DNA of 55,424 nucleotides from Lentilactobacillus parafarraginis DSM 18390 = JCM 14109 (lineage in GTDB: Bacteria; Bacillota; Bacilli; Lactobacillales; Lactobacillaceae), in NCBI RefSeq assembly GCF_001435895.1, contig NZ_AZFZ01000014.1, positions 1 through 55,424 of the forward strand, read 5' to 3'. Both the position numbers and the translations under genes were made by a program. The notes below the pieces were generated by a model. It was not told where the DNA came from. It saw only the letters and a list, made by a program, of their open reading frames with translations, and did no database searches. Below are positions 1 through 55,424 of the stretch, piece after piece; the first letter of the stretch is position 1; each line of letters opens with the position of its first letter.

Positions 1-11
1 AAATAAAGTTT

Positions 12-251
12 TCAGACGGACCCTAATTTATCCGGATATCGGCGAAAAGGCCGCCCGGTTTTAAAATCATCCATTGCCTGGTCGTATCCCATTTGAAAGT
101 CGGTTTTAGAAGTCGTCGATGCCCCTTCTTGGCCGTAGTCATGACTCTGTGACCAATTCTGATAGTCTTTTTTAACGTCGTCATAATGGCCCTGTTCGTA
201 ATTCTTTTTAACATAATCATGAAGTTCGCTCAGTTTCTTAAGTGTATCCAT
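12..251 (-). CDS. Small hydrophilic hypothetical protein
   Basis: A 79-residue protein rich in Asp, Lys, Tyr and Gln, with no membrane segment or signal peptide and no family I recognise. The frame stays open upstream to 341, but the ATG at 251 is preceded by an AGAGAGG ribosome site about 7 bases away, so I start it there. The first half (about residues 1-30) looks helical and charged, and the rest looks flexible. It is the last gene on the left side of the window and its neighbour on that side is not visible. It reads away from the regulator/ABC operon at 608, so the two probably have separate promoters. Function unknown. Confidence 0.55.
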   Translation of the reverse strand: MDTLKKLSELHDYVKKNYEQGHYDDVKKDYQNWSQSHDYGQEGASTTSKTDFQMGYDQAMDDFKTGRPFRRYPDKLGSV

Positions 252-499
252 CGGTCTGCCTCTCTTAATTTGTCTGCGTGTCAACCAACTGTCAATTCTC
301 ACCCACATGGTTCCCAGGAAGGATGCAGGGCCCCGGTCCATAAGTTGGCCCTAACATCATTTTATGAGTTGATTATACACCATACGCCCAACGAACCAAG
401 GACCGGTTATGACGGATTTTTAACCACTTAGGTAGTGGCATGTTGTTGGCCACTTTCAAATCATTCACTAAGCTAAAAAAGGCAAAAATATCAATACAT

Positions 500-549
500 C
501 TTGACATTTTTCGCTGAAGGCGTATTCTAAGAGCGAAAAATATGTCAAG
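500..549 (+). promoter_or_regulatory. Promoter with long inverted repeat (operator candidate)
   Basis: TTGACA at 501-506 and TATTCT at 523-528 are separated by 16 bases. An inverted repeat overlaps them: positions 500-514 (CTTGACATTTTTCGC) pair with 533-549, with a two-base bulge. The arms cover the -35 element and the expected transcription start, as expected for a repressor site. The XRE protein encoded in the operon (1125-1316) is the obvious candidate ligand; this is inference. Confidence 0.5.
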
Positions 550-607
550 ACAATTTGACATTTTATCAAACACCATCACGTCCATTATTGAATCGAGGGA
601 TCTCAAC

Positions 608-940
608 ATGATCATTTTAACGATACTATTTATCTGTCTTGTGCTCATCATTGAATTTGCGATGCTCATGCGTGGGAAAAAGCAGGATGAAATGGGCAAG
701 TTCTACCTCTCCCACGCCTTAGTCGAAGTTGGTTTTGTCACGATTGTGATTAGTCTCTTCTCAGTCGCCTTTGACGTCGTTGGCCTGCTGATGAGGCCCA
801 AAACGGTTAACCTTGACAACGCGCAAATTGCGAGCCTGATTACCAACGTCAAATACTTAGTCATCAGTGTCGGCACCTACCTGCTCTTCTACATCAGGTA
901 CCGCTACTTAGTTCATCAAGCTAATAAGGACGGCGATTAA
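608..940 (+). CDS. Small membrane protein, first gene of regulator/ABC operon
   Basis: A 110-residue integral membrane protein of unknown function. Three hydrophobic segments are visible, near residues 2-19, 38-62 and 85-103, and it ends in a charged, Arg/Lys/Asp-containing tail. The frame is open from 542, but the ATG at 608 has a GAGGG ribosome site 8 bases upstream, and an earlier start would put charged residues before the first membrane segment. It is followed two bases later by a second small membrane protein and then by an XRE regulator and an ABC exporter. A role with the transporter, such as sensing or immunity, is plausible but not shown by the sequence. Confidence 0.6.
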   Translation: MIILTILFICLVLIIEFAMLMRGKKQDEMGKFYLSHALVEVGFVTIVISLFSVAFDVVGLLMRPKTVNLDNAQIASLITNVKYLVISVGTYLLFYIRYRYLVHQANKDGD

Positions 941-942
941 CG

Positions 943-1128
943 ATGAAAGTCATCTGGCTCTTCCAAGGCCTCTGTATCGCCGCGGGCTTCGTTGCTTTCT
1001 TTTCATTTTGGGAATATGTCTACCAACGCAGTGTCCAGAAGCGAACCGGTAAAACAACAAAAAAAGCGTTGTTGGTCTCGTTTGCAACCTATGTCATTTC
1101 ATATTTGGTTTGGATGGTGATTGAATGA
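943..1128 (+). CDS. Small membrane protein, two hydrophobic segments
   Basis: A 61-residue protein with two hydrophobic segments, near residues 3-24 and 42-60, separated by a basic stretch (QKRTGKTTKK). It starts two bases after the stop of the preceding membrane protein, and its own stop overlaps the ATG of the XRE regulator (ATGA at 1125-1128). These spacings indicate one operon with translational coupling. Short membrane proteins next to small XRE regulators are common in lactobacilli and bacilli, and their function is usually unknown. I do not recognise a named family. Confidence 0.65.
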   Translation: MKVIWLFQGLCIAAGFVAFFSFWEYVYQRSVQKRTGKTTKKALLVSFATYVISYLVWMVIE

Positions 1129-1316
1129 AAAATAAAATTAGGGTGCTCCGAAAGGAAAAGAAGATGACCCAGGCAGAGCTGGCCAAACAGTGTCACGTCA
1201 GTCGCCAAACAATCAATATGATTGAAAACAACCATTATGATCCCACGTTAAAATTAGCTCTGGATTTATCGGAAAGCCTGGGAATTACCGTCAATGATCT
1301 GTTTCAAAGGGAGTAA
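1125..1316 (+). CDS. XRE-family transcriptional regulator, minimal form
   Basis: A 63-residue protein that is essentially one Cro/C1-type helix-turn-helix domain. The segment MTQAELAKQCHVSRQTI is the classic scaffold, followed by a helix ending in LGITVNDLF. Such minimal regulators normally repress their own operon. The start overlaps the preceding membrane-protein gene by four bases, and the ABC ATPase begins just after its stop. The inverted repeat around the promoter at 500-549 is the likely operator. No dimerisation or ligand domain is present, so the signal, if any, probably comes through a partner such as the membrane proteins encoded upstream. Confidence 0.85.
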   Translation: MKNKIRVLRKEKKMTQAELAKQCHVSRQTINMIENNHYDPTLKLALDLSESLGITVNDLFQRE

Positions 1317-1325
1317 GTGATAGCC

Positions 1326-2165
1326 ATGCTTAAAATTAAAGATTTAAATCTCACCGTCCACCATCAACCAATTCTTCAAAAAATGACCATCGATTTTCAA
1401 CCAGGTAATGTTTATGGCATTATCGGCCCAAACGGGGTTGGGAAAACCACACTGTTCAAATCAATTCTTGGCATCACTCGATACGCCGGCACGATAACCG
1501 TCAACGGCCAGCCAGTCAGTGATGCAAAGGTTGGCAAATTAATCGAATATCCCAATTTTTATCAAAAATTAACCGTTCAGCAGAATCTCAATCTGTACGC
1601 CCAGTATATCGGTGTTCAGCAATCGGCAATCACGGAAATCTTGAAGAAGGTTTCACTGAATAACGCGAGAAACATGCCGTTTCAATCGTTATCTCTCGGC
1701 ATGAAACAACGGTTAGGCATCGCCCGCGCTTTGATGGGCAACAAGCAGGTCCTGCTACTCGATGAACCACAAAATGGTCTTGACCCACTGGGGATCAGAG
1801 CAGTGAGAAACTTGCTCAATGATCCTGAAATTCGTCGCAACAAAATAATCTTGCTAGCCAGTCATAATCTAAACGAAATTAGCCGGATTGTCGATAAGAT
1901 TGTTTTCGTCAATAAGGGTGAAATTATCTGTTGTATCAACAATCTTCCCCATGCCAATTATGATGTTTATCAAAAATTAGCCCGCGGGACCACCCTTTCT
2001 GACAGTCAATGGCAGGTAAGTCAAATTCTTGGGACTGACTATTGGCTGTCAACTCAATCAAGTTTACGTTTCCAGGCCCCACTAATTGGAACGGTCACCA
2101 GTTTGGAGAACTTATTTGATTTTGTTATCACCGGGGAGGTCGCCCACAATGTCAACTTTAATTAA
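1326..2165 (+). CDS. ABC transporter ATP-binding protein (exporter type)
   Basis: A 279-residue cytoplasmic ATPase subunit. Walker A is GPNGVGKTT, the signature is LSLGMKQRLGIARAL and Walker B is VLLLDEP followed by QNGLDP; the switch histidine is in LLASHNLNE. The arrangement matches the peptide or antibiotic exporter group (bacitracin, lantibiotic and YxlF-like). A GTG at 1317 is in frame but sits only 3 bases after GGGAG; the ATG at 1326 is better spaced. It overlaps the permease gene by 17 bases. The C-terminal 60 residues are poorly conserved, as is usual. The substrate is unknown; detoxification or immunity is the usual role of this subfamily. Confidence 0.85.
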   Translation: MLKIKDLNLTVHHQPILQKMTIDFQPGNVYGIIGPNGVGKTTLFKSILGITRYAGTITVNGQPVSDAKVGKLIEYPNFYQKLTVQQNLNLYAQYIGVQQSAITEILKKVSLNNARNMPFQSLSLGMKQRLGIARALMGNKQVLLLDEPQNGLDPLGIRAVRNLLNDPEIRRNKIILLASHNLNEISRIVDKIVFVNKGEIICCINNLPHANYDVYQKLARGTTLSDSQWQVSQILGTDYWLSTQSSLRFQAPLIGTVTSLENLFDFVITGEVAHNVNFN

Positions 2166-2889
2166 ATGCGAATTGATTAAACTACGCCACAGTTTGAGTA
2201 TCGGGATGCTCTTTTTATTAGCCCTATTACCAATTGTGATCAACATGGCGCGGCCACTGTTAATCAAGCAACAATATCAATTATTCGACCTTTATTTTCC
2301 GTTATACAATCAATACGCCTTATTTTTCCCGTTAGTGGTGATGATGGTTGCCACTGCGGTCTTCTACATGGAATATAGCAACGGGACATACGTTGATTGG
2401 ATTACCTATGGTTACTCAAAGCAGAAACTGATTATCTCAAAGCTGACCGTAGCGGGACTCGTTCTATTAGCGATGTGCCTTCTCAACTATTTCATTATGG
2501 CACTGGGGCTTCTGCTCATGGTTCACGCCACAATTGTTGAAGTCCTTCAAATGACCGCCTCATTTTGGGGTTATTCACTAATCGTCATCCTTTTAAATTT
2601 GCCCTTTGGTGCCCTACTTATCAACATCTCTCGAAACGCGATCATTACCACTGTTGTCGGGATCGTCTGCATGGTGATCAACGCTATTTTAATGGCTGCA
2701 CCCTTTGGCTATTACATCCCCACCATATTTGCGTACCGCTTCGGGCTGTTGCCAATCAGCCAGTCGGATTTCTTCTCGAACGCAAATTTTGCCGCATCCG
2801 TGGGGTCGACAGTCACCATTGTGGTAATCTGCTGCCTGGTCACCCTTTCAATTTGGCAGTTCAGCCGAAAAAAGCCAATCGAAAATTAA
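2149..2889 (+). CDS. ABC transporter permease, ABC-2 type
   Basis: A 246-residue integral membrane protein with about six hydrophobic segments and the basic N-terminus (CELIKLRHS) typical of ABC-2 permeases in small exporters. The frame is open from 2086 but GGGGAGG lies 8 bases before the ATG at 2149, and homologous permeases begin with this kind of short cytoplasmic stretch. The 17-base overlap with the ATPase gene indicates translational coupling. It is the last gene of the operon and is followed by an intrinsic terminator at 2907-2947. It pairs with the ATPase at 1326 to form the transporter. Confidence 0.8.
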   Translation: MSTLIKCELIKLRHSLSIGMLFLLALLPIVINMARPLLIKQQYQLFDLYFPLYNQYALFFPLVVMMVATAVFYMEYSNGTYVDWITYGYSKQKLIISKLTVAGLVLLAMCLLNYFIMALGLLLMVHATIVEVLQMTASFWGYSLIVILLNLPFGALLINISRNAIITTVVGIVCMVINAILMAAPFGYYIPTIFAYRFGLLPISQSDFFSNANFAASVGSTVTIVVICCLVTLSIWQFSRKKPIEN

Positions 2890-2906
2890 GCTCGTAACCC
2901 AACCCA

Positions 2907-2947
2907 AAAAGCGATAACTTCCCCAATTTCAAGAAGTTATCGCTTTT
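2907..2947. terminator. Intrinsic terminator, probably bidirectional
   Basis: The arms AAAAGCGATAACTT (2907-2920) and AAGTTATCGCTTTT (2934-2947) pair perfectly, with A and T runs on both outer flanks. It lies between the end of the ABC operon and the end of the convergent lactonase gene, so it can serve both. Confidence 0.85.
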
Positions 2948-2992
2948 GAATTTTAAAAATCAGTGTTAAATTAATAATCTAGCGCCAATCAA

Positions 2993-4045
2993 TTATTTTC
3001 TTCTCAAGACACTAACGCCTTCTGGCACGTGGACATCCTTTTGAACCATTGTTAACTTGCCGGTTTGGGCATCGCGCGTGTACAACGTGCCGTTATCGGA
3101 ATTTTGGTTGACACAAATCACAAATGATTCATCATCACTGAGGTTGAAGTCCCGTGGGAAATCACCTTCCGTTGAGATGCGTTGAACTAATTTGAGATTA
3201 CCCTTCTCGTCTGAACTAAAGACTGCCAATGAATTGTGACCCCGGTTGGAGACGTAAACGAATTTGCCGTCCTTCGTTACCCGGATGGCAGCGGCACCGT
3301 TATGCTCGGTCCAGTCATCGGGAATGGTCGACATAATATTGCGCAGGCTTAACTTACCCTGCTTTTCGTCATAATCCAATACGGCAATGTTACTGCTTAG
3401 TTCGCCGACCAGATAGGCGACCCCCTTCTTCTCGTCAAAGGCGATATGCCGCGGCCCATAGCCGTCCTCCATTTGCAGCTCACTGACCGGCGTTAACTTG
3501 CCATCAGTGCTCAAATCATATATAAATACCTTATCAACGCCTAAATCAACGGCTACCACCCGGTTATCGGGTGTCAAATTGATATAATGGGGATGCGGGC
3601 CGTCCTGCTGTTCCTTACGAAAGCCGAGGGTTCCCTTATCCATAATCCGATCGGCGCGATTGATGGCACCGTCATCGCCAATCTTGTAAGTGCAAATTGT
3701 GCCCGCATGGTAGTTGGCAGTGAACACGAGATGTCTGGTTTCATCAACGGCAATGTAGGCCGGGGAAGTTTCCTGGTCGTGGATCGCCGCAATATCAGCG
3801 AGTGGGAATTGGTCTGAACTGCCATCCCACTCTTTAAATCCCCCAGTGACGTTACCAGCAGCGTCCTTCACCTTGGTAATGGCGTAGATTCGCTTTTGAT
3901 TTGATTCCGCAACGTAGGTTGGGTCAATGGCTTCGCCAACCAATTGTAAATTCTGCAATTTTTGCGCGTCGGTGTCTAACTCAATCTGATAGACGCCCTT
4001 ACTGACACGTCTGGTATAGGTCCCAATCAAGTACTTTTCTATCAC
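2993..4045 (-). CDS. pgl: Lactonase family beta-propeller protein (6-phosphogluconolactonase-like)
   Basis: A 350-residue cytoplasmic protein of the YbhE/Pgl lactonase family, a seven-bladed beta-propeller that can hydrolyse 6-phosphogluconolactone to 6-phosphogluconate. Typical signatures are the N-terminal YLIGTYTRRVSKGVYQ, the PHPHYINLTPDNR stretch, GYGPRHIAFD and FPRDFNLSDDE. Length fits the family. The start is GTG at 4045, with GGAGG seven bases upstream. Heterofermentative lactobacilli use the oxidative pentose-phosphate steps, which would make this enzyme central, but the family is broad and other lactones are possible. It is monocistronic, convergent with the ABC operon. Confidence 0.8.
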   Translation of the reverse strand: MIEKYLIGTYTRRVSKGVYQIELDTDAQKLQNLQLVGEAIDPTYVAESNQKRIYAITKVKDAAGNVTGGFKEWDGSSDQFPLADIAAIHDQETSPAYIAVDETRHLVFTANYHAGTICTYKIGDDGAINRADRIMDKGTLGFRKEQQDGPHPHYINLTPDNRVVAVDLGVDKVFIYDLSTDGKLTPVSELQMEDGYGPRHIAFDEKKGVAYLVGELSSNIAVLDYDEKQGKLSLRNIMSTIPDDWTEHNGAAAIRVTKDGKFVYVSNRGHNSLAVFSSDEKGNLKLVQRISTEGDFPRDFNLSDDESFVICVNQNSDNGTLYTRDAQTGKLTMVQKDVHVPEGVSVLRRK

Positions 4046-4143
4046 AATATTGCCTCCAGAATTTATTTATATCTCCATTATGCCACACATTAACCGTCAC
4101 CAAAATAGATTATGTAAGCTTTTTCACGAAAGGATTGTTATTC

Positions 4144-4644
4144 ATGGCCTCATTTGAAAAGTTCCACCCCGTTCTCACCGCCCACTATACACTTGACTGG
4201 TTGACCCAGACGCCCGTCAAACACGTCGATGAGCTGTTATCCAAGCCATACTTCTCCACCGTTGCTGCCGAAAAGATGCCCGCTGAAATTCTCGAAACGG
4301 TTCGCGACATCAATCACATTATGCAAAAGGTCATGAACGGCCATGAGCTGACCTGGGGGGTCACCGATTCAGCAACCGGGGACTTTAAGGGCATTATTAC
4401 CATTTCCGGCTTCGAGTCCAATCAAACAACTGGCAGCCTAGACTTCACCCTGCCCCAAGAAAACATCGGCTCATTTAGCGAGGTTATCGACCGGGCGGTG
4501 AAATTTGCCGCTGATCATTTTAATTTCTCCAAATTGGCCGTGCGCCTGCCACAACCGTCAACGGCAATCGCCAAAATTCTCGAAGATACCCGTTTCCAGC
4601 AGGTCAACGCAACCACCTTTGAAGTCCAGTTGATCCCGGACTAA
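4144..4644 (+). CDS. GNAT-like acetyltransferase, divergent
   Basis: A 166-residue protein whose layout resembles the RimJ/RimL branch of GNAT acetyltransferases: an N-terminal hydrophobic-polar segment, a central strand pair (GIITISGFE...GSLDFTLP) and a C-terminal part ending in RFQQVNATTFEVQL, where the family usually has GF...G..R. The acetyl-CoA binding motif (R/QxxGxG/A) is not clearly present, so catalytic activity is uncertain. I start at the ATG at 4144, ten bases after AAAGGA, rather than at the TTG at 4135. It is divergent from the lactonase gene and is probably monocistronic. Confidence 0.55.
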   Translation: MASFEKFHPVLTAHYTLDWLTQTPVKHVDELLSKPYFSTVAAEKMPAEILETVRDINHIMQKVMNGHELTWGVTDSATGDFKGIITISGFESNQTTGSLDFTLPQENIGSFSEVIDRAVKFAADHFNFSKLAVRLPQPSTAIAKILEDTRFQQVNATTFEVQLIPD

Positions 4645-4705
4645 ACGCCCCCGAAGAAATCCCCCGATAAATCCCAAACCCCCCCGCAAATTTGGCGGAA
4701 AACAA

Positions 4706-4742
4706 TTGATTTATGTCCCGTTTTCGTTTAGAATGATTCTAA
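4706..4742 (+). promoter_or_regulatory. perR promoter with PerR box over the -10 element
   Basis: TTGATT at 4706-4711 and TAGAAT at 4729-4734 are 17 bases apart. TTAGAATGATTCTAA at 4728-4742 is a perfect 7-1-7 inverted repeat, the architecture of PerR boxes (TTATAATNATTATAA in Bacillus). It covers the -10 element, so binding would block transcription. Autoregulation of perR is known in Firmicutes; here it is inferred from the site. Confidence 0.75.
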
Positions 4743-4820
4743 GATGATAATTAGATTAATACAGGTTATTTTTTACAAGTAATAACTCGTCAACAAGCGA
4801 GCACAGGAGGAATGCATGTT

Positions 4821-5279
4821 ATGGCTACTAATACACGGTTGGATCAGTCTTTAAAGCAACTTAAAAAACGGGGCGTTCGGATCACACCACAACGTGAAAT
4901 TATTCTGACCTACTTAATTGGCCACCATAACCATCCTTCAGTTGAAACAATTCGCGATGGCATCGATGATAAGCTGCCAAATCTCAGTGTCGCAACCATT
5001 TACAATACGTTAAAGCTGTTCGTCGATAACGGATTGGTCATTGAACTGCCGAATAAGGATGGCGGTTTGCGCTACGACTTCTTCGGGGTGCCCCACTACC
5101 ACGCCATTTGTGAAAATTGCGGGAAAATTTTCGATGTGTTTGACGATGAGTATCCGGACATTGTGAAGCACGTTCAGGAAGTTGCCCACGAAAAAGCCGG
5201 GATGACCGTGACCGGCGCCCAATTAGAAGTCACCGGAATTTGTCCTGACTGCGCTAAAAAAATGCATTTGAAAAAGTAA
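4821..5279 (+). CDS. perR: Peroxide-responsive repressor PerR (Fur family)
   Basis: A 152-residue Fur-family metal-dependent repressor. The N-terminal winged helix contains GVRITPQREIIL and the recognition helix SVATIYNTLKLFVDNGLV. The C-terminal half has the metal-site motif HYHAICENCGKIFD and a second CPDC pair, giving a CxxC...CxxC structural zinc site. HYHAICENCGK is closer to PerR than to Fur or Zur. AGGAGG at 4805-4810 sits one base from the ATG at 4812 but ten from the ATG at 4821, so I use the latter. The gene is monocistronic and its promoter has a perfect PerR-type box. Assignment as PerR rather than another Fur paralogue is strong but not absolute. Confidence 0.85.
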   Translation: MATNTRLDQSLKQLKKRGVRITPQREIILTYLIGHHNHPSVETIRDGIDDKLPNLSVATIYNTLKLFVDNGLVIELPNKDGGLRYDFFGVPHYHAICENCGKIFDVFDDEYPDIVKHVQEVAHEKAGMTVTGAQLEVTGICPDCAKKMHLKK

Positions 5280-5297
5280 CGGTTAAACTTATATTAC

Positions 5298-5347
5298 AGC
5301 GGAGACAGCCCAGCATGACAAGGTTGAATCCGCTTTTTTATTTTTTT
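5298..5347 (+). terminator. Intrinsic terminator after perR
   Basis: AGCGGA (5298-5303) pairs with TCCGCT (5329-5334) and is followed by a long T-rich run to 5347. The loop is long but the T tract is strong. Confidence 0.7.
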
Positions 5348-5383
5348 GTCAACAACTCTTAATATGATTGACAATAAGTCGCT

Positions 5384-5427
5384 AAAAGCCCCTGATTGCG
5401 CGTTAATTCGCCAGTTAGGGGCTTTTT
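5384..5427 (+). terminator. Second terminator-like hairpin downstream of perR
   Basis: AAAAGCCCCTGA (5384-5395) pairs with TTAGGGGCTTTT (5416-5427) and is followed by a T. It lies about 40 bases after the first terminator with no gene between. It may be a back-up terminator or the end of a short transcript; I see no convincing promoter between the two. Confidence 0.6.
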
Positions 5428-5572
5428 AACGGCTTGAAACAACCGGGTTAAATCGTTTATATTACTAATCGTAATCAAGTTAACATGTAAATTTTTGATA
5501 CATTGCACCACTAAAAGAAAATTAAGAACCACTAAAACCGATTTATGAAACTGTCAACTTCTGAAGGGAAAA

Positions 5573-6541
5573 ATGATTTTGAAAAAAACAACGATCATCA
5601 AGTTTGCTGCGGCAGCGATTGCTGCAATGGGGATTTTTTCGTTCAGCAGCACAACGCACGCAGAGAGCGTTAACTCATACATTGCCAACAATAATATTTC
5701 ACACGCCAATATCACCTCATCAATTTGGGGCGGGTTTCCGAAAAACGCGTACCGCAAAGGAACCGGTAAGCCAGAAGGGGTCGTGGTTCACGAAACCGCA
5801 AACCCGAACTCGACCATTTACAATGAAATTGCCTATATGAAGAAGAACTACCAGGCAGCGTTTGTTCATTCATTTGTAGATGCCAGCCGGATTATTAATA
5901 TCGCGAACACCAACTATCTGGCTTGGGGTGCCGGATACCCGGCTAACGCGCGGTTTGTCCAGTTCGAGCAGGTTCGCGTTCACAGTAAGTCCGCGTTTGC
6001 CCATGAAATCGCCAACGCGGCTTATTACACCGCCTACATTCTGGACAAATACGGCCTGACACCGAACGATGCCGCGTACGATGGCAAGGGAACCGTCTGG
6101 TCTCACGGCGGCGTTTCCAAGTTCCTCGGGGGGACCGATCACACCGATCCAACCGCTTACTATGCTTCAATGGGCAAAACCTACTTTGGTGCCAGCTATA
6201 CATTTGCCCAGTTCTATCAGCTCGTCAAAACAACTTACGAGAATCTTCAGGGCTCTCACGAAAAGAAGGCCTTCGATAAGGTGACCTACAAGTCAGTGGA
6301 TGATCAAGCGTTATTAGGAGATAAATACAAATCATACAGACTGTATAATCACGTGAAGAATTCCCGGGCCAACGTTAAGACGTACTCATGGTCATCAGTG
6401 AGCGCTTCAGTTGGTAAGAAGGTTTACATTGACGATATCGGTAAGAAATCATCAGGCAGTACCTGGTATCGAATTACCTTCTCCGATAGTTCAAACGCTC
6501 AGAAATATTGGGTTTACAGTAAAGCTCTGAATTTCGATTAG
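5573..6541 (+). CDS. Secreted N-acetylmuramoyl-L-alanine amidase (Amidase_2)
   Basis: A 322-residue secreted peptidoglycan amidase that would cut the MurNAc-L-Ala bond. Residues 1-30 form a signal peptide with a basic start, a hydrophobic core rich in Ala and a THA-E cleavage site. The Amidase_2/PGRP domain spans about residues 45-205: VVVHETANP carries the first zinc histidine, and the WSHGG and DHTDP segments carry the later ligands. Residues about 235-322 form an SH3-like wall-binding module of the GW type (YRLYNHVKNS...WYRITF...YWVYSKAL). The ATG has GAAGGGA just upstream. It stands alone between perR and the proBA leader and is probably a cell-wall turnover enzyme. Confidence 0.85.
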   Translation: MILKKTTIIKFAAAAIAAMGIFSFSSTTHAESVNSYIANNNISHANITSSIWGGFPKNAYRKGTGKPEGVVVHETANPNSTIYNEIAYMKKNYQAAFVHSFVDASRIINIANTNYLAWGAGYPANARFVQFEQVRVHSKSAFAHEIANAAYYTAYILDKYGLTPNDAAYDGKGTVWSHGGVSKFLGGTDHTDPTAYYASMGKTYFGASYTFAQFYQLVKTTYENLQGSHEKKAFDKVTYKSVDDQALLGDKYKSYRLYNHVKNSRANVKTYSWSSVSASVGKKVYIDDIGKKSSGSTWYRITFSDSSNAQKYWVYSKALNFD

Positions 6542-6644
6542 GAACTTTATTTCCTGAAGACGGCTTAAAACGTGCGGCGTGACGCGTTAGAGCACCGACT
6601 AGTCTCTTTGATTGGCAACGGATTTCGCGGCATGCACCTTTCAG

Positions 6645-6673
6645 TTGACTTTTGGAACCCAACTCTATATGAT
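6645..6673 (+). promoter_or_regulatory. Promoter of the proBA T-box leader
   Basis: TTGACT (6645-6650) and TATGAT (6668-6673) have a 17-base spacer. Transcription would start near 6680, about 25 bases before the T-box stem. The preceding stretch from 6542 shows no other feature that I can support. Confidence 0.7.
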
Positions 6674-6703
6674 AAGGGTTACTTAAAGAAGACCAAGTAG
6701 TGT

Positions 6704-6881
6704 GATTAAAGAGAAAGCGACAACCGCTGAAAGCCGCTTAAGAGCACGAATCCTATCTTCATCGACTTTGTCTTAATCAGACACGGTATTTCCCGTTATG
6801 AAATAAAAAGTGTGAAGCCTTGCTTTGAATGAGAATGGTACCGCCCTATTGGGGTGTCTCAATCAAAGTAAGGCTTTTTTT
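6704..6881 (+). promoter_or_regulatory. T-box riboswitch, proline (CCU specifier)
   Basis: A tRNA-sensing leader. Stem I is closed by GATTAAAGA (6704-6712) and TCTTAATC (6771-6778). It contains an AGAGA-like S-turn near 6710-6715, a distal hairpin with a CCGCTGAAAG loop (GNTG motif), and on the return strand GAAT-CCT-ATC, with CCT at 6752-6754 as the specifier, a proline codon. The T-box sequence AATGGTACCGCC is at 6834-6845. The terminator arms are AAGCCTTGCTTTGA (6815-6828) and TCAAAGTAAGGCTT (6863-6876), followed by a T run. Uncharged tRNA-Pro should favour antitermination and expression of proBA. Confidence 0.9.
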
Positions 6882-6904
6882 GTCTAAAATATGGAGAAAT
6901 TTAG

Positions 6905-7726
6905 GTGAGTGAAATGGTAAAACGTGATATTCATGCAAATCGAATCGTGGTCAAGGTCGGCACCAGCAGCCTGATCCATCCAAATGGCGCGGTGAATCTG
7001 GAAACTTTCGACCAGTTGGCCTATACGTTAAGTGCGCTGAACAATCAGGGTAAGCAGCTCATTTTGGTTTCTTCGGGTGCCATGGGTGTGGGCTTGAATA
7101 AGATGCATTTAAAAAAGCGGCCGGAAGAAATCGGTGCCCAACAAGCTTTGTCAGCCATCGGCCAATCCGAACTCATGACATTATTCACGCAGCGATTTAA
7201 TCACTACCTCACCGATATCGCTCAGGTGCTGTTAACCCACGACATTTTCGATTATCCCAAAAGCAACCGTTCGGTTATGGACACCTTCAACTGTCTCCTC
7301 AAAGATAACGTCATTCCGATTGTCAACGAGAACGACACGGTTGCCACCGATGAGTTGGACCACAAGACGACCTTTGGCGATAACGACCAATTGTCCGCGA
7401 TTGTGGCCAGTCATATGAACGCCGACCTGTTGATTGTCCTGTCCGATATTGACGGCTTCTATAACCACAATCCCCACAAGTTTGCTGACGCCAAGATGAT
7501 TCCCACCGTTTCCAACATCACCAATGACACCTTCACGGTTGCCGGCGGCACTGGCAGTCGGTTTGGCACCGGCGGCATGCAGACCAAGTTGTTGGCGGCT
7601 AAACGGATGCTGGATGAGAATCGGCAGATGGTTCTAGCTAACGGCAAGGACCCGCGCATTATTTTGGATATTCTTGCCGGCCGCCAAGTGGGAACCTGGT
7701 TTTCAAAGGTGTGCGCGACAAGTTAG
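6905..7726 (+). CDS. proB: Glutamate 5-kinase
   Basis: A 273-residue kinase that phosphorylates glutamate to gamma-glutamyl phosphate, the first step of proline synthesis. Amino-acid kinase motifs are present: VVKVGTSSL near the start, SSGAMGVG, the IVNENDTV and TTFGDNDQLSA segments that bind glutamate and Mg-ATP, and GTGGMQTKL. There is no PUA domain, as is usual in lactobacilli. Start GTG at 6905 lies 8 bases after GGAG. The protein ends unusually, with SKVCATS after the conserved GTWF; a one-base shift near 7700 would extend it by about 30 codons into the proA start. The gene follows a proline T-box and forms an operon with proA. Confidence 0.9.
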   Translation: MSEMVKRDIHANRIVVKVGTSSLIHPNGAVNLETFDQLAYTLSALNNQGKQLILVSSGAMGVGLNKMHLKKRPEEIGAQQALSAIGQSELMTLFTQRFNHYLTDIAQVLLTHDIFDYPKSNRSVMDTFNCLLKDNVIPIVNENDTVATDELDHKTTFGDNDQLSAIVASHMNADLLIVLSDIDGFYNHNPHKFADAKMIPTVSNITNDTFTVAGGTGSRFGTGGMQTKLLAAKRMLDENRQMVLANGKDPRIILDILAGRQVGTWFSKVCATS

Positions 7727-7789
7727 CTGAAATGTTGAACCCATTCGTTACCCAGTCCCGTCGCAAATCCCCTAAGGAGGGCATTTACC

Positions 7790-9034
7790 ATGAATGAAGA
7801 ACTTATCAAAATTGGCAAGCAGGCGAAAGCCGCTTCCTACAAAATGGCGCAGCTTGATACCGTCTCTAAAAATCAGATTTTGAATCAATTTGCCGACGAA
7901 CTCGTAAATCATATTGCCGAAGTTTTAACGGCTAACCAAAAAGATTTGGCAAACGCCGTGGATATGCCGGCCAAGTTCACGGATCGGCTAAAACTCACTG
8001 ACCAGCGGATTAAGGATATGGCCGAAGGATTACGCCAGGTGGCCGCCCTCGCCGATCCAATTGGTAATATTGACAAGGGCTGGACTAACGAAGCCGGTTT
8101 GTTAATTGAACAGAAGCGGGTGCCACTGGGCGTTATTGCGATGATCTTTGAGGCCCGCCCCAACGTCACCGTTGACGCGTCGGCTCTCACCTTTAAGAGC
8201 GGCAACGTCGTCATTCTGCGTGGCGGCAAGGAAGCTTTCAACAGTAATCTCGCGCTGGCTGAAGTATTACGCGGTGTCCTTCGTGACAACAACCTCGATG
8301 AGAACATGATTCAGATTCTCCACGATACCAGCCACGAAACGGCCGATGAACTGATGCATTTAAACGACTACGTGGATGTCCTGATTCCCCGCGGCGGGGC
8401 CGGTTTGATTCAAGCCGTGCTGAAGAATTCAACCGTGCCGGTGATCGAAACCGGCGCTGGGAACTGTCACATATACGTGGACAAAGACGCCGAACTTCAG
8501 ATGGCCGTTGATATTGTCGTGAACGCCAAGGTTCAGCGCCCGTCAGTCTGCAATGCTGCCGAAAAGCTGTTGATTCACCAAGACGTTGCGGAGAAGATGC
8601 TGCCAACGATTGCCGAGGCTTTGCAGGATCACGGCGTTGAGCTGCGGGGAGACGAACGGAGCCGCGAGATTGTGCCATCCATGAAAGCCGCAACTGATGT
8701 CGATTGGTCAACTGAATACAATGATTTGATCATGGCCGTGAAGGTCGTAGCGGATGAAGATGCGGCCATCGACCACATTAACCACTACTCAACCGGCCAT
8801 TCGGAAGTCATCATTTCGGACAATTACCAGAGCGGTCAAAAATTCTTGGACCGCATTGATTCGGCCTGCGTTTATGTCAACGCGTCAACCAGGTTCACGG
8901 ACGGTTTCCAATTTGGATTCGGGGCCGAAATCGGCATCAGCACCCAAAAGCTCCATGCTCGCGGCCCAATGGGATTGAATGAATTGACCACCACGAAGTA
9001 CGTGATCCGGGGGAATGGGCAGGTTCGGGATTAG
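7790..9034 (+). CDS. proA: Gamma-glutamyl phosphate reductase
   Basis: A 414-residue NADPH-dependent reductase that makes glutamate-5-semialdehyde, the second step of proline synthesis. Family signatures include VPLGVIAMIFEARPNVTVDA, the cofactor segment LKSGN-like FKSGNVVILRGGKEA, and VQRPSVCNAAEKLLIH, which contains the catalytic cysteine. The C-terminus GPMGLNELTTTKYVIRGNGQVR is typical. AAGGAGG lies 8-9 bases before the ATG. It is co-transcribed with proB under the T-box. Proline is normally completed by ProC, which is not in the window. A structured repeat begins exactly at its TAG stop codon. Confidence 0.93.
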   Translation: MNEELIKIGKQAKAASYKMAQLDTVSKNQILNQFADELVNHIAEVLTANQKDLANAVDMPAKFTDRLKLTDQRIKDMAEGLRQVAALADPIGNIDKGWTNEAGLLIEQKRVPLGVIAMIFEARPNVTVDASALTFKSGNVVILRGGKEAFNSNLALAEVLRGVLRDNNLDENMIQILHDTSHETADELMHLNDYVDVLIPRGGAGLIQAVLKNSTVPVIETGAGNCHIYVDKDAELQMAVDIVVNAKVQRPSVCNAAEKLLIHQDVAEKMLPTIAEALQDHGVELRGDERSREIVPSMKAATDVDWSTEYNDLIMAVKVVADEDAAIDHINHYSTGHSEVIISDNYQSGQKFLDRIDSACVYVNASTRFTDGFQFGFGAEIGISTQKLHARGPMGLNELTTTKYVIRGNGQVRD

Positions 9035-9190
9035 AGTGCGCCAAAGCCCGGGAGGCACGGTGTCTAAGGGCAAAGAAGTGAAAACCCCGGGCTTGGATTT
9101 TTAGTTTCTCGCCCTTAGATGTTAGCATCAGGGGCGTCGCCCTAAAGGACTAGCCAGCACGTTCCGTGCGGGCGTCGAAGCACGTTTCCA
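9032..9190 (+). repeat. Stop-codon-linked structured repeat, copy A
   Basis: Begins at the proA TAG (9032-9034) with AGTGCG, then the long hairpin whose arms include CTAAGGGCAAAGAAG (from 9064) and its imperfect partner ending near 9119. Then come a GCCC/GGAC hairpin, a GCACG-TTC-CGTGC hairpin and the tail GAAGCACGTTTCCAC. The same order is found at 24033-23763 (minus strand) and 46065-46231. It could act as the transcription end or an mRNA 3' structure of proBA. Confidence 0.8.
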
Positions 9191-9235
9191 CTATATAAAT
9201 TCAATAATTTCCACCCCAAAGAGAAGGGATCCAAT

Positions 9236-10096
9236 ATGACATTTAAGAAGCACCTCATTCTACTCACCCTAGGATTATCTGCAGTGGCCGCTTTTGGCCT
9301 CTCGCAACCGGTCAACGCAGCGGTAACCATAAAGAAAATTACGCCTTCACAAATGGCTAAAATTGCCAACTCAAATGACTACTACCGGGTCAATAAAAGT
9401 ACCAAGGTTGGCCCCTATAAGAGTCAGAAAGTTACATTGCCTAAGGGCACCATTTTGAGCATGACAGCTGGAACTGACAGTGCCAGCCGCGCCCCAGGTG
9501 GTAAGGTTCTGGTCGCCAATTATGATAACAATGTCGACCTCAGTTATGCTTTAAAGAAGCGTCTCGGCGTCAAGCATCCTTCGAAAAGATTTCAAATCTG
9601 GGCACCAGCTTACCCAGGACGATTTACCAAGGTCAAGCGACCAGCTTACACATTGCCATATGGTCAAAACGTCCTCTATTCGGGCGGCCTTACAGCGTTT
9701 AAGAATTTGGTGACGGCAGGCTATCATCATGGTCATCCCTTTAACAGTAACGCCTTAAAGATTACGTCCGACGGCTACTTGGAATTTTACAAATACGCCG
9801 GCACGACATTAGCAGGTTTTGACGGTCGTTGGCGATATACGCAAAAGCCGACCTCTTACGTCAAAATCAGCCATACCTTAAACAAAGGTGCGACCAAATA
9901 TCTCTACTTCCAGCAACCTTTAAAGGGCGTCAAAACCGTTCACCTACATCACCAAAAGTATCGTTACCGCCTTGCCATCAAGAATCGTCACACGCCCTAT
10001 ATTGACGGTAATAATCAATTTTCTGCCAGCATCTATTCCGCTGGCGGTCATCGTTACTTTACTAGTCCACGGTCATATAACGTTTATGGCGACTAA
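9236..10096 (+). CDS. Secreted protein of unknown function
   Basis: A 286-residue exported protein. Residues 1-28 form a signal peptide (basic FKKH, hydrophobic core, cleavage after PVNA). The mature part is rich in Lys, Tyr, His and Thr, with repeated strand-like segments such as YYRVNKSTKVGPYKSQKVTLPKGTIL, which resemble SH3-like or S-layer-associated modules of lactobacilli. There is no catalytic motif that I recognise, no LPxTG and no obvious repeat array. GAGAAGGGA precedes the ATG by about 8 bases. It is monocistronic, between repeat copy A and a terminator at 10126. Its basic, aromatic composition suggests non-covalent wall association. Confidence 0.6.
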   Translation: MTFKKHLILLTLGLSAVAAFGLSQPVNAAVTIKKITPSQMAKIANSNDYYRVNKSTKVGPYKSQKVTLPKGTILSMTAGTDSASRAPGGKVLVANYDNNVDLSYALKKRLGVKHPSKRFQIWAPAYPGRFTKVKRPAYTLPYGQNVLYSGGLTAFKNLVTAGYHHGHPFNSNALKITSDGYLEFYKYAGTTLAGFDGRWRYTQKPTSYVKISHTLNKGATKYLYFQQPLKGVKTVHLHHQKYRYRLAIKNRHTPYIDGNNQFSASIYSAGGHRYFTSPRSYNVYGD

Positions 10097-10125
10097 TTGA
10101 CCATCAAATAATGGAAATTCTTAAT

Positions 10126-10164
10126 ATGCGGCGAACAATGTAAATTTGCTCGCCGCATTTTTTA
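10126..10164 (+). terminator. Intrinsic terminator after the secreted protein gene
   Basis: ATGCGGCGA (10126-10134) pairs with TCGCCGCAT (10150-10158) and is followed by a T run. Confidence 0.9.
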
Positions 10165-10279
10165 TTAATTTTTTCAATAAGCGCTTTGATTGATACCTTG
10201 ATTAATAACCCTTACAATTTTAATGTACTAAGAACAATATACTTCAATAGCATTTCAATTAGATGGGAGCGAATTCACC

Positions 10280-11203
10280 ATGAAAGCATTTGGATACGAT
10301 CACAATGGCGCCGCGGACGTCTTCGAAGAATACGACGTGCCAACGCCGGACATTTCTGACCAACAGATTTTAATCGAAACGAAGGCCTTTAATCTCAATA
10401 ATTTTGAAAAGTCGATGCGGGCCGGCGACTATAAACAAACCACTCACCGGGTCATTCCGGGGCGGGATGTTGCCGGCGTCGTCGCCAAACTCGGCGCCAA
10501 CGTCACCGGATTTAACGTGGGTGACCGCGTGGTAGCCCACGGGCACGGATCCTACGCAGAATACGCGTATGCGGACGCATCCCGAACGGTTAAAATTCCC
10601 GCCAATGTTTCATTCGCTGAAGCTGCCGGGATCGTAACGCCGGGCATCACTGCTTACAAGGCCGTCTACTACTTTGGCGCGGTTAAATCCGGCCAGACGG
10701 TAGTCGTTCGGGGCGCCTCTGGTGGCGTTGGCTCGCTGGCAGCCCAATTAGCCGTGAACTTAGGGGCAACCGTCATTGGCATTGGGTCAAGTCGTAACGA
10801 ATCCTACGTCCGGTCACTGGGCGTCAACGATTACGTTTCCTACAACAAGCAGGATCCCGCGATGGTTCTGACCAACCGGGCTGATGTGGTCATTAATTCC
10901 GCCCTTAACGGCGCAGATATCGACGCCGACGCTCAAATTGTGAAGGACAACGGTATCATCACCAGCGTGGGCGGTGACAAGCCGCTTTCCAACAAGCCGT
11001 TCGAGTTTAAACCCATCAGTCCAACGAGGGCGGTTTCGGATGCCGAAGCCCTCAACACGCTGCTTAAATTGATGGCGGAAAAGAAACTTACCATCAAGAT
11101 CGGCTACCAGTTACCATTTACAATCGACGGCATTATTGAAGGCCATCAATTACTCGGCAAACAGCATGACGGGCGGATTGTGGTGACGGTGGATCCATCA
11201 TAA
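10280..11203 (+). CDS. Zinc-independent NADP-dependent alcohol dehydrogenase / quinone oxidoreductase
   Basis: A 307-residue medium-chain dehydrogenase/reductase. The N-terminal GroES-like domain covers about residues 1-120 and includes the HRVIPGRDVAGVVAKLG and VGDRVVAHGHGSYAEYA segments. The Rossmann domain has VVVRGASGGVGSLAAQLA, a nucleotide-binding glycine motif. The structural-zinc cysteines of alcohol dehydrogenases are absent, and the C-terminus GKQHDGRIVVTV is typical of the quinone oxidoreductase (QOR) branch. GATGGGAGCG precedes the ATG. It is monocistronic. Likely substrates are quinones or unsaturated aldehydes, but the family does not fix this. Confidence 0.8.
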   Translation: MKAFGYDHNGAADVFEEYDVPTPDISDQQILIETKAFNLNNFEKSMRAGDYKQTTHRVIPGRDVAGVVAKLGANVTGFNVGDRVVAHGHGSYAEYAYADASRTVKIPANVSFAEAAGIVTPGITAYKAVYYFGAVKSGQTVVVRGASGGVGSLAAQLAVNLGATVIGIGSSRNESYVRSLGVNDYVSYNKQDPAMVLTNRADVVINSALNGADIDADAQIVKDNGIITSVGGDKPLSNKPFEFKPISPTRAVSDAEALNTLLKLMAEKKLTIKIGYQLPFTIDGIIEGHQLLGKQHDGRIVVTVDPS

Positions 11204-11276
11204 ATAACGGCTTCCCGCTTGCTTCTTAATTTTTTAAATCACCGAAAAATAAGCTGAGACGTATTTCCCCGTTTTG

Positions 11277-11415
11277 GGTTCTAACTATCTGTTGTTGGTA
11301 ATAGATTTAATCTATTGCTAATGACAGTTTTTTGTTTCTCGCTAAAAAAAGCCCTAATCACAAAGTAATTAGAACCTTTAACGCTAGATTCACCAACAAC
11401 AGTTGCCGGCGAACC
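11277..11415. mobile_element. 139-bp inverted-repeat element (MITE or IS remnant candidate)
   Basis: The left end, GGTTCTAACTATCTGTTGTTGGT (split as GGTTC, then CTGTTGTTGGT at 11289-11299), is matched in inverse at 11392-11415 (ACCAACAACAG and GAACC). About 17 of 24 positions agree. There is no coding sequence of useful length inside. Internal short inverted repeats (for example AATAGATTTAATCTATT) are present. I could not find a convincing target-site duplication. Confidence 0.45.
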
Positions 11416-11445
11416 TTAACTAGTTTTGTATTTTCAAATCGATGT

Positions 11446-12177
11446 TTATTTGAGTGTCGCCGCAATTAGCAGCATCATCGGCCGCCTCAATTCATCACGC
11501 ATTTCCTGGCTCTCCGCCAACATTTTAGGGGTGGGAGTCGGTTCAACGATTTGATCTAAGTTGAAGCCTTGGTTCAACAGGGTGTTCAAATAGGTGGTTA
11601 ACGTCCGGTGATATTTTTCAACTGGATAGCCCAGAAAATCCGTGGTTCGTTTGGATTCATCAAAGTAGCGATCTACCGGCCAATACTTTGGTCGGCCATC
11701 ATCTCCAAGGACCCATTCTTCGTGACCTTCTGCCGTGAAGATCGGATGTTCAACACTGATGATTAAGTTGCCGCCGGAAGTCATTTTCGCCCTAATCAAG
11801 TTAATCAACCCGGCATAATCCTTGATATAGTGAATCGCCAGCGAACTGATGACCACGTCAAAGCTGCCGGCAAGCTGATCAATCGCCATCATATCCAATA
11901 CTTGATAATGAATTTGCGCTTGATCCGTCATTGATTTGGCCTTTTCAATCATTTTGGTGGATGCATCGATTCCAACGACTTGGCTGGCGCCATGATCAGC
12001 CGCGTACCGACAGTGCCAGCCGTAACCACAGCCCAAGTCGAGCACCCGTTTGCCATGAAAATCCGGAAATAGTTTTCTAAGTTCATGCCACTCCCCGGCC
12101 GCATTCAGGCCATCCTTGGAGCGGTTCATCTGGCTGTACGCTTGAAAGAATGCTGCATCATCATAAATATCTGACAT
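11446..12177 (-). CDS. Class I SAM-dependent methyltransferase
   Basis: A 243-residue cytoplasmic methyltransferase. Motif I is RVLDLGCGYGWHCRYAA, motif II is VVGIDAS and motif post-I is the acidic D in that strand; motif IV is FDVVISSLAIHYIKD. The fold is the Methyltransf_11/25 type, seen in ubiquinone/menaquinone-type and small-molecule methyltransferases. The C-terminal part (EHPIFTAEGHEEW...KYHRTLTTYLN) is typical of a large uncharacterised group in lactobacilli. It lies 28 bases downstream of a membrane protein gene on the same strand and may be the last gene of the four-gene run 11446-14606. The substrate is unknown. Confidence 0.85.
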   Translation of the reverse strand: MSDIYDDAAFFQAYSQMNRSKDGLNAAGEWHELRKLFPDFHGKRVLDLGCGYGWHCRYAADHGASQVVGIDASTKMIEKAKSMTDQAQIHYQVLDMMAIDQLAGSFDVVISSLAIHYIKDYAGLINLIRAKMTSGGNLIISVEHPIFTAEGHEEWVLGDDGRPKYWPVDRYFDESKRTTDFLGYPVEKYHRTLTTYLNTLLNQGFNLDQIVEPTPTPKMLAESQEMRDELRRPMMLLIAATLK

Positions 12178-12205
12178 CGTTAATCCCTACCTATCGCTAA
12201 ATTGA

Positions 12206-12718
12206 TTACCAAACCGAGCCATAAAATCCTTGCATGAACAGACAGATAACAAGGCTCTGAATTCCAACCCCAATCAATACCCACCTTCGATTTCGTGATT
12301 GCCAAAATTGATAGTTGATTCCAATTAATAAGGGCAAGGCGGTTACCACGGCAATATCATTCACAGCGAGGGTCACAAATGACGATGCTTCGGCCGCGAG
12401 CCGCAGAACATTTCCGATCGCAAGCAAAACGATCTCCAGAACCCCTAACTTTTTAGTAACAATGCTAACGCGATTATTAAGGATCGGTTGGCTTACAAAT
12501 TTAAGTCGGGTTAAGATGCCAATCCAAATGTCGCTGGCAATTAAAATCCAGATAAAAGTCACGAGCGTCAGCCAGGGCATGAGTTCCGGCTTAACAAACG
12601 GCAACGTTCCCGAATCAAATAACTGAAAAAAGATCATCCCATTCATCATGTAGGCAAAAATGGGGCTAACCAAAAAGTTCAACCAAAATATAATTGTGAC
12701 CCCCAAAGATTTAGTCAT
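12206..12718 (-). CDS. Integral membrane protein coupled to YibE/F genes
   Basis: A 170-residue protein with about four or five hydrophobic segments (near residues 7-27, 46-67, 90-110, 117-135 and 145-165). I do not recognise a family. Its ATG overlaps the TAA of the upstream YibE/F gene by one base (TAATG at 12718), so translation is coupled. The shared operon suggests it works with the YibE/F pair, perhaps as a third transporter component, but this is inference. Confidence 0.65.
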   Translation of the reverse strand: MTKSLGVTIIFWLNFLVSPIFAYMMNGMIFFQLFDSGTLPFVKPELMPWLTLVTFIWILIASDIWIGILTRLKFVSQPILNNRVSIVTKKLGVLEIVLLAIGNVLRLAAEASSFVTLAVNDIAVVTALPLLIGINYQFWQSRNRRWVLIGVGIQSLVICLFMQGFYGSVW

Positions 12719-13500
12719 TAGTGATCACTTTCAGTCTTTTGCCCCTGGCGTTGTTTACGCCGCAACTTATAGCTCATAATCAGCGTCGTTCCCGGAATCG
12801 TCAGGACCACGCCAATCAGAGAAATCACGATGGCGATCAGTTCCGCGGCAAATATCTTATCATTTAAAATATCACCCAACGAATAGTTGAGACCATAAAA
12901 CCAAATGAACAGCCCCATTGAACTCCCAAAGAAACCAAAGAACAGCGTATTGACCGCCGTCCCGATAATCTGCTTACCAATAAAAATGCCATCCGCAAAC
13001 AGTTGATCAGCCGGAATTTTTGGGTGTTGGGTGGTAATTTCATCCAGTCCGGAGGCAATCGCAATCGACGCTTCGGCAATCGCCCCCAGCGAACTGAGAA
13101 TTGCCGTACAAATGGCTAATTTGGTAAAGTTAATGCCAACGTAAAGCGACAGGCCTTCCAGTTCCTCGCTGTCTTCAAGCCCAAAGCCGCCAACCCGGGC
13201 CCAGTATTCGATTGGAATAATAATGGCAATCAGCAAAATCAAAATCAGAACGGAAGCCTGAAAAGCCGTGGTTGACGCGTTATCACTCGCACTGCTCCAG
13301 AAAATGGTGATTGACAGCAGAATCACACTTGCCACCACCGTCACGATAATTGGCGGCATATGAAAGGCAATCAAAACGATACTAAAGAAGAGAATTCCGA
13401 AGTTAACCACCATACTGAGAAACGACGAAATCCCCTGCTTGCCGCCAACGATGATCATCAAGATCAACAAAACAAGTCCAAGTGCGGTCAATGATCCCAT
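12718..13500 (-). CDS. YibE/F family membrane protein (second copy)
   Basis: A 260-residue polytopic membrane protein of the YibE/F family, with about seven membrane segments. Family hallmarks are SSLGAIAEASIAIASGLDEI and the FADGIFIGKQIIGTAVNTLFFGFFG region. It starts one base inside the stop of the upstream YibE/F gene (TGATG at 13500). Lactobacilli commonly carry two adjacent YibE/F genes, one longer with an extracytoplasmic N-terminal domain and one shorter, as here. The function is not established; transport or envelope homeostasis is suspected. Confidence 0.85.
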   Translation of the reverse strand: MGSLTALGLVLLILMIIVGGKQGISSFLSMVVNFGILFFSIVLIAFHMPPIIVTVVASVILLSITIFWSSASDNASTTAFQASVLILILLIAIIIPIEYWARVGGFGLEDSEELEGLSLYVGINFTKLAICTAILSSLGAIAEASIAIASGLDEITTQHPKIPADQLFADGIFIGKQIIGTAVNTLFFGFFGSSMGLFIWFYGLNYSLGDILNDKIFAAELIAIVISLIGVVLTIPGTTLIMSYKLRRKQRQGQKTESDH

Positions 13501-14606
13501 CAGCGTTCATCTCCTTTGATCCAAAGTCCGGCAAACAGGCTCGACAAAATCACCGTGAGGACGATCCCAATCCCACTAATCAGACTGGACGTCATCCCAA
13601 GCGACATGTTCATCGAAAACGAATAGTGCCACGTATTGCCATTCTTCAGATACAGCAGGGTCATCGGCAAGGTTTCAGCCATGAAAATGAAGAACAAAAC
13701 GTTAATCAGCGGCCCCATGATGGACTTACCAATTTGGCGGCCGGACGTAAAGATCTGCATTTTGCTCAGTTCAGGACGCTCCTGCTTCAAGGTTGCCAAC
13801 GACGCCACAATATCGGTGGCCTCGTCCATGACCGCCCCCAAGACGCCAATCAGCACCTCTGCCAAGAATAACGGTTTCGGCAGCTGAGTGACATACTGCA
13901 TCGACTCGTAGTACATCCCGCGTTCATGGGTCACGCCGAAGACCAGCAGCGTCAGCAATACAGTGATTGCGGTGGCGGAAAGCACAGCCGACAGCGTAAC
14001 CAGCATTTTCTTATTCCAGCCCATGACCAAAAACAACGTGATAAAACAAAAGATCACCGCTAGAATGCTAAAAATTGGGATAACTGCCGCGCCATTATTT
14101 GCGTGGTCGAGCTTAACGGCCCCCCAGAACAGCAGCGTGTTAATCGCAATGCTGCCGATGACGGTTACCCCGTGAACCTTCAAAACGATCATCAACAAGC
14201 TCACCGCCAGTGCCAGCAGCAGGACAATCGGCACGTCACGCTTTAAATCTTTAACGGTGGCGTGCAGCTTCGGCTTTGTATGTAAGATAATAAATAATTT
14301 TTGATTTGGCTTGTACTCATGATCCATCGCCCCAGAATTTGAAAAGCTATTTTGAATCGTGAGGGCCTCGCCGGCATGCTTGCCGTTTGTAATGTGCCCA
14401 TAGAGCGTTTGTTGATGATAGTAGTCGGTGTTGTGAAATTCGTCCGACATCTTGGTCACCTTACCGTTTTGTACCCGGGTAACCTGAAAAATCGGTTTGG
14501 TGTACAGACTATCGTCATGGGCGGTCAAGAATACGGCCACCAAACAAAAGAGCAGCACCCCAATAATTTGGACCCAAGTCATTTTACTGGTTAATTTAGC
14601 TTTCAT
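13500..14606 (-). CDS. YibE/F family membrane protein with extracytoplasmic domain
   Basis: A 368-residue membrane protein and the first gene of the run. Residues 11-29 form an N-terminal membrane anchor, residues about 35-125 form an extracytoplasmic beta-rich domain (GHITNGKHAGEALTIQNSF...YKPNQKLFIILH), and about seven membrane segments follow. The family core GVLGAVMDEATDIVASLATL and GRQIGKSIMGPLINVLFFIF closely resembles the second copy. AAGGCGGG precedes the ATG at 14606. The gene is divergent from the Fic gene, so the 330-base gap to it must hold both promoters. Confidence 0.85.
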   Translation of the reverse strand: MKAKLTSKMTWVQIIGVLLFCLVAVFLTAHDDSLYTKPIFQVTRVQNGKVTKMSDEFHNTDYYHQQTLYGHITNGKHAGEALTIQNSFSNSGAMDHEYKPNQKLFIILHTKPKLHATVKDLKRDVPIVLLLALAVSLLMIVLKVHGVTVIGSIAINTLLFWGAVKLDHANNGAAVIPIFSILAVIFCFITLFLVMGWNKKMLVTLSAVLSATAITVLLTLLVFGVTHERGMYYESMQYVTQLPKPLFLAEVLIGVLGAVMDEATDIVASLATLKQERPELSKMQIFTSGRQIGKSIMGPLINVLFFIFMAETLPMTLLYLKNGNTWHYSFSMNMSLGMTSSLISGIGIVLTVILSSLFAGLWIKGDER

Positions 14607-14936
14607 TGTGCCCGCCTTTTTCTCAAAATTTAGGGCTATTGTAACATTGAAGCGCCGAGGTTGGGACGTACTGGGGTAAAAATTACCAAAAATAAAGGGT
14701 TGAAGCGCATGATTTGATGCTTTCCATGGTTCAAGTAAGTTATTAATCCCAATTAATGATTGATTTGAGCTGTGGAAGGTAAATGCGGTTCTGAATGACG
14801 CTTAAAATTGGTCTCAAATATTGACTACAATCCACAGTCACAATTGGCCTTTATTGACACAATATGATTTACTTTATCAGTATCATCTATACATTTTCGG
14901 TATCAAAGGATGTACAATGATACCGAAAGGAGTGAG
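14607..14936. other. Intergenic region between yibE/F and fic
   Basis: No gene of credible length is present. It holds the divergent promoters; TTGACA at about 14854 is a candidate -35 for fic but has no well-spaced -10. The notable feature is the perfect inverted repeat at its right edge (14895-14928, listed separately). It is more AT-rich than its left neighbours, consistent with the start of an accessory segment. Confidence 0.5.
14895..14928 (+). promoter_or_regulatory. Perfect 11-bp inverted repeat over the fic ribosome site
   Basis: TTTCGGTATCA (14895-14905) and TGATACCGAAA (14918-14928) are exact inverted repeats with a 12-base spacer. The right arm runs into AAAGGAG, the fic ribosome site. 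It can be a DNA operator or an mRNA hairpin that masks translation initiation. Confidence 0.65.
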
Positions 14937-15992
14937 ATGATCCTGAAAAAATTTGATTATAAAACTTTAAACCATTTAGAAATAACTGCTTCGATGAATG
15001 ACAAATTGAACCAAATTTATGAACTTAAAGGGCGTTTATCAGCTACGTCAATCACCTATAAAGAAGCCTTAGATCACTTGGTTAATGTGGCGAAGGTTCA
15101 GAGTACTGATGCTTCTAATCGGATTGAAGGAATTTATACCAGTAACACGCGGTTAAACCAATTGGTTCATCAAAAAACGAGTCCGCGCAATCGCAGTGAG
15201 GCGGAAATTGCGGGTTATCGGGACGTCTTGGCTTTAATTCACGAACAGTACGCCTACATTCCGATTAACAATAGTTCGATTTTAACGCTCCATAAGCGCT
15301 TATTTAGCTATACCAACAGTACCTGGGGTGGTCAGTTCAAAAATTCTGATAACCAAATCATTACTGAATATGCAAATGGTAAGCAAGAAGTCCGTTTTCA
15401 ACCACCAGCAGCCTATTTAACCCCACAATTGGTTCAGGAACTTTGTACTAATTATAACTTGGCAGTCAATCAACAAACCTTTTCGCCACTCATTTTATTG
15501 GGTGCTTTTATCTTTGATTTTGTTTCGATTCACCCATTTCGTGATGGTAACGGCCGTATGTCGAGACTGTTAATGCTGTTAACTATGTATCAAGCACAAC
15601 TTGATGTCGGAAAGTACATTAGCCTGGAAAAACTAATTGAAAAAACTAAGCAGTCTTATTATGAAGTGCTTAAGCAGAGCTCCTTAAATTGGCAAAACAA
15701 CCAGAATGACTATGCGCCCTTTTTAGATTATTTTTTGGGTGTTATTTTACAAGCATACCGCAACCTTAATGATCGGCTCAGCCTAGTACAAAACAAATCA
15801 GTATCTGCAGCGGACTTAATTCTTAAGACATTGGGACAAGAATTAAAGCCAATGTCCAGAAGCGAGCTGACGGCCTTGATTCCACAATACAGCGATATAA
15901 CCATCAAGCGAGCGCTTAGTGAATTGAAGAAAAGTCAGCAAATACAACTTATTGGCAAGGGCAGATCTTCAAAATATATTTTGAACAATTAG
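14937..15992 (+). CDS. Fic family protein, class II, with C-terminal winged helix
   Basis: A 351-residue Fic enzyme that would transfer AMP (or another nucleotide-derived group) to a target hydroxyl. The complete Fic motif HPFRDGNGR is at about residues 199-207. An N-terminal inhibitory helix motif SNRIEG (S-x-x-x-E-G) is at about 60-65; its glutamate normally blocks the ATP gamma-phosphate site. The C-terminal ~80 residues (MSRSELTALIP...ITIKRALSELKKSQQIQLIG) look like a winged helix. I start at the ATG at 14937 rather than 14910, because AAAGGAG lies just upstream and homologues begin here. It is AT-richer than its neighbours and sits next to an IS, suggesting transfer. Confidence 0.88.
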   Translation: MILKKFDYKTLNHLEITASMNDKLNQIYELKGRLSATSITYKEALDHLVNVAKVQSTDASNRIEGIYTSNTRLNQLVHQKTSPRNRSEAEIAGYRDVLALIHEQYAYIPINNSSILTLHKRLFSYTNSTWGGQFKNSDNQIITEYANGKQEVRFQPPAAYLTPQLVQELCTNYNLAVNQQTFSPLILLGAFIFDFVSIHPFRDGNGRMSRLLMLLTMYQAQLDVGKYISLEKLIEKTKQSYYEVLKQSSLNWQNNQNDYAPFLDYFLGVILQAYRNLNDRLSLVQNKSVSAADLILKTLGQELKPMSRSELTALIPQYSDITIKRALSELKKSQQIQLIGKGRSSKYILNN

Positions 15993-16084
15993 TGACCGAT
16001 TGCTTATTTCAATCAGTGTTATTGTGCTACTATTTACTTTTCTGATTTTATCGGGGCTTATATTAAGTTATCGCCCCTCGGGAA

Positions 16085-16300
16085 TACCTGTCAACCACTC
16101 CTGAATAAATTCAGGAGCTTGCGAGAATAACACCTCACGGTGTCATGACCGCAATTAGCTTAGATACAGCGATTGCCTGTCAGCAGGTCTTACGTGCTAA
16201 TTACCAAAGCCCTTAGCGTCCGTAGGTTGCCAGACGGACATGGTGATTATCGGGGTATGATGCCTTTTGCTAAGATATTCTGGGCGGCATTATGGTCACG
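16085..16300 (-). ncRNA. Putative omega/right-end RNA of TnpB
   Basis: TnpB proteins use a guide RNA transcribed from the 3' end of tnpB through the right end of the element. Here the minus strand from the tnpB 3' end to about 16085 contains several hairpins: GTCCGTC/TACGGAC near 16215-16240, CACC/GGTG near 16130-16140 and the terminal CTCCTGAAT hairpin. The guide would be the host sequence just beyond the right end. Location and function are inferred from the family. Confidence 0.45.
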
Positions 16301-17509
16301 AACGTGCTGCATCCGGCATGCAGGGCAAGTCCATGCACGATCAGCCAGCGTCAGTTTATGAGTGTCACGGCTCCCCATAATGAAACCACAGTCGTGGCAA
16401 GTTTGAGTGGTATTCCGAGGGTTCACGGTTTCGAACTTTTTTCCATATAAGGTCGCCTTATATGTCAGCATACCTAAGAATGTTCGCCAGCCAACATCAC
16501 TGATGCTCATTGCTAATGCGTGATTCCGCAACAGATTTTTACTACGCAACTCCTCCGCAACAACCAAATCGTGGTTCTTGATAAGTGTCGTTGAGACAAG
16601 ATGCAGAAAATTGCTGCGGCGATTGGCGACCTTGCGCTGAATATCGGCCACTATCCGACGTTGTTTTTGATAATTTTTGGCATTACGTAATTGTCGGTGT
16701 TCTTTCTTAGCCCGTAATGCTCGGCGCGATAACTTGCGTTGGGCTTTGGCTAATTTTCCTTTGACAGAACGATAGTACCTAGGATTGGCAACGACGTTGC
16801 CATTGGAATCAGTGAGGAAATTAGCCGTATTCAAATCAATTCCAATGGCCGTCTGCGACTTACTAACCGTTTGAATCACGAAAGAATGTTCCGAAGCCAA
16901 TTGCAGGGAAACGTAATACCGTTCTGTCGCGTCCATCGAAATTGTAACGGTCCCAATCCGAATCCCCTGTTTCCGAGCCAATAATTTTGCCGGCATTCCA
17001 CGAAAGCGTAGCCGACCAAGCTTGGGAACCTGAATATATTGGTGATCAAGGAGCCGGACACTCCCATTAATCATGTTAGGAGCCTTCACTTTTCCTGGAT
17101 ACAAACAGGAAGTTTGATATTTTTGCTCAGTTCGTTTTCGATGGAACACTGGGGTGCCCGACTGATGAACCTTGCGAAACATTTTCCAAGCGGCACGATA
17201 GTTTTTGATTGCATTGGCTTTCATCAAACTATCTAACACGTTGTCATTCAACCAGCCATGGATATTAGAGATTCCAGTTGCCGGATTTTTAAGGCGCTGT
17301 TCGAGGGTTTGAATGCGTTGTTGGACAATCCCAATTGGGATTTTAACCCGCTTTAACTGATATAGTTCGCGATTCATGCCGTTCATTTCGTTATAAATAA
17401 AGCGACTCGCGTCGCTGTTGCGTTTGATTAACCGCTTTTGCTCATTCGATGGGAAAATGCGGACTTTAACCCCATAATGGTACGGTAACTGCGCCATTGT
17501 CTGACCCAT
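16247..17509 (-). CDS. tnpB: RNA-guided endonuclease TnpB
   Basis: A 420-residue TnpB. The RuvC-like catalytic acids all seem present: Asp in GIDLNTANFL, Glu in VAEELRSKNLL and Asp in RDHNAAQNIL. A zinc ribbon is formed by CHDCGF and CPACRM. The N-terminal helix-turn-helix region (YHYGVKVRIFPSNEQKRLI...SRFIYNEM) is intact. The frame is open from 17575, but AGGAGG at 17521-17526 fits the ATG at 17509. The protein appears full length, so it could be active as an RNA-guided nuclease that helps keep the element in place. It is divergent from tnpA. Confidence 0.92.
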   Translation of the reverse strand: MGQTMAQLPYHYGVKVRIFPSNEQKRLIKRNSDASRFIYNEMNGMNRELYQLKRVKIPIGIVQQRIQTLEQRLKNPATGISNIHGWLNDNVLDSLMKANAIKNYRAAWKMFRKVHQSGTPVFHRKRTEQKYQTSCLYPGKVKAPNMINGSVRLLDHQYIQVPKLGRLRFRGMPAKLLARKQGIRIGTVTISMDATERYYVSLQLASEHSFVIQTVSKSQTAIGIDLNTANFLTDSNGNVVANPRYYRSVKGKLAKAQRKLSRRALRAKKEHRQLRNAKNYQKQRRIVADIQRKVANRRSNFLHLVSTTLIKNHDLVVAEELRSKNLLRNHALAMSISDVGWRTFLGMLTYKATLYGKKFETVNPRNTTQTCHDCGFIMGSRDTHKLTLADRAWTCPACRMQHVRDHNAAQNILAKGIIPR

Positions 17510-17607
17510 ATAGATTTCACCTCCTAAACATGTTACTCTAATGATAACATATGAGAAGATAGTTAGAGATAACATTGGCGATAAGTAGCCAGGAAGAAGG
17601 TTGTCAT

Positions 17608-18039
17608 ATGAGTAATAAAAAGCCGCATTTAGATGAAGCCATTTCCGAACGTAACTATGTTTACAATTTCCATTTTCATTTAATCTGGGTCACTAAATAT
17701 CGGCACCCGGTATTCACAGATCCCCAATTGATAAAAGACATGCAAGTGATCCTCCAGCGGATTGCTAATTTGAATGAGGTCATCATAGAACGCATGGAGG
17801 TGATGCCGGATCATGTTCACCTCCTCATCAGTTTTAAGCCTAAATACGCGCCAACCAATATTGTCAAAGCGTTTAAGGGTGGCTCTGCGCGTCTATTCTT
17901 CGAAAAGCATCCAGAAATAAAAGCCCAAAAATTTTGGGGTGGCCATTTATGGTCACATAGCTACTACATGAGTACGCTTGGCAATATGAGCAAAGAAGTT
18001 GTCGAACACTATATTGATGATCAACGTAACCAACGATGA
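17608..18039 (+). CDS. tnpA: IS200/IS605 transposase TnpA (Y1 HUH)
   Basis: A 143-residue single-strand transposase. The HUH motif is HVHLL (PDHVHLLI), and the likely catalytic tyrosine is in SHSYYMSTLG. The N-terminal NYVYNFHFHLIWVTKYR is a hallmark of the family. The frame is open from 17575, which would overlap tnpB's upstream region; the ATG at 17608 follows GGAAGAAGG and is the better start. All catalytic elements are present, so the element may still transpose by peel-and-paste through a single-stranded circle. Confidence 0.92.
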   Translation: MSNKKPHLDEAISERNYVYNFHFHLIWVTKYRHPVFTDPQLIKDMQVILQRIANLNEVIIERMEVMPDHVHLLISFKPKYAPTNIVKAFKGGSARLFFEKHPEIKAQKFWGGHLWSHSYYMSTLGNMSKEVVEHYIDDQRNQR

Positions 18040-18182
18040 CAACGCCTTTCGGCGTTGAATTTGGGCATTCATCTACCTGGTTAAAACCGGGAGATTTCTG
18101 CCAACCTTTTAATTAAACTCACCACTTGTCCGCACCCCCAAACCTACATTTTACGAGTGCCGTTTACAAGCGGTTAATAACT

Positions 18183-18211
18183 TTGCAAACAGTTCTCGGC
18201 TATTGGATAAT
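18183..18211 (+). promoter_or_regulatory. Promoter of the secreted paralogue pair
   Basis: TTGCAA (18183-18188) and GATAAT (18206-18211) have a 17-base spacer, 25 bases before the ATG at 18236. Confidence 0.5.
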
Positions 18212-18235
18212 ACGGTTATTGAAGGGAGATTTAAA

Positions 18236-19036
18236 ATGAATAAGAAGAGAATCAACGTACCAAAGCAAATAAAATTTTTAATGCTATTAATTCCTAGTCT
18301 GATCATTGGATTTATTGCTCAATCTTATCCCTCATACGCGAAGGAAGCATACACTCCTATTAAAACTAAGACTTATAAGAATGTTCCGTATCATTGGAAC
18401 GGTCAGAGTAGTCATGCGTACCTATGGAATGCGAACCTCACAAAACGACAACATCGTCTGGCTCACTGGCCAGTAACAACTTGGTACGTTTCAAAGTCGT
18501 TAAAAATGACTAATGGTCATAAAACCGGAATCTTTTATAAAGCAACTAACTCAAGAAAAACCATGAGCGGCTACATTTGGAAAGGTTACCTCACCAAGGG
18601 CGCCTTGACTAAGGGAACCTATCCAGCAGGCTTAATTGATTCAAAATTAAATCAATCATTAATCAGTTTGTTTCCAGGGACCATTCCGGATAAGCAGTTA
18701 CAACAAGTAGCGGAATACTATATTCATGCTGTCAATACTTACGAGCCGGGTGATACTTACTACGAATATGAAGGAAAAATCTTAGGCGCTGAGAAGCAAA
18801 AGAAAGCTAGTGGATTCTCCACGTACTCAGCAGTACCTGGTGCGTATAATCAGCTTCGACAGAATAAGGTCAGTTTTTTACAGTTTGAAAAAAATTGGCT
18901 TCAAAAGTATTTGAAGGCTGATCATAAAACATTTTCTGATTTTTCCGGTTGGTCGATTGGCGCATATGCATTTCCAAAGAATAGCATTTTTTATGGGATC
19001 ATTATGATTGCACTATTGCCACCAACGACTAAATAG
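18236..19036 (+). CDS. Secreted protein with SH3/GW-like module, paralogue 1
   Basis: A 266-residue exported protein. A signal peptide with a long hydrophobic stretch ends near SYPSYAKEA. Residues about 40-125 form an SH3/GW-like wall-binding module: aromatic-rich YLWNANLTKRQHRLAHWPVTTWYVSK followed by TGIFYKAT and SGYIWKGYLTKG. The C-terminal part (IDSKLNQSLISLFPGTIPDKQLQQVAEYYI) has no family that I recognise. GAAGGGAG precedes the ATG by about 8 bases; an upstream in-frame ATG at 18203 has no ribosome site. The next gene encodes a paralogue 24 bases downstream, so they are co-transcribed. A surface-associated role is likely; enzymatic activity is unknown. Confidence 0.65.
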   Translation: MNKKRINVPKQIKFLMLLIPSLIIGFIAQSYPSYAKEAYTPIKTKTYKNVPYHWNGQSSHAYLWNANLTKRQHRLAHWPVTTWYVSKSLKMTNGHKTGIFYKATNSRKTMSGYIWKGYLTKGALTKGTYPAGLIDSKLNQSLISLFPGTIPDKQLQQVAEYYIHAVNTYEPGDTYYEYEGKILGAEKQKKASGFSTYSAVPGAYNQLRQNKVSFLQFEKNWLQKYLKADHKTFSDFSGWSIGAYAFPKNSIFYGIIMIALLPPTTK

Positions 19037-19060
19037 CAAAAAGAAGGGTAGGCTCATTTT

Positions 19061-19888
19061 ATGAAAAAGCCACTATTAAAAATAGTTTTAGCGGGATTAG
19101 TGTTTTGTGGAGTACTAGCCGCTACATCAACTGTTCAAGCAAAGAAGCCTTACAGCTGGTCGGTAATGGACGGTCCACTAATGTACTATACCAAGCCAAA
19201 CGTTAAGGGGTATGTCTGGAATTATAGCCATACCAGAAAATTACATAACGTTAAAAACTATCGTTATACGAGTTGGCTGGTTACTAACGCTTCCACCAAA
19301 AGGATTAAAGGTAAAAGATCAATTTACTATCGGGTCTATTCTGCTAATAAGAAAGTTAAAGGGCTCGTTTGGAGCGGTTATCTTACAAAAGCAATTGCCA
19401 CGCCATTAGATAAGATTTCGAGTAATCAGCAGTATTTGAATTACATCAATTCCAACCCTAGCCAACGCTTAACTAAAGCCTTAATTAAACTATTTCCCAA
19501 TAGCCCCGTTGACATCAGCTTATCGCGTTCAATTGATAATATCACGGCAACCGCGCCCATTAAAAATCAGAATTTTACCGACTTTATTGCAATTAGTGAT
19601 CTTAAGGATCCTAACAATCCAAATCCGCATCAAGATGGTCGTATTGACAGTTATCTCTACTACAGTTATGGCCAGGCGATTACCCCACGGATTAAACGGA
19701 TAACTGAAATTCTTAACGCGAATGGCTATAATGCCAGCAAACGTGCATCGATGATGAACTATTCCCTTGGCGTTGACGTTGTGGATGGCGCCTTATATGG
19801 GACGCCAACTAATTCGCCATATCCGCAACATGATGATCAGACAACCCGATTAGTTTATGAAATATATCTTGCGAAAAATAAAGGATGA
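19061..19888 (+). CDS. Secreted protein with SH3/GW-like module, paralogue 2
   Basis: A 275-residue exported protein, co-transcribed with its paralogue. Signal peptide about residues 1-28 (KKPLLKIVLAG...TSTVQA). The same module follows: VKGYVWNYSHTRKLHNVKNYRYTSWLV, then SIYYRVYS and KGLVWSGYLTKA. The C-terminal region starts with the shared QRLTKALIKLFPNSPVD pattern (RLTKALIKLFP against QSLISLFPG) but then diverges, with an Asp/Asn/Pro-rich stretch that may bind metal. AAGAAGGG precedes the ATG. A strong hairpin at 19910-19961 follows the stop. The function is unknown. Confidence 0.65.
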   Translation: MKKPLLKIVLAGLVFCGVLAATSTVQAKKPYSWSVMDGPLMYYTKPNVKGYVWNYSHTRKLHNVKNYRYTSWLVTNASTKRIKGKRSIYYRVYSANKKVKGLVWSGYLTKAIATPLDKISSNQQYLNYINSNPSQRLTKALIKLFPNSPVDISLSRSIDNITATAPIKNQNFTDFIAISDLKDPNNPNPHQDGRIDSYLYYSYGQAITPRIKRITEILNANGYNASKRASMMNYSLGVDVVDGALYGTPTNSPYPQHDDQTTRLVYEIYLAKNKG

Positions 19889-19909
19889 AAAAGTACCGGC
19901 AACGGCAGT

Positions 19910-19961
19910 GAAGAGCCCTACAATTGTTAGACAAGTAAGTCTAATGATTGTAGGGCTCTTC
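19910..19961. terminator. Long perfect hairpin between convergent genes
   Basis: GAAGAGCCCTACAAT pairs exactly with ATTGTAGGGCTCTTC, and inside them TTAGAC pairs with GTCTAA. It lies between the secreted paralogue and the convergent histidine kinase. There is no T run, so it may be a transcription barrier or 3' stabiliser rather than a standard terminator. Confidence 0.6.
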
Positions 19962-19987
19962 AAACATCAGTTGGTTGCTCAGTGTCC

Positions 19988-20890
19988 TTACCTATCGTTG
20001 GTCAACTGTCGATATCGGAAAGTGATGGTCGATGTGAAAGTGTCGTCTTGGCTTGTGACGTGCAATTGCCCGCCTAATGTGGTGACCAATGAACGGACAA
20101 TGTCTAACCCCAGACCAGTGCTGCGACGATCTGATTGGGTGTCCTGGGTGTAAAATCGGTCAGTTAATTGGGCCGTTTCGTTGGCTGCTTGTAAGGTGTG
20201 GTTACGAAAAATAATTTCAAAGTGTTCAACATCCTTATCCCGCAATGTAATTTCGGCATCTGTGTGCCCATATTTAAGTAAATTACTAATCAGATTTTGA
20301 AAGGCCCTCTCAAGTAAGGTCTTGTCCGTTCGAATCTCGACTCCCGGTTGAATATGGATCGCCATGTGCAGTCCCTTGGCGGTTAATTCGTCGTAATAAT
20401 TGAACAATGTTTTTTCTAAGACTTTCGACACGTCAACCTTTGAGATTGATAACTGAGAATTCTTTTCTTGCAACAGATTAAAGTCCATCAGGTAATGCAG
20501 ATAGTAGTTTATTTCTAATAGATTATTCTCAATCCGTTGGTACCGCGCCTGATTCTGATCACCATCGTGGTTTTTTGATAACAACTGAATGTAGCCAATT
20601 GCCACGGTCAAAGGCGTCTTGATGTCATGCGTCAAATTCGTCAGCATCTGCTTAATTTGACGTTCCTGTTCAATTCTTTTAATGCGGGCCTGGTGCGTTT
20701 TAGACAGGCTTTCATTGATTGACTTGGCCAATTTGTTAAAGGGCGGCCAGTTCGTGTTGGTCGTTACTTCAATGTTTGTTTCGTGCGTGTTGATGTATGC
20801 CAATTCACGATTAATCCGCCTGATTTCGAGGCCCATCAAGCCGATAATCATCACCAATACGATACATAAAACTGTTAATCCAATTACCAT
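19988..20890 (-). CDS. Sensor histidine kinase (antimicrobial-peptide type)
   Basis: A 300-residue kinase with one N-terminal membrane segment (about residues 2-22), no extracellular domain, and a short HAMP-like linker. The H-box is LTHDIKTPLT with the phosphoacceptor near His88; the N-box region is RAFQNLISNLLKYG and the G-box GLGLDIVRSL. Kinases without a sensor domain that sit next to ABC exporters often respond to lantibiotics or bacitracin through the transporter. I start at the ATG at 20890, preceded by GGAGTG, rather than at 20932 within the regulator gene. It lies 14 bases after the response-regulator gene in the same operon. Confidence 0.88.
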   Translation of the reverse strand: MVIGLTVLCIVLVMIIGLMGLEIRRINRELAYINTHETNIEVTTNTNWPPFNKLAKSINESLSKTHQARIKRIEQERQIKQMLTNLTHDIKTPLTVAIGYIQLLSKNHDGDQNQARYQRIENNLLEINYYLHYLMDFNLLQEKNSQLSISKVDVSKVLEKTLFNYYDELTAKGLHMAIHIQPGVEIRTDKTLLERAFQNLISNLLKYGHTDAEITLRDKDVEHFEIIFRNHTLQAANETAQLTDRFYTQDTQSDRRSTGLGLDIVRSLVTTLGGQLHVTSQDDTFTSTITFRYRQLTNDR

Positions 20891-20904
20891 CTCGTCACTC
20901 CTCA

Positions 20905-21585
20905 CTAGGCAAACCGCACGCCAATGCCCCAAATTGAAATAATATATTTATTCGTCGTTCCAGCAAGATCATTAATCTTATTTCGGAGGTTACTAATATG
21001 AACGTTTAATGTGTTTTCCGCATTCAGATACGGTTCACCCCAGACCGTTTCGTATAGACTTTCCTTGGTAAAGACCTGCTTAGGATGGGCAATCAGGATT
21101 TGAAGAATTGCAAATTCTTTTTTGGGTAAACTTAATTGATTTCCGTCAACGATTACTTGGTGAGTCGCCGAATCCAATGAAATATGTTCGTATGTTAATT
21201 GAGCGGACCGTTCAACGGTGGGCGTTCGCTGACGGAGTTGAACCGCCACTCTGGCAAGCAGCTCGTCAATGTCGAACGGTTTAGTAAGATAGTCATTGGC
21301 GCCATCCTTCAATAACGCCACCACCCGTTGCTTATCTTGGATTGCGGTTAACACCAAGACGGGCACATTCGCTGTTTTGCGAATTGTCTTCAGGACACTC
21401 TCACCAGTCACTTTAGGTAACATCAAATCCAGAATAACCAAATCCGGTTGTTCCGAGTGAAATTTGGCAAGCGCACTCACGCCATCAACAGCCTCAACCA
21501 CCTGATAGTTATCTGATAAAACGTCGTGCAGCAAATCCCGAACATCTTGATGATCTTCAACCACTAAGATTTTTGCGGTTACCAT
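20905..21585 (-). CDS. OmpR-family response regulator
   Basis: A 226-residue two-domain regulator. The receiver domain (about 1-115) has acidic residues in VVEDHQD, the phosphoacceptor Asp53 in VILDLMLPKV and the conserved Lys in DYLTKPFD. The C-terminal winged helix (about 130-226) contains LSLPKKEFAILQILIAHPKQVFTKE and VHISNLRNKI. GAAGGGA precedes the ATG. It heads the operon with the kinase and is divergent from the ABC transporter at 21725, which it very likely controls. Confidence 0.92.
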   Translation of the reverse strand: MVTAKILVVEDHQDVRDLLHDVLSDNYQVVEAVDGVSALAKFHSEQPDLVILDLMLPKVTGESVLKTIRKTANVPVLVLTAIQDKQRVVALLKDGANDYLTKPFDIDELLARVAVQLRQRTPTVERSAQLTYEHISLDSATHQVIVDGNQLSLPKKEFAILQILIAHPKQVFTKESLYETVWGEPYLNAENTLNVHISNLRNKINDLAGTTNKYIISIWGIGVRFA

Positions 21586-21612
21586 GTCGTCATTCCCTTC
21601 GTGTCATGATTA

Positions 21613-21672
21613 ATTTTAACCTTAATCTACTCACAGAACAATTTAGGATTAATTAAGGTTTTGTTATGCTAG
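21613..21672. promoter_or_regulatory. Divergent control region of regulator and ABC transporter
   Basis: TTAACCTTAATC (about 21617-21628) and GATTAATTAAGGTT (about 21649-21662) form inverted half-sites in the gap between the response-regulator and ABC genes. TATGCT follows near 21665 as a possible -10 for the ABC genes. They are candidate response-regulator sites; the call is inference. Confidence 0.4.
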
Positions 21673-21724
21673 GAATTAAGAAGTCCCCTTTATGATTGAG
21701 TTATCAACCAAGGAGGCATTTATC

Positions 21725-22648
21725 ATGACCGAAACAATTTTGGATTTTAACAACGTCAGCAAAAAATTCGGCAGGTTCCAAGCCCTTGATTCAGTCTCAT
21801 TTGAAATTAAGCGCGGTGACGTCTACGGCTTAATCGGTGAAAATGGCGCCGGCAAAACCACCATTATGAAATTAATTACAAAGCTATCACCCCTTCGCCA
21901 CGGATCCATTTCTCTTTTTGGCGAAACCACTGGCCATTACCAACAAGCTCTAAAACGCACCGGAGCAATGATCGAATCACCAGCGGCATTTGGCAATTTG
22001 ACGGTCGATCAGAATCTCAAAGTCATCGCCAAACAGAATGGGATTCAATCAAAAAATGCAATTGACGACGCCATTTCCTTTGTGGGCTTGGAGAAAAAGC
22101 GAAAGACAAAGGCAAAACATCTATCACTTGGCCAGCGGCAACGGTTAGGATTAGCATTTGCCATCCTTCCCCACCCCGACTTCTTAATTCTTGACGAACC
22201 CATTAACGGACTGGACCCATCGGGAATCATTGAAATTCGAAAGCTTCTCTATAAGCTCAATCATGAGCGCCAAACCACGATCCTTATTTCCAGCCATATT
22301 TTAAGTGAACTCTACCAAGTTTCAACAAAGTTCGGCTTCATTCACCACGGCAAATTTATTAAGCAGCTGACCAAGGCCGAGCTGGATAAAGAAAAGCAGT
22401 CCGGCATTCGCTTGGAAGTTAACGACGTTGCCAAAGCAGCAGAGGTGTTGGATAACGCGAAAATCAAACCATTTTCGGTATCAAATAACCACAGCATCTT
22501 TGTCCAAACCAATCAGTTGGATACCGGTAAGCTCAGCCAACTTTTGATTATGAATGGCGTTGAGTTAAACGGCATGACCAAGCAGGAAGGCTCATTAGAG
22601 CAATATTACACGACGTTGCTTAAACAAACAGATGAGGGTGAAAAATAA
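21725..22648 (+). CDS. ABC transporter ATP-binding protein (lantibiotic/bacitracin type)
   Basis: A 307-residue ATPase. Walker A GENGAGKTT, signature LSLGQRQRLGLAFAI, Walker B FLILDEP with INGLDPSG, and switch histidine in ISSHILSELYQ. The layout is that of lantibiotic immunity and bacitracin export ATPases. The ATG at 21725 is preceded by AAGGAGG, a better match than the ATG at 21692. Its TAA overlaps the ATG of the permease by one base. The divergent two-component system suggests inducible resistance to a cell-envelope antimicrobial. Confidence 0.88.
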   Translation: MTETILDFNNVSKKFGRFQALDSVSFEIKRGDVYGLIGENGAGKTTIMKLITKLSPLRHGSISLFGETTGHYQQALKRTGAMIESPAAFGNLTVDQNLKVIAKQNGIQSKNAIDDAISFVGLEKKRKTKAKHLSLGQRQRLGLAFAILPHPDFLILDEPINGLDPSGIIEIRKLLYKLNHERQTTILISSHILSELYQVSTKFGFIHHGKFIKQLTKAELDKEKQSGIRLEVNDVAKAAEVLDNAKIKPFSVSNNHSIFVQTNQLDTGKLSQLLIMNGVELNGMTKQEGSLEQYYTTLLKQTDEGEK

Positions 22649-23418
22649 TGATTAATCAAATAAGAGCAGACATGTACCGTTTAACACACTCATGGGGCTT
22701 CTATATCACATTAGGGTTGGTCGTCGCTTATAGTTTCCTCATTACCAAGTCAAAGTCGGTTGGCGGGATCATGGTCAACGGAAACCAAGACGCGTTGACC
22801 CGGTTATCACGAGAAAATTGGACGGCCCTTGATGGAATTCGGGGAACAACAATGTCCTCAAGCGTGCTTATGTACGTGTTAATCGGTTTATTTGTGATCA
22901 TCATTGGTTACGAATTCAGCCAGCAAACTTACAAAAATACCCTCATCTCCGGAATTTCCAGATTCCAATTTATCACCGCCAAGTACGTGATGCTGCTAAT
23001 CAGTATTTTAATCACGATTGCCGCTTACTTCGCTACGGTGATCGCCGTTAGCTTGATACTCGGTCGCCATGTCGGGACATCTTGGGCGCACTTAATGAGC
23101 ACAACAGGCATTACCACTATCGCCGTTGCCTTCTTCATCAGCATTGTTTTTAGCATTGCCATTTTAACGTTGATCGTAACCAATTCGGTCGTCATCAGTT
23201 CAATTCTGATTGTCATTTTTCCACTCGCAGTGGCAACAATCCATATCTTCGCCGACTGGAATTGGTTAAAGTACATTGATTTCTTCGGCGTTAGCAACGA
23301 TGTGAGTTTAGGAAAACTAACAATTTCACAATTTGGCCCCTATTTATTAACTTGCGCCATTATTTTGGTTGTTTGTATTGGCGTGTCGTTGTTAACGATT
23401 CGGGAAAAAGAGTTGTAA
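22648..23418 (+). CDS. ABC transporter permease (ABC-2 type)
   Basis: A 256-residue membrane protein with six hydrophobic segments: one near residues 15-33, a pair near 70-125, one near 150-178 and two more before the C-terminus LTIREKELxx. The family hallmark is the TMSSSVLMYVLIGLFVIIIGYEFSQQTYKNTLISG stretch, given here in part: GYEFSQQTYKN. One base of overlap with the ATPase gene shows coupling. It would form the membrane channel of the resistance or immunity exporter controlled by the neighbouring two-component system. Confidence 0.85.
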   Translation: MINQIRADMYRLTHSWGFYITLGLVVAYSFLITKSKSVGGIMVNGNQDALTRLSRENWTALDGIRGTTMSSSVLMYVLIGLFVIIIGYEFSQQTYKNTLISGISRFQFITAKYVMLLISILITIAAYFATVIAVSLILGRHVGTSWAHLMSTTGITTIAVAFFISIVFSIAILTLIVTNSVVISSILIVIFPLAVATIHIFADWNWLKYIDFFGVSNDVSLGKLTISQFGPYLLTCAIILVVCIGVSLLTIREKEL

Positions 23419-23440
23419 TCGGAAACGAAGGACTTTCATT

Positions 23441-23641
23441 ATGAAGAAAATTAGTATTATGCTAGCAATCATACTGTGGATAATCACTGCTGCGATATTT
23501 ATTGAACGCTTTACTGAACGTCGGTTACTAACGTTAATTCCAATTATTGCCCATAATCAAATTCACGGCGTCTTTGGTTGGGTCTTAGTGCTTTCAATCA
23601 TCTTTACAATTATTCCCATTATGATGCCGCAGAAAAAATAA
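23441..23641 (+). CDS. Small membrane protein of the ABC operon
   Basis: A 66-residue protein with two hydrophobic segments, near residues 5-22 and 44-62, joined by a short basic and amphipathic stretch. It starts 22 bases after the permease stop and is followed by a terminator at 23677, so it is the last gene of the resistance operon. Small accessory membrane proteins are found in some bacitracin and lantibiotic exporters, but I do not recognise a named family. Confidence 0.65.
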   Translation: MKKISIMLAIILWIITAAIFIERFTERRLLTLIPIIAHNQIHGVFGWVLVLSIIFTIIPIMMPQKK

Positions 23642-23676
23642 TTCCGATCATCGAATCCGATATTACAATCAAGTTT

Positions 23677-23722
23677 AAAAATGGGATTGGCGTATTAAAT
23701 GCGTCAATCCCATTTTGTTTTG
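23677..23722. terminator. Intrinsic terminator of the ABC operon
   Basis: AAAATGGGATTGGCG pairs with CGTCAATCCCATTTT, with a short loop and a T-rich 3' flank. It separates the operon from the inverted structured repeats to its right. Confidence 0.85.
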
Positions 23723-23762
23723 CGTATGATATTAGGAAGCTAAGATTGCGGTTTCCCGGTGA

Positions 23763-24033
23763 CTTTCCTGCTACATTGTGGAAACGTGCTCCGAAGTCCG
23801 CGTTGAAAACGCTGGCGAGTCCCTTTAGGGGCGACGCAACTGACACTAACGTCTAAGAAAAAGCTAGCAAAAATCCATACCCGGGATTTCCGCTAGCTTT
23901 CCTGCTACATTGTGGAAACGTGCTCCGACGACCCAGGCACTAACGTCTAAGGGCAAAGAAGCAAAAACCCAAAACCGGGGTTTCCACTTCTTTGCCCTTA
24001 GACACCGTGCCTACCGGGTCTCGTCGCACTCTA
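23763..24033 (-). repeat. Stop-codon-linked structured repeat, copy B (two units)
   Basis: On the minus strand it begins at the uspA TAG (24033-24031) with AGTGCGACGA. Unit 1 has the long hairpin with perfect 17-base arms GTCTAAGGGCAAAGAAG and CTTCTTTGCCCTTAGAC, then jumps directly to the tail GGAGCACGTTTCCAC plus AATGTAGCAGGA. Unit 2 repeats the pattern with different arms (AAGCTAGC and GCTAGCTT), the GCCCCTAAAGGG hairpin, the GCGTT/AACGC hairpin and the same tail. Both ends are related to copies A and C. Confidence 0.8.
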
Positions 24034-24465
24034 CTTTGGATCATCAATCACCATCACATTCACAGTCGAATGCCGCACAACATACGCGGTCGTCGATCCC
24101 AAAATAGCTCTCGACAATCCGTTGACGCCTGACTTGCCCATGACGATCAGAGAAACGCCGTACTTTTCCGGCAGCTCTCTGGCAATTTGAATTTTTGGCA
24201 CACCCACTACAAAATGAGTTTCCGCCTTCACGCCCAACTTTTCAGCATCGGCCGCCGCATCCTCCAAGATTTCCTCGCCCCGTTGTTGGAACGATGCCAT
24301 GACATCTTGGCCAAGGGTCACCCCATACTGAACATAGCGTTGATCACTTGCAATCGACACGATAATCAGCGTCGAATCAAACTTTTTAGCCAGCTTGGCC
24401 GCTTCGGACACAGCCTTCTTTGAATTTTCACTGCCATCAATTGGAACCAGAATTTTTTCGTACAT
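24031..24465 (-). CDS. Universal stress protein, UspA family
   Basis: A 144-residue cytoplasmic protein with one Usp domain. The N-terminus YEKILVPIDGSENSKKAV is typical, and the ATP-binding motif GxxGxxG-9x-GS appears as MGKSGVNGLSRAILGSTT, suggesting an ATP-binding type. The C-terminal VRHSTVNVMVIDD is also conserved. I start at the ATG at 24465, with GGAGGTG upstream; the GTG at 24474 sits within the ribosome site. Monocistronic, probably stress induced. The structured repeat copy B begins at its stop codon. Confidence 0.88.
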   Translation of the reverse strand: MYEKILVPIDGSENSKKAVSEAAKLAKKFDSTLIIVSIASDQRYVQYGVTLGQDVMASFQQRGEEILEDAAADAEKLGVKAETHFVVGVPKIQIARELPEKYGVSLIVMGKSGVNGLSRAILGSTTAYVVRHSTVNVMVIDDPK

Positions 24466-24530
24466 CCCCAGCACCTCCAGATTAGTTCTTCACAAATCAA
24501 GTTTACCATTTTAACGCCATTACAGCATTT

Positions 24531-25685
24531 CTAATGCTTATTTTCCAAGTATTCTGTGAATAATTGTTCATAGATATCAACGAAGTTCAGATACATCTGC
24601 TTATCAACGTATTCATTCACCTGATGAACCGACTGGCTGCCGGGACCAAAGATGATGAACGGGAAATCCTTTGGCTTATCAGCCAGCATATTCGACGCGT
24701 CGGTGACCGCTGGGATGGCGCCCGCCTCAATGTCATGGCCGGCGTAGGGTTTCGCAATTGACTGCGCTAATGAAATCAAATCAGGATCCCCCAGCGTCTC
24801 AACCGATGGCTGTGACATGTACGTTTCTTTACTGAGCTTGGCACCACGCTTGTTCCACTTCTCAACCAGTTGATCCAGAAGCTGTTCAGCCACATCGTTA
24901 TCAAATTCGGGAATCGTCCGGGCGTTAATTTCAGCAACCGCCCTCTCCGGAATGGAATTAACCTGATTGCCGCCTTGAAAGATCGTGGTATTAAATGACA
25001 AATCGCCCAATAGCTGATTATGTTTATCAGCGCCGCGGAATTGATGATTTGCATCGTGCAGCAGCTCAATGAGCGGATCAATGGCGTTGTACCCTTGCCC
25101 AGGCATCGAACTATGGGCCGCCTTGCCGGTTGATGTCAGCCGAATATCCATTGAGCCTTTGTGGGCATACGCAATCCGGTAGCCGGAAGGTTCGCCGATA
25201 ATCAGCGCGTCAACGTCCGTCATCGCGCCATTTTTGGCAAACGTCCGTGATCCCAACTCGCCAACTTCTTCGCCCATCGTCGCCATCAACCGAATGGTGC
25301 CGGTCTTTAACAAGTCCTGGTCATGGATGTCAATCATGGCGATCACCATGGCTGCCAGACCGGATTTCATATCGGCGGCGCCACGCCCATAAAGCTTGCC
25401 GTCACGTTCTGTCAAGGTAAACGGATCACTGGTCCACTGCGATTCATCCCCCGCGGAAACCACGTCCATATGCCCAGAAATTCCCAGTACCGGCTTGCCG
25501 CTGCCAATTTCGGCCTGAAGATCGGTCCGATGCTCACTCACCGGAATGATCGTCGCCTCAATGCCGTGTTTGGCCAACAGGTCCTTTAAATACTCACTAA
25601 CCGTTTCTTCGTCGGTATTCACCGATTTAATGGCGACCAGATCTTTAAAAATCTGCAGCCGTTCTGCTTCTGAAATTTTTGCCAT
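24531..25685 (-). CDS. dapE: M20-family deacylase (ArgE/DapE), likely succinyl-diaminopimelate desuccinylase
   Basis: A 384-residue dizinc hydrolase. Zinc-site motifs are LGISGHMDVV and YGRGAADMKSG, and the general-base pair is in GEEVGELG; the dimerisation (lid) domain lies about residues 175-290 (HKGSMDIRLTSTGKAAHSS and GGNQVNSIPE). The last ligand is in FGPGSQSVHQVNE. It belongs to the ArgE/DapE group common in lactobacilli, for which desuccinylation of N-succinyl-LL-diaminopimelate is the usual annotation. Substrate cannot be settled from sequence. GGAGG precedes the ATG at 25685. Monocistronic or in tandem with the thioesterase upstream. Confidence 0.85.
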   Translation of the reverse strand: MAKISEAERLQIFKDLVAIKSVNTDEETVSEYLKDLLAKHGIEATIIPVSEHRTDLQAEIGSGKPVLGISGHMDVVSAGDESQWTSDPFTLTERDGKLYGRGAADMKSGLAAMVIAMIDIHDQDLLKTGTIRLMATMGEEVGELGSRTFAKNGAMTDVDALIIGEPSGYRIAYAHKGSMDIRLTSTGKAAHSSMPGQGYNAIDPLIELLHDANHQFRGADKHNQLLGDLSFNTTIFQGGNQVNSIPERAVAEINARTIPEFDNDVAEQLLDQLVEKWNKRGAKLSKETYMSQPSVETLGDPDLISLAQSIAKPYAGHDIEAGAIPAVTDASNMLADKPKDFPFIIFGPGSQSVHQVNEYVDKQMYLNFVDIYEQLFTEYLENKH

Positions 25686-25738
25686 TTAGATTCCTCCGCT
25701 TCGTTAAAATTTCGGGCGATCAACCGATCTCCTATTTT

Positions 25739-26269
25739 CTATGATAAATGACTAATCAAGTCCTTATTATCAGCCAGGGCGTGCTTGCGTTCCGCCAAAC
25801 GATCAGGGTACGTCTGGACGAGGTATTTCTCCTCAGGGGTTTCAGCGACCAACTGCGGGAAGTCGATCTCGTCCAGCGGATTGGTGACCACCAACGTGCA
25901 AAAGGCCACAAAAGCGACCTTGCTGGTTTTGGTTTTCTTATCAAACGCGTTGAATTTTGAAAACACCTCAACGGCCTTGTGATCCGCACCGGTCACGTAC
26001 GAGGTGCAAGTACTGATGTCATCCGGGGTAATCGGCGCTAAAAACTGAACGTGATCGTACCCCGCGGTGACAAATGCCAGATGACTCGGCAGAAATTTCA
26101 CCGCCGAAAGGCCAGCGTTGGCATCCAATATTTCCAGGGTTTTACCGCCAAACTGAATCCGATTATTGTTCAGATCCTGTGGGAACACGTAACTTTCATG
26201 AACGGCGTATGTTTGCGCGCAGGTTATTTTTTCGACGATGGTTATCTCCTCCAGTTCAAATGCAATCAA
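25739..26269 (-). CDS. Acyl-CoA thioesterase, hotdog fold
   Basis: A hotdog-fold thioesterase of the acyl-CoA hydrolase group; HESYVFPQDLNNN and FGGKTLEILDANAGLSAVKF are the hallmark segments, with the catalytic Asp in the latter. The longest frame begins at TTG 26269, where no ribosome site is visible. The strong site GGAGGAG at 26246-26252 faces an ATC codon at 26239-26237, six bases away, in the same frame; reading from it gives (M)VEKITCAQTYAVHESYV, the N-terminus expected for the family. I therefore suspect initiation at ATC, or a recent ATG-to-ATC change. The reported limits keep the longest canonical-start frame. Confidence 0.8.
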   Translation of the reverse strand: MIAFELEEITIVEKITCAQTYAVHESYVFPQDLNNNRIQFGGKTLEILDANAGLSAVKFLPSHLAFVTAGYDHVQFLAPITPDDISTCTSYVTGADHKAVEVFSKFNAFDKKTKTSKVAFVAFCTLVVTNPLDEIDFPQLVAETPEEKYLVQTYPDRLAERKHALADNKDLISHLS

Positions 26270-26389
26270 ATCATCGTTTCCATGATACCCTTTTCATCAG
26301 CATTGCCGCAATGACGACGGCTTTTTAGTTTGTAACAAGCCGGCCTGATAAATCCTTGCACTTTTTAATAAACCGCTTACAATGAGGGT

Positions 26390-26540
26390 AATCAAACAAT
26401 TAGCGGCCACGCGAATTTTCTAATTTAGTGGCAGCCATCCCTTCCGCCTAACCCACTTCCTGGTTCCGTTTAGCGAAAGGGACTGGATACTATCTCCTTG
26501 AGATCCATCGGTGAGACTTTCCCACTGGCGGATCTTTTTT
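26390..26540 (+). ncRNA. Candidate small RNA in the gap between two minus-strand genes
   Basis: TTGCAC (26356-26361) and TACAAT (26378-26383) have a 16-base spacer, so transcription would begin near 26390 on the plus strand, where no gene reads in that direction. The body forms a long stem: CCATCCCTTCCGC (26435-26447) pairs with GCG-AAAGGGA-C-TGG (26473-26486), with AACC/GGTT inside. It ends at a terminator whose arms begin AGATCC (26501-26506) and GGATCT (26530-26535), with TTTTTT at 26535-26540. I do not recognise a known RNA family. Confidence 0.5.
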
Positions 26541-26545
26541 GGTTG

Positions 26546-27007
26546 TCAAAGGGGCTTTTCCAAATTAATATCGGTAATCTCAAAGCCACTTTTTTGATAC
26601 ACGTGAAGGGCGCGCTCGTTATGCCCGAAAACGTGAAGGGCAATGCGCTTAAAGCCCAATTGGCGGGCCTCATCGTCAGCCAACTGTAATGCCTCAGTGC
26701 CAATACCCTGATTTTGATAGTCCTTAAAAATATAGAGGTCGTAAATAAAAGCTGCCTCCGGATTATCGTGACTTTTGGCAAGCCACAGAACGCCAACCTT
26801 GGTCTTATCCTGATCAATTCGATAAAAGTAGTTATCGGGCGTCTTAATCCCGTTGGGCAGCAGCCGCTGATAGGTTTCGCTGGCCCGTTGAAACGCCAAC
26901 TGTTCGTTCCAGGTGCCAGCCTTAACCTTTTCGCTGGCAAAAGTTGTCGCCGCCGTGGCCAAATAATCATCATAATCCGCTTGTGTCATTGGTGTTAGTG
27001 AAAGCAT
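26546..27007 (-). CDS. GNAT-family N-acetyltransferase
   Basis: A 153-residue acetyltransferase. The central strand GVLWLAKSHDNPEAAFIYDLYIF is followed by the acetyl-CoA loop KDYQNQGIGTEAL (Q-x-x-G-I-G) and the NERALHVYQKSGFE segment typical of RimI-like GNAT proteins. GGGAGGG lies just before the ATG at 27007, so I prefer it to the in-frame ATG at 27022. Substrate unknown; the family includes small-molecule and N-terminal peptide acetylases. It is the first gene of a leftward run (GNAT, thioesterase, M20 hydrolase), though large gaps separate them. Confidence 0.85.
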   Translation of the reverse strand: MLSLTPMTQADYDDYLATAATTFASEKVKAGTWNEQLAFQRASETYQRLLPNGIKTPDNYFYRIDQDKTKVGVLWLAKSHDNPEAAFIYDLYIFKDYQNQGIGTEALQLADDEARQLGFKRIALHVFGHNERALHVYQKSGFEITDINLEKPL

Positions 27008-27061
27008 GTGAATCCCTCCCAAACAAAATTTGCGTTGCTTAACGGTTCTATTATACGCCAG

Positions 27062-27116
27062 CTAAAAAGCGCCAACTCTTAAATGTCTACATCCTGACAT
27101 TTGGGAGTTGGCGCTT
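27062..27116 (-). terminator. Intrinsic terminator of the LPQTG protein gene
   Basis: AAGCGCCAACTC (minus strand, from 27116) pairs with GAGTTGGCGCTT, with ATGTC/GACAT inside, and is followed on the minus strand by TTTTT. Confidence 0.9.
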
Positions 27117-27191
27117 AGATTTAGGTCATTCATCCGCGGTGCTAGGTTCCGTTGAGAGGGGCTTAGCGGATGACAATCCTCAAATCCTGAA

Positions 27192-30100
27192 TTAAATCCG
27201 TTTCTTGATGAAGCCGGCACCACCCAGGGTAACCAGAAGTAACAGGATGCCGAGAAGGACTGGCATGGTGGCTTGCTGATCACCGGTCTGTGGGAGGGTC
27301 TGCTGTGGGTCATTCTTGCTTGGTTCATTGCTTGGTTCCGCGATTTTCGCAACTTTTCCGGTTTGACCCGGCCGGACATTTTTACCTGCCGGTTGGTTGG
27401 TCTTGCTGAGGGTCACCGGCCCATCAATCTTCTGATCGGTGGTTGGGATCTCAGCGTCTTCATCCCGGGTTGGCGTGGTTGGATTTTCCGTCCGCTTATC
27501 CGTTTCAGGAGTTGCCGGATTTTCCGGTTTCACGTCTGGTTCCGGTGTGTTGGGTTGGTCAATCCGTGGGGTCAACGGCGTTACTGGAACTGGGGTGGTT
27601 GGCACGTCGACGACGACCACAGGCGTGGTTGGTGTCGGCGTTGGGTCAACCGGGTTAACCGGTGGTGTTGGCTTGTCCGGTATTGGCTGAACTGGATCTG
27701 TTGGCGTCACTGGTTTGTCCGGTGTCTTTTCGTCAACCGTCTTATTGGTAAAGGTGATTTCGAAGATGCCATTTCCCAAGTCCTTCAAATCCGTATTGCT
27801 TGCGGTAAAGCCAGTCACGGGTGTTTCTGCGACCTTGTAAGCAATGTTGGTTGGTAACCCTTCAAACGCGCCGGTCCAGTTATCAGCCGCGGTTAACTCG
27901 ATTGAATCAACCACTTGGCCATTTTGAGGACTGGTTGGGTCATCCAACACAAGATTGAGGGTGACCTTATCAGGCTGTTTGACCTTACTGTCAGTCAACT
28001 GCCATTCCTTGTTGACCTTGATTGTTTTGTCATAATCCAATTTGGTTCCAAAAATCACTGAGCCGTTGGCACCAATCCCACCACCGCGAGGGGCTTTATT
28101 GCCGGTGATGATGACGGTTGCCAATCCCGCCGCAATGGCCTTGGCGGCGTCCGTTGCGTCATTTTTCAAACCAATAAATTCAGTGACGTTTTGAACGGTG
28201 ACCGGGTCCGTTTCCTGCTGGCCGTCCCGATCGTGATACCATTTCACGCCGCCGCCACCGAGCATCCGGTTGGCAAGGCTCGTGTACTGATCAATCGATT
28301 TTGCTTCACTCAGCACTTCGTCACCGTGGGTCAGGGCCTTGTTATCATAAATCGCTGTCCCGTCCGTGACGAAAATTTCGGCTGAGCCGGTCGGACAGAA
28401 CCAGATACCGCCGCCCGATCCGGCTAACAGGACCGTTCCGTTTGAGTATGAATCCTGACCGGCAATCGCTTCGTTTTTGGTAATCAAGCTATTGCCAAGG
28501 TGGAGCGTGAAATCAGCAATGCTGACATAGATACCGCCGCCGTGCTTGTCAGCCAGGTTGTTGGTAATTTTGGCCTTGTTGATGGTCACTCTGTTGGAAT
28601 TAACGTAGATCCCACCACCTGCGGCAGACGCGTGGTTGCCATCAATGACGGCATCGTTAATCGTTAACTTAGCAGCGTTTAGCTCGCCAAATTCTTCGGC
28701 GGTCTTCTTATCAAGCCCGGGATAGCCGACGTGCACGGCAATTCCAGCTCCGGATGCCGTCGGACTTGGGGTGGTGCCGAGAAAACCGGTTTGGTTGCCA
28801 CTAATCGAGCCACCGTTAATGGTTACATCACCGTTTCCAAAGACGTAAATTCCGCCAGCCTGCTGCTGGGAAATGTTGCCATCAACGGTTCCGCCATTCA
28901 TCACCATTGTTGCCACGTTGGGAAATTCGTAGCTTGCATACCAGCCGTTCATGTCGCCAACGATGACGCCACCGCCGGCAAGCCCGATATTATCGTCAAC
29001 GTGGCCGCCATTCATGATGAAATGAGATCCGCCGCGGATGTTGATACCACCCACAGTTTGAGACATTCCTAATCCACCGACGTTTCCGATGACAGAACTG
29101 CCATCGTTCATAACGACCGTTGCGCCGTTATCCGTCACAATACCGCCAGCGCCGATTTCGCCACCGCCCTCTTCGGGTTGCAGCTGATTATTCATAATAT
29201 AGGCATTTTCGTTTAGCGTGAGGTTACCGCCGTCAACGATGACCGTACCGTCGTGGAACGAATATTCAGTGGTCACAATAACGAAATCTTTAATCGTTGT
29301 GTTGGTTAAATCAGCCGTACCCGCTACATACATAGCGGAAGCTTGCTCATTGATGGGTTCCCCAGTAAAGATCATCTTGTGGTCGGCAGCCGCCGGAACG
29401 ATTGAGATGCCGTCCTTTTGGCTTCCCTTAAAGGTCACGGAAGCACCCTTTTCCACGCGAATCTGCTTACCAATGTTGAGTTGGACCGGATCACCCTGAT
29501 TGATAAAGGTGATATTTTGGCCCTGCTTGATGAAGATCCCTTCAACTGTCGCAAATGATTGCCCCAGACTAATTGTATGGGCCGTCCCGTCATTTGGGGC
29601 GTTGTTCAGGGCGTCATTGAGCTCCTGCTCGTTGGTCACCACCGTTTGTTCGTCGGTGACGGCCTTGGCAGCCGCAACTTTAGCCTGCTTTGGCGCCTTG
29701 GCAATTGACGGTGCCTTTTCGTCCGCGCTGGCTTGTGGGGTGGCCGTTGTAGCTAGCTGAGATTGGTCCTTGACCGGCCCGCTAGTTTGATCTTTGGCCG
29801 CGGTCACGTTTGGTTGATTGACAACCTTCTCAGTTGTTGCCGCCGGGGCCCCTTGATCAGATTGTTTGGAATCTGTCGTGGTGACCGGCGCGGTTTGCGC
29901 AACCGGTTCATTGACATCGCGAGGCTGCTCGCCAACGACGGTCGGTTGTTGATTAGTCTGCTGAACCGGTGCCGTTTCGGATGTGGCCTGCGACTTTGTG
30001 GTTTGTGAGGTTATCGTTTGTGATGTCGTTGTTTGTGGTGTTGTAGTTTCCGTTAAATTTTCTTGGGCCGCGGTTGAATTCTGGGCTGGCGGACTGGTTT

Positions 30101-30305
30101 CGTTAACGGTACCAGTTGCCGGAGTTGTGGATTCAACCGCTGCTTCTTGATTGGCAGTGACCTGAGCTGTTTGCGGTGCGTCCGCTACCGGTTCGGCCCG
30201 AGCAAGTGTGCCATGGCCGCCCAGTAACATAATCAGCGTTATGAAGGCGATCACTGCCACCAAACAGGCAGCTGCAAGTTTTGACCGCCGCTTTGTCCCT
30301 TCCAT
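27192..30305 (-). CDS. LPQTG-anchored surface protein with beta-helix and Cna-B-like region
   Basis: A 1037-residue cell-wall protein. Signal peptide about residues 1-37 (no YSIRK; cleavage after LARA). Residues about 40-215 are Thr/Gln/Ser/Ala-rich and low complexity. Residues about 220-740 are repeated Gly/Asn/Asp-rich right-handed beta-helix turns (for example TVDGNISQQQAGGIYV and TINGGSISGNQTG). Residues about 755-850 resemble a Cna-B or DUF7601-like beta-sandwich (TIKVNKEWQ...DNWTGAFEGLP). A Pro/Thr-rich stalk follows, then LPQTGD near residue 1004, a membrane segment and KKRI. It should be anchored by sortase A and probably acts as an adhesin or glycan-binding protein. GGAGGAGG precedes the ATG. 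Confidence 0.9.
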   Translation of the reverse strand: MEGTKRRSKLAAACLVAVIAFITLIMLLGGHGTLARAEPVADAPQTAQVTANQEAAVESTTPATGTVNETSPPAQNSTAAQENLTETTTPQTTTSQTITSQTTKSQATSETAPVQQTNQQPTVVGEQPRDVNEPVAQTAPVTTTDSKQSDQGAPAATTEKVVNQPNVTAAKDQTSGPVKDQSQLATTATPQASADEKAPSIAKAPKQAKVAAAKAVTDEQTVVTNEQELNDALNNAPNDGTAHTISLGQSFATVEGIFIKQGQNITFINQGDPVQLNIGKQIRVEKGASVTFKGSQKDGISIVPAAADHKMIFTGEPINEQASAMYVAGTADLTNTTIKDFVIVTTEYSFHDGTVIVDGGNLTLNENAYIMNNQLQPEEGGGEIGAGGIVTDNGATVVMNDGSSVIGNVGGLGMSQTVGGINIRGGSHFIMNGGHVDDNIGLAGGGVIVGDMNGWYASYEFPNVATMVMNGGTVDGNISQQQAGGIYVFGNGDVTINGGSISGNQTGFLGTTPSPTASGAGIAVHVGYPGLDKKTAEEFGELNAAKLTINDAVIDGNHASAAGGGIYVNSNRVTINKAKITNNLADKHGGGIYVSIADFTLHLGNSLITKNEAIAGQDSYSNGTVLLAGSGGGIWFCPTGSAEIFVTDGTAIYDNKALTHGDEVLSEAKSIDQYTSLANRMLGGGGVKWYHDRDGQQETDPVTVQNVTEFIGLKNDATDAAKAIAAGLATVIITGNKAPRGGGIGANGSVIFGTKLDYDKTIKVNKEWQLTDSKVKQPDKVTLNLVLDDPTSPQNGQVVDSIELTAADNWTGAFEGLPTNIAYKVAETPVTGFTASNTDLKDLGNGIFEITFTNKTVDEKTPDKPVTPTDPVQPIPDKPTPPVNPVDPTPTPTTPVVVVDVPTTPVPVTPLTPRIDQPNTPEPDVKPENPATPETDKRTENPTTPTRDEDAEIPTTDQKIDGPVTLSKTNQPAGKNVRPGQTGKVAKIAEPSNEPSKNDPQQTLPQTGDQQATMPVLLGILLLLVTLGGAGFIKKRI

Positions 30306-30371
30306 GATAATTCCTCCTCCAGAATGTTGATAATCCTAAGCATGTTTTAGACATCCCCTGATGTCACCGTA

Positions 30372-30455
30372 AATATACCAACTTGCTCAGCTAAGTACAA
30401 CACTTAATCCCCATATTCATTACATATTCTTAATAATTAGTATATTACTAATTAT
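30372..30455 (-). promoter_or_regulatory. Promoter of the LPQTG gene with upstream palindrome
   Basis: On the minus strand TTGTAC (30400-30395) and TATATT (30377-30372) have a 17-base spacer. Upstream, ATAATTAGTA (30433-30442) and TACTAATTAT (30446-30455) are perfect inverted repeats with a 3-base spacer, 33 bases before the -35. Its position suits an activator or a long-range operator. Confidence 0.5.
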
Positions 30456-30842
30456 GAAATGATTAAGTTATTGATGCCGTTTGGCATTTTAAAGGAATCC
30501 GGCTATGAATTTCAAGCACAGCTAACCGCCTGCCGTGAAGGATATGGCAAATGAGAGGGGTCAAAGAATGATCGTGATTTTACTAAATTATTAATTATTT
30601 TTCTCACATAGTTTCGACTTACCATTGATATCCAAAAATTGTGATCACTGAAATAACTACGCATTCATCGTATCATTTCTTCACCATCTGTCATTTTTAA
30701 GCTCTTGGCGGTTCATAAGCATTGACAGCGCTTACTTTTAACGCCATTATTAACTTGTTGATAGCCGTTTGGAAATGGGTGACGAAAAGACCGCTGACCG
30801 TTACAATATAATTTACTAAAATAAAGAAAAGAGGATTCATTT
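30456..30842. other. AT-rich intergenic region upstream of the 122-aa protein
   Basis: No gene of credible length. A 31-codon frame at 30459-30554 lacks a ribosome site. A cre-like sequence, TGACAGCGCTTACT, is at 30723-30736, overlapping TTGACA (30722-30727); TATAAT near 30807 is a second possible -10. The rest shows no motif I can support. Confidence 0.4.
30723..30736. promoter_or_regulatory. Catabolite-responsive element (cre)-like site
   Basis: TGACAGCGCTTACT differs from the TGNNANCGNTNNCA pattern only at the last base. It overlaps TTGACA (30722-30727). The paralogous gene at 36464 also has a cre-like site. Confidence 0.4.
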
Positions 30843-31211
30843 ATGACAGAAAATAATCGTGAGTGGAAAGAAGCCTTGAAATCCAAGGAAGCCTTTAATG
30901 ATTATATTTCCAACTACTTCAAGGAACACAAAGAATTAACTGGTTCGTATGATATTCCGTCCTATTACGAACACTACACCGTTCGTTTGGATAGCCACGA
31001 CGGCCTTGTAATTACACTGGTTACCGGCGTTCAATCCACCGGCGGGGAATCAAACGTCCCCCTACCTTTCAAGCAAAAAGAGGTCATGTCAATCGAAGAT
31101 TTTCGCCAATTAATTCTGCACAAGAAATTTGCCGACACGACCCAATCACTGGCTGACGTATTCCAGACCGTCGCTGGTATCCCCAGCTCGGACGATCAAT
31201 CAAACGACTAA
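30843..31211 (+). CDS. Conserved hypothetical protein, paralogue of 36464-36799
   Basis: A 122-residue soluble, acidic protein with no signal peptide or membrane segment. It aligns along its length with the 111-residue product of 36464-36799: WKEALKSKEAFNDYISNYFKEHKE against WRQSLKSKEAFQDFVRKYFNNHRE, then HYTVRLDSHDGLVITLTTG-like text, then SIEDFRQLILHKKFAD against SVEDFRQLLLNKRFAK. AAAGAAAAGAGGA precedes the ATG. A terminator at 31269 follows. The two genes are 5 kb apart and in opposite orientation. I do not know the function; the conserved polar-aromatic pattern suggests a folded domain of about 100 residues. Confidence 0.7.
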   Translation: MTENNREWKEALKSKEAFNDYISNYFKEHKELTGSYDIPSYYEHYTVRLDSHDGLVITLVTGVQSTGGESNVPLPFKQKEVMSIEDFRQLILHKKFADTTQSLADVFQTVAGIPSSDDQSND

Positions 31212-31268
31212 TTCGGTTAATCTGGTCCAATCATCACCAATTTGGATCTTCACACGGCGTAAACAAAT

Positions 31269-31308
31269 AGGCTGAAGCAAAATCATGGATTTTGCCTCAA
31301 CCTTTTTA
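31269..31308 (+). terminator. Intrinsic terminator
   Basis: AGGCTGAAGCAAAATC pairs with GATTTTGCCTCAACCT around a short loop, followed by TTTTT. It ends the 122-aa protein gene. Confidence 0.85.
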
Positions 31309-31333
31309 TCTTTGGTTGCAAATCGCGTTCTGC

Positions 31334-31666
31334 CTACATTCCCAACACTAACCGCAGGAATCCCAGCGAAATAACGCCAACCACAACGGTCACCAGGAGA
31401 TTTTTAGAAATCAGGGCGCTTAATACGGTTGGTAGGGATGCCAATAAGTTCGGCATATCAAGTGATGGTAAGTGCCCTAAGTGTTGAATAAACAGGTTCT
31501 CAAACCACAGCGCCGACATAATGGCAATGGGCACGAAGCTCAGAAATTCGATGACCCCGGATGAAAGTTGAAATTTTTTCAAGATCACAAACGGCATAAT
31601 CCGGGACAACCAGGTGGCAATTCCCGATCCTAAAATTGTGAAAAAGACAAAACTAGAAGAAACCAT
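31334..31666 (-). CDS. azlD: Branched-chain amino acid exporter subunit AzlD
   Basis: A 110-residue membrane protein with about four hydrophobic segments; the N-terminal TWLSRIMPFVILKKFQLSSGVIEFLSFVPIAIMSALWFE is the AzlD hallmark (quoted here in parts: TWLSRIMPFVIL and LSFVPIAIMSALWFE). It overlaps the AzlC gene by 14 bases. AzlCD exports branched-chain amino acids or their analogues and affects resistance to 4-azaleucine. It is divergent from an XRE-cupin regulator at 32529. Confidence 0.88.
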   Translation of the reverse strand: MVSSSFVFFTILGSGIATWLSRIMPFVILKKFQLSSGVIEFLSFVPIAIMSALWFENLFIQHLGHLPSLDMPNLLASLPTVLSALISKNLLVTVVVGVISLGFLRLVLGM

Positions 31667-32360
31667 GTTTAATCACCACCCCAAACGCGCAGGCCAGCAG
31701 CGTTACCACCAGCGTCAGTAAATTTGCCGGAATAAAGATAATTCCGATATACGTCGCCACCAAAACGAAGGCGACCACGATCAGCTGCAGCTTGAATTTG
31801 ATTGACTTATCACTAATCAACTGCAGGTACAATAACCCGATGAACATTGCAACCAATGCAAAATCCAAGCCAAACTTTTCCGGATCGCTAATGAAGTTGC
31901 CAAGCAGCGCCCCCACCAGTGAAGCCGCCGCCCAAGCCGTGTAGGCGAACCAGTTGACGGTGTTAAACCAGGCAAAATTCAGCTTCCGATCGGTAAAATT
32001 CAGCTTATTCATCCCAAGGGCAAAACTTTCATCGGTCACTAAGCCGCCCAGAATAATATTTTTAAGGAGACTTTCCTTTTTGAAGTACGGTGCCAGCGTC
32101 GTACTCATCAAAATCATCCGTGAGTTAACCAGAAACGCTGACAGAATAATTGAAATCATGGGGCTGTGCGTGACCAGCATGCTCACAATGATAAACTGGG
32201 ACGCCCCGCCATATGTAATCAGTGACATTAAGGTAATCATCAGTGGGCTGATTCCCGAAGCCTTGCCAACAATTCCGTATGCCAACCCGATGCCTATGTA
32301 ACCAAAAACCGTCGGCAAGGTCTCCCGCGCCGCACTTGAAACCGTTAATTCGTTGTTCAC
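31653..32360 (-). CDS. azlC: Branched-chain amino acid exporter subunit AzlC
   Basis: A 235-residue membrane protein with about seven hydrophobic segments. AzlC hallmarks are GIGLAYGIVGKASG, TYGGASQFI and the NSRMILMSTTLAPY stretch. The frame is open to 32450, but GGGGGAG sits five bases before the GTG at 32360, and homologues start near here, so I use it. Forms a two-subunit permease with AzlD. Both genes are probably controlled by the divergent XRE-cupin protein, which is a common arrangement for AzlCD. Confidence 0.88.
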   Translation of the reverse strand: MNNELTVSSAARETLPTVFGYIGIGLAYGIVGKASGISPLMITLMSLITYGGASQFIIVSMLVTHSPMISIILSAFLVNSRMILMSTTLAPYFKKESLLKNIILGGLVTDESFALGMNKLNFTDRKLNFAWFNTVNWFAYTAWAAASLVGALLGNFISDPEKFGLDFALVAMFIGLLYLQLISDKSIKFKLQLIVVAFVLVATYIGIIFIPANLLTLVVTLLACAFGVVIKHGFF

Positions 32361-32528
32361 GCTGACTCCCCCATTCTCTGGAATGAAATTTATTGAGGCA
32401 AAATGAGTCCTTGCATCAAATCCGCGTTCGTTGTTTAATATACGTAACAACCGTATAATATACTGAACATTAATCGAATTTTAATGCATTTATCATCTTA
32501 TGTCAACACCATTTTGGGGGTTTTTAGC

Positions 32529-33095
32529 ATGGACATTGGGGTTATTGTGAGCACCAATCTAAGAAAAATACGCGCTGAAAAGGGTTATAGCCTCACGAAA
32601 CTTTCGGAACTTTCCGGTGTCAGCAAGGGGATGCTGTCGCAGATTGAAAATAACGGCACCAGTCCCACGATCAACACCATTTGGAAAATCTGTAGCGGGT
32701 TGGGCATCCCCTACACCGCGCTGTTAGAAGGCCAGCCGACTGAATCGGCGGTTATCAGCAAAGCGCAGACATCCCGCCAGGAATCTGAAAACGGCCACTA
32801 CCGAATCTTTGGCTACTATCCGGATTCACCTCACCATAATTTTGAATTATTTCAGATGGAACTGGATCCGCAGTCTGCCTATACGTCAATTGGCCACTCT
32901 AAGGTCAACCGGAATGGTGAATCCGAAGAGTACGTGATGGTCATCCAGGGTGAGCTTACCATCGACGTTAGCGACAAACATTTGGAACTTGGCCCAGACG
33001 ATGCCACCAAATTCAATTCAACTCGTCGCCACATCTACCGTAACTCCGGGCCGGCGGTTGTGAAAGCGGTCATCATCAACTTTTACCCAGTTTGA
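32529..33095 (+). CDS. XRE-cupin transcriptional regulator of AzlCD
   Basis: A 188-residue regulator. Residues about 1-65 are a helix-turn-helix domain (GYSLTKLSELSGVSKGMLSQIE) and residues about 105-188 form a cupin domain (NGESEEYVMVIQGELTIDV...GPDDATKFNSTRRHIYRN). The frame is open from 32484; I start at the ATG at 32529 because GGGGG lies 9 bases upstream and the family begins near here. Divergent from azlC. The gap between them contains GTTGT/ACAAC half-sites near 32429-32450 that could be the operator. It probably represses azlCD until branched-chain amino acids are abundant. Confidence 0.82.
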   Translation: MDIGVIVSTNLRKIRAEKGYSLTKLSELSGVSKGMLSQIENNGTSPTINTIWKICSGLGIPYTALLEGQPTESAVISKAQTSRQESENGHYRIFGYYPDSPHHNFELFQMELDPQSAYTSIGHSKVNRNGESEEYVMVIQGELTIDVSDKHLELGPDDATKFNSTRRHIYRNSGPAVVKAVIINFYPV

Positions 33096-33124
33096 AAATC
33101 GTGCCAATAATCATGAAATATGCC

Positions 33125-33187
33125 TTGAAATCAATCGAAATATCGATTACAATGATTATCCCTTGAAGGTTAATTTCACTTCAAGGG
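33125..33187 (+). promoter_or_regulatory. Promoter with a perfect hairpin at the mRNA 5' end
   Basis: TTGAAA (33125-33130) and TACAAT (33148-33153) are 17 bases apart. The expected start near 33160 coincides with the hairpin CCCTTGAAG (33160-33168) / CTTCAAGGG (33179-33187). Such 5' stems usually protect mRNA from decay. Confidence 0.5.
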
Positions 33188-33229
33188 AACAGTCGTTTTT
33201 CAACTCATTCTTGGAACGGAGGCATTCCT

Positions 33230-33481
33230 ATGACTCAAAACAGCATGGTGAAAGTTCGTCCAGTTATCCTGAAAGCGCATGGAAGCGAGGTGGCGTTTGC
33301 GCCGGGTTACTCTGAAAGTGCCCGCAATCGCTTTATCAAACTCAGAGAACAGGTTGATCGCGCGCCCTTCGATACCGACGCCGAATTCGAATTAGCAATC
33401 GAAGATAAGCTGCGGGTTGACGCGCTCAATGACTTTTATGCCAATCGCGTTACCGACCCATTCCGGGCTAAGGCGGGTTGA
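33230..33481 (+). CDS. Small soluble hypothetical protein
   Basis: An 83-residue, mainly helical protein with balanced charge and no signal peptide. Recognisable features are an N-terminal strand-like segment (MVKVRPVILKAHGSEVAFAP) and a helical remainder (ARNRFIKLREQVDRAPF). GGAGG lies 8 bases before the ATG. It is monocistronic, with its own promoter, 5' hairpin and a strong terminator at 33518. I do not recognise a family. The compact, well-delimited transcription unit supports that it is a real gene. Confidence 0.65.
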   Translation: MTQNSMVKVRPVILKAHGSEVAFAPGYSESARNRFIKLREQVDRAPFDTDAEFELAIEDKLRVDALNDFYANRVTDPFRAKAG

Positions 33482-33517
33482 TTGACTTAACATCTAAATT
33501 TAACTAGAACCAAACTT

Positions 33518-33560
33518 AAAGCGGCTGGTTTCCGGGTAACGGGAACCAGCCGCTTTTATT
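33518..33560. terminator. Intrinsic terminator, convergent genes
   Basis: AAAGCGGCTGGTTTCC pairs with GGGAACCAGCCGCTTTT around a short loop, followed by T-rich sequence. It lies between the 83-aa gene and the TauE/SafE gene and can serve both. Confidence 0.9.
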
Positions 33561-33579
33561 GTCGACTTTACATATCGAA

Positions 33580-34317
33580 TTATGCCTTCAAAAATAGCAG
33601 AATGCCAAACACCACCAATAAGCCGTAAACGTATTTGACCATCTGGGCATTATTGATGTGGTCAGCCAGCCAATTGCCAAGCGGGATTACAATCAGCAGC
33701 AGCGGGATAATCACTGCCAACAGTTCCGCAACTTCAATGTGCCAGAATCCGGCAGCTGCCTGGCTTGCGACGACTAATATCCCGACACACAAAAAATGCG
33801 CCTGCAAAATACCACGCAGCTCCATGACCGGCCATTTTTTCAGGGTGCCATACACCACAATTGGCACCCCGTGGCTGTTATAAGCGCTCCCCATGAGGCC
33901 GGAAATCAGACCGGCTAAATAGTCGTATCCGTTAGCCTGAAACTTGGGCGGACTCACCCGATGCTGGTGAATTCGAATTAAACAATAAGTCCCGTACCCA
34001 ATCAAGAATAGGCTGAAGATCCGCATGATAATTGTCTTGTCGACGTATTTAATCAACAAAATTCCCACCGGGACGCCGAGCAGCGAACCGGTGACCAACC
34101 GCCGGACGACCGCAAAGTTGATGTGGACCCGGTAACGAATGGCCCCCGGCAGCGCGACAATTAACCCCAGCGCGCCGATCAACGCGACCGACGTTTGCAG
34201 GTTCACCGCCAACAAAGCCAGCAATGGCATGGTGACCAGCGCTTCGCCAAATCCAAACACCGTTCGAACAAGGGCGCCGAACAGCGCGATTAATACGATT
34301 AAGACCAGTGTCATCAC
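33580..34317 (-). CDS. TauE/SafE-family permease
   Basis: A 245-residue integral membrane protein with about seven hydrophobic segments. Family signatures include GFGEALVTMPLLALL near the N-terminus, VPVGILLIKYV and the GLISGLMGSAYNSHGVPIVVYG region. Length fits the TSUP (sulfite/organosulfonate exporter) group. The start is GTG/ATG at 34317/34314 with only a weak ribosome site. It may be co-transcribed with the tiny open frame upstream (34392-34481). The substrate is not fixed; sulfite, sulfoacetate or other anions are family possibilities. Confidence 0.8.
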   Translation of the reverse strand: MMTLVLIVLIALFGALVRTVFGFGEALVTMPLLALLAVNLQTSVALIGALGLIVALPGAIRYRVHINFAVVRRLVTGSLLGVPVGILLIKYVDKTIIMRIFSLFLIGYGTYCLIRIHQHRVSPPKFQANGYDYLAGLISGLMGSAYNSHGVPIVVYGTLKKWPVMELRGILQAHFLCVGILVVASQAAAGFWHIEVAELLAVIIPLLLIVIPLGNWLADHINNAQMVKYVYGLLVVFGILLFLKA

Positions 34318-34391
34318 AGTAAAAACCCAACCTTCTTTTGATTATTTCGTCATTGGCGGTACTAAGTCGATCTCACAATCCCAGCAAAGAG

Positions 34392-34481
34392 TCAGTTTTT
34401 CAGGAATCCATAGGTACCAATTGACCACCCCAAGACCCAAAGCGACGCCACAAATAAGGGCCATTTCATCACATAATCCAT
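34392..34481 (-). CDS. Possible 29-aa single-membrane-segment peptide
   Basis: A 29-codon frame, beginning MDYVMKWPLFVASLWVLGWS, with one hydrophobic segment. It lies 75 bases upstream of the TauE/SafE gene on the same strand. A candidate AGGTGG ribosome site sits 11 bases before the ATG; a second ATG (fifth codon) has GGATGG 8 bases upstream. A large inverted repeat (34492-34528) covers its leader. It may be a leader peptide or a small accessory protein, but could also be chance. Confidence 0.3.
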   Translation of the reverse strand: MDYVMKWPLFVASLWVLGWSIGTYGFLKN

Positions 34482-34491
34482 CCCGTTAAAC

Positions 34492-34528
34492 GCCACCTAT
34501 TTAAGTTAACTTAAGTATACTAGGTGGC
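34492..34528. promoter_or_regulatory. Large dyad with a 14-base palindrome inside
   Basis: GCCACCTA (34492-34499) pairs with TAGGTGGC (34521-34528), enclosing the perfect palindrome TTAAGTTAACTTAA (34501-34514). It lies upstream of the 29-aa frame and the TauE/SafE gene. It resembles an operator more than a terminator because no T run follows. Confidence 0.4.
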
Positions 34529-34601
34529 TTCCGAAAGATAAAATGAGCGGGTTAGCCAGTCCATGCTTCAGGCACTCACAAATCAGTCGACACCAAATAA
34601 A

Positions 34602-34643
34602 AAGTCGTTTCCACTTCCCTCAGGGGTTACTGGAACCGACTTG
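34602..34643 (-). terminator. Intrinsic terminator of the 77-aa gene
   Basis: On the minus strand AAGTCGGTTCCA pairs with TGGAAACGACTT and is followed by TTTATTT. It ends the gene at 34651. Confidence 0.8.
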
Positions 34644-34650
34644 TTCGCGT

Positions 34651-34884
34651 TTATGCGACTGGATGTTTATCTTTATAATCTTGCCAAGCTGCTAGACCGG
34701 CATCGGTCAAACCGTCAACCGATGTGCCATCACTCTTGATGAGACCAGCGTCAATCAGTGGTTGTGGATGACCGCCAATTGCATTATCGCAATAGTCAAC
34801 GAAGTGGTTAATCAGCGTTCCACCACCAACTCGTCCCGTCTTAATCGCGTTTAGAATATCAAAATCAGTTTGTGACAATTCCAT
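34651..34884 (-). CDS. Small hypothetical protein
   Basis: A 77-residue soluble protein. The N-terminus ELSQTDFDILNAIKTGRVGGGTLINHFVDYC resembles winged-helix segments, and the rest (ALIKSDGTSVDGLTDAGLAAW-like pattern) matches the second half of such a domain, so it may be a small wHTH protein; this is tentative. The frame is open upstream into the rarA gene, but GGGGGGAC lies 9 bases before the ATG at 34884 and TATAAT (34918-34913) precedes it. It has its own promoter and terminator, so it is probably an independent gene downstream of rarA. Confidence 0.6.
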   Translation of the reverse strand: MELSQTDFDILNAIKTGRVGGGTLINHFVDYCDNAIGGHPQPLIDAGLIKSDGTSVDGLTDAGLAAWQDYKDKHPVA

Positions 34885-34961
34885 AATTTGAAAGTCCCCC
34901 CTTTTTGATGTCATTATAGTTGATTTTCTTAAATTGAGCATCAAAGAAGGCTCGCGGTTAG

Positions 34962-36302
34962 TCATTGTTCCTGATTAGGAGAATCATGTTCAGCTTCCCA
35001 TTTTTTGATTTGAGCCAGGCGACGCTTAAATCGCCCTTCATTACCCTGCTCGGTGGGTTCGTAGTAGGTATGGCCAATGAGAGAATCCGGCATCGTTTGC
35101 ATATTCGTCAGCTTAGCCTTGGATTCGTGAGCATACTGGTAACCAGCCCCATACCCCAGATCACTCATCAATGAGGTTGGGGCGTTGCGTAGTTGTAGCG
35201 GAACCGGTTCGTTGACCGAGTGCTTGACGTCTTCGGCAGCTTTCATTTTCGCCTTATAAATCGCATTCGATTTGGGCGCTAACGACAGGTAAATAACCGC
35301 TTCGGTTAAGTGAACGTCACACTCTGGCATGCCAATGAACTGACAGGCCTGAAACACATTGACGGCGACATTTAAAGCGTTGGTATCGGCCAACCCAATG
35401 TCTTCACTGGCAAACCGGACTAAGCGCCGGGCAATGTATAACGGATCTTCACCGCCGTTCATCATCCGGGACAACCAGTAAACGGCCGCGTTGGCATCAC
35501 TATTTCGCATTGATTTGTGCAGCGCAGAAATTAAATTATAGTGTTCCTCACCACTCTTATCGTAAAGAAAAGATTTGGTCGCCATTAACTGATGTAAATT
35601 ATCGGTGGCAACCTTCGTGACCCCATCGGCTGTTGGGCTGTTATTAACGGCCATTTCCAGCGTATTCAGCGCGACCCTGGCATCGCCATTGGCAAATTCA
35701 GCAATCTGCTTAATGGCCTCATCGCCAATTTCAATTTTCTGTTTGGGAAACCCGTCGGGATGCACGAGGGCTTGGCGAATTAATTGTTCAATATCGGTCA
35801 CCTGCAGCGGTTTCAGAACAAAGACTTTGCATCGCGACAACAAAGCCGAATTAATTTCGAAGGAGGGATTTTCAGTTGTCGCCCCAATTAAGGTGATACT
35901 GCCCTTCTCAACGAACGGTAAAAAGGCGTCTTGCTGGGCCTTATTAAAACGGTGAATTTCGTCCACGAACACAATGGTTTTGCCGCCCATGTCCCGGTTG
36001 GCTTCCGCATCCTTCATGAGGTTACGAATATCGCGAATTCCGCTGGTCACCGCACTAAAAGTCACAAATTTGGCTTTGGTTTTTCGGGCAATAATTTCCG
36101 CCAGGGTCGTCTTTCCAGAACCCGGTGGGCCCCAAAAGATGATTGACGGCAGTTGATCGCTCTCAATAATTTCCCGCAGGACTTTACCCTTGCCTAATAA
36201 TTGCTGCTGGCCGGCAAATTCTGCGAGCGTCCGCGGTCGCACCCGGCTGGCCAACGGCTGGTTAGCAAGGTCATTACCCACAAATAACGATTCCTGTTTC
36301 AC
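34962..36302 (-). CDS. rarA: Replication-associated recombination protein RarA/MgsA
   Basis: A 446-residue AAA+ ATPase acting on stalled replication forks. Walker A GPPGSGKTT, Walker B IVFVDEIHRFN, sensor 1 GATTENPSF and the arginine finger region (SALLSRCKVF) are intact. The C-terminal tetramerisation domain (about 320-446) ends with the family's GYGAGYQYAHESKA. Start GTG at 36302 with GAGGTG six bases upstream. Upstream, a LexA-type box lies in a TTGACG-17-TATAAT promoter (36346-36374), which suggests SOS control. The downstream 77-aa gene has its own promoter. Confidence 0.92.
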   Translation of the reverse strand: MKQESLFVGNDLANQPLASRVRPRTLAEFAGQQQLLGKGKVLREIIESDQLPSIIFWGPPGSGKTTLAEIIARKTKAKFVTFSAVTSGIRDIRNLMKDAEANRDMGGKTIVFVDEIHRFNKAQQDAFLPFVEKGSITLIGATTENPSFEINSALLSRCKVFVLKPLQVTDIEQLIRQALVHPDGFPKQKIEIGDEAIKQIAEFANGDARVALNTLEMAVNNSPTADGVTKVATDNLHQLMATKSFLYDKSGEEHYNLISALHKSMRNSDANAAVYWLSRMMNGGEDPLYIARRLVRFASEDIGLADTNALNVAVNVFQACQFIGMPECDVHLTEAVIYLSLAPKSNAIYKAKMKAAEDVKHSVNEPVPLQLRNAPTSLMSDLGYGAGYQYAHESKAKLTNMQTMPDSLIGHTYYEPTEQGNEGRFKRRLAQIKKWEAEHDSPNQEQ

Positions 36303-36345
36303 GATCGCACCTCGGTTCTCGAAACGGATTAATCATTCTCCTTTT

Positions 36346-36374
36346 ATTATACGAACATACGTTCAATTCGTCAA
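36346..36374 (-). promoter_or_regulatory. rarA promoter with LexA-type (SOS) box in the spacer
   Basis: On the minus strand TTGACG (36374-36369) and TATAAT (36351-36346) have a 17-base spacer. The plus-strand sequence CGAACATACGTTCA (36352-36365) is a GAAC-N4-GTTC dyad, 13 of 14 against the Gram-positive LexA consensus CGAACRNRYGTTYC. It occupies the spacer, where LexA binding would block RNA polymerase. Confidence 0.65.
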
Positions 36375-36387
36375 TTAATTTCCATAA

Positions 36388-36421
36388 AAAAACGGATCGA
36401 CTAAACTAGCCGACCCACTTT
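36388..36421 (-). terminator. Intrinsic terminator of the 111-aa gene
   Basis: On the minus strand GGGTCGGCTA pairs with TAGTCGATCC, with a short loop, and TTTTTTT follows. Confidence 0.75.
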
Positions 36422-36463
36422 TAATTGAAAGTCATTTATCATAAGGAGCGCTGTGTTTTCAAA

Positions 36464-36799
36464 TTAAGCCACTAAGTCAGCTGCCATATGGAATGCATCC
36501 GGCAACGATACGTCGGCTTTGGCAAACCGCTTGTTTAATAGTAACTGACGGAAGTCCTCTACTGACACGTGTTCGGTATCCTTGATTGGCATTCCTTGAC
36601 CAGTATAGGATCCGGTTGTCAAAGTGACGACCAGTCCATCCTTACTGTCCAAATGAATGTCGTAATCCTCAAAGTAAATTGAGTCATCGTAATGACCCTT
36701 CATTTCGCGATGGTTGTTAAAATACTTTCTAACAAAGTCTTGGAAGGCTTCCTTAGATTTCAATGACTGACGCCATTGTTCACTCGTTTCGTTAGCCAT
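36464..36799 (-). CDS. Conserved hypothetical protein, paralogue of 30843-31211
   Basis: A 111-residue soluble protein related over its whole length to the 122-residue product of 30843-31211. Shared features are the WxxxLKSKEAF start, the HxxxxDYDIHLDSKDGLVVTLTTG-like middle and the VSVEDFRQLLLNKRFA segment. The ribosome site, GAGAAAGGAAG, is just before the ATG. A promoter (TTGAAC-16-TAGAAT) with a dyad on the -10 and a cre-like site upstream is seen at 36881-36935. It is monocistronic. Function unknown; a gene pair with similar upstream catabolite-control motifs suggests roles linked to carbon supply. Confidence 0.7.
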   Translation of the reverse strand: MANETSEQWRQSLKSKEAFQDFVRKYFNNHREMKGHYDDSIYFEDYDIHLDSKDGLVVTLTTGSYTGQGMPIKDTEHVSVEDFRQLLLNKRFAKADVSLPDAFHMAADLVA

Positions 36800-36880
36800 A
36801 AAAAGACTTCCTTTCTCTTTCTCAAAATCAATTCTTAGATCGATTTGTAAATGAGTCTCTCATCTCATCTACTAATTTTC

Positions 36881-36935
36881 ATTCTAAACAGAATGCCGGG
36901 AAGTTCAAGCCTTGAATCGGGTGAAAGCGTTGCCA
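36881..36935 (-). promoter_or_regulatory. Promoter with -10 dyad and upstream cre-like site
   Basis: On the minus strand TTGAAC (36908-36903) and TAGAAT (36886-36881) have a 16-base spacer. The dyad CATTCT/AGAATG overlaps the -10. TGAAAGCGTTGCCA at 36922-36935 matches the TGNNANCGNTNNCA cre pattern and lies about 14 bases before the -35, a position compatible with CcpA activation. Confidence 0.5.
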
Positions 36936-36985
36936 TATCAACTTTTATTTAATTTTTACCAATTAACAACATTCGGGACGAAAAA

Positions 36986-37020
36986 GGACTGGCGCAAAAT
37001 TTTTAACTTTGCGCCAGTCC
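36986..37020. terminator. Perfect intrinsic terminator of ilvD
   Basis: GGACTGGCGCAAA pairs with TTTGCGCCAGTCC around a 9-base loop, with T/A runs on both sides. It follows ilvD on the minus strand and could also act on the plus strand. Confidence 0.9.
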
Positions 37021-37084
37021 TTTCTATATTTCGTTGAAAATGAGCCAAAATCATTTCAGCTAATGTGAAACCGATTCTGTAATC

Positions 37085-38791
37085 TTAATTTTCATCCTTA
37101 TGCCAGAAATCAGTGACGGCACCCTTTGCGGAGCTGGAGACGATGTGCGCGTATTTGCCAAGCGCTCCCCGTGAATAAAGGGGTGGAATCGTGGTTTTGG
37201 CTTTTCGTCTTGCGATTTCTTCGTCGGAAACCTTCATGGTGATTTCGCGGGTATCGTAGTCAATAACCACAGTATCGCCAGTCTTCAGGTAGGCAATGTT
37301 GCCGCCGTCCTGCGCTTCAGGGGCAATATGGCCGACCACGACCCCATGGGAGCCACCGGAGAACCGACCGTCAGTCAGCAGCGCCACGGATTCACCCTGA
37401 CCCTTACCAACTAAAATACCGGACAGTGAGAGCATTTCCGGCATGCCAGGGCCACCCTTAGGGCCAACGTAGCGAACGACAATCACGTCACCAGGCACAA
37501 CTTTATCAGCCAAAACGGCGTCAATCGCGTCCTCTTCGTTATTGAAGACCTTCGCAGGCCCTTCATGATGGTTAACTTTAACGCCAGAGACTTTCGCAAC
37601 CGCACCTTCAGTAGCCAAATTACCGTGAAGGATGATCAATGGGCCATCCTTACGCTTTGGGTGATCCAAAGGCATGATGACGTCCTGACCCTTCTTCAGA
37701 TCTGGCTGATCAGCGAGGTTTTCAGCCAACGTCTTGCCGGTACATGTCATGCAGTCACCGTGAAGGTAACCGTTGGCCAGCAAATATTTCATCACGGCTG
37801 ACACGCCCCCAACATTGAACAGATCTTGGAAGACGTACTTGCCGCTTGGCTTCAAATCAGCCAAATGAGGAACCTTCTTCTGGAACGTGTTGAAGTCATC
37901 CAGGGTTAAGTCAACGTTAGCGGCATGCGCCATTGCGAGTAAGTGCAGCGTTGAGTTGGTTGAACCACCCAGTGCCATGACAACGGTGATCGCATTTTCA
38001 AAGGCGTCACGAGTCATGATGTCCTTAGGATAGATACCCTTCTTCAACAGGTTCAAAACAGCCTCGCCGGCATCCTTGACATCCTGCTTCTTTTCGGGAC
38101 TTTCCGCCGGATGAGAGGCGGAACCTGGTAAACTCATTCCCAAGGCTTCAATTGCTGAAGCCATGGTGTTGGCCGTGTACATGCCTCCACAGCCGCCGGG
38201 TCCGGGACAGGCATTACATTCAATTTGCCGCACTTCTTCGGCGGGAATATCGTGATCGTTCCACTTCCCGACAGCTTCGAACACCGAAACCAAATCGATG
38301 TCTTTGCCGTTTAATTTACCTGGGGAAATGGTTCCCCCATACACGAAAATCGACGGTACTTCAGCGTTGGCCATCCCAATTAATGACCCCGGCATGTTCT
38401 TATCACAGCCGCCAATTGCGACAAACGCGTCACAGTTGTGGCCCCGAATGGCCGTCTCAACTGAATCGGCAATGATATCTCTGGAAGGAAGCGAGTAACG
38501 CATCCCCTGAGTTCCCATTGAAATCCCGTCAGAAACGGTGATTGTTCCAAATTGAACCGGCCAGCCGCCAGCGTCACGAACACTCTTTTCGGCCAGATCG
38601 CCGAACCCTCTTAAATGCATGTTACAGGGCGTGTTTTCGGCCCAAGTACTAATAACGCCGACAATCGGCTTCTTGAAGTCCTCGTCCTTCATTCCCGTTG
38701 CCCGCATTAAAGCCCGGTTAGGTGACTTAACCATGCCATCGTAGACGTGACTTCTGATTCGCAGATCTTGTGAATCCTGATCATCTGCCAT
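37085..38791 (-). CDS. ilvD: Dihydroxy-acid dehydratase
   Basis: A 568-residue Fe-S dehydratase that makes 2-keto acids for valine, leucine and isoleucine. Cluster-ligand cysteines are in [20 protein letters not shown] and CMTCTGKT; the substrate-site serine loop is RFSGGSHG. Length and motifs match IlvD rather than Edd, although the families are close. It is monocistronic: no ilvB, ilvN, ilvC, ilvA or leu genes lie nearby, so pathway context is missing and a side reaction (for example gluconate or other sugar-acid dehydration) is possible. It faces a SufT-like Fe-S factor gene across a shared 190-base promoter region. Confidence 0.92.
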
Positions 38792-38981
38792 TCAAATCTC
38801 TCCTTTCAACGCAAACAATAATATGTATAACACTAATCAAATTAATGCTATTGTAACCGAATTCTAACACAAGTTCAGAATTTTTCTAGTGCTCATTAAA
38901 ATATAATTAAAATATATACTTGAAAAATCCCGTGATATATGAAAAAATACAGTCACACATTTTTTTGAAAGGGTGGTTAAT

Positions 38982-39323
38982 ATGAGAGATGACATTAAGT
39001 TAAACGATCGGGCCAAAGCAATTAGCGATCAGTTGGTCGATCAATTAGAAACGGTTTATGACACGGAGATCGGCTTAGACATTTATAATCTTGGTCTCAT
39101 TTATGAAATCAATTTGGATGCGGATGGCCATTGCAAAATTATCACAACATTTACAGAAATCGCCTGTGGCTGCATGGATACCGTGCCCAACGATATTATC
39201 AACGCCCTCACCCAGATCGACGGGATCAACAAAGTTTCCGTTGAAGTTGTTTGGACCCCTAAATGGGAAGTCACTCGAATCAGCCGGATTGGCCGGGCAG
39301 AGCTAGGGATTGCCGTTCGTTGA
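38982..39323 (+). CDS. SufT-like iron-sulfur cluster assembly factor (MIP18/DUF59)
   Basis: A 113-residue protein with a DUF59/MIP18 domain. Family hallmarks are the NLGLIYEINLDADG segment, the TFTEIACGCMDTVPNDI cysteine-containing loop and the EVVWTPKWEVTRISR end. Such proteins assist the maturation of Fe-S enzymes, alone or with SUF machinery. AAAGGG lies just before the ATG at 38982; the GTG at 38973 is in frame but lies on the ribosome site. It is divergent from ilvD, an Fe-S enzyme, which suggests a direct maturation link. Confidence 0.8.
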   Translation: MRDDIKLNDRAKAISDQLVDQLETVYDTEIGLDIYNLGLIYEINLDADGHCKIITTFTEIACGCMDTVPNDIINALTQIDGINKVSVEVVWTPKWEVTRISRIGRAELGIAVR

Positions 39324-39354
39324 CCAGATACATAATTTTAGTTGTCCCAACACC

Positions 39355-39395
39355 AAAACAAGCCGCCGGCGCAGTGACCGAAGGCTTGTTTGATG
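39355..39395. terminator. Bidirectional terminator
   Basis: AAACAAGCC (39356-39364) and GGCTTGTTT (39383-39391) pair around a GC-rich loop, with T/A runs outside. It lies between the convergent SufT-like and PPK2 genes. Confidence 0.8.
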
Positions 39396-39402
39396 AATCT
39401 AT

Positions 39403-40311
39403 TTAATTGTTTTCCAACTCGTCGAGGGCGTTTTCCAACTGCGCCTTATTTGCGGCATCCAAATCCGGATATTTCAACGGTAATTCTTTCATCCGCCGGT
39501 CGATAATATCCGAGACGCAAAGCCGCGAATACCACTTATCGTCGGATGGAATGATGTACCAGGGATTTTGTTTGGTTGCCGTGTGGGTAATCGCCTTTTC
39601 ATAAGCCGTTTGATAGTTATCCCAATACCGGCGTTCCCGAATATCGGCGGCAGAGAACTTCCAATTATGGTCCGGCATTTCAATCCGGCGCTTGAACCGG
39701 TCCTTCTGCTCGTCCTTTGACATGTGCAGGAAGAATTTCAACACCATAAACCCATTTCTGGTCATGTAATCCTCAAAGAAGTTGATGTCTTTGAAACGGT
39801 CATCAAAGAAGCCGTCGTCGACTTGGTCCAGATCCTTGATGCCGCCAATGTGGGCATCCACAATTAATTGAGGGTGCACGCGACTAACCAGCACGTCTTC
39901 ATAATAGGAACGATTATAAATCCCAATAATCCCCCGTGACGGCACGTGGCGATGAATCCGCCACATGTAATCATGATTTAATTCAATCGAAGTCGGCTGC
40001 TTGAAGCTGGTTACTTCACAGCCCTGGGGATTGACACCACTTAAAATATGACGAATCATGCTGTCCTTACCGGAACCATCCATCCCCTGAAAGATGACGA
40101 GCAGGCCAAACCGGTTTTGCGCGTATAACTTGCCCTGCAAATCTTGTAAGGTCGTAATGTTGGTTTCAATCCGGGCCTTAATATCGGTCTTGGTTAAATT
40201 TTCGTCAGTGGCATAAGTCGGGATCTTTTTGATTTTAAGGTCGTGATCCCCATTGAAACGAAATGATTTTTCACGGCTAAATTGTTTCTTCGATGCTTTT
40301 TTGGAATCCAT
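39403..40311 (-). CDS. Polyphosphate kinase 2 family protein
   Basis: A 302-residue PPK2. Walker A GMDGSGKDS, the conserved RSYYEDVLVSRVHP and the lid SKDEQKDRFKRRIEMPDHNWKFS are present. The enzyme transfers phosphate between polyphosphate and nucleotides. One-domain PPK2 of this kind covers AMP or ADP phosphorylation (class I, II or III); I cannot separate these from sequence alone. GGGGGAA precedes the ATG. It is monocistronic, and convergent with the SufT-like gene. Confidence 0.88.
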   Translation of the reverse strand: MDSKKASKKQFSREKSFRFNGDHDLKIKKIPTYATDENLTKTDIKARIETNITTLQDLQGKLYAQNRFGLLVIFQGMDGSGKDSMIRHILSGVNPQGCEVTSFKQPTSIELNHDYMWRIHRHVPSRGIIGIYNRSYYEDVLVSRVHPQLIVDAHIGGIKDLDQVDDGFFDDRFKDINFFEDYMTRNGFMVLKFFLHMSKDEQKDRFKRRIEMPDHNWKFSAADIRERRYWDNYQTAYEKAITHTATKQNPWYIIPSDDKWYSRLCVSDIIDRRMKELPLKYPDLDAANKAQLENALDELENN

Positions 40312-40560
40312 TGCTATTCCCCCATCATTTTTTGATTAACACCTTAAAGATAGCACAGTTGCCAGCTTCCAGCGGAAATTTGCTTGTCATTTTTGCCAGT
40401 TGTGCAGGGAATGATTCCGCGTTTTGCCGTTCATTAAGCGTATACTTAAAACAGACGGTGATTTGGTTGGCTGACGCCTTATAATTTCGTTAAGGCCGTT
40501 GCTTTTAGCCGCGGAACCACCTATACTTATGAAACTTTATTCAGCAAGGAGGAATTTCGT

Positions 40561-42537
40561 TTGAGAAACCAATTTTTAAGCGCCAATAACAGCGAAGGCG
40601 GCAACGCCGATCAATCGACGAATGATTCGATTGACACGTCATTATTGAAAGATGACCTATACAAGGCCGTCAACGGCAGGTGGGAAAAGACCGCCAAAAT
40701 TCCTGCCGACCATTCCTCAACCGGCGGCTTCATGGATTTAAATGACAATATTGATAAGCAGCTCATGAGTGATCTCGACGAGCTTGAAAACAAAAATGTC
40801 GACAGCTTTGAAGCCCCGTTCTCAGAAATGCTGAAGCTGTATAAATTAGCTCAAAACTTTAAGAAACGGGACGCCGATGGAGCTGAGCCGCTGAAGCCCT
40901 ACCTTGAAAAAATTGAAGGCATTTCAAACTTTGACGACCTGAACGCCCAAATTGTTGACTGGGTCAAAACCGGTTATCCACTGCCATTTGGCTTTTTCGT
41001 CGAACCCGACATGAAGAACACCCGGGTCAACGCCCTGTTTGCCAATAGCGCCAGCCTGTTCTTGCCTGACCGCACCTACTACGAAAATGACAATCCAGCC
41101 TACAAACAACTGATGCCAATTCTCACCAAGACCCTCAGTCAGCTTCTGATTTTGGCCGATTACAGCAGCAGCGAAGCCGACGAGATCGTTGAATCCGCGA
41201 AGAAATTCGATGCGGCCATCGCACCCCACGTCAAGTCAGCCGAAGAGTCTGCCGATTATAGCAAGATGTACAACCCGCAGAAATTCAGCGACTTTGCGAA
41301 ATCCAGCAGCCACTTTGATATTAATCAGTTGGCAGCGGGGTTATTCGACAAGGTTCCTGATCAAATCATCGTAACTGAGCCGAAGTACTTTGAAGCCCTG
41401 GATGACATTGCTAATGAGACCACTTTCCAAGATATGAAGAATTGGATGCTGGTTAACACGGTTTATGGCGCTGCCGGCACCCTGTCGGAAGAATTCCGCC
41501 AAACCGGTTCCACCTTCAGCCGCGCCTTATCTGGCAAGAAAGAAGCCACTCCTCAAAAGAAGTCGGCGTTCTACTTGGCAACCGGCACCTTTGGCCAAAC
41601 CATTGGCGACTATTACGGCAAGAAATACTTTGGTCCCAAAGCAAAAGCCGACGTTGAGCACATGGTCCGCAACATGATCAACGTCTATAAGAACCGCCTG
41701 CAAAACAACACTTGGCTGGGTGAAAACACCAAGAAAAAGGCGATTGTCAAGCTCGACAAACTAGAACTGCACGTCGGTTATCCGGATCATATCGATCAGA
41801 TTGAATATAAGTACCACATCACCCCAGAAAATCAGGGCGGCACCCTCTTTGAAAACATGTCGAAGATTGGTGAAATCGGTATTGCCGACAACTTTGCCAA
41901 ACTGGGAAAGCCGGTTGACCGAACCCGTTGGGAAATGAGTGCCAGCACCGTGAACGCCTACTACGATCCCTTCAAGAACCTGATCGTCTTTCCAGCTGCG
42001 ATTCTCCAAGCACCGTTCTATAGCTTGAAGCAGTCGTCCAGTCAAAACTACGGCGGCATTGGCGCGGTCATTGCGCATGAAATCTCCCACGCCTTTGATA
42101 ACAACGGTTCCCTGTTCGACGAACTTGGGAATCTGAACAACTGGTGGACCAAGGAAGATCATGAGTACTTCACCAAGTTAGCTGACAAGATGATCAAAGA
42201 ATTCGATGGCATTCCGTTTGCCGGCAGTAAGGTCAACGGCAAGCTGACGGTTTCGGAAAATATCGCAGATGGCGGCGGCCTCAGCTGCGCCAACGAAGCA
42301 GCAAAGAACGAGCAGGATTTCAACCTCTACGACTTCTTCATCAACTGGGCCAAAATTTGGCGGATGAAGGCCACCGATCAATACAAGCAATTGCTGCTGA
42401 ACATCGATGTCCATGCACCGGCTGAATTACGGGCCAACGTACAGGTTAAGAACCTGGACGATTTCTATTCAACCTTTGAAGTAAAGCCCGGCGACGGGAT
42501 GTATTTGAAGCCTGAAGATCGGGTGAAGATTTGGTAG
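40561..42537 (+). CDS. pepO: Endopeptidase PepO (M13 family zinc metallopeptidase)
   Basis: A 658-residue zinc peptidase of the neprilysin family, used for oligopeptide turnover. The zinc site is HEISH at residues 506-510, with the third ligand Glu566 and Asp570 in ENIADGGGL. The N-terminal half and the FPAAILQAPFY stretch are typical. Start TTG at 40561 with GGAGG 8 bases upstream. Bacterial PepO in lactobacilli is cytoplasmic, and no signal peptide is present here. The C-terminus lacks the usual CxxW end, as in lactococcal PepO. Monocistronic, with a terminator at 42555. Confidence 0.92.
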   Translation: MRNQFLSANNSEGGNADQSTNDSIDTSLLKDDLYKAVNGRWEKTAKIPADHSSTGGFMDLNDNIDKQLMSDLDELENKNVDSFEAPFSEMLKLYKLAQNFKKRDADGAEPLKPYLEKIEGISNFDDLNAQIVDWVKTGYPLPFGFFVEPDMKNTRVNALFANSASLFLPDRTYYENDNPAYKQLMPILTKTLSQLLILADYSSSEADEIVESAKKFDAAIAPHVKSAEESADYSKMYNPQKFSDFAKSSSHFDINQLAAGLFDKVPDQIIVTEPKYFEALDDIANETTFQDMKNWMLVNTVYGAAGTLSEEFRQTGSTFSRALSGKKEATPQKKSAFYLATGTFGQTIGDYYGKKYFGPKAKADVEHMVRNMINVYKNRLQNNTWLGENTKKKAIVKLDKLELHVGYPDHIDQIEYKYHITPENQGGTLFENMSKIGEIGIADNFAKLGKPVDRTRWEMSASTVNAYYDPFKNLIVFPAAILQAPFYSLKQSSSQNYGGIGAVIAHEISHAFDNNGSLFDELGNLNNWWTKEDHEYFTKLADKMIKEFDGIPFAGSKVNGKLTVSENIADGGGLSCANEAAKNEQDFNLYDFFINWAKIWRMKATDQYKQLLLNIDVHAPAELRANVQVKNLDDFYSTFEVKPGDGMYLKPEDRVKIW

Positions 42538-42554
42538 ATTTAACATAATGATAT

Positions 42555-42616
42555 AAAAATAGGACTGAATCCAATCGGCTGTCATTGACAGTGGGTTGAA
42601 TTCAGCCCTATTTTAT
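42555..42616. terminator. Bidirectional terminator after pepO and the XRE gene
   Basis: AAAATAGGACTGAAT pairs imperfectly with ATTCAGCCCTATTTT, with an inner CTGTC/GACAG stem. It lies between convergent genes and overlaps the stop of the XRE gene. Confidence 0.8.
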
Positions 42617-42888
42617 TTGAACGTTACCACTAATTTCTTATGAACCGCATGGGCAATCTTTTCCATATTTTTCATGGTAATATTGCTGTCGCCGGACTCC
42701 CAGCGCGCGATCGTCGACTGCGGCACCCCGATTCTTTCGGCAAGCTGTTTCTGGGTAAGCCCAACTTGCTTTCTAAGATTAGAGATTTCAACTGCGTAGG
42801 CGTTTTGCTGGTTATAAAAATCATCAGCCTCTTTATAGGCCGCGCTACGCTGTCTTTGGGCCTCAATCATTTTCTCGGTTGGTGTCAT
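42613..42888 (-). CDS. XRE-family protein, HigA-like, coupled to glucokinase
   Basis: A 91-residue protein with a helical N-terminal arm (about 1-32) and a Cro/C1-type domain, SNLRKQVGLTQKQLAERIGVPQSTIARWE, quoted here in parts: QVGLTQKQLAERIG and VPQSTIARWE. It resembles HigA/RelB-type antitoxins, but no toxin gene is adjacent. Its ATG overlaps the glucokinase TGA region by four bases (42885-42888), with GGAGG upstream, so the two are translationally coupled. Regulation of the glucokinase operon is a reasonable guess. Confidence 0.8.
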   Translation of the reverse strand: MTPTEKMIEAQRQRSAAYKEADDFYNQQNAYAVEISNLRKQVGLTQKQLAERIGVPQSTIARWESGDSNITMKNMEKIAHAVHKKLVVTFK

Positions 42889-43868
42889 ATCTTTTCCTCC
42901 GTTGATTGCCGCTTCTTCGCATACACCGCCGCCCCATACATCCCGGCAGCCGGTCCCAACTCAGCCAACTTTAAATGAACGGCTTTCTTGGCAACCGCAA
43001 TTGCCCGGTCATGGATCACCTGCTTGGTGTACTTAAACAACGGCTCGCCGGCTTGGGCAACCCCACCGCCAAGAATGATCAACTCCGGATTTAACAGATT
43101 AACCACGTTGACCAGCCCAAAGCCAAACAGTTCACCGGTTTCTTTAAAGACTTCCTGAGCAGTCGCATCTCCCTTGGCAACGGCATCCGAGATGAGCGCT
43201 GCCGTCAATTCCTGACCATCGTTCAACCAGTCGGAAATAATGCTTGGTTGACCAGCCGCCAGCTTTTCCTGCATGGTCTTCACCAATCCACGACCGGACA
43301 CGTAGCGGCCCAGACAGCCGGAGCTCCCGCAGGCACACAGCCGACCACCATGGCGATACATATTCATGTGACCAAGTTCGCCAACGCTATCAGAGGCGCC
43401 GTATGCGACCTTGCCATTCAGCATTACCGCTGCTCCTAGCCCGGTTCCTAGAGTGACCAAAACAACGTCTTTTGCCTGCTTAGCCGCCCCGAAGGCCGCC
43501 TCACCATACAGGGCAACCCGAACGTCGTTGTCGATAAAGACCGGTTTGCCAAGCTGCTTGCTTAAAATATCAGCAACCGGCACATTCTCCCAATCCGTAA
43601 AGTTAGGTGAAAAGATTGACAATCCCGCTTTAACGTCCATCTGACCAGGAACCCCAAGCCCCAGTGCCACGACGGAAGCCCAGTCCACGTTGGCCGCCGT
43701 TACCAAATCATGACACGCTTGATAAATTCTGGTCAGAACCGCTTGGGGACCGTTTTCTTCATGCGTCGGCGTTCGCTGCTTGGTCACTAATTTTAACTGG
43801 TCATCAAATAGCCCAGCCTTAATATTCGTCCCGCCAAGATCAATCCCTAAATAATATGCTTTTGTCAC
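42885..43868 (-). CDS. glcK: Glucokinase, ROK family
   Basis: A 327-residue sugar kinase. The phosphate motif DLGGTNIKAGL, the catalytic Asp in DNDVRVALYGEA and the adenosine loop TLGTGLGAAV are present. The ROK zinc site is GHMNMYR...CACGSSGCLGRY. Length and sequence fit bacillar glucokinases. There is no N-terminal helix-turn-helix, so it is an enzyme rather than a ROK repressor. The downstream XRE gene is coupled. The start at 43868 has only a modest ribosome site (GAAGG). Confidence 0.92.
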   Translation of the reverse strand: MTKAYYLGIDLGGTNIKAGLFDDQLKLVTKQRTPTHEENGPQAVLTRIYQACHDLVTAANVDWASVVALGLGVPGQMDVKAGLSIFSPNFTDWENVPVADILSKQLGKPVFIDNDVRVALYGEAAFGAAKQAKDVVLVTLGTGLGAAVMLNGKVAYGASDSVGELGHMNMYRHGGRLCACGSSGCLGRYVSGRGLVKTMQEKLAAGQPSIISDWLNDGQELTAALISDAVAKGDATAQEVFKETGELFGFGLVNVVNLLNPELIILGGGVAQAGEPLFKYTKQVIHDRAIAVAKKAVHLKLAELGPAAGMYGAAVYAKKRQSTEEKI

Positions 43869-43965
43869 GCCATCACCTTCTCAGTCATTACCTCATCGTT
43901 CTATTTGTCTCTATTATACTCGGTGAAGAGCTAATTCTGGTGACTGGCACTTTAAAAGCCGAACA

Positions 43966-44142
43966 TTAGAACCGTGGTCGGTGCTGATTTCGATAGGAGT
44001 CAATGAGACTGATCAACGCTTCCAAAAACATCCCGATGACCATCATGTACATGACCACCATACTGTCACCTAACCACAGCAAAATGCCCATAATCAAGTA
44101 GAAGCATACAAAGCCCCACTTCAACCAAATATTTTGAACCAT
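43966..44142 (-). CDS. Unannotated 58-aa membrane protein
   Basis: A 58-residue frame, MVQNIWLKWGFVCFYLIMGI at its start, with two hydrophobic segments (about residues 9-23 and 28-48) and a basic end (RNQHRPRF). GGGG lies 9 bases before the ATG at 44142. A TTGAAA-17-TATTCT promoter precedes it (44193-44165), and a PerR-like inverted repeat covers the -10 element. The codons and GC content are normal for the region. The short length would make it easy to miss. It may be a stress-linked membrane component; no family is recognised. Confidence 0.6.
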   Translation of the reverse strand: MVQNIWLKWGFVCFYLIMGILLWLGDSMVVMYMMVIGMFLEALISLIDSYRNQHRPRF

Positions 44143-44162
44143 TTATGTCATCCCCTTACTAT

Positions 44163-44193
44163 TTAGAATAGTTCTAAACTAATAGTATTTCAA
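44163..44193 (-). promoter_or_regulatory. Promoter with PerR-like box for the 58-aa protein
   Basis: On the minus strand TTGAAA (44193-44188) and TATTCT (44170-44165) have a 17-base spacer. TTAGAATAGTTCTAA (44163-44177) is a 7-1-7 inverted repeat with one mismatch, almost identical to the perR box at 4728-4742. It covers the -10. Confidence 0.55.
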
Positions 44194-44362
44194 ATGTCAT
44201 ATCAACAAATTTTATGATAGAATGGGTTTGTTCACTATTTAACTTATATTGACCAATCCCAATAACCAAGCGAAATAGCTGATAGACGTATGAGAACATA
44301 TTAATGTCCATTTGTCATAAATGATATATAATATAGTAAAGAGAACCTGTGAGGTGACCATC

Positions 44363-44530
44363 ATGAAACTAACCGAATATCTTCATGATCAATTGAAGTT
44401 TTTAAACGATCAAATGAATTCCGCAAAGAAAGATAAGGATGAAACCATGCAGTACCTGGTTGATTCTAAAATCACTGAAGTTAAATTAATTCTCGAGGCT
44501 CTGCAAAAGGGCATTATCGATGAAGCATAA
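44363..44530 (+). CDS. Small helical hypothetical protein
   Basis: A 55-residue charged, helical protein (MKLTEYLHDQLKFLNDQMNS...KLILEALQKGII). GAGGTG lies six bases before the ATG at 44363; the in-frame ATG at 44321 has no ribosome site. A terminator at 44533 follows directly. It resembles small conserved proteins of lactobacilli of unknown function. The downstream gene, map, is separated by 169 bases and probably has its own promoter. Confidence 0.6.
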   Translation: MKLTEYLHDQLKFLNDQMNSAKKDKDETMQYLVDSKITEVKLILEALQKGIIDEA

Positions 44531-44532
44531 CC

Positions 44533-44578
44533 CGAGGTTGAAGCGAAACGAGCGTTTTGTTGCCAACCTCATTTTGTT
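44533..44578 (+). terminator. Intrinsic terminator
   Basis: GAGGTTG pairs with CAACCTC, with a partly paired inner region, and is followed by ATTTTGTTT. It follows the 55-aa gene. Confidence 0.7.
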
Positions 44579-44699
44579 TGGTCTCATTCCCCTCACAATC
44601 GCCAATTGACTCACTTCGGTTGCAGAAAGCCAACCAAGTGTGTTTTAATTTATTTAGCATGTTTTTTATTTGAACATTAATCTAAGGAGCAAAACAAAC

Positions 44700-45500
44700 T
44701 TGATTACATTAAAATCACCACGAGAAATTGAAAAGATGGCCGAATCTGGTAAGGTGCTGGCCGGCGTCCACTTGGGCTTACGGAACATGATTAAGCCCGG
44801 ATTGGACACTTGGGATATTGAAATGTTTGCTCGTAAATATATTAAAGAACACGGTGGCTACCCTTCAGAAATGGGTTTTGAAGGCTATAAATTTGCAACG
44901 TGTGTCTCCGTCAACGACGAAGTTGCCCACGGAATTCCCCGTAAAGGGTTGATTCTAAAGGACGGCGATATCGTCAAAGTTGATTTAACCGTTAACAAAG
45001 ACGGCTTTGAAAGTGACTCTTGCTGGTCATATGCGGTTGGCAAGGTGTCACCAGAAGTTCAGAAGTTGATGGATGTGACCAAGCGCGCCCTCTATCTTGG
45101 AATTGATCAGGCCGTCATCGGCAACCGGCTGGGTGACATTGGTGCCGCAATTCAGACCTATGTAGAGGACGAAAACCACATGGGCGATGTCCGTGAGCTG
45201 ATTGGTCACGGCATCCAACCTTCCATGCACGAAGAGCCAAACGTCCCTGCTTACGGGGTCCCTCATCGTGGCTTGCGGTTAAAGGAAGGTATGACCATCA
45301 CCATCGAACCAATGGTCAATACGGGCACTTGGGAGATCAGTGACCGTTATGACAAGAAGGATGACTGGACCTACTACGTATCAGCTGATGGCACGCCATC
45401 GGCCCAGTACGAGCACACCTTGGCAATCACCAAGGATGGCCCAAAGATCTTGACAATTCAAGATCCCGATATTGATAAGAAGTATTTACCTGAATTCTAA
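44700..45500 (+). CDS. map: Methionine aminopeptidase, type I
   Basis: A 266-residue metallopeptidase that removes the initiator methionine. Metal ligands are seen in KVDLTVNKDGFESDSCW, GHGIQPSMHEEP and TIEPM, with a final glutamate in YEHTLAIT. The metal pattern is the usual Asp-Asp-His-Glu-Glu. Start TTG at 44700, ten bases after AAGGAG; a TTG at 44670 is in frame but has no ribosome site. Monocistronic, with a terminator at 45507. Confidence 0.93.
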   Translation: MITLKSPREIEKMAESGKVLAGVHLGLRNMIKPGLDTWDIEMFARKYIKEHGGYPSEMGFEGYKFATCVSVNDEVAHGIPRKGLILKDGDIVKVDLTVNKDGFESDSCWSYAVGKVSPEVQKLMDVTKRALYLGIDQAVIGNRLGDIGAAIQTYVEDENHMGDVRELIGHGIQPSMHEEPNVPAYGVPHRGLRLKEGMTITIEPMVNTGTWEISDRYDKKDDWTYYVSADGTPSAQYEHTLAITKDGPKILTIQDPDIDKKYLPEF

Positions 45501-45506
45501 AAAAAC

Positions 45507-45547
45507 AAAAAGCCGGGCGCAAAATGTTAATTTTGTCCCGGCTTTTC
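45507..45547 (+). terminator. Intrinsic terminator of map
   Basis: AAAAGCCGGG pairs with CCCGGCTTTT, with GCAAAAT/ATTTTG inside, followed by CTGT. A standard terminator. Confidence 0.9.
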
Positions 45548-45566
45548 TGTACAAGGAGGTTTTCGT

Positions 45567-46067
45567 ATGAATAATAAAGACTTTAAATTCCCTGATACAA
45601 AAGCGTATGAATTTGTGATTGAAACGTTAAGAAAACGTGGGGTCGTCCCGGATGACATTTCCAAAATGGCCATGGAACTCCAAAAAAATTACATTCCCAA
45701 CTTATCGTTGGATGAGGTGCGAAAAGATACCAACGACGTCCTGCACAAACGAGAAGTGTTGAATAACGCGATGGTTGGTTTGGAACTGGATCGCCTGGCA
45801 ACCCAGGGGCTCCTGAAAGAACCATTGGAAAGTATCATCATGAATGACTCGGGCGTTTTCGGGGTGGATGAAGGAATCGCGCTGAACATCGCCAACATTT
45901 ACGGCACGATTGGCATCACCAATTATGGCTACGTGGATAAGGATAAGTCAGGAATTGTCCGCAAATTGGATGAGGCAAAGGACGGCCAGTCGAATACGTT
46001 CATTGACGATATAGTGGGAGCCATAGCCAGTGCGGTGTCGGCGAAGATAGCGCATAGAAATAATTAG
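45567..46067 (+). CDS. pgpA: Phosphatidylglycerophosphatase A family protein
   Basis: A 166-residue protein of the PgpA family, which removes phosphate from phosphatidylglycerol phosphate. Hallmark residues include SGVFGVDEGIALNIANIYGTIGITNYG and DKDKSGIVRKLDE, both quoted in parts, plus an N-terminal helical region. AAGGAGG lies 8 bases before the ATG. No membrane segments are seen, unlike E. coli PgpA; this is the soluble YutG-like branch, whose activity is less certain. Its TAG stop (46065-46067) is the start of structured repeat copy C. Confidence 0.8.
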   Translation: MNNKDFKFPDTKAYEFVIETLRKRGVVPDDISKMAMELQKNYIPNLSLDEVRKDTNDVLHKREVLNNAMVGLELDRLATQGLLKEPLESIIMNDSGVFGVDEGIALNIANIYGTIGITNYGYVDKDKSGIVRKLDEAKDGQSNTFIDDIVGAIASAVSAKIAHRNN

Positions 46068-46231
46068 AGTGCGACGAAGCCCGGGAAGTGCGGTGTCTAA
46101 GGGCAAAGAAGTGGAAATCCCGGGTTTGGATTTTTGCTTCTTTGCCCTTAGACGTTAGCACTTGGGCTGTCGCCCTCAAAAGGGCTAGGCAATGCTTTCA
46201 GCATGGCCGTCGGAGCACGTTTCAGCTAGGT
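46065..46231 (+). repeat. Stop-codon-linked structured repeat, copy C
   Basis: Begins at the pgpA TAG with AGTGCGACGA. Perfect 17-base arms: GTCTAAGGGCAAAGAAG (46095-46111) and CTTCTTTGCCCTTAGAC (46137-46153). The outer stem is imperfect. Then come GCCC/GGGC, an AATGC/GCAT hairpin, and the tail GGAGCACGTTTC. See copies A and B. Beyond it lies CAACC-rich sequence to about 46285 with no gene. Confidence 0.8.
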
Positions 46232-46286
46232 AGCAGGACACCAACCACTATCTACCAGGCAACCAACCTGCAACCAACCAGCCAAC

Positions 46287-46967
46287 CTACTCCCGCCACC
46301 CCCGCGTTTCACTATCCACATCCCGCTTACGAATGCCGGACACAAAGGGATTCCCCTTAACAAAATACCGCAGTGGCTTAGTGGCCCAGTCCCCCTGATT
46401 TGAAACGCCAATGCGATTGGACGATTCAATGGCAGCGGGGACTTTTTTCTCGTCCTGGTGAATATCTAAAGCGACGTCGCCAAAGATATGCATGTTCATT
46501 TTCTTATCCGAAATTCCAAAGGCTTCCATCAATTTACCGGGGCCGTTGGTCAGGTCAACCCCATCCTTGGCCCGATTTGTCAGCATAATATCCTTACCAA
46601 TTGTCGGCTCAATCGCGCGGATCAGCACTCCTTGGGGAACGTCCTTTTCCTGGGCGGCAACATCAAGTAAGTAACGCCCGTGGATCGAATAGATGTAAAC
46701 TGTACCCGGGGGACCATACAGCGGCTCGTTGGATGCGGTTCGTCGGCCCTTAAATGCGTGGGCGGCAGAATCCTTTTGACCCATGTAGGCTTCGGTTTCG
46801 ACAATCCAGCCACCGACCTTGCCCTTGGGGGACTCATATGTCAGCAGCATCCCCAGCATTTGTTTGGCAATCTCGTCAGTTGAAGCACTGGCGTAAAATG
46901 GATCACTGGTTCTCAAACTATCATCGCTTTCACTATCAAAATTTATAGGAGGAATTGTCAATGGCAC
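46287..46967 (-). CDS. DNA-3-methyladenine glycosylase, AAG/MPG family
   Basis: A base-excision enzyme of the AAG/MPG family that removes alkylated purines. Hallmarks are GGWIVETEAYMGQKDSAAHAFKG, which holds the catalytic Glu, and TVYIYSIHGRYLLDV plus LTNGPGKLMEAFGI. The longest frame starts at GTG 46967, but this overlaps the divergent DUF488 ribosome site and leaves no room for a promoter; TTG at 46916 is a plausible shorter start. The C-terminus is complete. Divergent from DUF488. Confidence 0.88.
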   Translation of the reverse strand: MPLTIPPINFDSESDDSLRTSDPFYASASTDEIAKQMLGMLLTYESPKGKVGGWIVETEAYMGQKDSAAHAFKGRRTASNEPLYGPPGTVYIYSIHGRYLLDVAAQEKDVPQGVLIRAIEPTIGKDIMLTNRAKDGVDLTNGPGKLMEAFGISDKKMNMHIFGDVALDIHQDEKKVPAAIESSNRIGVSNQGDWATKPLRYFVKGNPFVSGIRKRDVDSETRGWRE

Positions 46968-47329
46968 TTAAATTGGAACGAATTTACGATAAGCCCGCTG
47001 ACACCGACGGGTACCGAATTTTAGTCGATCGTCTCTGGCCTCGGGGCATCTCAAAGGTGAACGCCAAACTCGACGAGTGGGAAAAAGAAATTGCCCCGAC
47101 TAAAGAATTACGGTCGTGGTTCTCCCACGACCCGGAAAAGTTTCCGGACTTTAAGACCAAATACATCGCTGAACTGGACCAAAACGAAAAAACAGCCGCC
47201 TTTATTACCCAGATTGCCGATAAATTGAAGACCGGCAACGTCATCCTTCTTTATGGCGCCAAGGACCGGGAACATAATCAAGCCGTTGTTTTAAAAACAT
47301 ATATTGAGGATCACTTAGGCCAAGCCTGA
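46961..47329 (+). CDS. DUF488 family protein
   Basis: A 122-residue protein of the DUF488 family. The signature is RILVDRLWPRGISKVNAKLDEWEKEIAP, quoted here in parts: RILVDRLWPRGIS, followed by ELRSWFSHDPEKFPDFK and the NVILLYGAKDREHNQAVVLK end. The function is unknown, though the YeaO-like branch is often linked to stress. AGGAGG at 46947-46952 sets the ATG at 46961. Its 3' end overlaps the convergent pgmB gene by 19 bases. Confidence 0.85.
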   Translation: MALKLERIYDKPADTDGYRILVDRLWPRGISKVNAKLDEWEKEIAPTKELRSWFSHDPEKFPDFKTKYIAELDQNEKTAAFITQIADKLKTGNVILLYGAKDREHNQAVVLKTYIEDHLGQA

Positions 47330-47985
47330 GCGATATTTGCAAGCGTCAACTCACGGGTCGTCATGAAATTAATGGCGGCCTCTTTTAGTACCTTGGGATC
47401 GCCAACGCCAATCGACACGATTCCGGCGGCGTTAATCGATTCGACGCCCACCATGCCATCATCGATGCCGACACATTCATCCGGCGCCAAATGCAGCATT
47501 TCAGCAGCCTTGGCAAATACGTCCGGGGCCGGCTTGTTGTGCCTTATTTCCTTTAAGTCAACGATTAGTGGAAAATAGGATTCCACTTGCAGCTTCCGAA
47601 TTTCCTTGGGAGCATTGGCGGAGGCTGACGCAATGATGATTTTATAATGGTTGGCCACCAATTCGTCAAGAAACGGCATGATTCCAGGGAGAATATCACC
47701 CGGATTCATCTTGTCCAGCATCGTTTGATAGATCGCATTCTTCTTATCAGCCAAAGCTTCCTTTTGGTCGGCGGAAAATTGATCAGCCATACCGCCAGCT
47801 GCCAAAATGGCGTTCAGAGAATCAATCCGGTCCCGCCCCTTAATCCCTTCTTCCAGTTGCGATGACCACGCAATTCCCAACTGGGCCGCGATTTCTTGCC
47901 AGGACTTGCTGTGATAAGCCCACGAATCGGTAATGATCCCGTTAAGGTCGAATAAGACCCCTTTAACCTTCGAAAAGTCACTCAT
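47311..47985 (-). CDS. pgmB: Beta-phosphoglucomutase-like HAD protein with Asn in the catalytic DxD
   Basis: A 224-residue HAD hydrolase of the beta-phosphoglucomutase group, which interconverts beta-glucose-1-phosphate and glucose-6-phosphate after maltose or trehalose phosphorolysis. Motif I reads FDLNGIITD; the usual second Asp (general acid/base) is Asn (codon AAC). Motif II SASANAPKE, motif III lysine KPAPDVF and motif IV GIDDGMVGVESI are present. A Helix-cap (KGRDRIDSLNAIL) is intact. GGAGG precedes the ATG. The change could abolish mutase activity or reflect a different role. No maltose phosphorylase gene is adjacent. Confidence 0.8.
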   Translation of the reverse strand: MSDFSKVKGVLFDLNGIITDSWAYHSKSWQEIAAQLGIAWSSQLEEGIKGRDRIDSLNAILAAGGMADQFSADQKEALADKKNAIYQTMLDKMNPGDILPGIMPFLDELVANHYKIIIASASANAPKEIRKLQVESYFPLIVDLKEIRHNKPAPDVFAKAAEMLHLAPDECVGIDDGMVGVESINAAGIVSIGVGDPKVLKEAAINFMTTRELTLANIAQAWPK

Positions 47986-48184
47986 ATCGTCGTCCCTCCT
48001 GATGATTCGTATAAGTCATTTATATCACAGAGTGCGGTCCGAAAGCCAATGTCAGCCCTTAATTGCCATGAATTCACGATCGGTTTCGATGACTCCGTTC
48101 AGGAATGCAAATGTTGGTTATTATTCGCAAAATGTTTTACCATTTGAAACAAGTTATTGACTATGAATGCAAAGGGGAATCATT

Positions 48185-49057
48185 ATGAACATCACATTTA
48201 TTGGCATCGGTGACATGGGATCACATATGGTGCCGCATCTGTTAAAAGCGGGTCACCAGGTCACTATTTGGGACCGGGACGCTGAAAAGATGGCTGCCGA
48301 GCACGATAAATATCCGGCCGCTAAAGTTGCAACCTCGCTGAAAGATGCCGTTCAGGGCGCAGCGTTAGTGATAACGTCAGTCATGTCCTCGGATGTGTTG
48401 GCGCTTCACATTGGTGAGAAGGACCAGCCGGGAATCGTGACCTATCTCGACCCTAAGGCCGCCCTGGTTGTCACGTCAACGCTGGATCCAGACAAGATCA
48501 GCGCCATTCAGGCCAAAATGCCCGCGGATACTTATCTGCTGGACGCGCCGATGATCGGCGGCGTTAAGTACGCCAGAGAAGCTGGATTAGTCTTTATTGT
48601 CGGCGGCGACAAAACGGCATTTGACCGCATCGAACCCGTTCTGAGTTTAATGGGCACGGTTGAATACGCCGGTAAATTAGGCAATGGCGCCAAGCTCAAA
48701 TTAATCACCAACGACGGCATCATGGCGGCCGAAGCCGGGATCCGGGAAACCCTTGATCTCGCTGACGCCTACGGAATCGATTACGACATTACGTTGAAAT
48801 TGCTCCAGATGGGCCCCCTCAAGGCGGTTGTCGTGCGGGCGCTCGACCAAACCAATCCGCGGCCGCTCAAGGATTCCGTGGCCGACGTTGATGAGCTGGT
48901 TAAAGCCACCGACAAGGTCCTGGAACTCTCAATCGTTAAGAACGCCCAGGAGCGGCTACAAAAGGCCGTCGACGCGACTAATGGCAAGGCGCGGTTTATT
49001 GATATTACCACGAAGAATACGGCGTTGCCGGATTACCGGGATGATAATCATCAATAA
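48185..49057 (+). CDS. NAD(P)-dependent beta-hydroxyacid dehydrogenase
   Basis: A 290-residue oxidoreductase of the 3-hydroxyisobutyrate/6-phosphogluconate dehydrogenase family. The Rossmann motif is FIGIGDMGSHM, the substrate segment is LLDAPMIGGVKYAREAGLVFIVGG and the catalytic lysine is expected in GNGAKLKLITNDGI. The C-terminal domain is all-helical. The frame starts at 48167, but AAAGGGG lies about 8 bases before the ATG at 48185. Substrates could be tartronate semialdehyde, succinic semialdehyde or similar; not fixed by sequence. Confidence 0.85.
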   Translation: MNITFIGIGDMGSHMVPHLLKAGHQVTIWDRDAEKMAAEHDKYPAAKVATSLKDAVQGAALVITSVMSSDVLALHIGEKDQPGIVTYLDPKAALVVTSTLDPDKISAIQAKMPADTYLLDAPMIGGVKYAREAGLVFIVGGDKTAFDRIEPVLSLMGTVEYAGKLGNGAKLKLITNDGIMAAEAGIRETLDLADAYGIDYDITLKLLQMGPLKAVVVRALDQTNPRPLKDSVADVDELVKATDKVLELSIVKNAQERLQKAVDATNGKARFIDITTKNTALPDYRDDNHQ

Positions 49058-49097
49058 GATGCCGCCACACTCTCAAAATTTGTACAAAGAGCGCAGA

Positions 49098-49146
49098 AAA
49101 AACGGCGTTCACCAAGGCCCCATGAGCTAAGGTTGAACGCCGTTTT
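49098..49146. terminator. Bidirectional terminator
   Basis: AAAACGGCGTTCA (49098-49110) pairs with TGAACGCCGTTTT (49134-49146). It lies between the dehydrogenase and the convergent VOC gene. Confidence 0.85.
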
Positions 49147-49162
49147 GATTGATTTAATTAAC

Positions 49163-49603
49163 TTACTTGACCGCATTAAATATCCAGGTAATCCCGTACT
49201 TATCAACCACTTGACCGTACTTATTACCGGAAGACTTCTTTTCAAACGTCATGATGACCTTCACTTCTTCGGATTCGGCCACCTGCTTGAAGAGGGCTTC
49301 CAAATCGGATTCGGCGTCGGAATCACGCTGATCCACTTCCAACATCAGTGAAATCAACGATGACACGACGGGTTTGCCCATAAAACTGTCAGTACAAAAG
49401 ACCTGCTGGCCAAGAACTTTAAAGCTGGCCTTGAACGTGAGGTTATCCAGGTCAACGTCAGGATTCAGCGCCATCTCGTCAGCCTGCTTCTCTGTCGGCG
49501 GCTGCCGGTTAACGTCGGTGGCCCCGAAGACGCGCTTGTAATATTCAAGCGCGTTTTTTGTATTTTCAAATGTTAAATATGGAATTAGTTTCGTATTTGC
49601 CAT
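49163..49603 (-). CDS. VOC-family protein, PhnB-like
   Basis: A 146-residue glyoxalase/bleomycin-resistance-fold protein. The beta-alpha pattern of the VOC fold is seen in the N-terminal PYLTFENTKNALEYYKRVFGA and the C-terminal KYGQVVDKYGITWIFNA. The PhnB-like members are usually not metalloenzymes; metal ligands are not conserved here. AAGGG lies about 11 bases before the ATG. Function unknown. Confidence 0.8.
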   Translation of the reverse strand: MANTKLIPYLTFENTKNALEYYKRVFGATDVNRQPPTEKQADEMALNPDVDLDNLTFKASFKVLGQQVFCTDSFMGKPVVSSLISLMLEVDQRDSDAESDLEALFKQVAESEEVKVIMTFEKKSSGNKYGQVVDKYGITWIFNAVK

Positions 49604-49799
49604 TAGGTCAGCAACCCTTACCTTGCTTTTTATATTTTAGTCATTAATACCTAAATTTTAGAATACCGTTAATTGCAATCGTTGTCAACGTTAACAATTA
49701 CGCCGGCCCGTTAAATCAAGCTTCATCCGTTCTGTAAACTGTTATTCTAAATGAAAAAGTGTAAAATTAGAAGTAAAGGTACCTGAAAGGATGGGACAT

Positions 49800-50360
49800 A
49801 TGGGATTAGCCATTACAATTTTTGTATTAAACGCGCTGTACATTTCAATCAACACATTTCGAACGATGCTGGTTGTTAAGGGCCATCAATTTTTGGCGCC
49901 GATTGTCGCGGTCGGCGAGGAAGTCGTTTACGTGCTGGCCTTGGCAATCGCCCTGGACCACATTGACAGTCCGCTAAACGTTGCCGCCTATGCGATTGGG
50001 TTCGGTGTCGGGATCTATATTGGCATCATCATTGAAGACAAGATTGCTTTGGGCTACGTGAATTTCCAAGTAACCGTCCAAATCGACCCACAAAATCCAG
50101 TCCACGCCCACAACGAAGAATTAGCTGAAAAGCTGCGGGATCTGGGTTATGGGGTGACCGTAAGCCGGGCTGAAGGTCGTGCCGGCGCTCGGCTTGTGCT
50201 AAGTATCCTGGCGCCCCGAAAGGCTGACCGCCGCTTAATGGAGCAAATTAAAGAAATTTCACCAGACGCCTTCATCATGGTTCAGGAACCGGTTCAATTA
50301 TCCGGGGGCTTCTGGAGTAAGGAAGTTGACCGGCGGTATCACGGCGTCACCCATCATTAA
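49800..50360 (+). CDS. UPF0316 membrane protein (DUF5698/DUF2179)
   Basis: A 186-residue protein. Three hydrophobic segments occupy about residues 1-80 (GLAITIFVLNALYIS, GEEVVYVLALAIAL and AAYAIGFGVGIYIGIII), followed by a soluble DUF2179 domain (LRDLGYGVTVSRAEGRAGARLVLSILAPR). The YitT-like soluble domain suggests a small-molecule sensor role. AAAGG is about 9 bases before the ATG at 49800. A TTGTCAACGTTAACAA imperfect palindrome lies upstream (49682-49697). Its 3' end overlaps the convergent RNase HI gene by four bases. Confidence 0.8.
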   Translation: MGLAITIFVLNALYISINTFRTMLVVKGHQFLAPIVAVGEEVVYVLALAIALDHIDSPLNVAAYAIGFGVGIYIGIIIEDKIALGYVNFQVTVQIDPQNPVHAHNEELAEKLRDLGYGVTVSRAEGRAGARLVLSILAPRKADRRLMEQIKEISPDAFIMVQEPVQLSGGFWSKEVDRRYHGVTHH

Positions 50361-51280
50361 TGCTGATCATCATCAAATAGCCCCAGTTGCTTGAGGCTTT
50401 CTTCAATATCATGCACCGATTTTTCCGTTGTTGGTGACAGGTGCGTTGGGGCCTCATGAACTGGTTTAATATCATCTGTGTCAAGCTTAATTGGCCGCTT
50501 CTTTCGCTCAGGTCGCTGAGTTGATTCAGAAGCGGCTTTTTGCGGCTCGGAGTCAGTTGGCAGCGACTTCACCGTGACATTTTCATCGGGGGCATCCCCT
50601 TCCTGATGCTTCATGGCATCCATTGTTTGGTTCAATAGCTCATCCACCAAAACGTTGCCCGAATTGTCAGCGTGACCCTTCGTCCATTTAAAATTAATCT
50701 TTGGAAATTGCCGTAACAGGCCGTCTAACTGCTGCCAAAGTTCAGCGTTCACCAGCGGCCCGGCGCTTCGCTTCCAGCCGCGACGTTTCCAGCTGGCCAG
50801 CCACTTCTTGGTAATCGCGTTTAACACGTATCGGGAATCCGACACCACCAGGATCGGTTCTTGTTGGTGATCGTGTGCCACCAAAAAGCTCAGTGCCCGT
50901 ACCAGTGCCATAATCTCCATGCGGTTGTTGGTGGCCCCATACTCGCCGCCGGTGCCGGTTATCTGTTTCTCGTCATCGGCAAGCTGAATGGCAAATGCCC
51001 AGGCTGCCTTATCGTCGGCCTTAACGTGTTCCCCCGGCCGATTTCCGTGCGACCGGGAACCGCCATCCGTATACACTAAAATTTGGCCCGGAACAATCGG
51101 TAAATCGAGTTGCTGGGAATCTTCTTTAGAGTGGGAAACGCCCAAATAGTCCTCGGCGTCCTGGCGAAGACCAAAACTTTTATACTGGGCGCCTGAAAAC
51201 CCACTCACCTGTTTCTGAGTATCCGGCCAATTCGTATATATCCCGGTCTTACGGCCTTTTTTGACGGCATAATATTTCAA
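50357..51280 (-). CDS. rnhA: Ribonuclease HI with hybrid-binding domain and long C-terminal tail
   Basis: A 307-residue RNase HI. Residues about 1-50 form the N-terminal hybrid-binding domain (YYAVKKGRKTGIYTNWPD...GFSGAQYKSF). Residues about 65-220 are the catalytic domain: Asp in YTDGGS, Glu in NNRMEIMAL, Asp in VSDSRYV and the last Asp after KGHADNSGN. The rest, about 80 residues, is a charged, disordered-looking tail that ends DIEESLKQLGLFDDD; QLGLF resembles the clamp-binding pentapeptide QL[SD]LF. The protein removes RNA from RNA:DNA hybrids. Confidence 0.9.
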   Translation of the reverse strand: MKYYAVKKGRKTGIYTNWPDTQKQVSGFSGAQYKSFGLRQDAEDYLGVSHSKEDSQQLDLPIVPGQILVYTDGGSRSHGNRPGEHVKADDKAAWAFAIQLADDEKQITGTGGEYGATNNRMEIMALVRALSFLVAHDHQQEPILVVSDSRYVLNAITKKWLASWKRRGWKRSAGPLVNAELWQQLDGLLRQFPKINFKWTKGHADNSGNVLVDELLNQTMDAMKHQEGDAPDENVTVKSLPTDSEPQKAASESTQRPERKKRPIKLDTDDIKPVHEAPTHLSPTTEKSVHDIEESLKQLGLFDDDQH

Positions 51281-51391
51281 AAGATCACCTCTAAATGTCT
51301 AAATTTTCAGAAAGTTTGTGTATAATATTTCTATCTACTTTTCAATTAGTTTAATCTATGCGAAAATGGTAGTAAAGGGGGCTAAGACCAC

Positions 51392-51844
51392 ATGACCCGA
51401 ACTAAAGCCACATTAATCACAATTGAAGAGGCAAAAGCGCTATTGAAGGATCGCTCTGATCAGATCAATGAACGTTTCCCACGCCTTAAGAAGCAGGGAA
51501 AGTACATTTTGTCGGACTATCGTTTGACCAGAAAGCGGGAAGCCTTCAAGATTCGGAAACATACTTTTCTCCAGCGCCACCCACGTTCCTACGTTGCTTT
51601 TGACTCAGAGAATGGGCAAACGCTTTGGATGCATAATTTTCCAAGCTTAACGGAAGCAATCTTCTGGTTGGATACCGGACTTAAACCAACCGATACCGAT
51701 ACCAGCACATCTTATAAGCAATGGAAGGATCAGCATGAAGACGACATCAACGCATTAAAAGATATCCTTCGTGAACGATCCAAGGCAAGAAAAGCTGCCA
51801 TTGCAAAGAAAAAAGCGACGAAAAAGGTTAAAAAAGCCAACTAA
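51392..51844 (+). CDS. Hypothetical protein with Lys-rich tail
   Basis: A 150-residue soluble protein. Residues about 1-110 form a folded-looking domain with aromatic-rich strands (FDSENGQTLWMHNFPSLTEAIFWLDTG); the C-terminal 30 residues are almost all Arg/Lys/Ala (SKARKAAIAKKKATKKVKK). The basic tail suggests nucleic-acid or ribosome contact. AAAGGGGG lies about 12 bases before the ATG. It is monocistronic, with a terminator after it. No family recognised. Confidence 0.65.
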   Translation: MTRTKATLITIEEAKALLKDRSDQINERFPRLKKQGKYILSDYRLTRKREAFKIRKHTFLQRHPRSYVAFDSENGQTLWMHNFPSLTEAIFWLDTGLKPTDTDTSTSYKQWKDQHEDDINALKDILRERSKARKAAIAKKKATKKVKKAN

Positions 51845-51861
51845 ACTGATTGAGTTGTCAA

Positions 51862-51923
51862 ACGCACGAATCTTAGCATCGAAATCCTCGTGATTTTAAC
51901 GTTAAGATTGGCGCGTTTTTTTG
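51862..51923 (+). terminator. Intrinsic terminator
   Basis: ATCTTA pairs with TAAGAT inside a longer GCGC-rich stem (CGCACG/GGCGCG), followed by TTTTTTT. It follows the 150-aa gene. Confidence 0.75.
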
Positions 51924-51957
51924 TGCCCAACCGCACACCCCCAATTGCGGCCAACCC

Positions 51958-53199
51958 CTATAGCTTCAGGTGGTTCGTGACCCGTTTTGGCGCGGTCTCC
52001 ACCAGGATTTTGCCCCGATGAATCGAATAGAGAACCTCGGATCGTTCGTTCAATGCATTATAGAAATTATCGTTGTTCATAATGATGCAGTTGGCGGGCT
52101 TACCCACCTCGATGCCGTAATGGTCGGTGATGTGCATTGCCTTGGCGGCATTGGTGGTGACAAATTGATAGGAATTCAAGATGTCGTTGTAGCCCATCAA
52201 ATGGCCAACGTGAATCCCCATTTCAACCGGGTCGAGCATGTTACCGTTGCCCATGGGATACCAGGGATCCTTGAGGTCGTCTTCACCAAAGGCAACGTTA
52301 ATGCCCGCGTCACGCAGTTCTTTGACCCGGGTCATCCCCCGGCGTTTCGGATAACTATCGAAGCGCCCACCCAAGTTGGTGTTGACCAAGGGATTGGCAA
52401 TAAAATTAATGTGGGAAAGCTTTAACAAGCGGAACAGCTTGTAAGCATAGGCATCGTTGTATGAGCCCATTGCCGTGGTGTGGCTGGCCGTGACCTTATC
52501 GCCCATCCCTGATTCCAACGCCAGGGTTGCCAGAGTTTCCAAGCTTCGGGATTGGGGGTCGTCAATTTCATCACAGTGAACGTCCACTAATTTATCGTGG
52601 GTTTCGGCGAGCTTCATCAGAAATTTAAGTGACTCAACGGCGTATTCCCGGGTAAATTCAAAGTGGGGAATGCCGCCAATCACGTCAGCGCCCATTTCCG
52701 CAGCCTGGGTCATCAACTCGCGTCCATGAGGAAATGACAGGATCCCGTCTTGTGGAAAGGCCACCAATTGGATTTCGACCTGATCGGCCAGCTCGTCGCG
52801 CACTTCCAGCAACGCTTTAAGCGCCGTCAAATTGGGATCGGTCACGTCAACGTGACTGCGGACAAACTGAATGCCGTTTTCAACTTGGCGCTTAATCGCC
52901 TGTTTGGCCCGGGCCTTCACATCCGCTTCGGTGAGGGTCTTCTTGCGCTCACCCCAGATGCGAATCCCGTCAAACAGCGTCCCAGTCTGATTCCATTCCG
53001 GATCACCAGCTGTTTGAGTCGCGTCCAGATGCACGTGGGGATCGACGAATGGCGGCAATAATAATTTATTAGTGGCGTCAATTACCTGCTCATCGTCACG
53101 AGCCGCGATTTTGGGCGCAATTTCGACAAACTGACCATTTTCAATTTTCACGTCGCTGATCGCGCTGGCATTTTGAATATGAACATTTTTAATTAGCAT
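51958..53199 (-). CDS. codA: Cytosine deaminase / metal-dependent amidohydrolase
   Basis: A 413-residue amidohydrolase that probably deaminates cytosine to uracil. Metal ligands are in DPHVHLDAT, HCDEIDD, SHTTAMG and the FGEDDLKDPWYPMG loop (E. coli CodA has GHDDVFDPWYPLG; the residue before DD is Glu here). The C-terminal GKPANCIIMNNDNF is typical. No ribosome site stronger than GGGG is seen at the ATG. It is monocistronic; the neighbouring cytosine permease gene codB is absent. Isoguanine or related bases are possible substrates. Confidence 0.85.
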   Translation of the reverse strand: MLIKNVHIQNASAISDVKIENGQFVEIAPKIAARDDEQVIDATNKLLLPPFVDPHVHLDATQTAGDPEWNQTGTLFDGIRIWGERKKTLTEADVKARAKQAIKRQVENGIQFVRSHVDVTDPNLTALKALLEVRDELADQVEIQLVAFPQDGILSFPHGRELMTQAAEMGADVIGGIPHFEFTREYAVESLKFLMKLAETHDKLVDVHCDEIDDPQSRSLETLATLALESGMGDKVTASHTTAMGSYNDAYAYKLFRLLKLSHINFIANPLVNTNLGGRFDSYPKRRGMTRVKELRDAGINVAFGEDDLKDPWYPMGNGNMLDPVEMGIHVGHLMGYNDILNSYQFVTTNAAKAMHITDHYGIEVGKPANCIIMNNDNFYNALNERSEVLYSIHRGKILVETAPKRVTNHLKL

Positions 53200-53340
53200 A
53201 TTTCAGGCCCCTCATAATTGTGGATTTCCTTTATTATAGCGTATTTAGCCGGTGTATATCCGCAAAAGTATGAGATAATAGGAGTGCTCACACGGGCGAT
53301 TATACATAGCACCATTTATCGTTTGAGGGGGAATCATTAC

Positions 53341-54678
53341 TTGCGCGTTCAAGGAAAATTGTCATTACCACAAATTTTAACATTGGGCTTTCTCACGATT
53401 ATTCTGGTCGGCACCATCTTGTTATCGCTGCCAATTGCCAGTCGGGATGGCACGGCCACGAGCACCATCAATTCATTCTTCACGGCCACTTCAGCAACCT
53501 GTGTCACCGGCATGACGGTCGTTAATACGGCGCTGCACTGGAGTTTGTTTGGTAAAATTGTCATCCTGATCCTCGTTGAAATTGGTGGGCTGGGCTTCAT
53601 GACCTTTGCCGTCCTGATGTTCGTCTTTATGCGGCGAAAGGTTGACCTGACAACCCAATTGCTGACCCAGCAATCACTGAACCTGGAGACATTTGCCAAT
53701 ACCCGCAGCGTTGTGTTTTTGGTTGTCCGCCTGTCGCTGGCCATCCAGTTATTGGGCGCTCTATTATTACTGGTTGACTTTTATCCGCGGTATGGCCTCA
53801 AAAAGGGCATCGGCTTCAGTATTTTTCATTCGATCAGTGCCTTTTGTAACGCCGGGTTTGATCTGTTTGACAACAGTCTGGTGCGGTTTCAGAACGATCC
53901 GTATTTCCTGTTTGTCCTGACCATCTTGATTATTTCGGGATCCCTGGGCTTTTTGGTTTGGAAAGATATTCTCCTGTATCATGAAGATCACTACCTGAGT
54001 CTGCATACCAAACTAGCGTTGACGACCTATCTTGGTCTCATCGTTCTGAGCTTCGGCGTCTACCTGTTAACCGAGGGCAACTTTAGTGAAAATCAGCACC
54101 TGGATTTCTTCCAACGGCTGATGAACACGTACTTCATGTCAGTCACCCCGCGAACTGCCGGTTTTTACACGGTCGCCCCAACCCATATCTCAATGGGCGG
54201 GATGTTCTTCACCATGATCTTGATGCTGATTGGCGGAACCCCGGGGTCAACTGCCGGTGGAATTAAGACCACTACCGTTGGCATTCTGTTGATCCGGGTT
54301 TGGGCAACCTTGCGCGGCAAACGCGACGCGACGTTTATGGGCCGGCGGTTCACCAACAGCAACGTTTCCCGGTCATTAACCCTGGTCTTTTTGGTGGCGG
54401 TGGTGCTCTCAGTAGCCACGCTGGTGCTAACGCTGACCGAAAAAATTCCGCAACACTCTGGGATTGAGTACATCATGTTTGATGTCGTGTCAGCCTTTGG
54501 AACGACCGGCTACACGCTGGGCCTCACCCCTCACCTGACCGTGATTGGCAAATTAATTTTTGCCGTGTTAATGTTTATGGGACGAGTTGGCGTCTTTACC
54601 GTCATGTATTCACTGCTCAATTCAAAGCGCCCGGAAGACGCCTTCAGATATCCAAAGGAAAACGTCATGATTGGCTAA
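53341..54678 (+). CDS. ktrB: Potassium uptake protein KtrB (Trk/Ktr family)
   Basis: A 445-residue potassium channel-like transporter. The four selectivity-loop repeats are visible, for example SATCVTGMTVV, SISAFCNAGFDLF, SVTPRTAGFYT and SAFGTTGYTLG. The frame is open from 53218, but GAGGGGGAA precedes the TTG at 53341, and the N-terminus RVQGKLSLPQIL fits the family. KtrA follows 18 bases later. The pair forms a Na+- or ATP-regulated K+ uptake system, often controlled by c-di-AMP. Confidence 0.92.
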   Translation: MRVQGKLSLPQILTLGFLTIILVGTILLSLPIASRDGTATSTINSFFTATSATCVTGMTVVNTALHWSLFGKIVILILVEIGGLGFMTFAVLMFVFMRRKVDLTTQLLTQQSLNLETFANTRSVVFLVVRLSLAIQLLGALLLLVDFYPRYGLKKGIGFSIFHSISAFCNAGFDLFDNSLVRFQNDPYFLFVLTILIISGSLGFLVWKDILLYHEDHYLSLHTKLALTTYLGLIVLSFGVYLLTEGNFSENQHLDFFQRLMNTYFMSVTPRTAGFYTVAPTHISMGGMFFTMILMLIGGTPGSTAGGIKTTTVGILLIRVWATLRGKRDATFMGRRFTNSNVSRSLTLVFLVAVVLSVATLVLTLTEKIPQHSGIEYIMFDVVSAFGTTGYTLGLTPHLTVIGKLIFAVLMFMGRVGVFTVMYSLLNSKRPEDAFRYPKENVMIG

Positions 54679-54696
54679 AAGTAAGGAGATTGTACC

Positions 54697-55362
54697 GTGA
54701 AAAGCAATTACGCCGTCATCGGCCTCGGCCTGTTCGGCAGCAGTATCGTCAACACACTGCTGGAGAACGATCAAGAGGTTTTGGTGATTGATAAAAAAGA
54801 AGAAAATGTCGACCGATTTCGCGACGTCGCAACCGAAGCCATCGTTGCCGACACCCAAAATGAATTAGCGCTGCAGCAGCTCGGAATTGGTAACTTTGAC
54901 AACGTCTTTGTCGCAATTGGGACCGACCTTGAGGCCAGCATTATGACCACCCTGATCTGTAAAGATTTGGGCGTTAAACATCTCGTTTGCAAAGCTGAAA
55001 ATGCCCGCCACGCCCAGGTGTTGGAAAAATTAGGGGCTGACGAAATCATTCAGCCTGAACGGGATATGGGCCAAAGAGTCGCCCTGCATGTGATGGAACC
55101 CAAGATTTTAAACGACATGAAGCTCAAGGGTGAACTGGTTGTCGTTGAATTTGAGTTAACGAATCCGAAACTCTTTAACCAAACCCTTAAAGAACTCGAC
55201 CTAACCAACCGCTATCGCGTCTCCGTGATCGCCCTCTCGCATATGGATGACCAGGACGCCGCCATTCCCAATCAGTCAACGGTCATTAAGGCCGGCGATG
55301 TGGTCACTATTTTGGGAACGCGCAAGGACGTTAAGAAGTTTGAGGATCTTGCGACAAAGTAA
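54697..55362 (+). CDS. ktrA: Potassium uptake regulator KtrA (RCK domains)
   Basis: A 221-residue cytoplasmic regulator. The N-terminal RCK-N domain has GLGLFGSSI and acidic residue in VIDKKEENV; the RCK-C domain covers about 140-221 (DMKLKGELVVVEFEL...KAGDVVTILGTRKD). RCK-C proteins often bind c-di-AMP. GTG start with AAGGAG 8 bases upstream. It forms the gating ring for KtrB. Complete at the right edge; the last 62 bases of the window hold no gene. Confidence 0.9.
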   Translation: MKSNYAVIGLGLFGSSIVNTLLENDQEVLVIDKKEENVDRFRDVATEAIVADTQNELALQQLGIGNFDNVFVAIGTDLEASIMTTLICKDLGVKHLVCKAENARHAQVLEKLGADEIIQPERDMGQRVALHVMEPKILNDMKLKGELVVVEFELTNPKLFNQTLKELDLTNRYRVSVIALSHMDDQDAAIPNQSTVIKAGDVVTILGTRKDVKKFEDLATK

Positions 55363-55424
55363 ATTAAACTACTAACCTAAAAAGGCGGCCACATCATGGT
55401 ACTGTACCCTGTCAAGTTGACACA

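Follow-up and report, generated by a model that had tools for sequence, protein, structure and literature searches.

A family of folded repeats that often begins at sense stop codons in Lentilactobacillus and other Lactobacillaceae

Three genes in a 55,424-nt stretch of Lentilactobacillus parafarraginis DNA (the whole of which is called the window here) run at their TAG stop codons directly into copies of one long, folded repeat. Is this repeat a mobile element that targets stop codons, or is it a structure that works at the 3' end of the mRNA? The first-pass annotation of the window, which raised both possibilities from the sequence alone, had placed the same element at positions 9032 (proA), 24033 (reading leftward, at a universal-stress-protein family gene) and 46065 (at a PgpA-family gene), in each case starting in the stop codon and lying in the sense orientation of the gene upstream. 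All three copies were located there (Table 1): in every one the repeat AGAGTGCG opens with the A and the G of TAG, and every one is in sense orientation relative to its upstream gene.

Table 1. Genes and repeat copies in the window
Feature	Positions	Strand	Remarks
proA (glutamate-5-semialdehyde dehydrogenase)	7790..9034	+	TAG stop 9032-9034 overlaps the repeat; NCBIfam and Pfam
Copy 1, long form	9033..9189	+	Main hairpin and two small hairpins; main stem degenerate
Copy 1, small hairpin 1	9140..9149	+	CCC TAAA GG
Copy 1, small hairpin 2	9157..9169	+	GCACG TTC CGTGC
Universal-stress-protein (Usp) family gene	24031..24474	-	TAG stop 24033-24031; NCBIfam and Pfam
Copy 2, short form	23915..24032	-	One long hairpin; top score in the window, 125 bits
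Copy 2b, second unit	23779..23914	-	5' side truncated; small hairpin different yet paired
PgpA-family gene	45567..46067	+	TAG stop 46065-46067; NCBIfam/Pfam
Copy 3, long form	46066..46224	+
Copy 3, 17-pair stem, 5' arm	46095..46111	+
Copy 3, 17-pair stem, 3' arm	46137..46153	+

Architecture and fold of the repeat

Members of the family are hairpin repeats of roughly 110 to 160 letters. The short form, represented in the window by the 24033 copy, is a single hairpin of ~113 nt that runs from GAGTG[C/T]GACGAG to GTCGGA[A/G]CACG. GTGC/GCAC or GTGT/ACAC forms the outer stem; the interior has two further helices (the second and the third), an internal loop with conserved letters (GGT/GTTA), a stem that is long and variable, and an AAATCC/GGATTT stem at the apex. 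The long form (the 9032 and 46065 copies) carries an extra ~40 nt, made up of two small hairpins, placed before the last outer strand. Terminal inverted repeats of the MITE type are present, in that the outer stem joins the two ends of the element, and in one copy (L020) they extend to AGAGTGC/GCACTCT. Among the 34 of 72 copies in genome G006 (below) that were parsed by pattern, the interior helices are linked to one another (P < 0.001) and the outer stem is linked to the tail (P 0.007); no link was found between the outer stem and the interior (P 0.10 to 0.40), and one interior feature is weakly tied to the tail (P 0.03).

How closely do the copies in the window follow this plan? The 17 perfect pairs reported for the long stem are exact in the 46065 and 24033 copies but not in the 9032 copy, which is the most degenerate of the three: it scores 57.9 bits with the covariance model R1 (the other two score 125 and 104.5 bits), and its predicted minimum-energy fold is without the long arm (z -3.0, compared with -9.3 and -10.7 for the other two). 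Its tail is GAAGCACGTTTC, not the GGAGCACGTTTC that had been described as common to all. The stems of the small hairpins do vary and yet pair (GCACG/CGTGC, ATGC/GCAT and GCGTT/AACGC), as had been observed. The second unit beside the 24033 copy likewise has a small hairpin that differs and is still paired; that unit is truncated on its 5' side. In the 46065 copy the closing GCC/GGC is swapped to GGC/GCC (read by eye) and still pairs.

Some loci elsewhere hold parts or variants of the element. The two-hairpin insert (GTCGCCCC TAAA GGGG ...) is present more than once away from the main hairpin in L013 (contig C193 of the L. parafarraginis genome), which may make it an independent module. Solo 5' arms (GAGTGTGACGAGCAACG), after which the resemblance ends, follow complete elements in L005 (~1636) and L029 (~2707) and look as if they were copies broken off after the first 17-20 nt. 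At 1485-1600 of L015 the conserved internal loop has been lost and the copy is now a nearly perfect palindrome.

Three window copies alone are too few to prove covariation, and the evidence from related genomes is as follows: In an alignment, made by sequence alone, of 18 short-form copies (18 of 24 motif rows were kept, and the six dropped were a chance match, an incomplete copy and four other types or variants), 97.1% of the cells are paired and 27 of the 43 pairs show double changes; the covariation score is 0.561, compared with 0.186 for shuffled and at most 0.130 for slid alignments. A second alignment (A2) took in 79 of the 85 named loci. For 116 copies fitted to the model the values are 96.5% paired, double changes in 40 of the 43 pairs and a score of 0.631 (shuffled, 0.184; slid, at most 0.084), and for 15 copies of the sister type B (below) they are 91.6%, 24 of 39 pairs and 0.523 (shuffled, 0.199; slid, at most 0.159). 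Copies found by motif or by model are biased toward intact pairs. At paired places G-T exceeds A-C by 287 to 33 in the 116 copies, by 38 to 6 in the 18 copies and by 55 to 13 in type B. This strand-biased wobble points to a folded sense transcript or to one single DNA strand, since a cruciform in double-stranded DNA would be symmetric. The covariation signal, evaluated by shuffles and slides rather than with R-scape, is strong and strand-specific, and the idea of the first-pass annotation that folding is under selection is borne out by the related genomes. Within the limits of sequence comparison, these results show that the fold of the sense strand is maintained by selection, and the maintained strand presumably acts as RNA.

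Could the matching arms instead be a by-product of self-correction of inverted repeats, without selection on RNA? Quasipalindrome repair and template switching do make arms match, and the nearly palindromic L015 copy that has lost its internal loop is what they might leave behind. The letters of the internal and apical loops are, however, conserved among copies and the wobble is strongly biased toward one strand, neither of which is predicted by correction at the DNA level, and we consider this explanation extremely improbable.

Distribution and position relative to stop codons

In the L. parafarraginis genome blastn returned 19 rows and model R1 34, which reduce to 24 distinct matches (the rows removed for overlap are mostly reverse-strand shadows of the palindrome). 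R1 matches 17 of 24 Lentilactobacillus genomes at E ≤ 0.001 (as many as 137 rows in one genome when shadows are counted), and since the other seven gave no R1 match the element is not essential. Family-wide, R1 matches 82 of 397 Lactobacillaceae genomes in 16 of 40 genera (E ≤ 1e-5), and the three genomes with matches in an order-wide sample of 198 are every one Lactobacillaceae. A pattern scan of named genomes (85 stretches) found copies mostly in Lentilactobacillus: sunkii, otakiensis, parabuchneri, kefiri, parakefiri, rapi, kisonensis and dabitei. The sister type B, which has the same architecture (model R2, built on 15 copies), is spread over 169 of the 397 family genomes and 23 of the 40 genera. 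A known Rfam family was ruled out: release 15 gave no match in the window at the curated gathering score, and at E ≤ 1 the element was matched, in seven loci, by sub-threshold microRNA models only. One copy from the L. parafarraginis genome (L006) gave no blastn match at E 1e-5 in plasmid and phage collections.

An identical R1 score of 105.4 bits recurs at L141, L143, L147, L167, L186 and L218-L222, with identical letters in the three that were compared; copies with this score were found in Levilactobacillus, Lapidilactobacillus, Pediococcus and Secundilactobacillus. At L221 the element begins within the last part of a gene for an ABC transporter, next to which lies a family 8 glycosyltransferase gene; we take this neighbourhood to resemble the horA region of beer-spoilage bacteria, apparently spread between genera. 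That such high-scoring copies in other genera are the end of a transposon was considered and rejected, the neighbour at L221 being a transporter gene and not a transposase gene. Both here and at 881113 of G006 the transporter gene runs into the element and ends inside it, and the element codes for the last residues of the protein.

How regular is the relation to stop codons? For a census we used G006, a nearly complete genome, in which R1 gave 86 rows, or 72 distinct hits once overlaps are removed (some type-B copies being missed), in 56 same-strand clusters. With gene ends taken here and below from ad hoc ORF tests, 39 of the 56 clusters have a leading copy whose start is -22 to +10 nt from where a sense stop codon ends, and 16 of these 39 overlap TAG at exactly -1. 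The remaining 17 leading copies comprise six that are more than 10 nt away, eight that adjoin a gene on the opposite strand and three without a called gene. Where genes were called on both sides (36 clusters), 31 lie within 10 nt, compared with 3.3 expected from uniform placement (P ~1e-29). The gene downstream is convergent in 27 cases, codirectional in 21 and not called in eight, and the nearest stop of the 27 convergent genes is at least 39 nt off. The copies are thus not placed at random with respect to stop codons and orientation. The anchored stops are TAG in 27 cases, TAA in nine and TGA in three, compared with TAG in 21 of 103 control ORFs (Fisher P ~9e-8).

In other named species, 48 of 86 copies are within -12 to 12 nt of a sense stop (for 12 of the 86 the start of the element was estimated by position), 16 are 13-300 nt away and 22 have no sense ORF end within 300 nt; TAG accounts for 35 of the 48, compared with 110 of 400 ORFs. 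The L. parafarraginis genome itself repeats the pattern: among the 20 of its 24 distinct matches that entered this test, 13 are at a sense stop (six TAG, four TAA and three TGA) and seven are not. Anchoring is rarer for type B and other loci, of which 10 of 31 are within -25 to 12 nt of a sense stop.

Along the 2,508,572-base contig C1 of G006, R1 hits are confined to 269842-2127861, and a type-B hit lies outside this range at 134999. The gap near the contig ends may reflect element type only, and avoidance of the replication origin was dropped as an explanation on account of the type-B hit.

Shared, filled and empty sites

Do the same stop codons carry the element in different species? Thirty of the 48 stop-anchored copies from the other named species have an orthologue inside the fetched 12.5% of G006, and 23 of the 48 sites are shared, in that a G006 element lies no more than 30 nt from the orthologous stop; chance would give ~1.2, assuming ~2,300 genes in G006. 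The elements at shared sites (22 of the 23 pairs were used) are nevertheless no more alike than random pairs, with 68.3% identity against 68.8%. Taken in parts, the 12 nt just upstream are 0.50 alike compared with 0.34 in random pairs, the interior helices show no excess likeness (0.40, random 0.42; 0.54, random 0.59), and that of the outer stem is slight (0.84, random 0.81; P 0.09). Either the same stops have been hit repeatedly, or the hairpin has been replaced at a standing site. One pair, G006 1503220 and L080, hints at replacement: both have the same unusual outer stem and different second helices. Exchange of the interior in place is a suggestion only, because the outer-stem test at orthologous sites gave P 0.09.

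The proA stop, which contrasts with that of arcA (below), was compared by eye in 20 genomes; the element is present in L. parafarraginis, G018 and G004, the latter two with type-B-like starts, and its presence in G009 cannot be judged, since that sequence ends 43 nt after the start of the stop codon.

A fuller comparison comes from arcA (arginine deiminase, TIGR01078 in G006), for which 24 loci of the genus were fetched irrespective of the element. Nine have the element (stops TGA in three, TAG in four and TAA in two) and three more have type-B-like remnants, each starting in TAG, so that the stop is filled or carries a remnant in 12 of the 24 loci, from 11 genomes. The eight empty best orthologues, G023 included, all end in TAA, and two empty divergent paralogues (71% identity; G014 and G007) end in TAG. 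The TAA stop is therefore found in two of 12 filled or remnant loci and in eight of eight empty best matches (Fisher P 0.0007), or in eight of ten empty loci if the two paralogues are counted (P 0.008); two TAG loci, one of ambiguous state (G013) and one that runs into a contig end (G021), stand outside this contrast. The N-terminal motif of arcB (confirmed with NCBIfam as ornithine carbamoyltransferase in G006 and G001, a filled and an empty locus) lies 192-439 nt past arcA in the nine filled loci, 105-130 nt past it in the three remnants and 36-81 nt past it in seven empty ones. Since the motif is still downstream in all nine filled loci, the element sits inside the arcA-arcB operon.

Transcription, origin and relation to known repeats

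A long, stable hairpin directly after a stop codon might be an unusual intrinsic transcription terminator, and in 23 of the 39 anchored G006 clusters at least four T are found within the first 9 nt past the last element. However, the tail opens with no more than TTTC or TTTT in 29 of the 39 clusters, at 19 of the 39 sites a terminator-like hairpin and U run of their own lie beyond the element (mean of shuffled sequences, 2.5), and the element sits between arcA and arcB with the arcB motif kept downstream. A hairpin of ~113 nt with such tails is not a typical intrinsic terminator, and a role as an unusual one is very unlikely. On the opposite strand terminator-like signals are found at 26 of the 39 sites, so many of these signals may serve the convergent gene. 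Transcription may run through the element at the 19 sites with a terminator-like hairpin beyond it. From these terminator-like hairpins and from its place inside the arc operon, the element is probably transcribed.

Is the repeat then mobile, or is it a working part of the mRNA? A mobile element is suggested by the dispersed copies, the tandem units, the remnants and the difference in stop codon between filled and empty arcA loci. In its purely parasitic form this explanation makes the repeat a MITE-like miniature transposon whose fold serves only its own movement (perhaps in the form of single-stranded DNA, which the wobble asymmetry also fits) and found at stops through insertion preference and tolerance of 3' ends. 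It would accommodate the lack of excess likeness between elements at shared sites, as the outcome of repeated insertion, and the 27 of 48 called G006 downstream neighbours that are convergent (a count without a genome baseline), as with parasitic pneumococcal repeats in the part of the BOX study used here (PMC3049150). Y1 transposase genes (PF01797) are present in seven of the 24 genus genomes, including L. parafarraginis, the element-rich G005, G016 and G011 (short fragments only). But PF01797 is absent from the element-rich G004, G006, G008, G009, G013, G021 and G022, which led us to reject RAYT/IS200-type mobility as the general present driver; no mobilizing enzyme was found in this search for the one family PF01797, and filled and empty sites compared by eye gave no consistent target-site duplication. 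Occupation of 12 of 24 arcA stops and sharing of 23 of 48 sites with G006 are, moreover, more persistence than random parasitism predicts, and we regard a purely parasitic repeat as rather unlikely. One Y1-type gene (PF01797) lies inside the window, at 17659-18024.

Of the two possibilities raised for this locus, a 3' mRNA structure is thus the better supported, and a mobile element that targets stop codons is supported in part. With somewhat better than even confidence, we infer that the family is a mobile-derived, high-copy structured repeat at sense stops that serves as a 3'-UTR or intercistronic mRNA structure and acts post-transcriptionally. Its location at stops and a fold that is kept while the letters change suggest that it probably acts on the mRNA just after translation ends. 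The element would probably be transcribed as the first part of the 3' UTR or as an intercistronic spacer, and its outer stem, which starts at the stop codon, would be covered by a ribosome during termination. The likeliest effect would be post-transcriptional: the element might shield or process the 3' end of the coding sequence before it, slow termination, or reduce expression of the next gene where it lies within an operon (arcA-arcB, for example). Copies would have arrived by some form of mobility and would often have brought letters of the stop with them (T plus the repeat's AG). Turnover of hairpins at sites that stay occupied is visible in the shared sites, and would have come about by later replacement or heavy rewriting. 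A stricter version, in which the stop codon is itself the target (the element enters after the T, its own AG rebuilds TAG, it then becomes a regulatory hairpin coupled to termination, and the site is kept through the clade while the hairpin is repeatedly exchanged), seems to us improbable.

If the post-transcriptional reading is true, a single folded RNA cassette would be the 3'-end mark of dozens of genes in each genome, in a group of bacteria used in food. The family would then be a ready system for studying what RNA structure at stop codons does to termination, to mRNA decay and to the balance within operons, since related species naturally carry one and the same gene (arcA, for example) in filled, empty and variant states. 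A further question is by what route a repeat settles at stop codons and is exchanged there while its place is kept.

How does the family compare with known systems? The nearest are pneumococcal BOX elements and those E. coli REPs that lie near stop codons. REPs are ~35 nt long, and the target sites of ERIC and Correia/NEMIS elements are TA. Unlike the latter, no TA target sites are seen here and the anchor is the stop codon, and unlike REP/RAYT systems several of the element-rich genomes here are without a Y1 (RAYT-type) transposase. E. coli REPs, too, are hairpin repeats found within ~15 nt of stop codons; by the part of that study used here, 446 of 4,072 REPs are that close and REPs lower translation only when less than 16 nt from the stop codon (PMC12306157), whereas by the same 15-nt measure, taken from sense stops, 39 of the 56 G006 leading copies are that close. 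ERIC and Correia/NEMIS elements resemble the present family as intergenic repeats that are co-transcribed with flanking genes, as is probable here, and whose RNA may fold; the portions of the reports drawn on describe RNase III cleavage for Correia and altered transcript levels for ERIC at 3' ends (PMC10969869, PMC1590033). TAACTGA direct repeats of Beggiatoaceae are also intergenic and able to overlap and supply stop codons, but they are heptamers that mostly face a downstream start codon, and no long hairpin is described in the part of that account consulted (PMC4679880).

BOX elements of Streptococcus pneumoniae are likewise modular, tightly folded interspersed repeats with paired ends, and are over-represented between convergent genes; in the sections of the study used here, the repeat encodes the stop codon, at the very 3' end of the gene, in 36 of the 58 genes that overlap BOX, and truncation of overlapped genes is not strongly evidenced (PMC3049150). 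Unlike BOX as described there, the present family has one long hairpin with an optional two-hairpin insert (a distinction drawn from descriptions rather than from sequences), its leading copies as a rule overlap a sense stop, TAG is over-represented among these stops, and species have sites in common. No description of this repeat family was found in the literature, subscription papers being largely outside reach. It is, with the nearest systems compared by description, a new family within a known kind, the structured intergenic repeats, and it is unusual in its anchoring at stop codons, whose last letters it often shares, in its wide spread through the Lactobacillaceae and in the occupation of shared sites by unlike hairpins.
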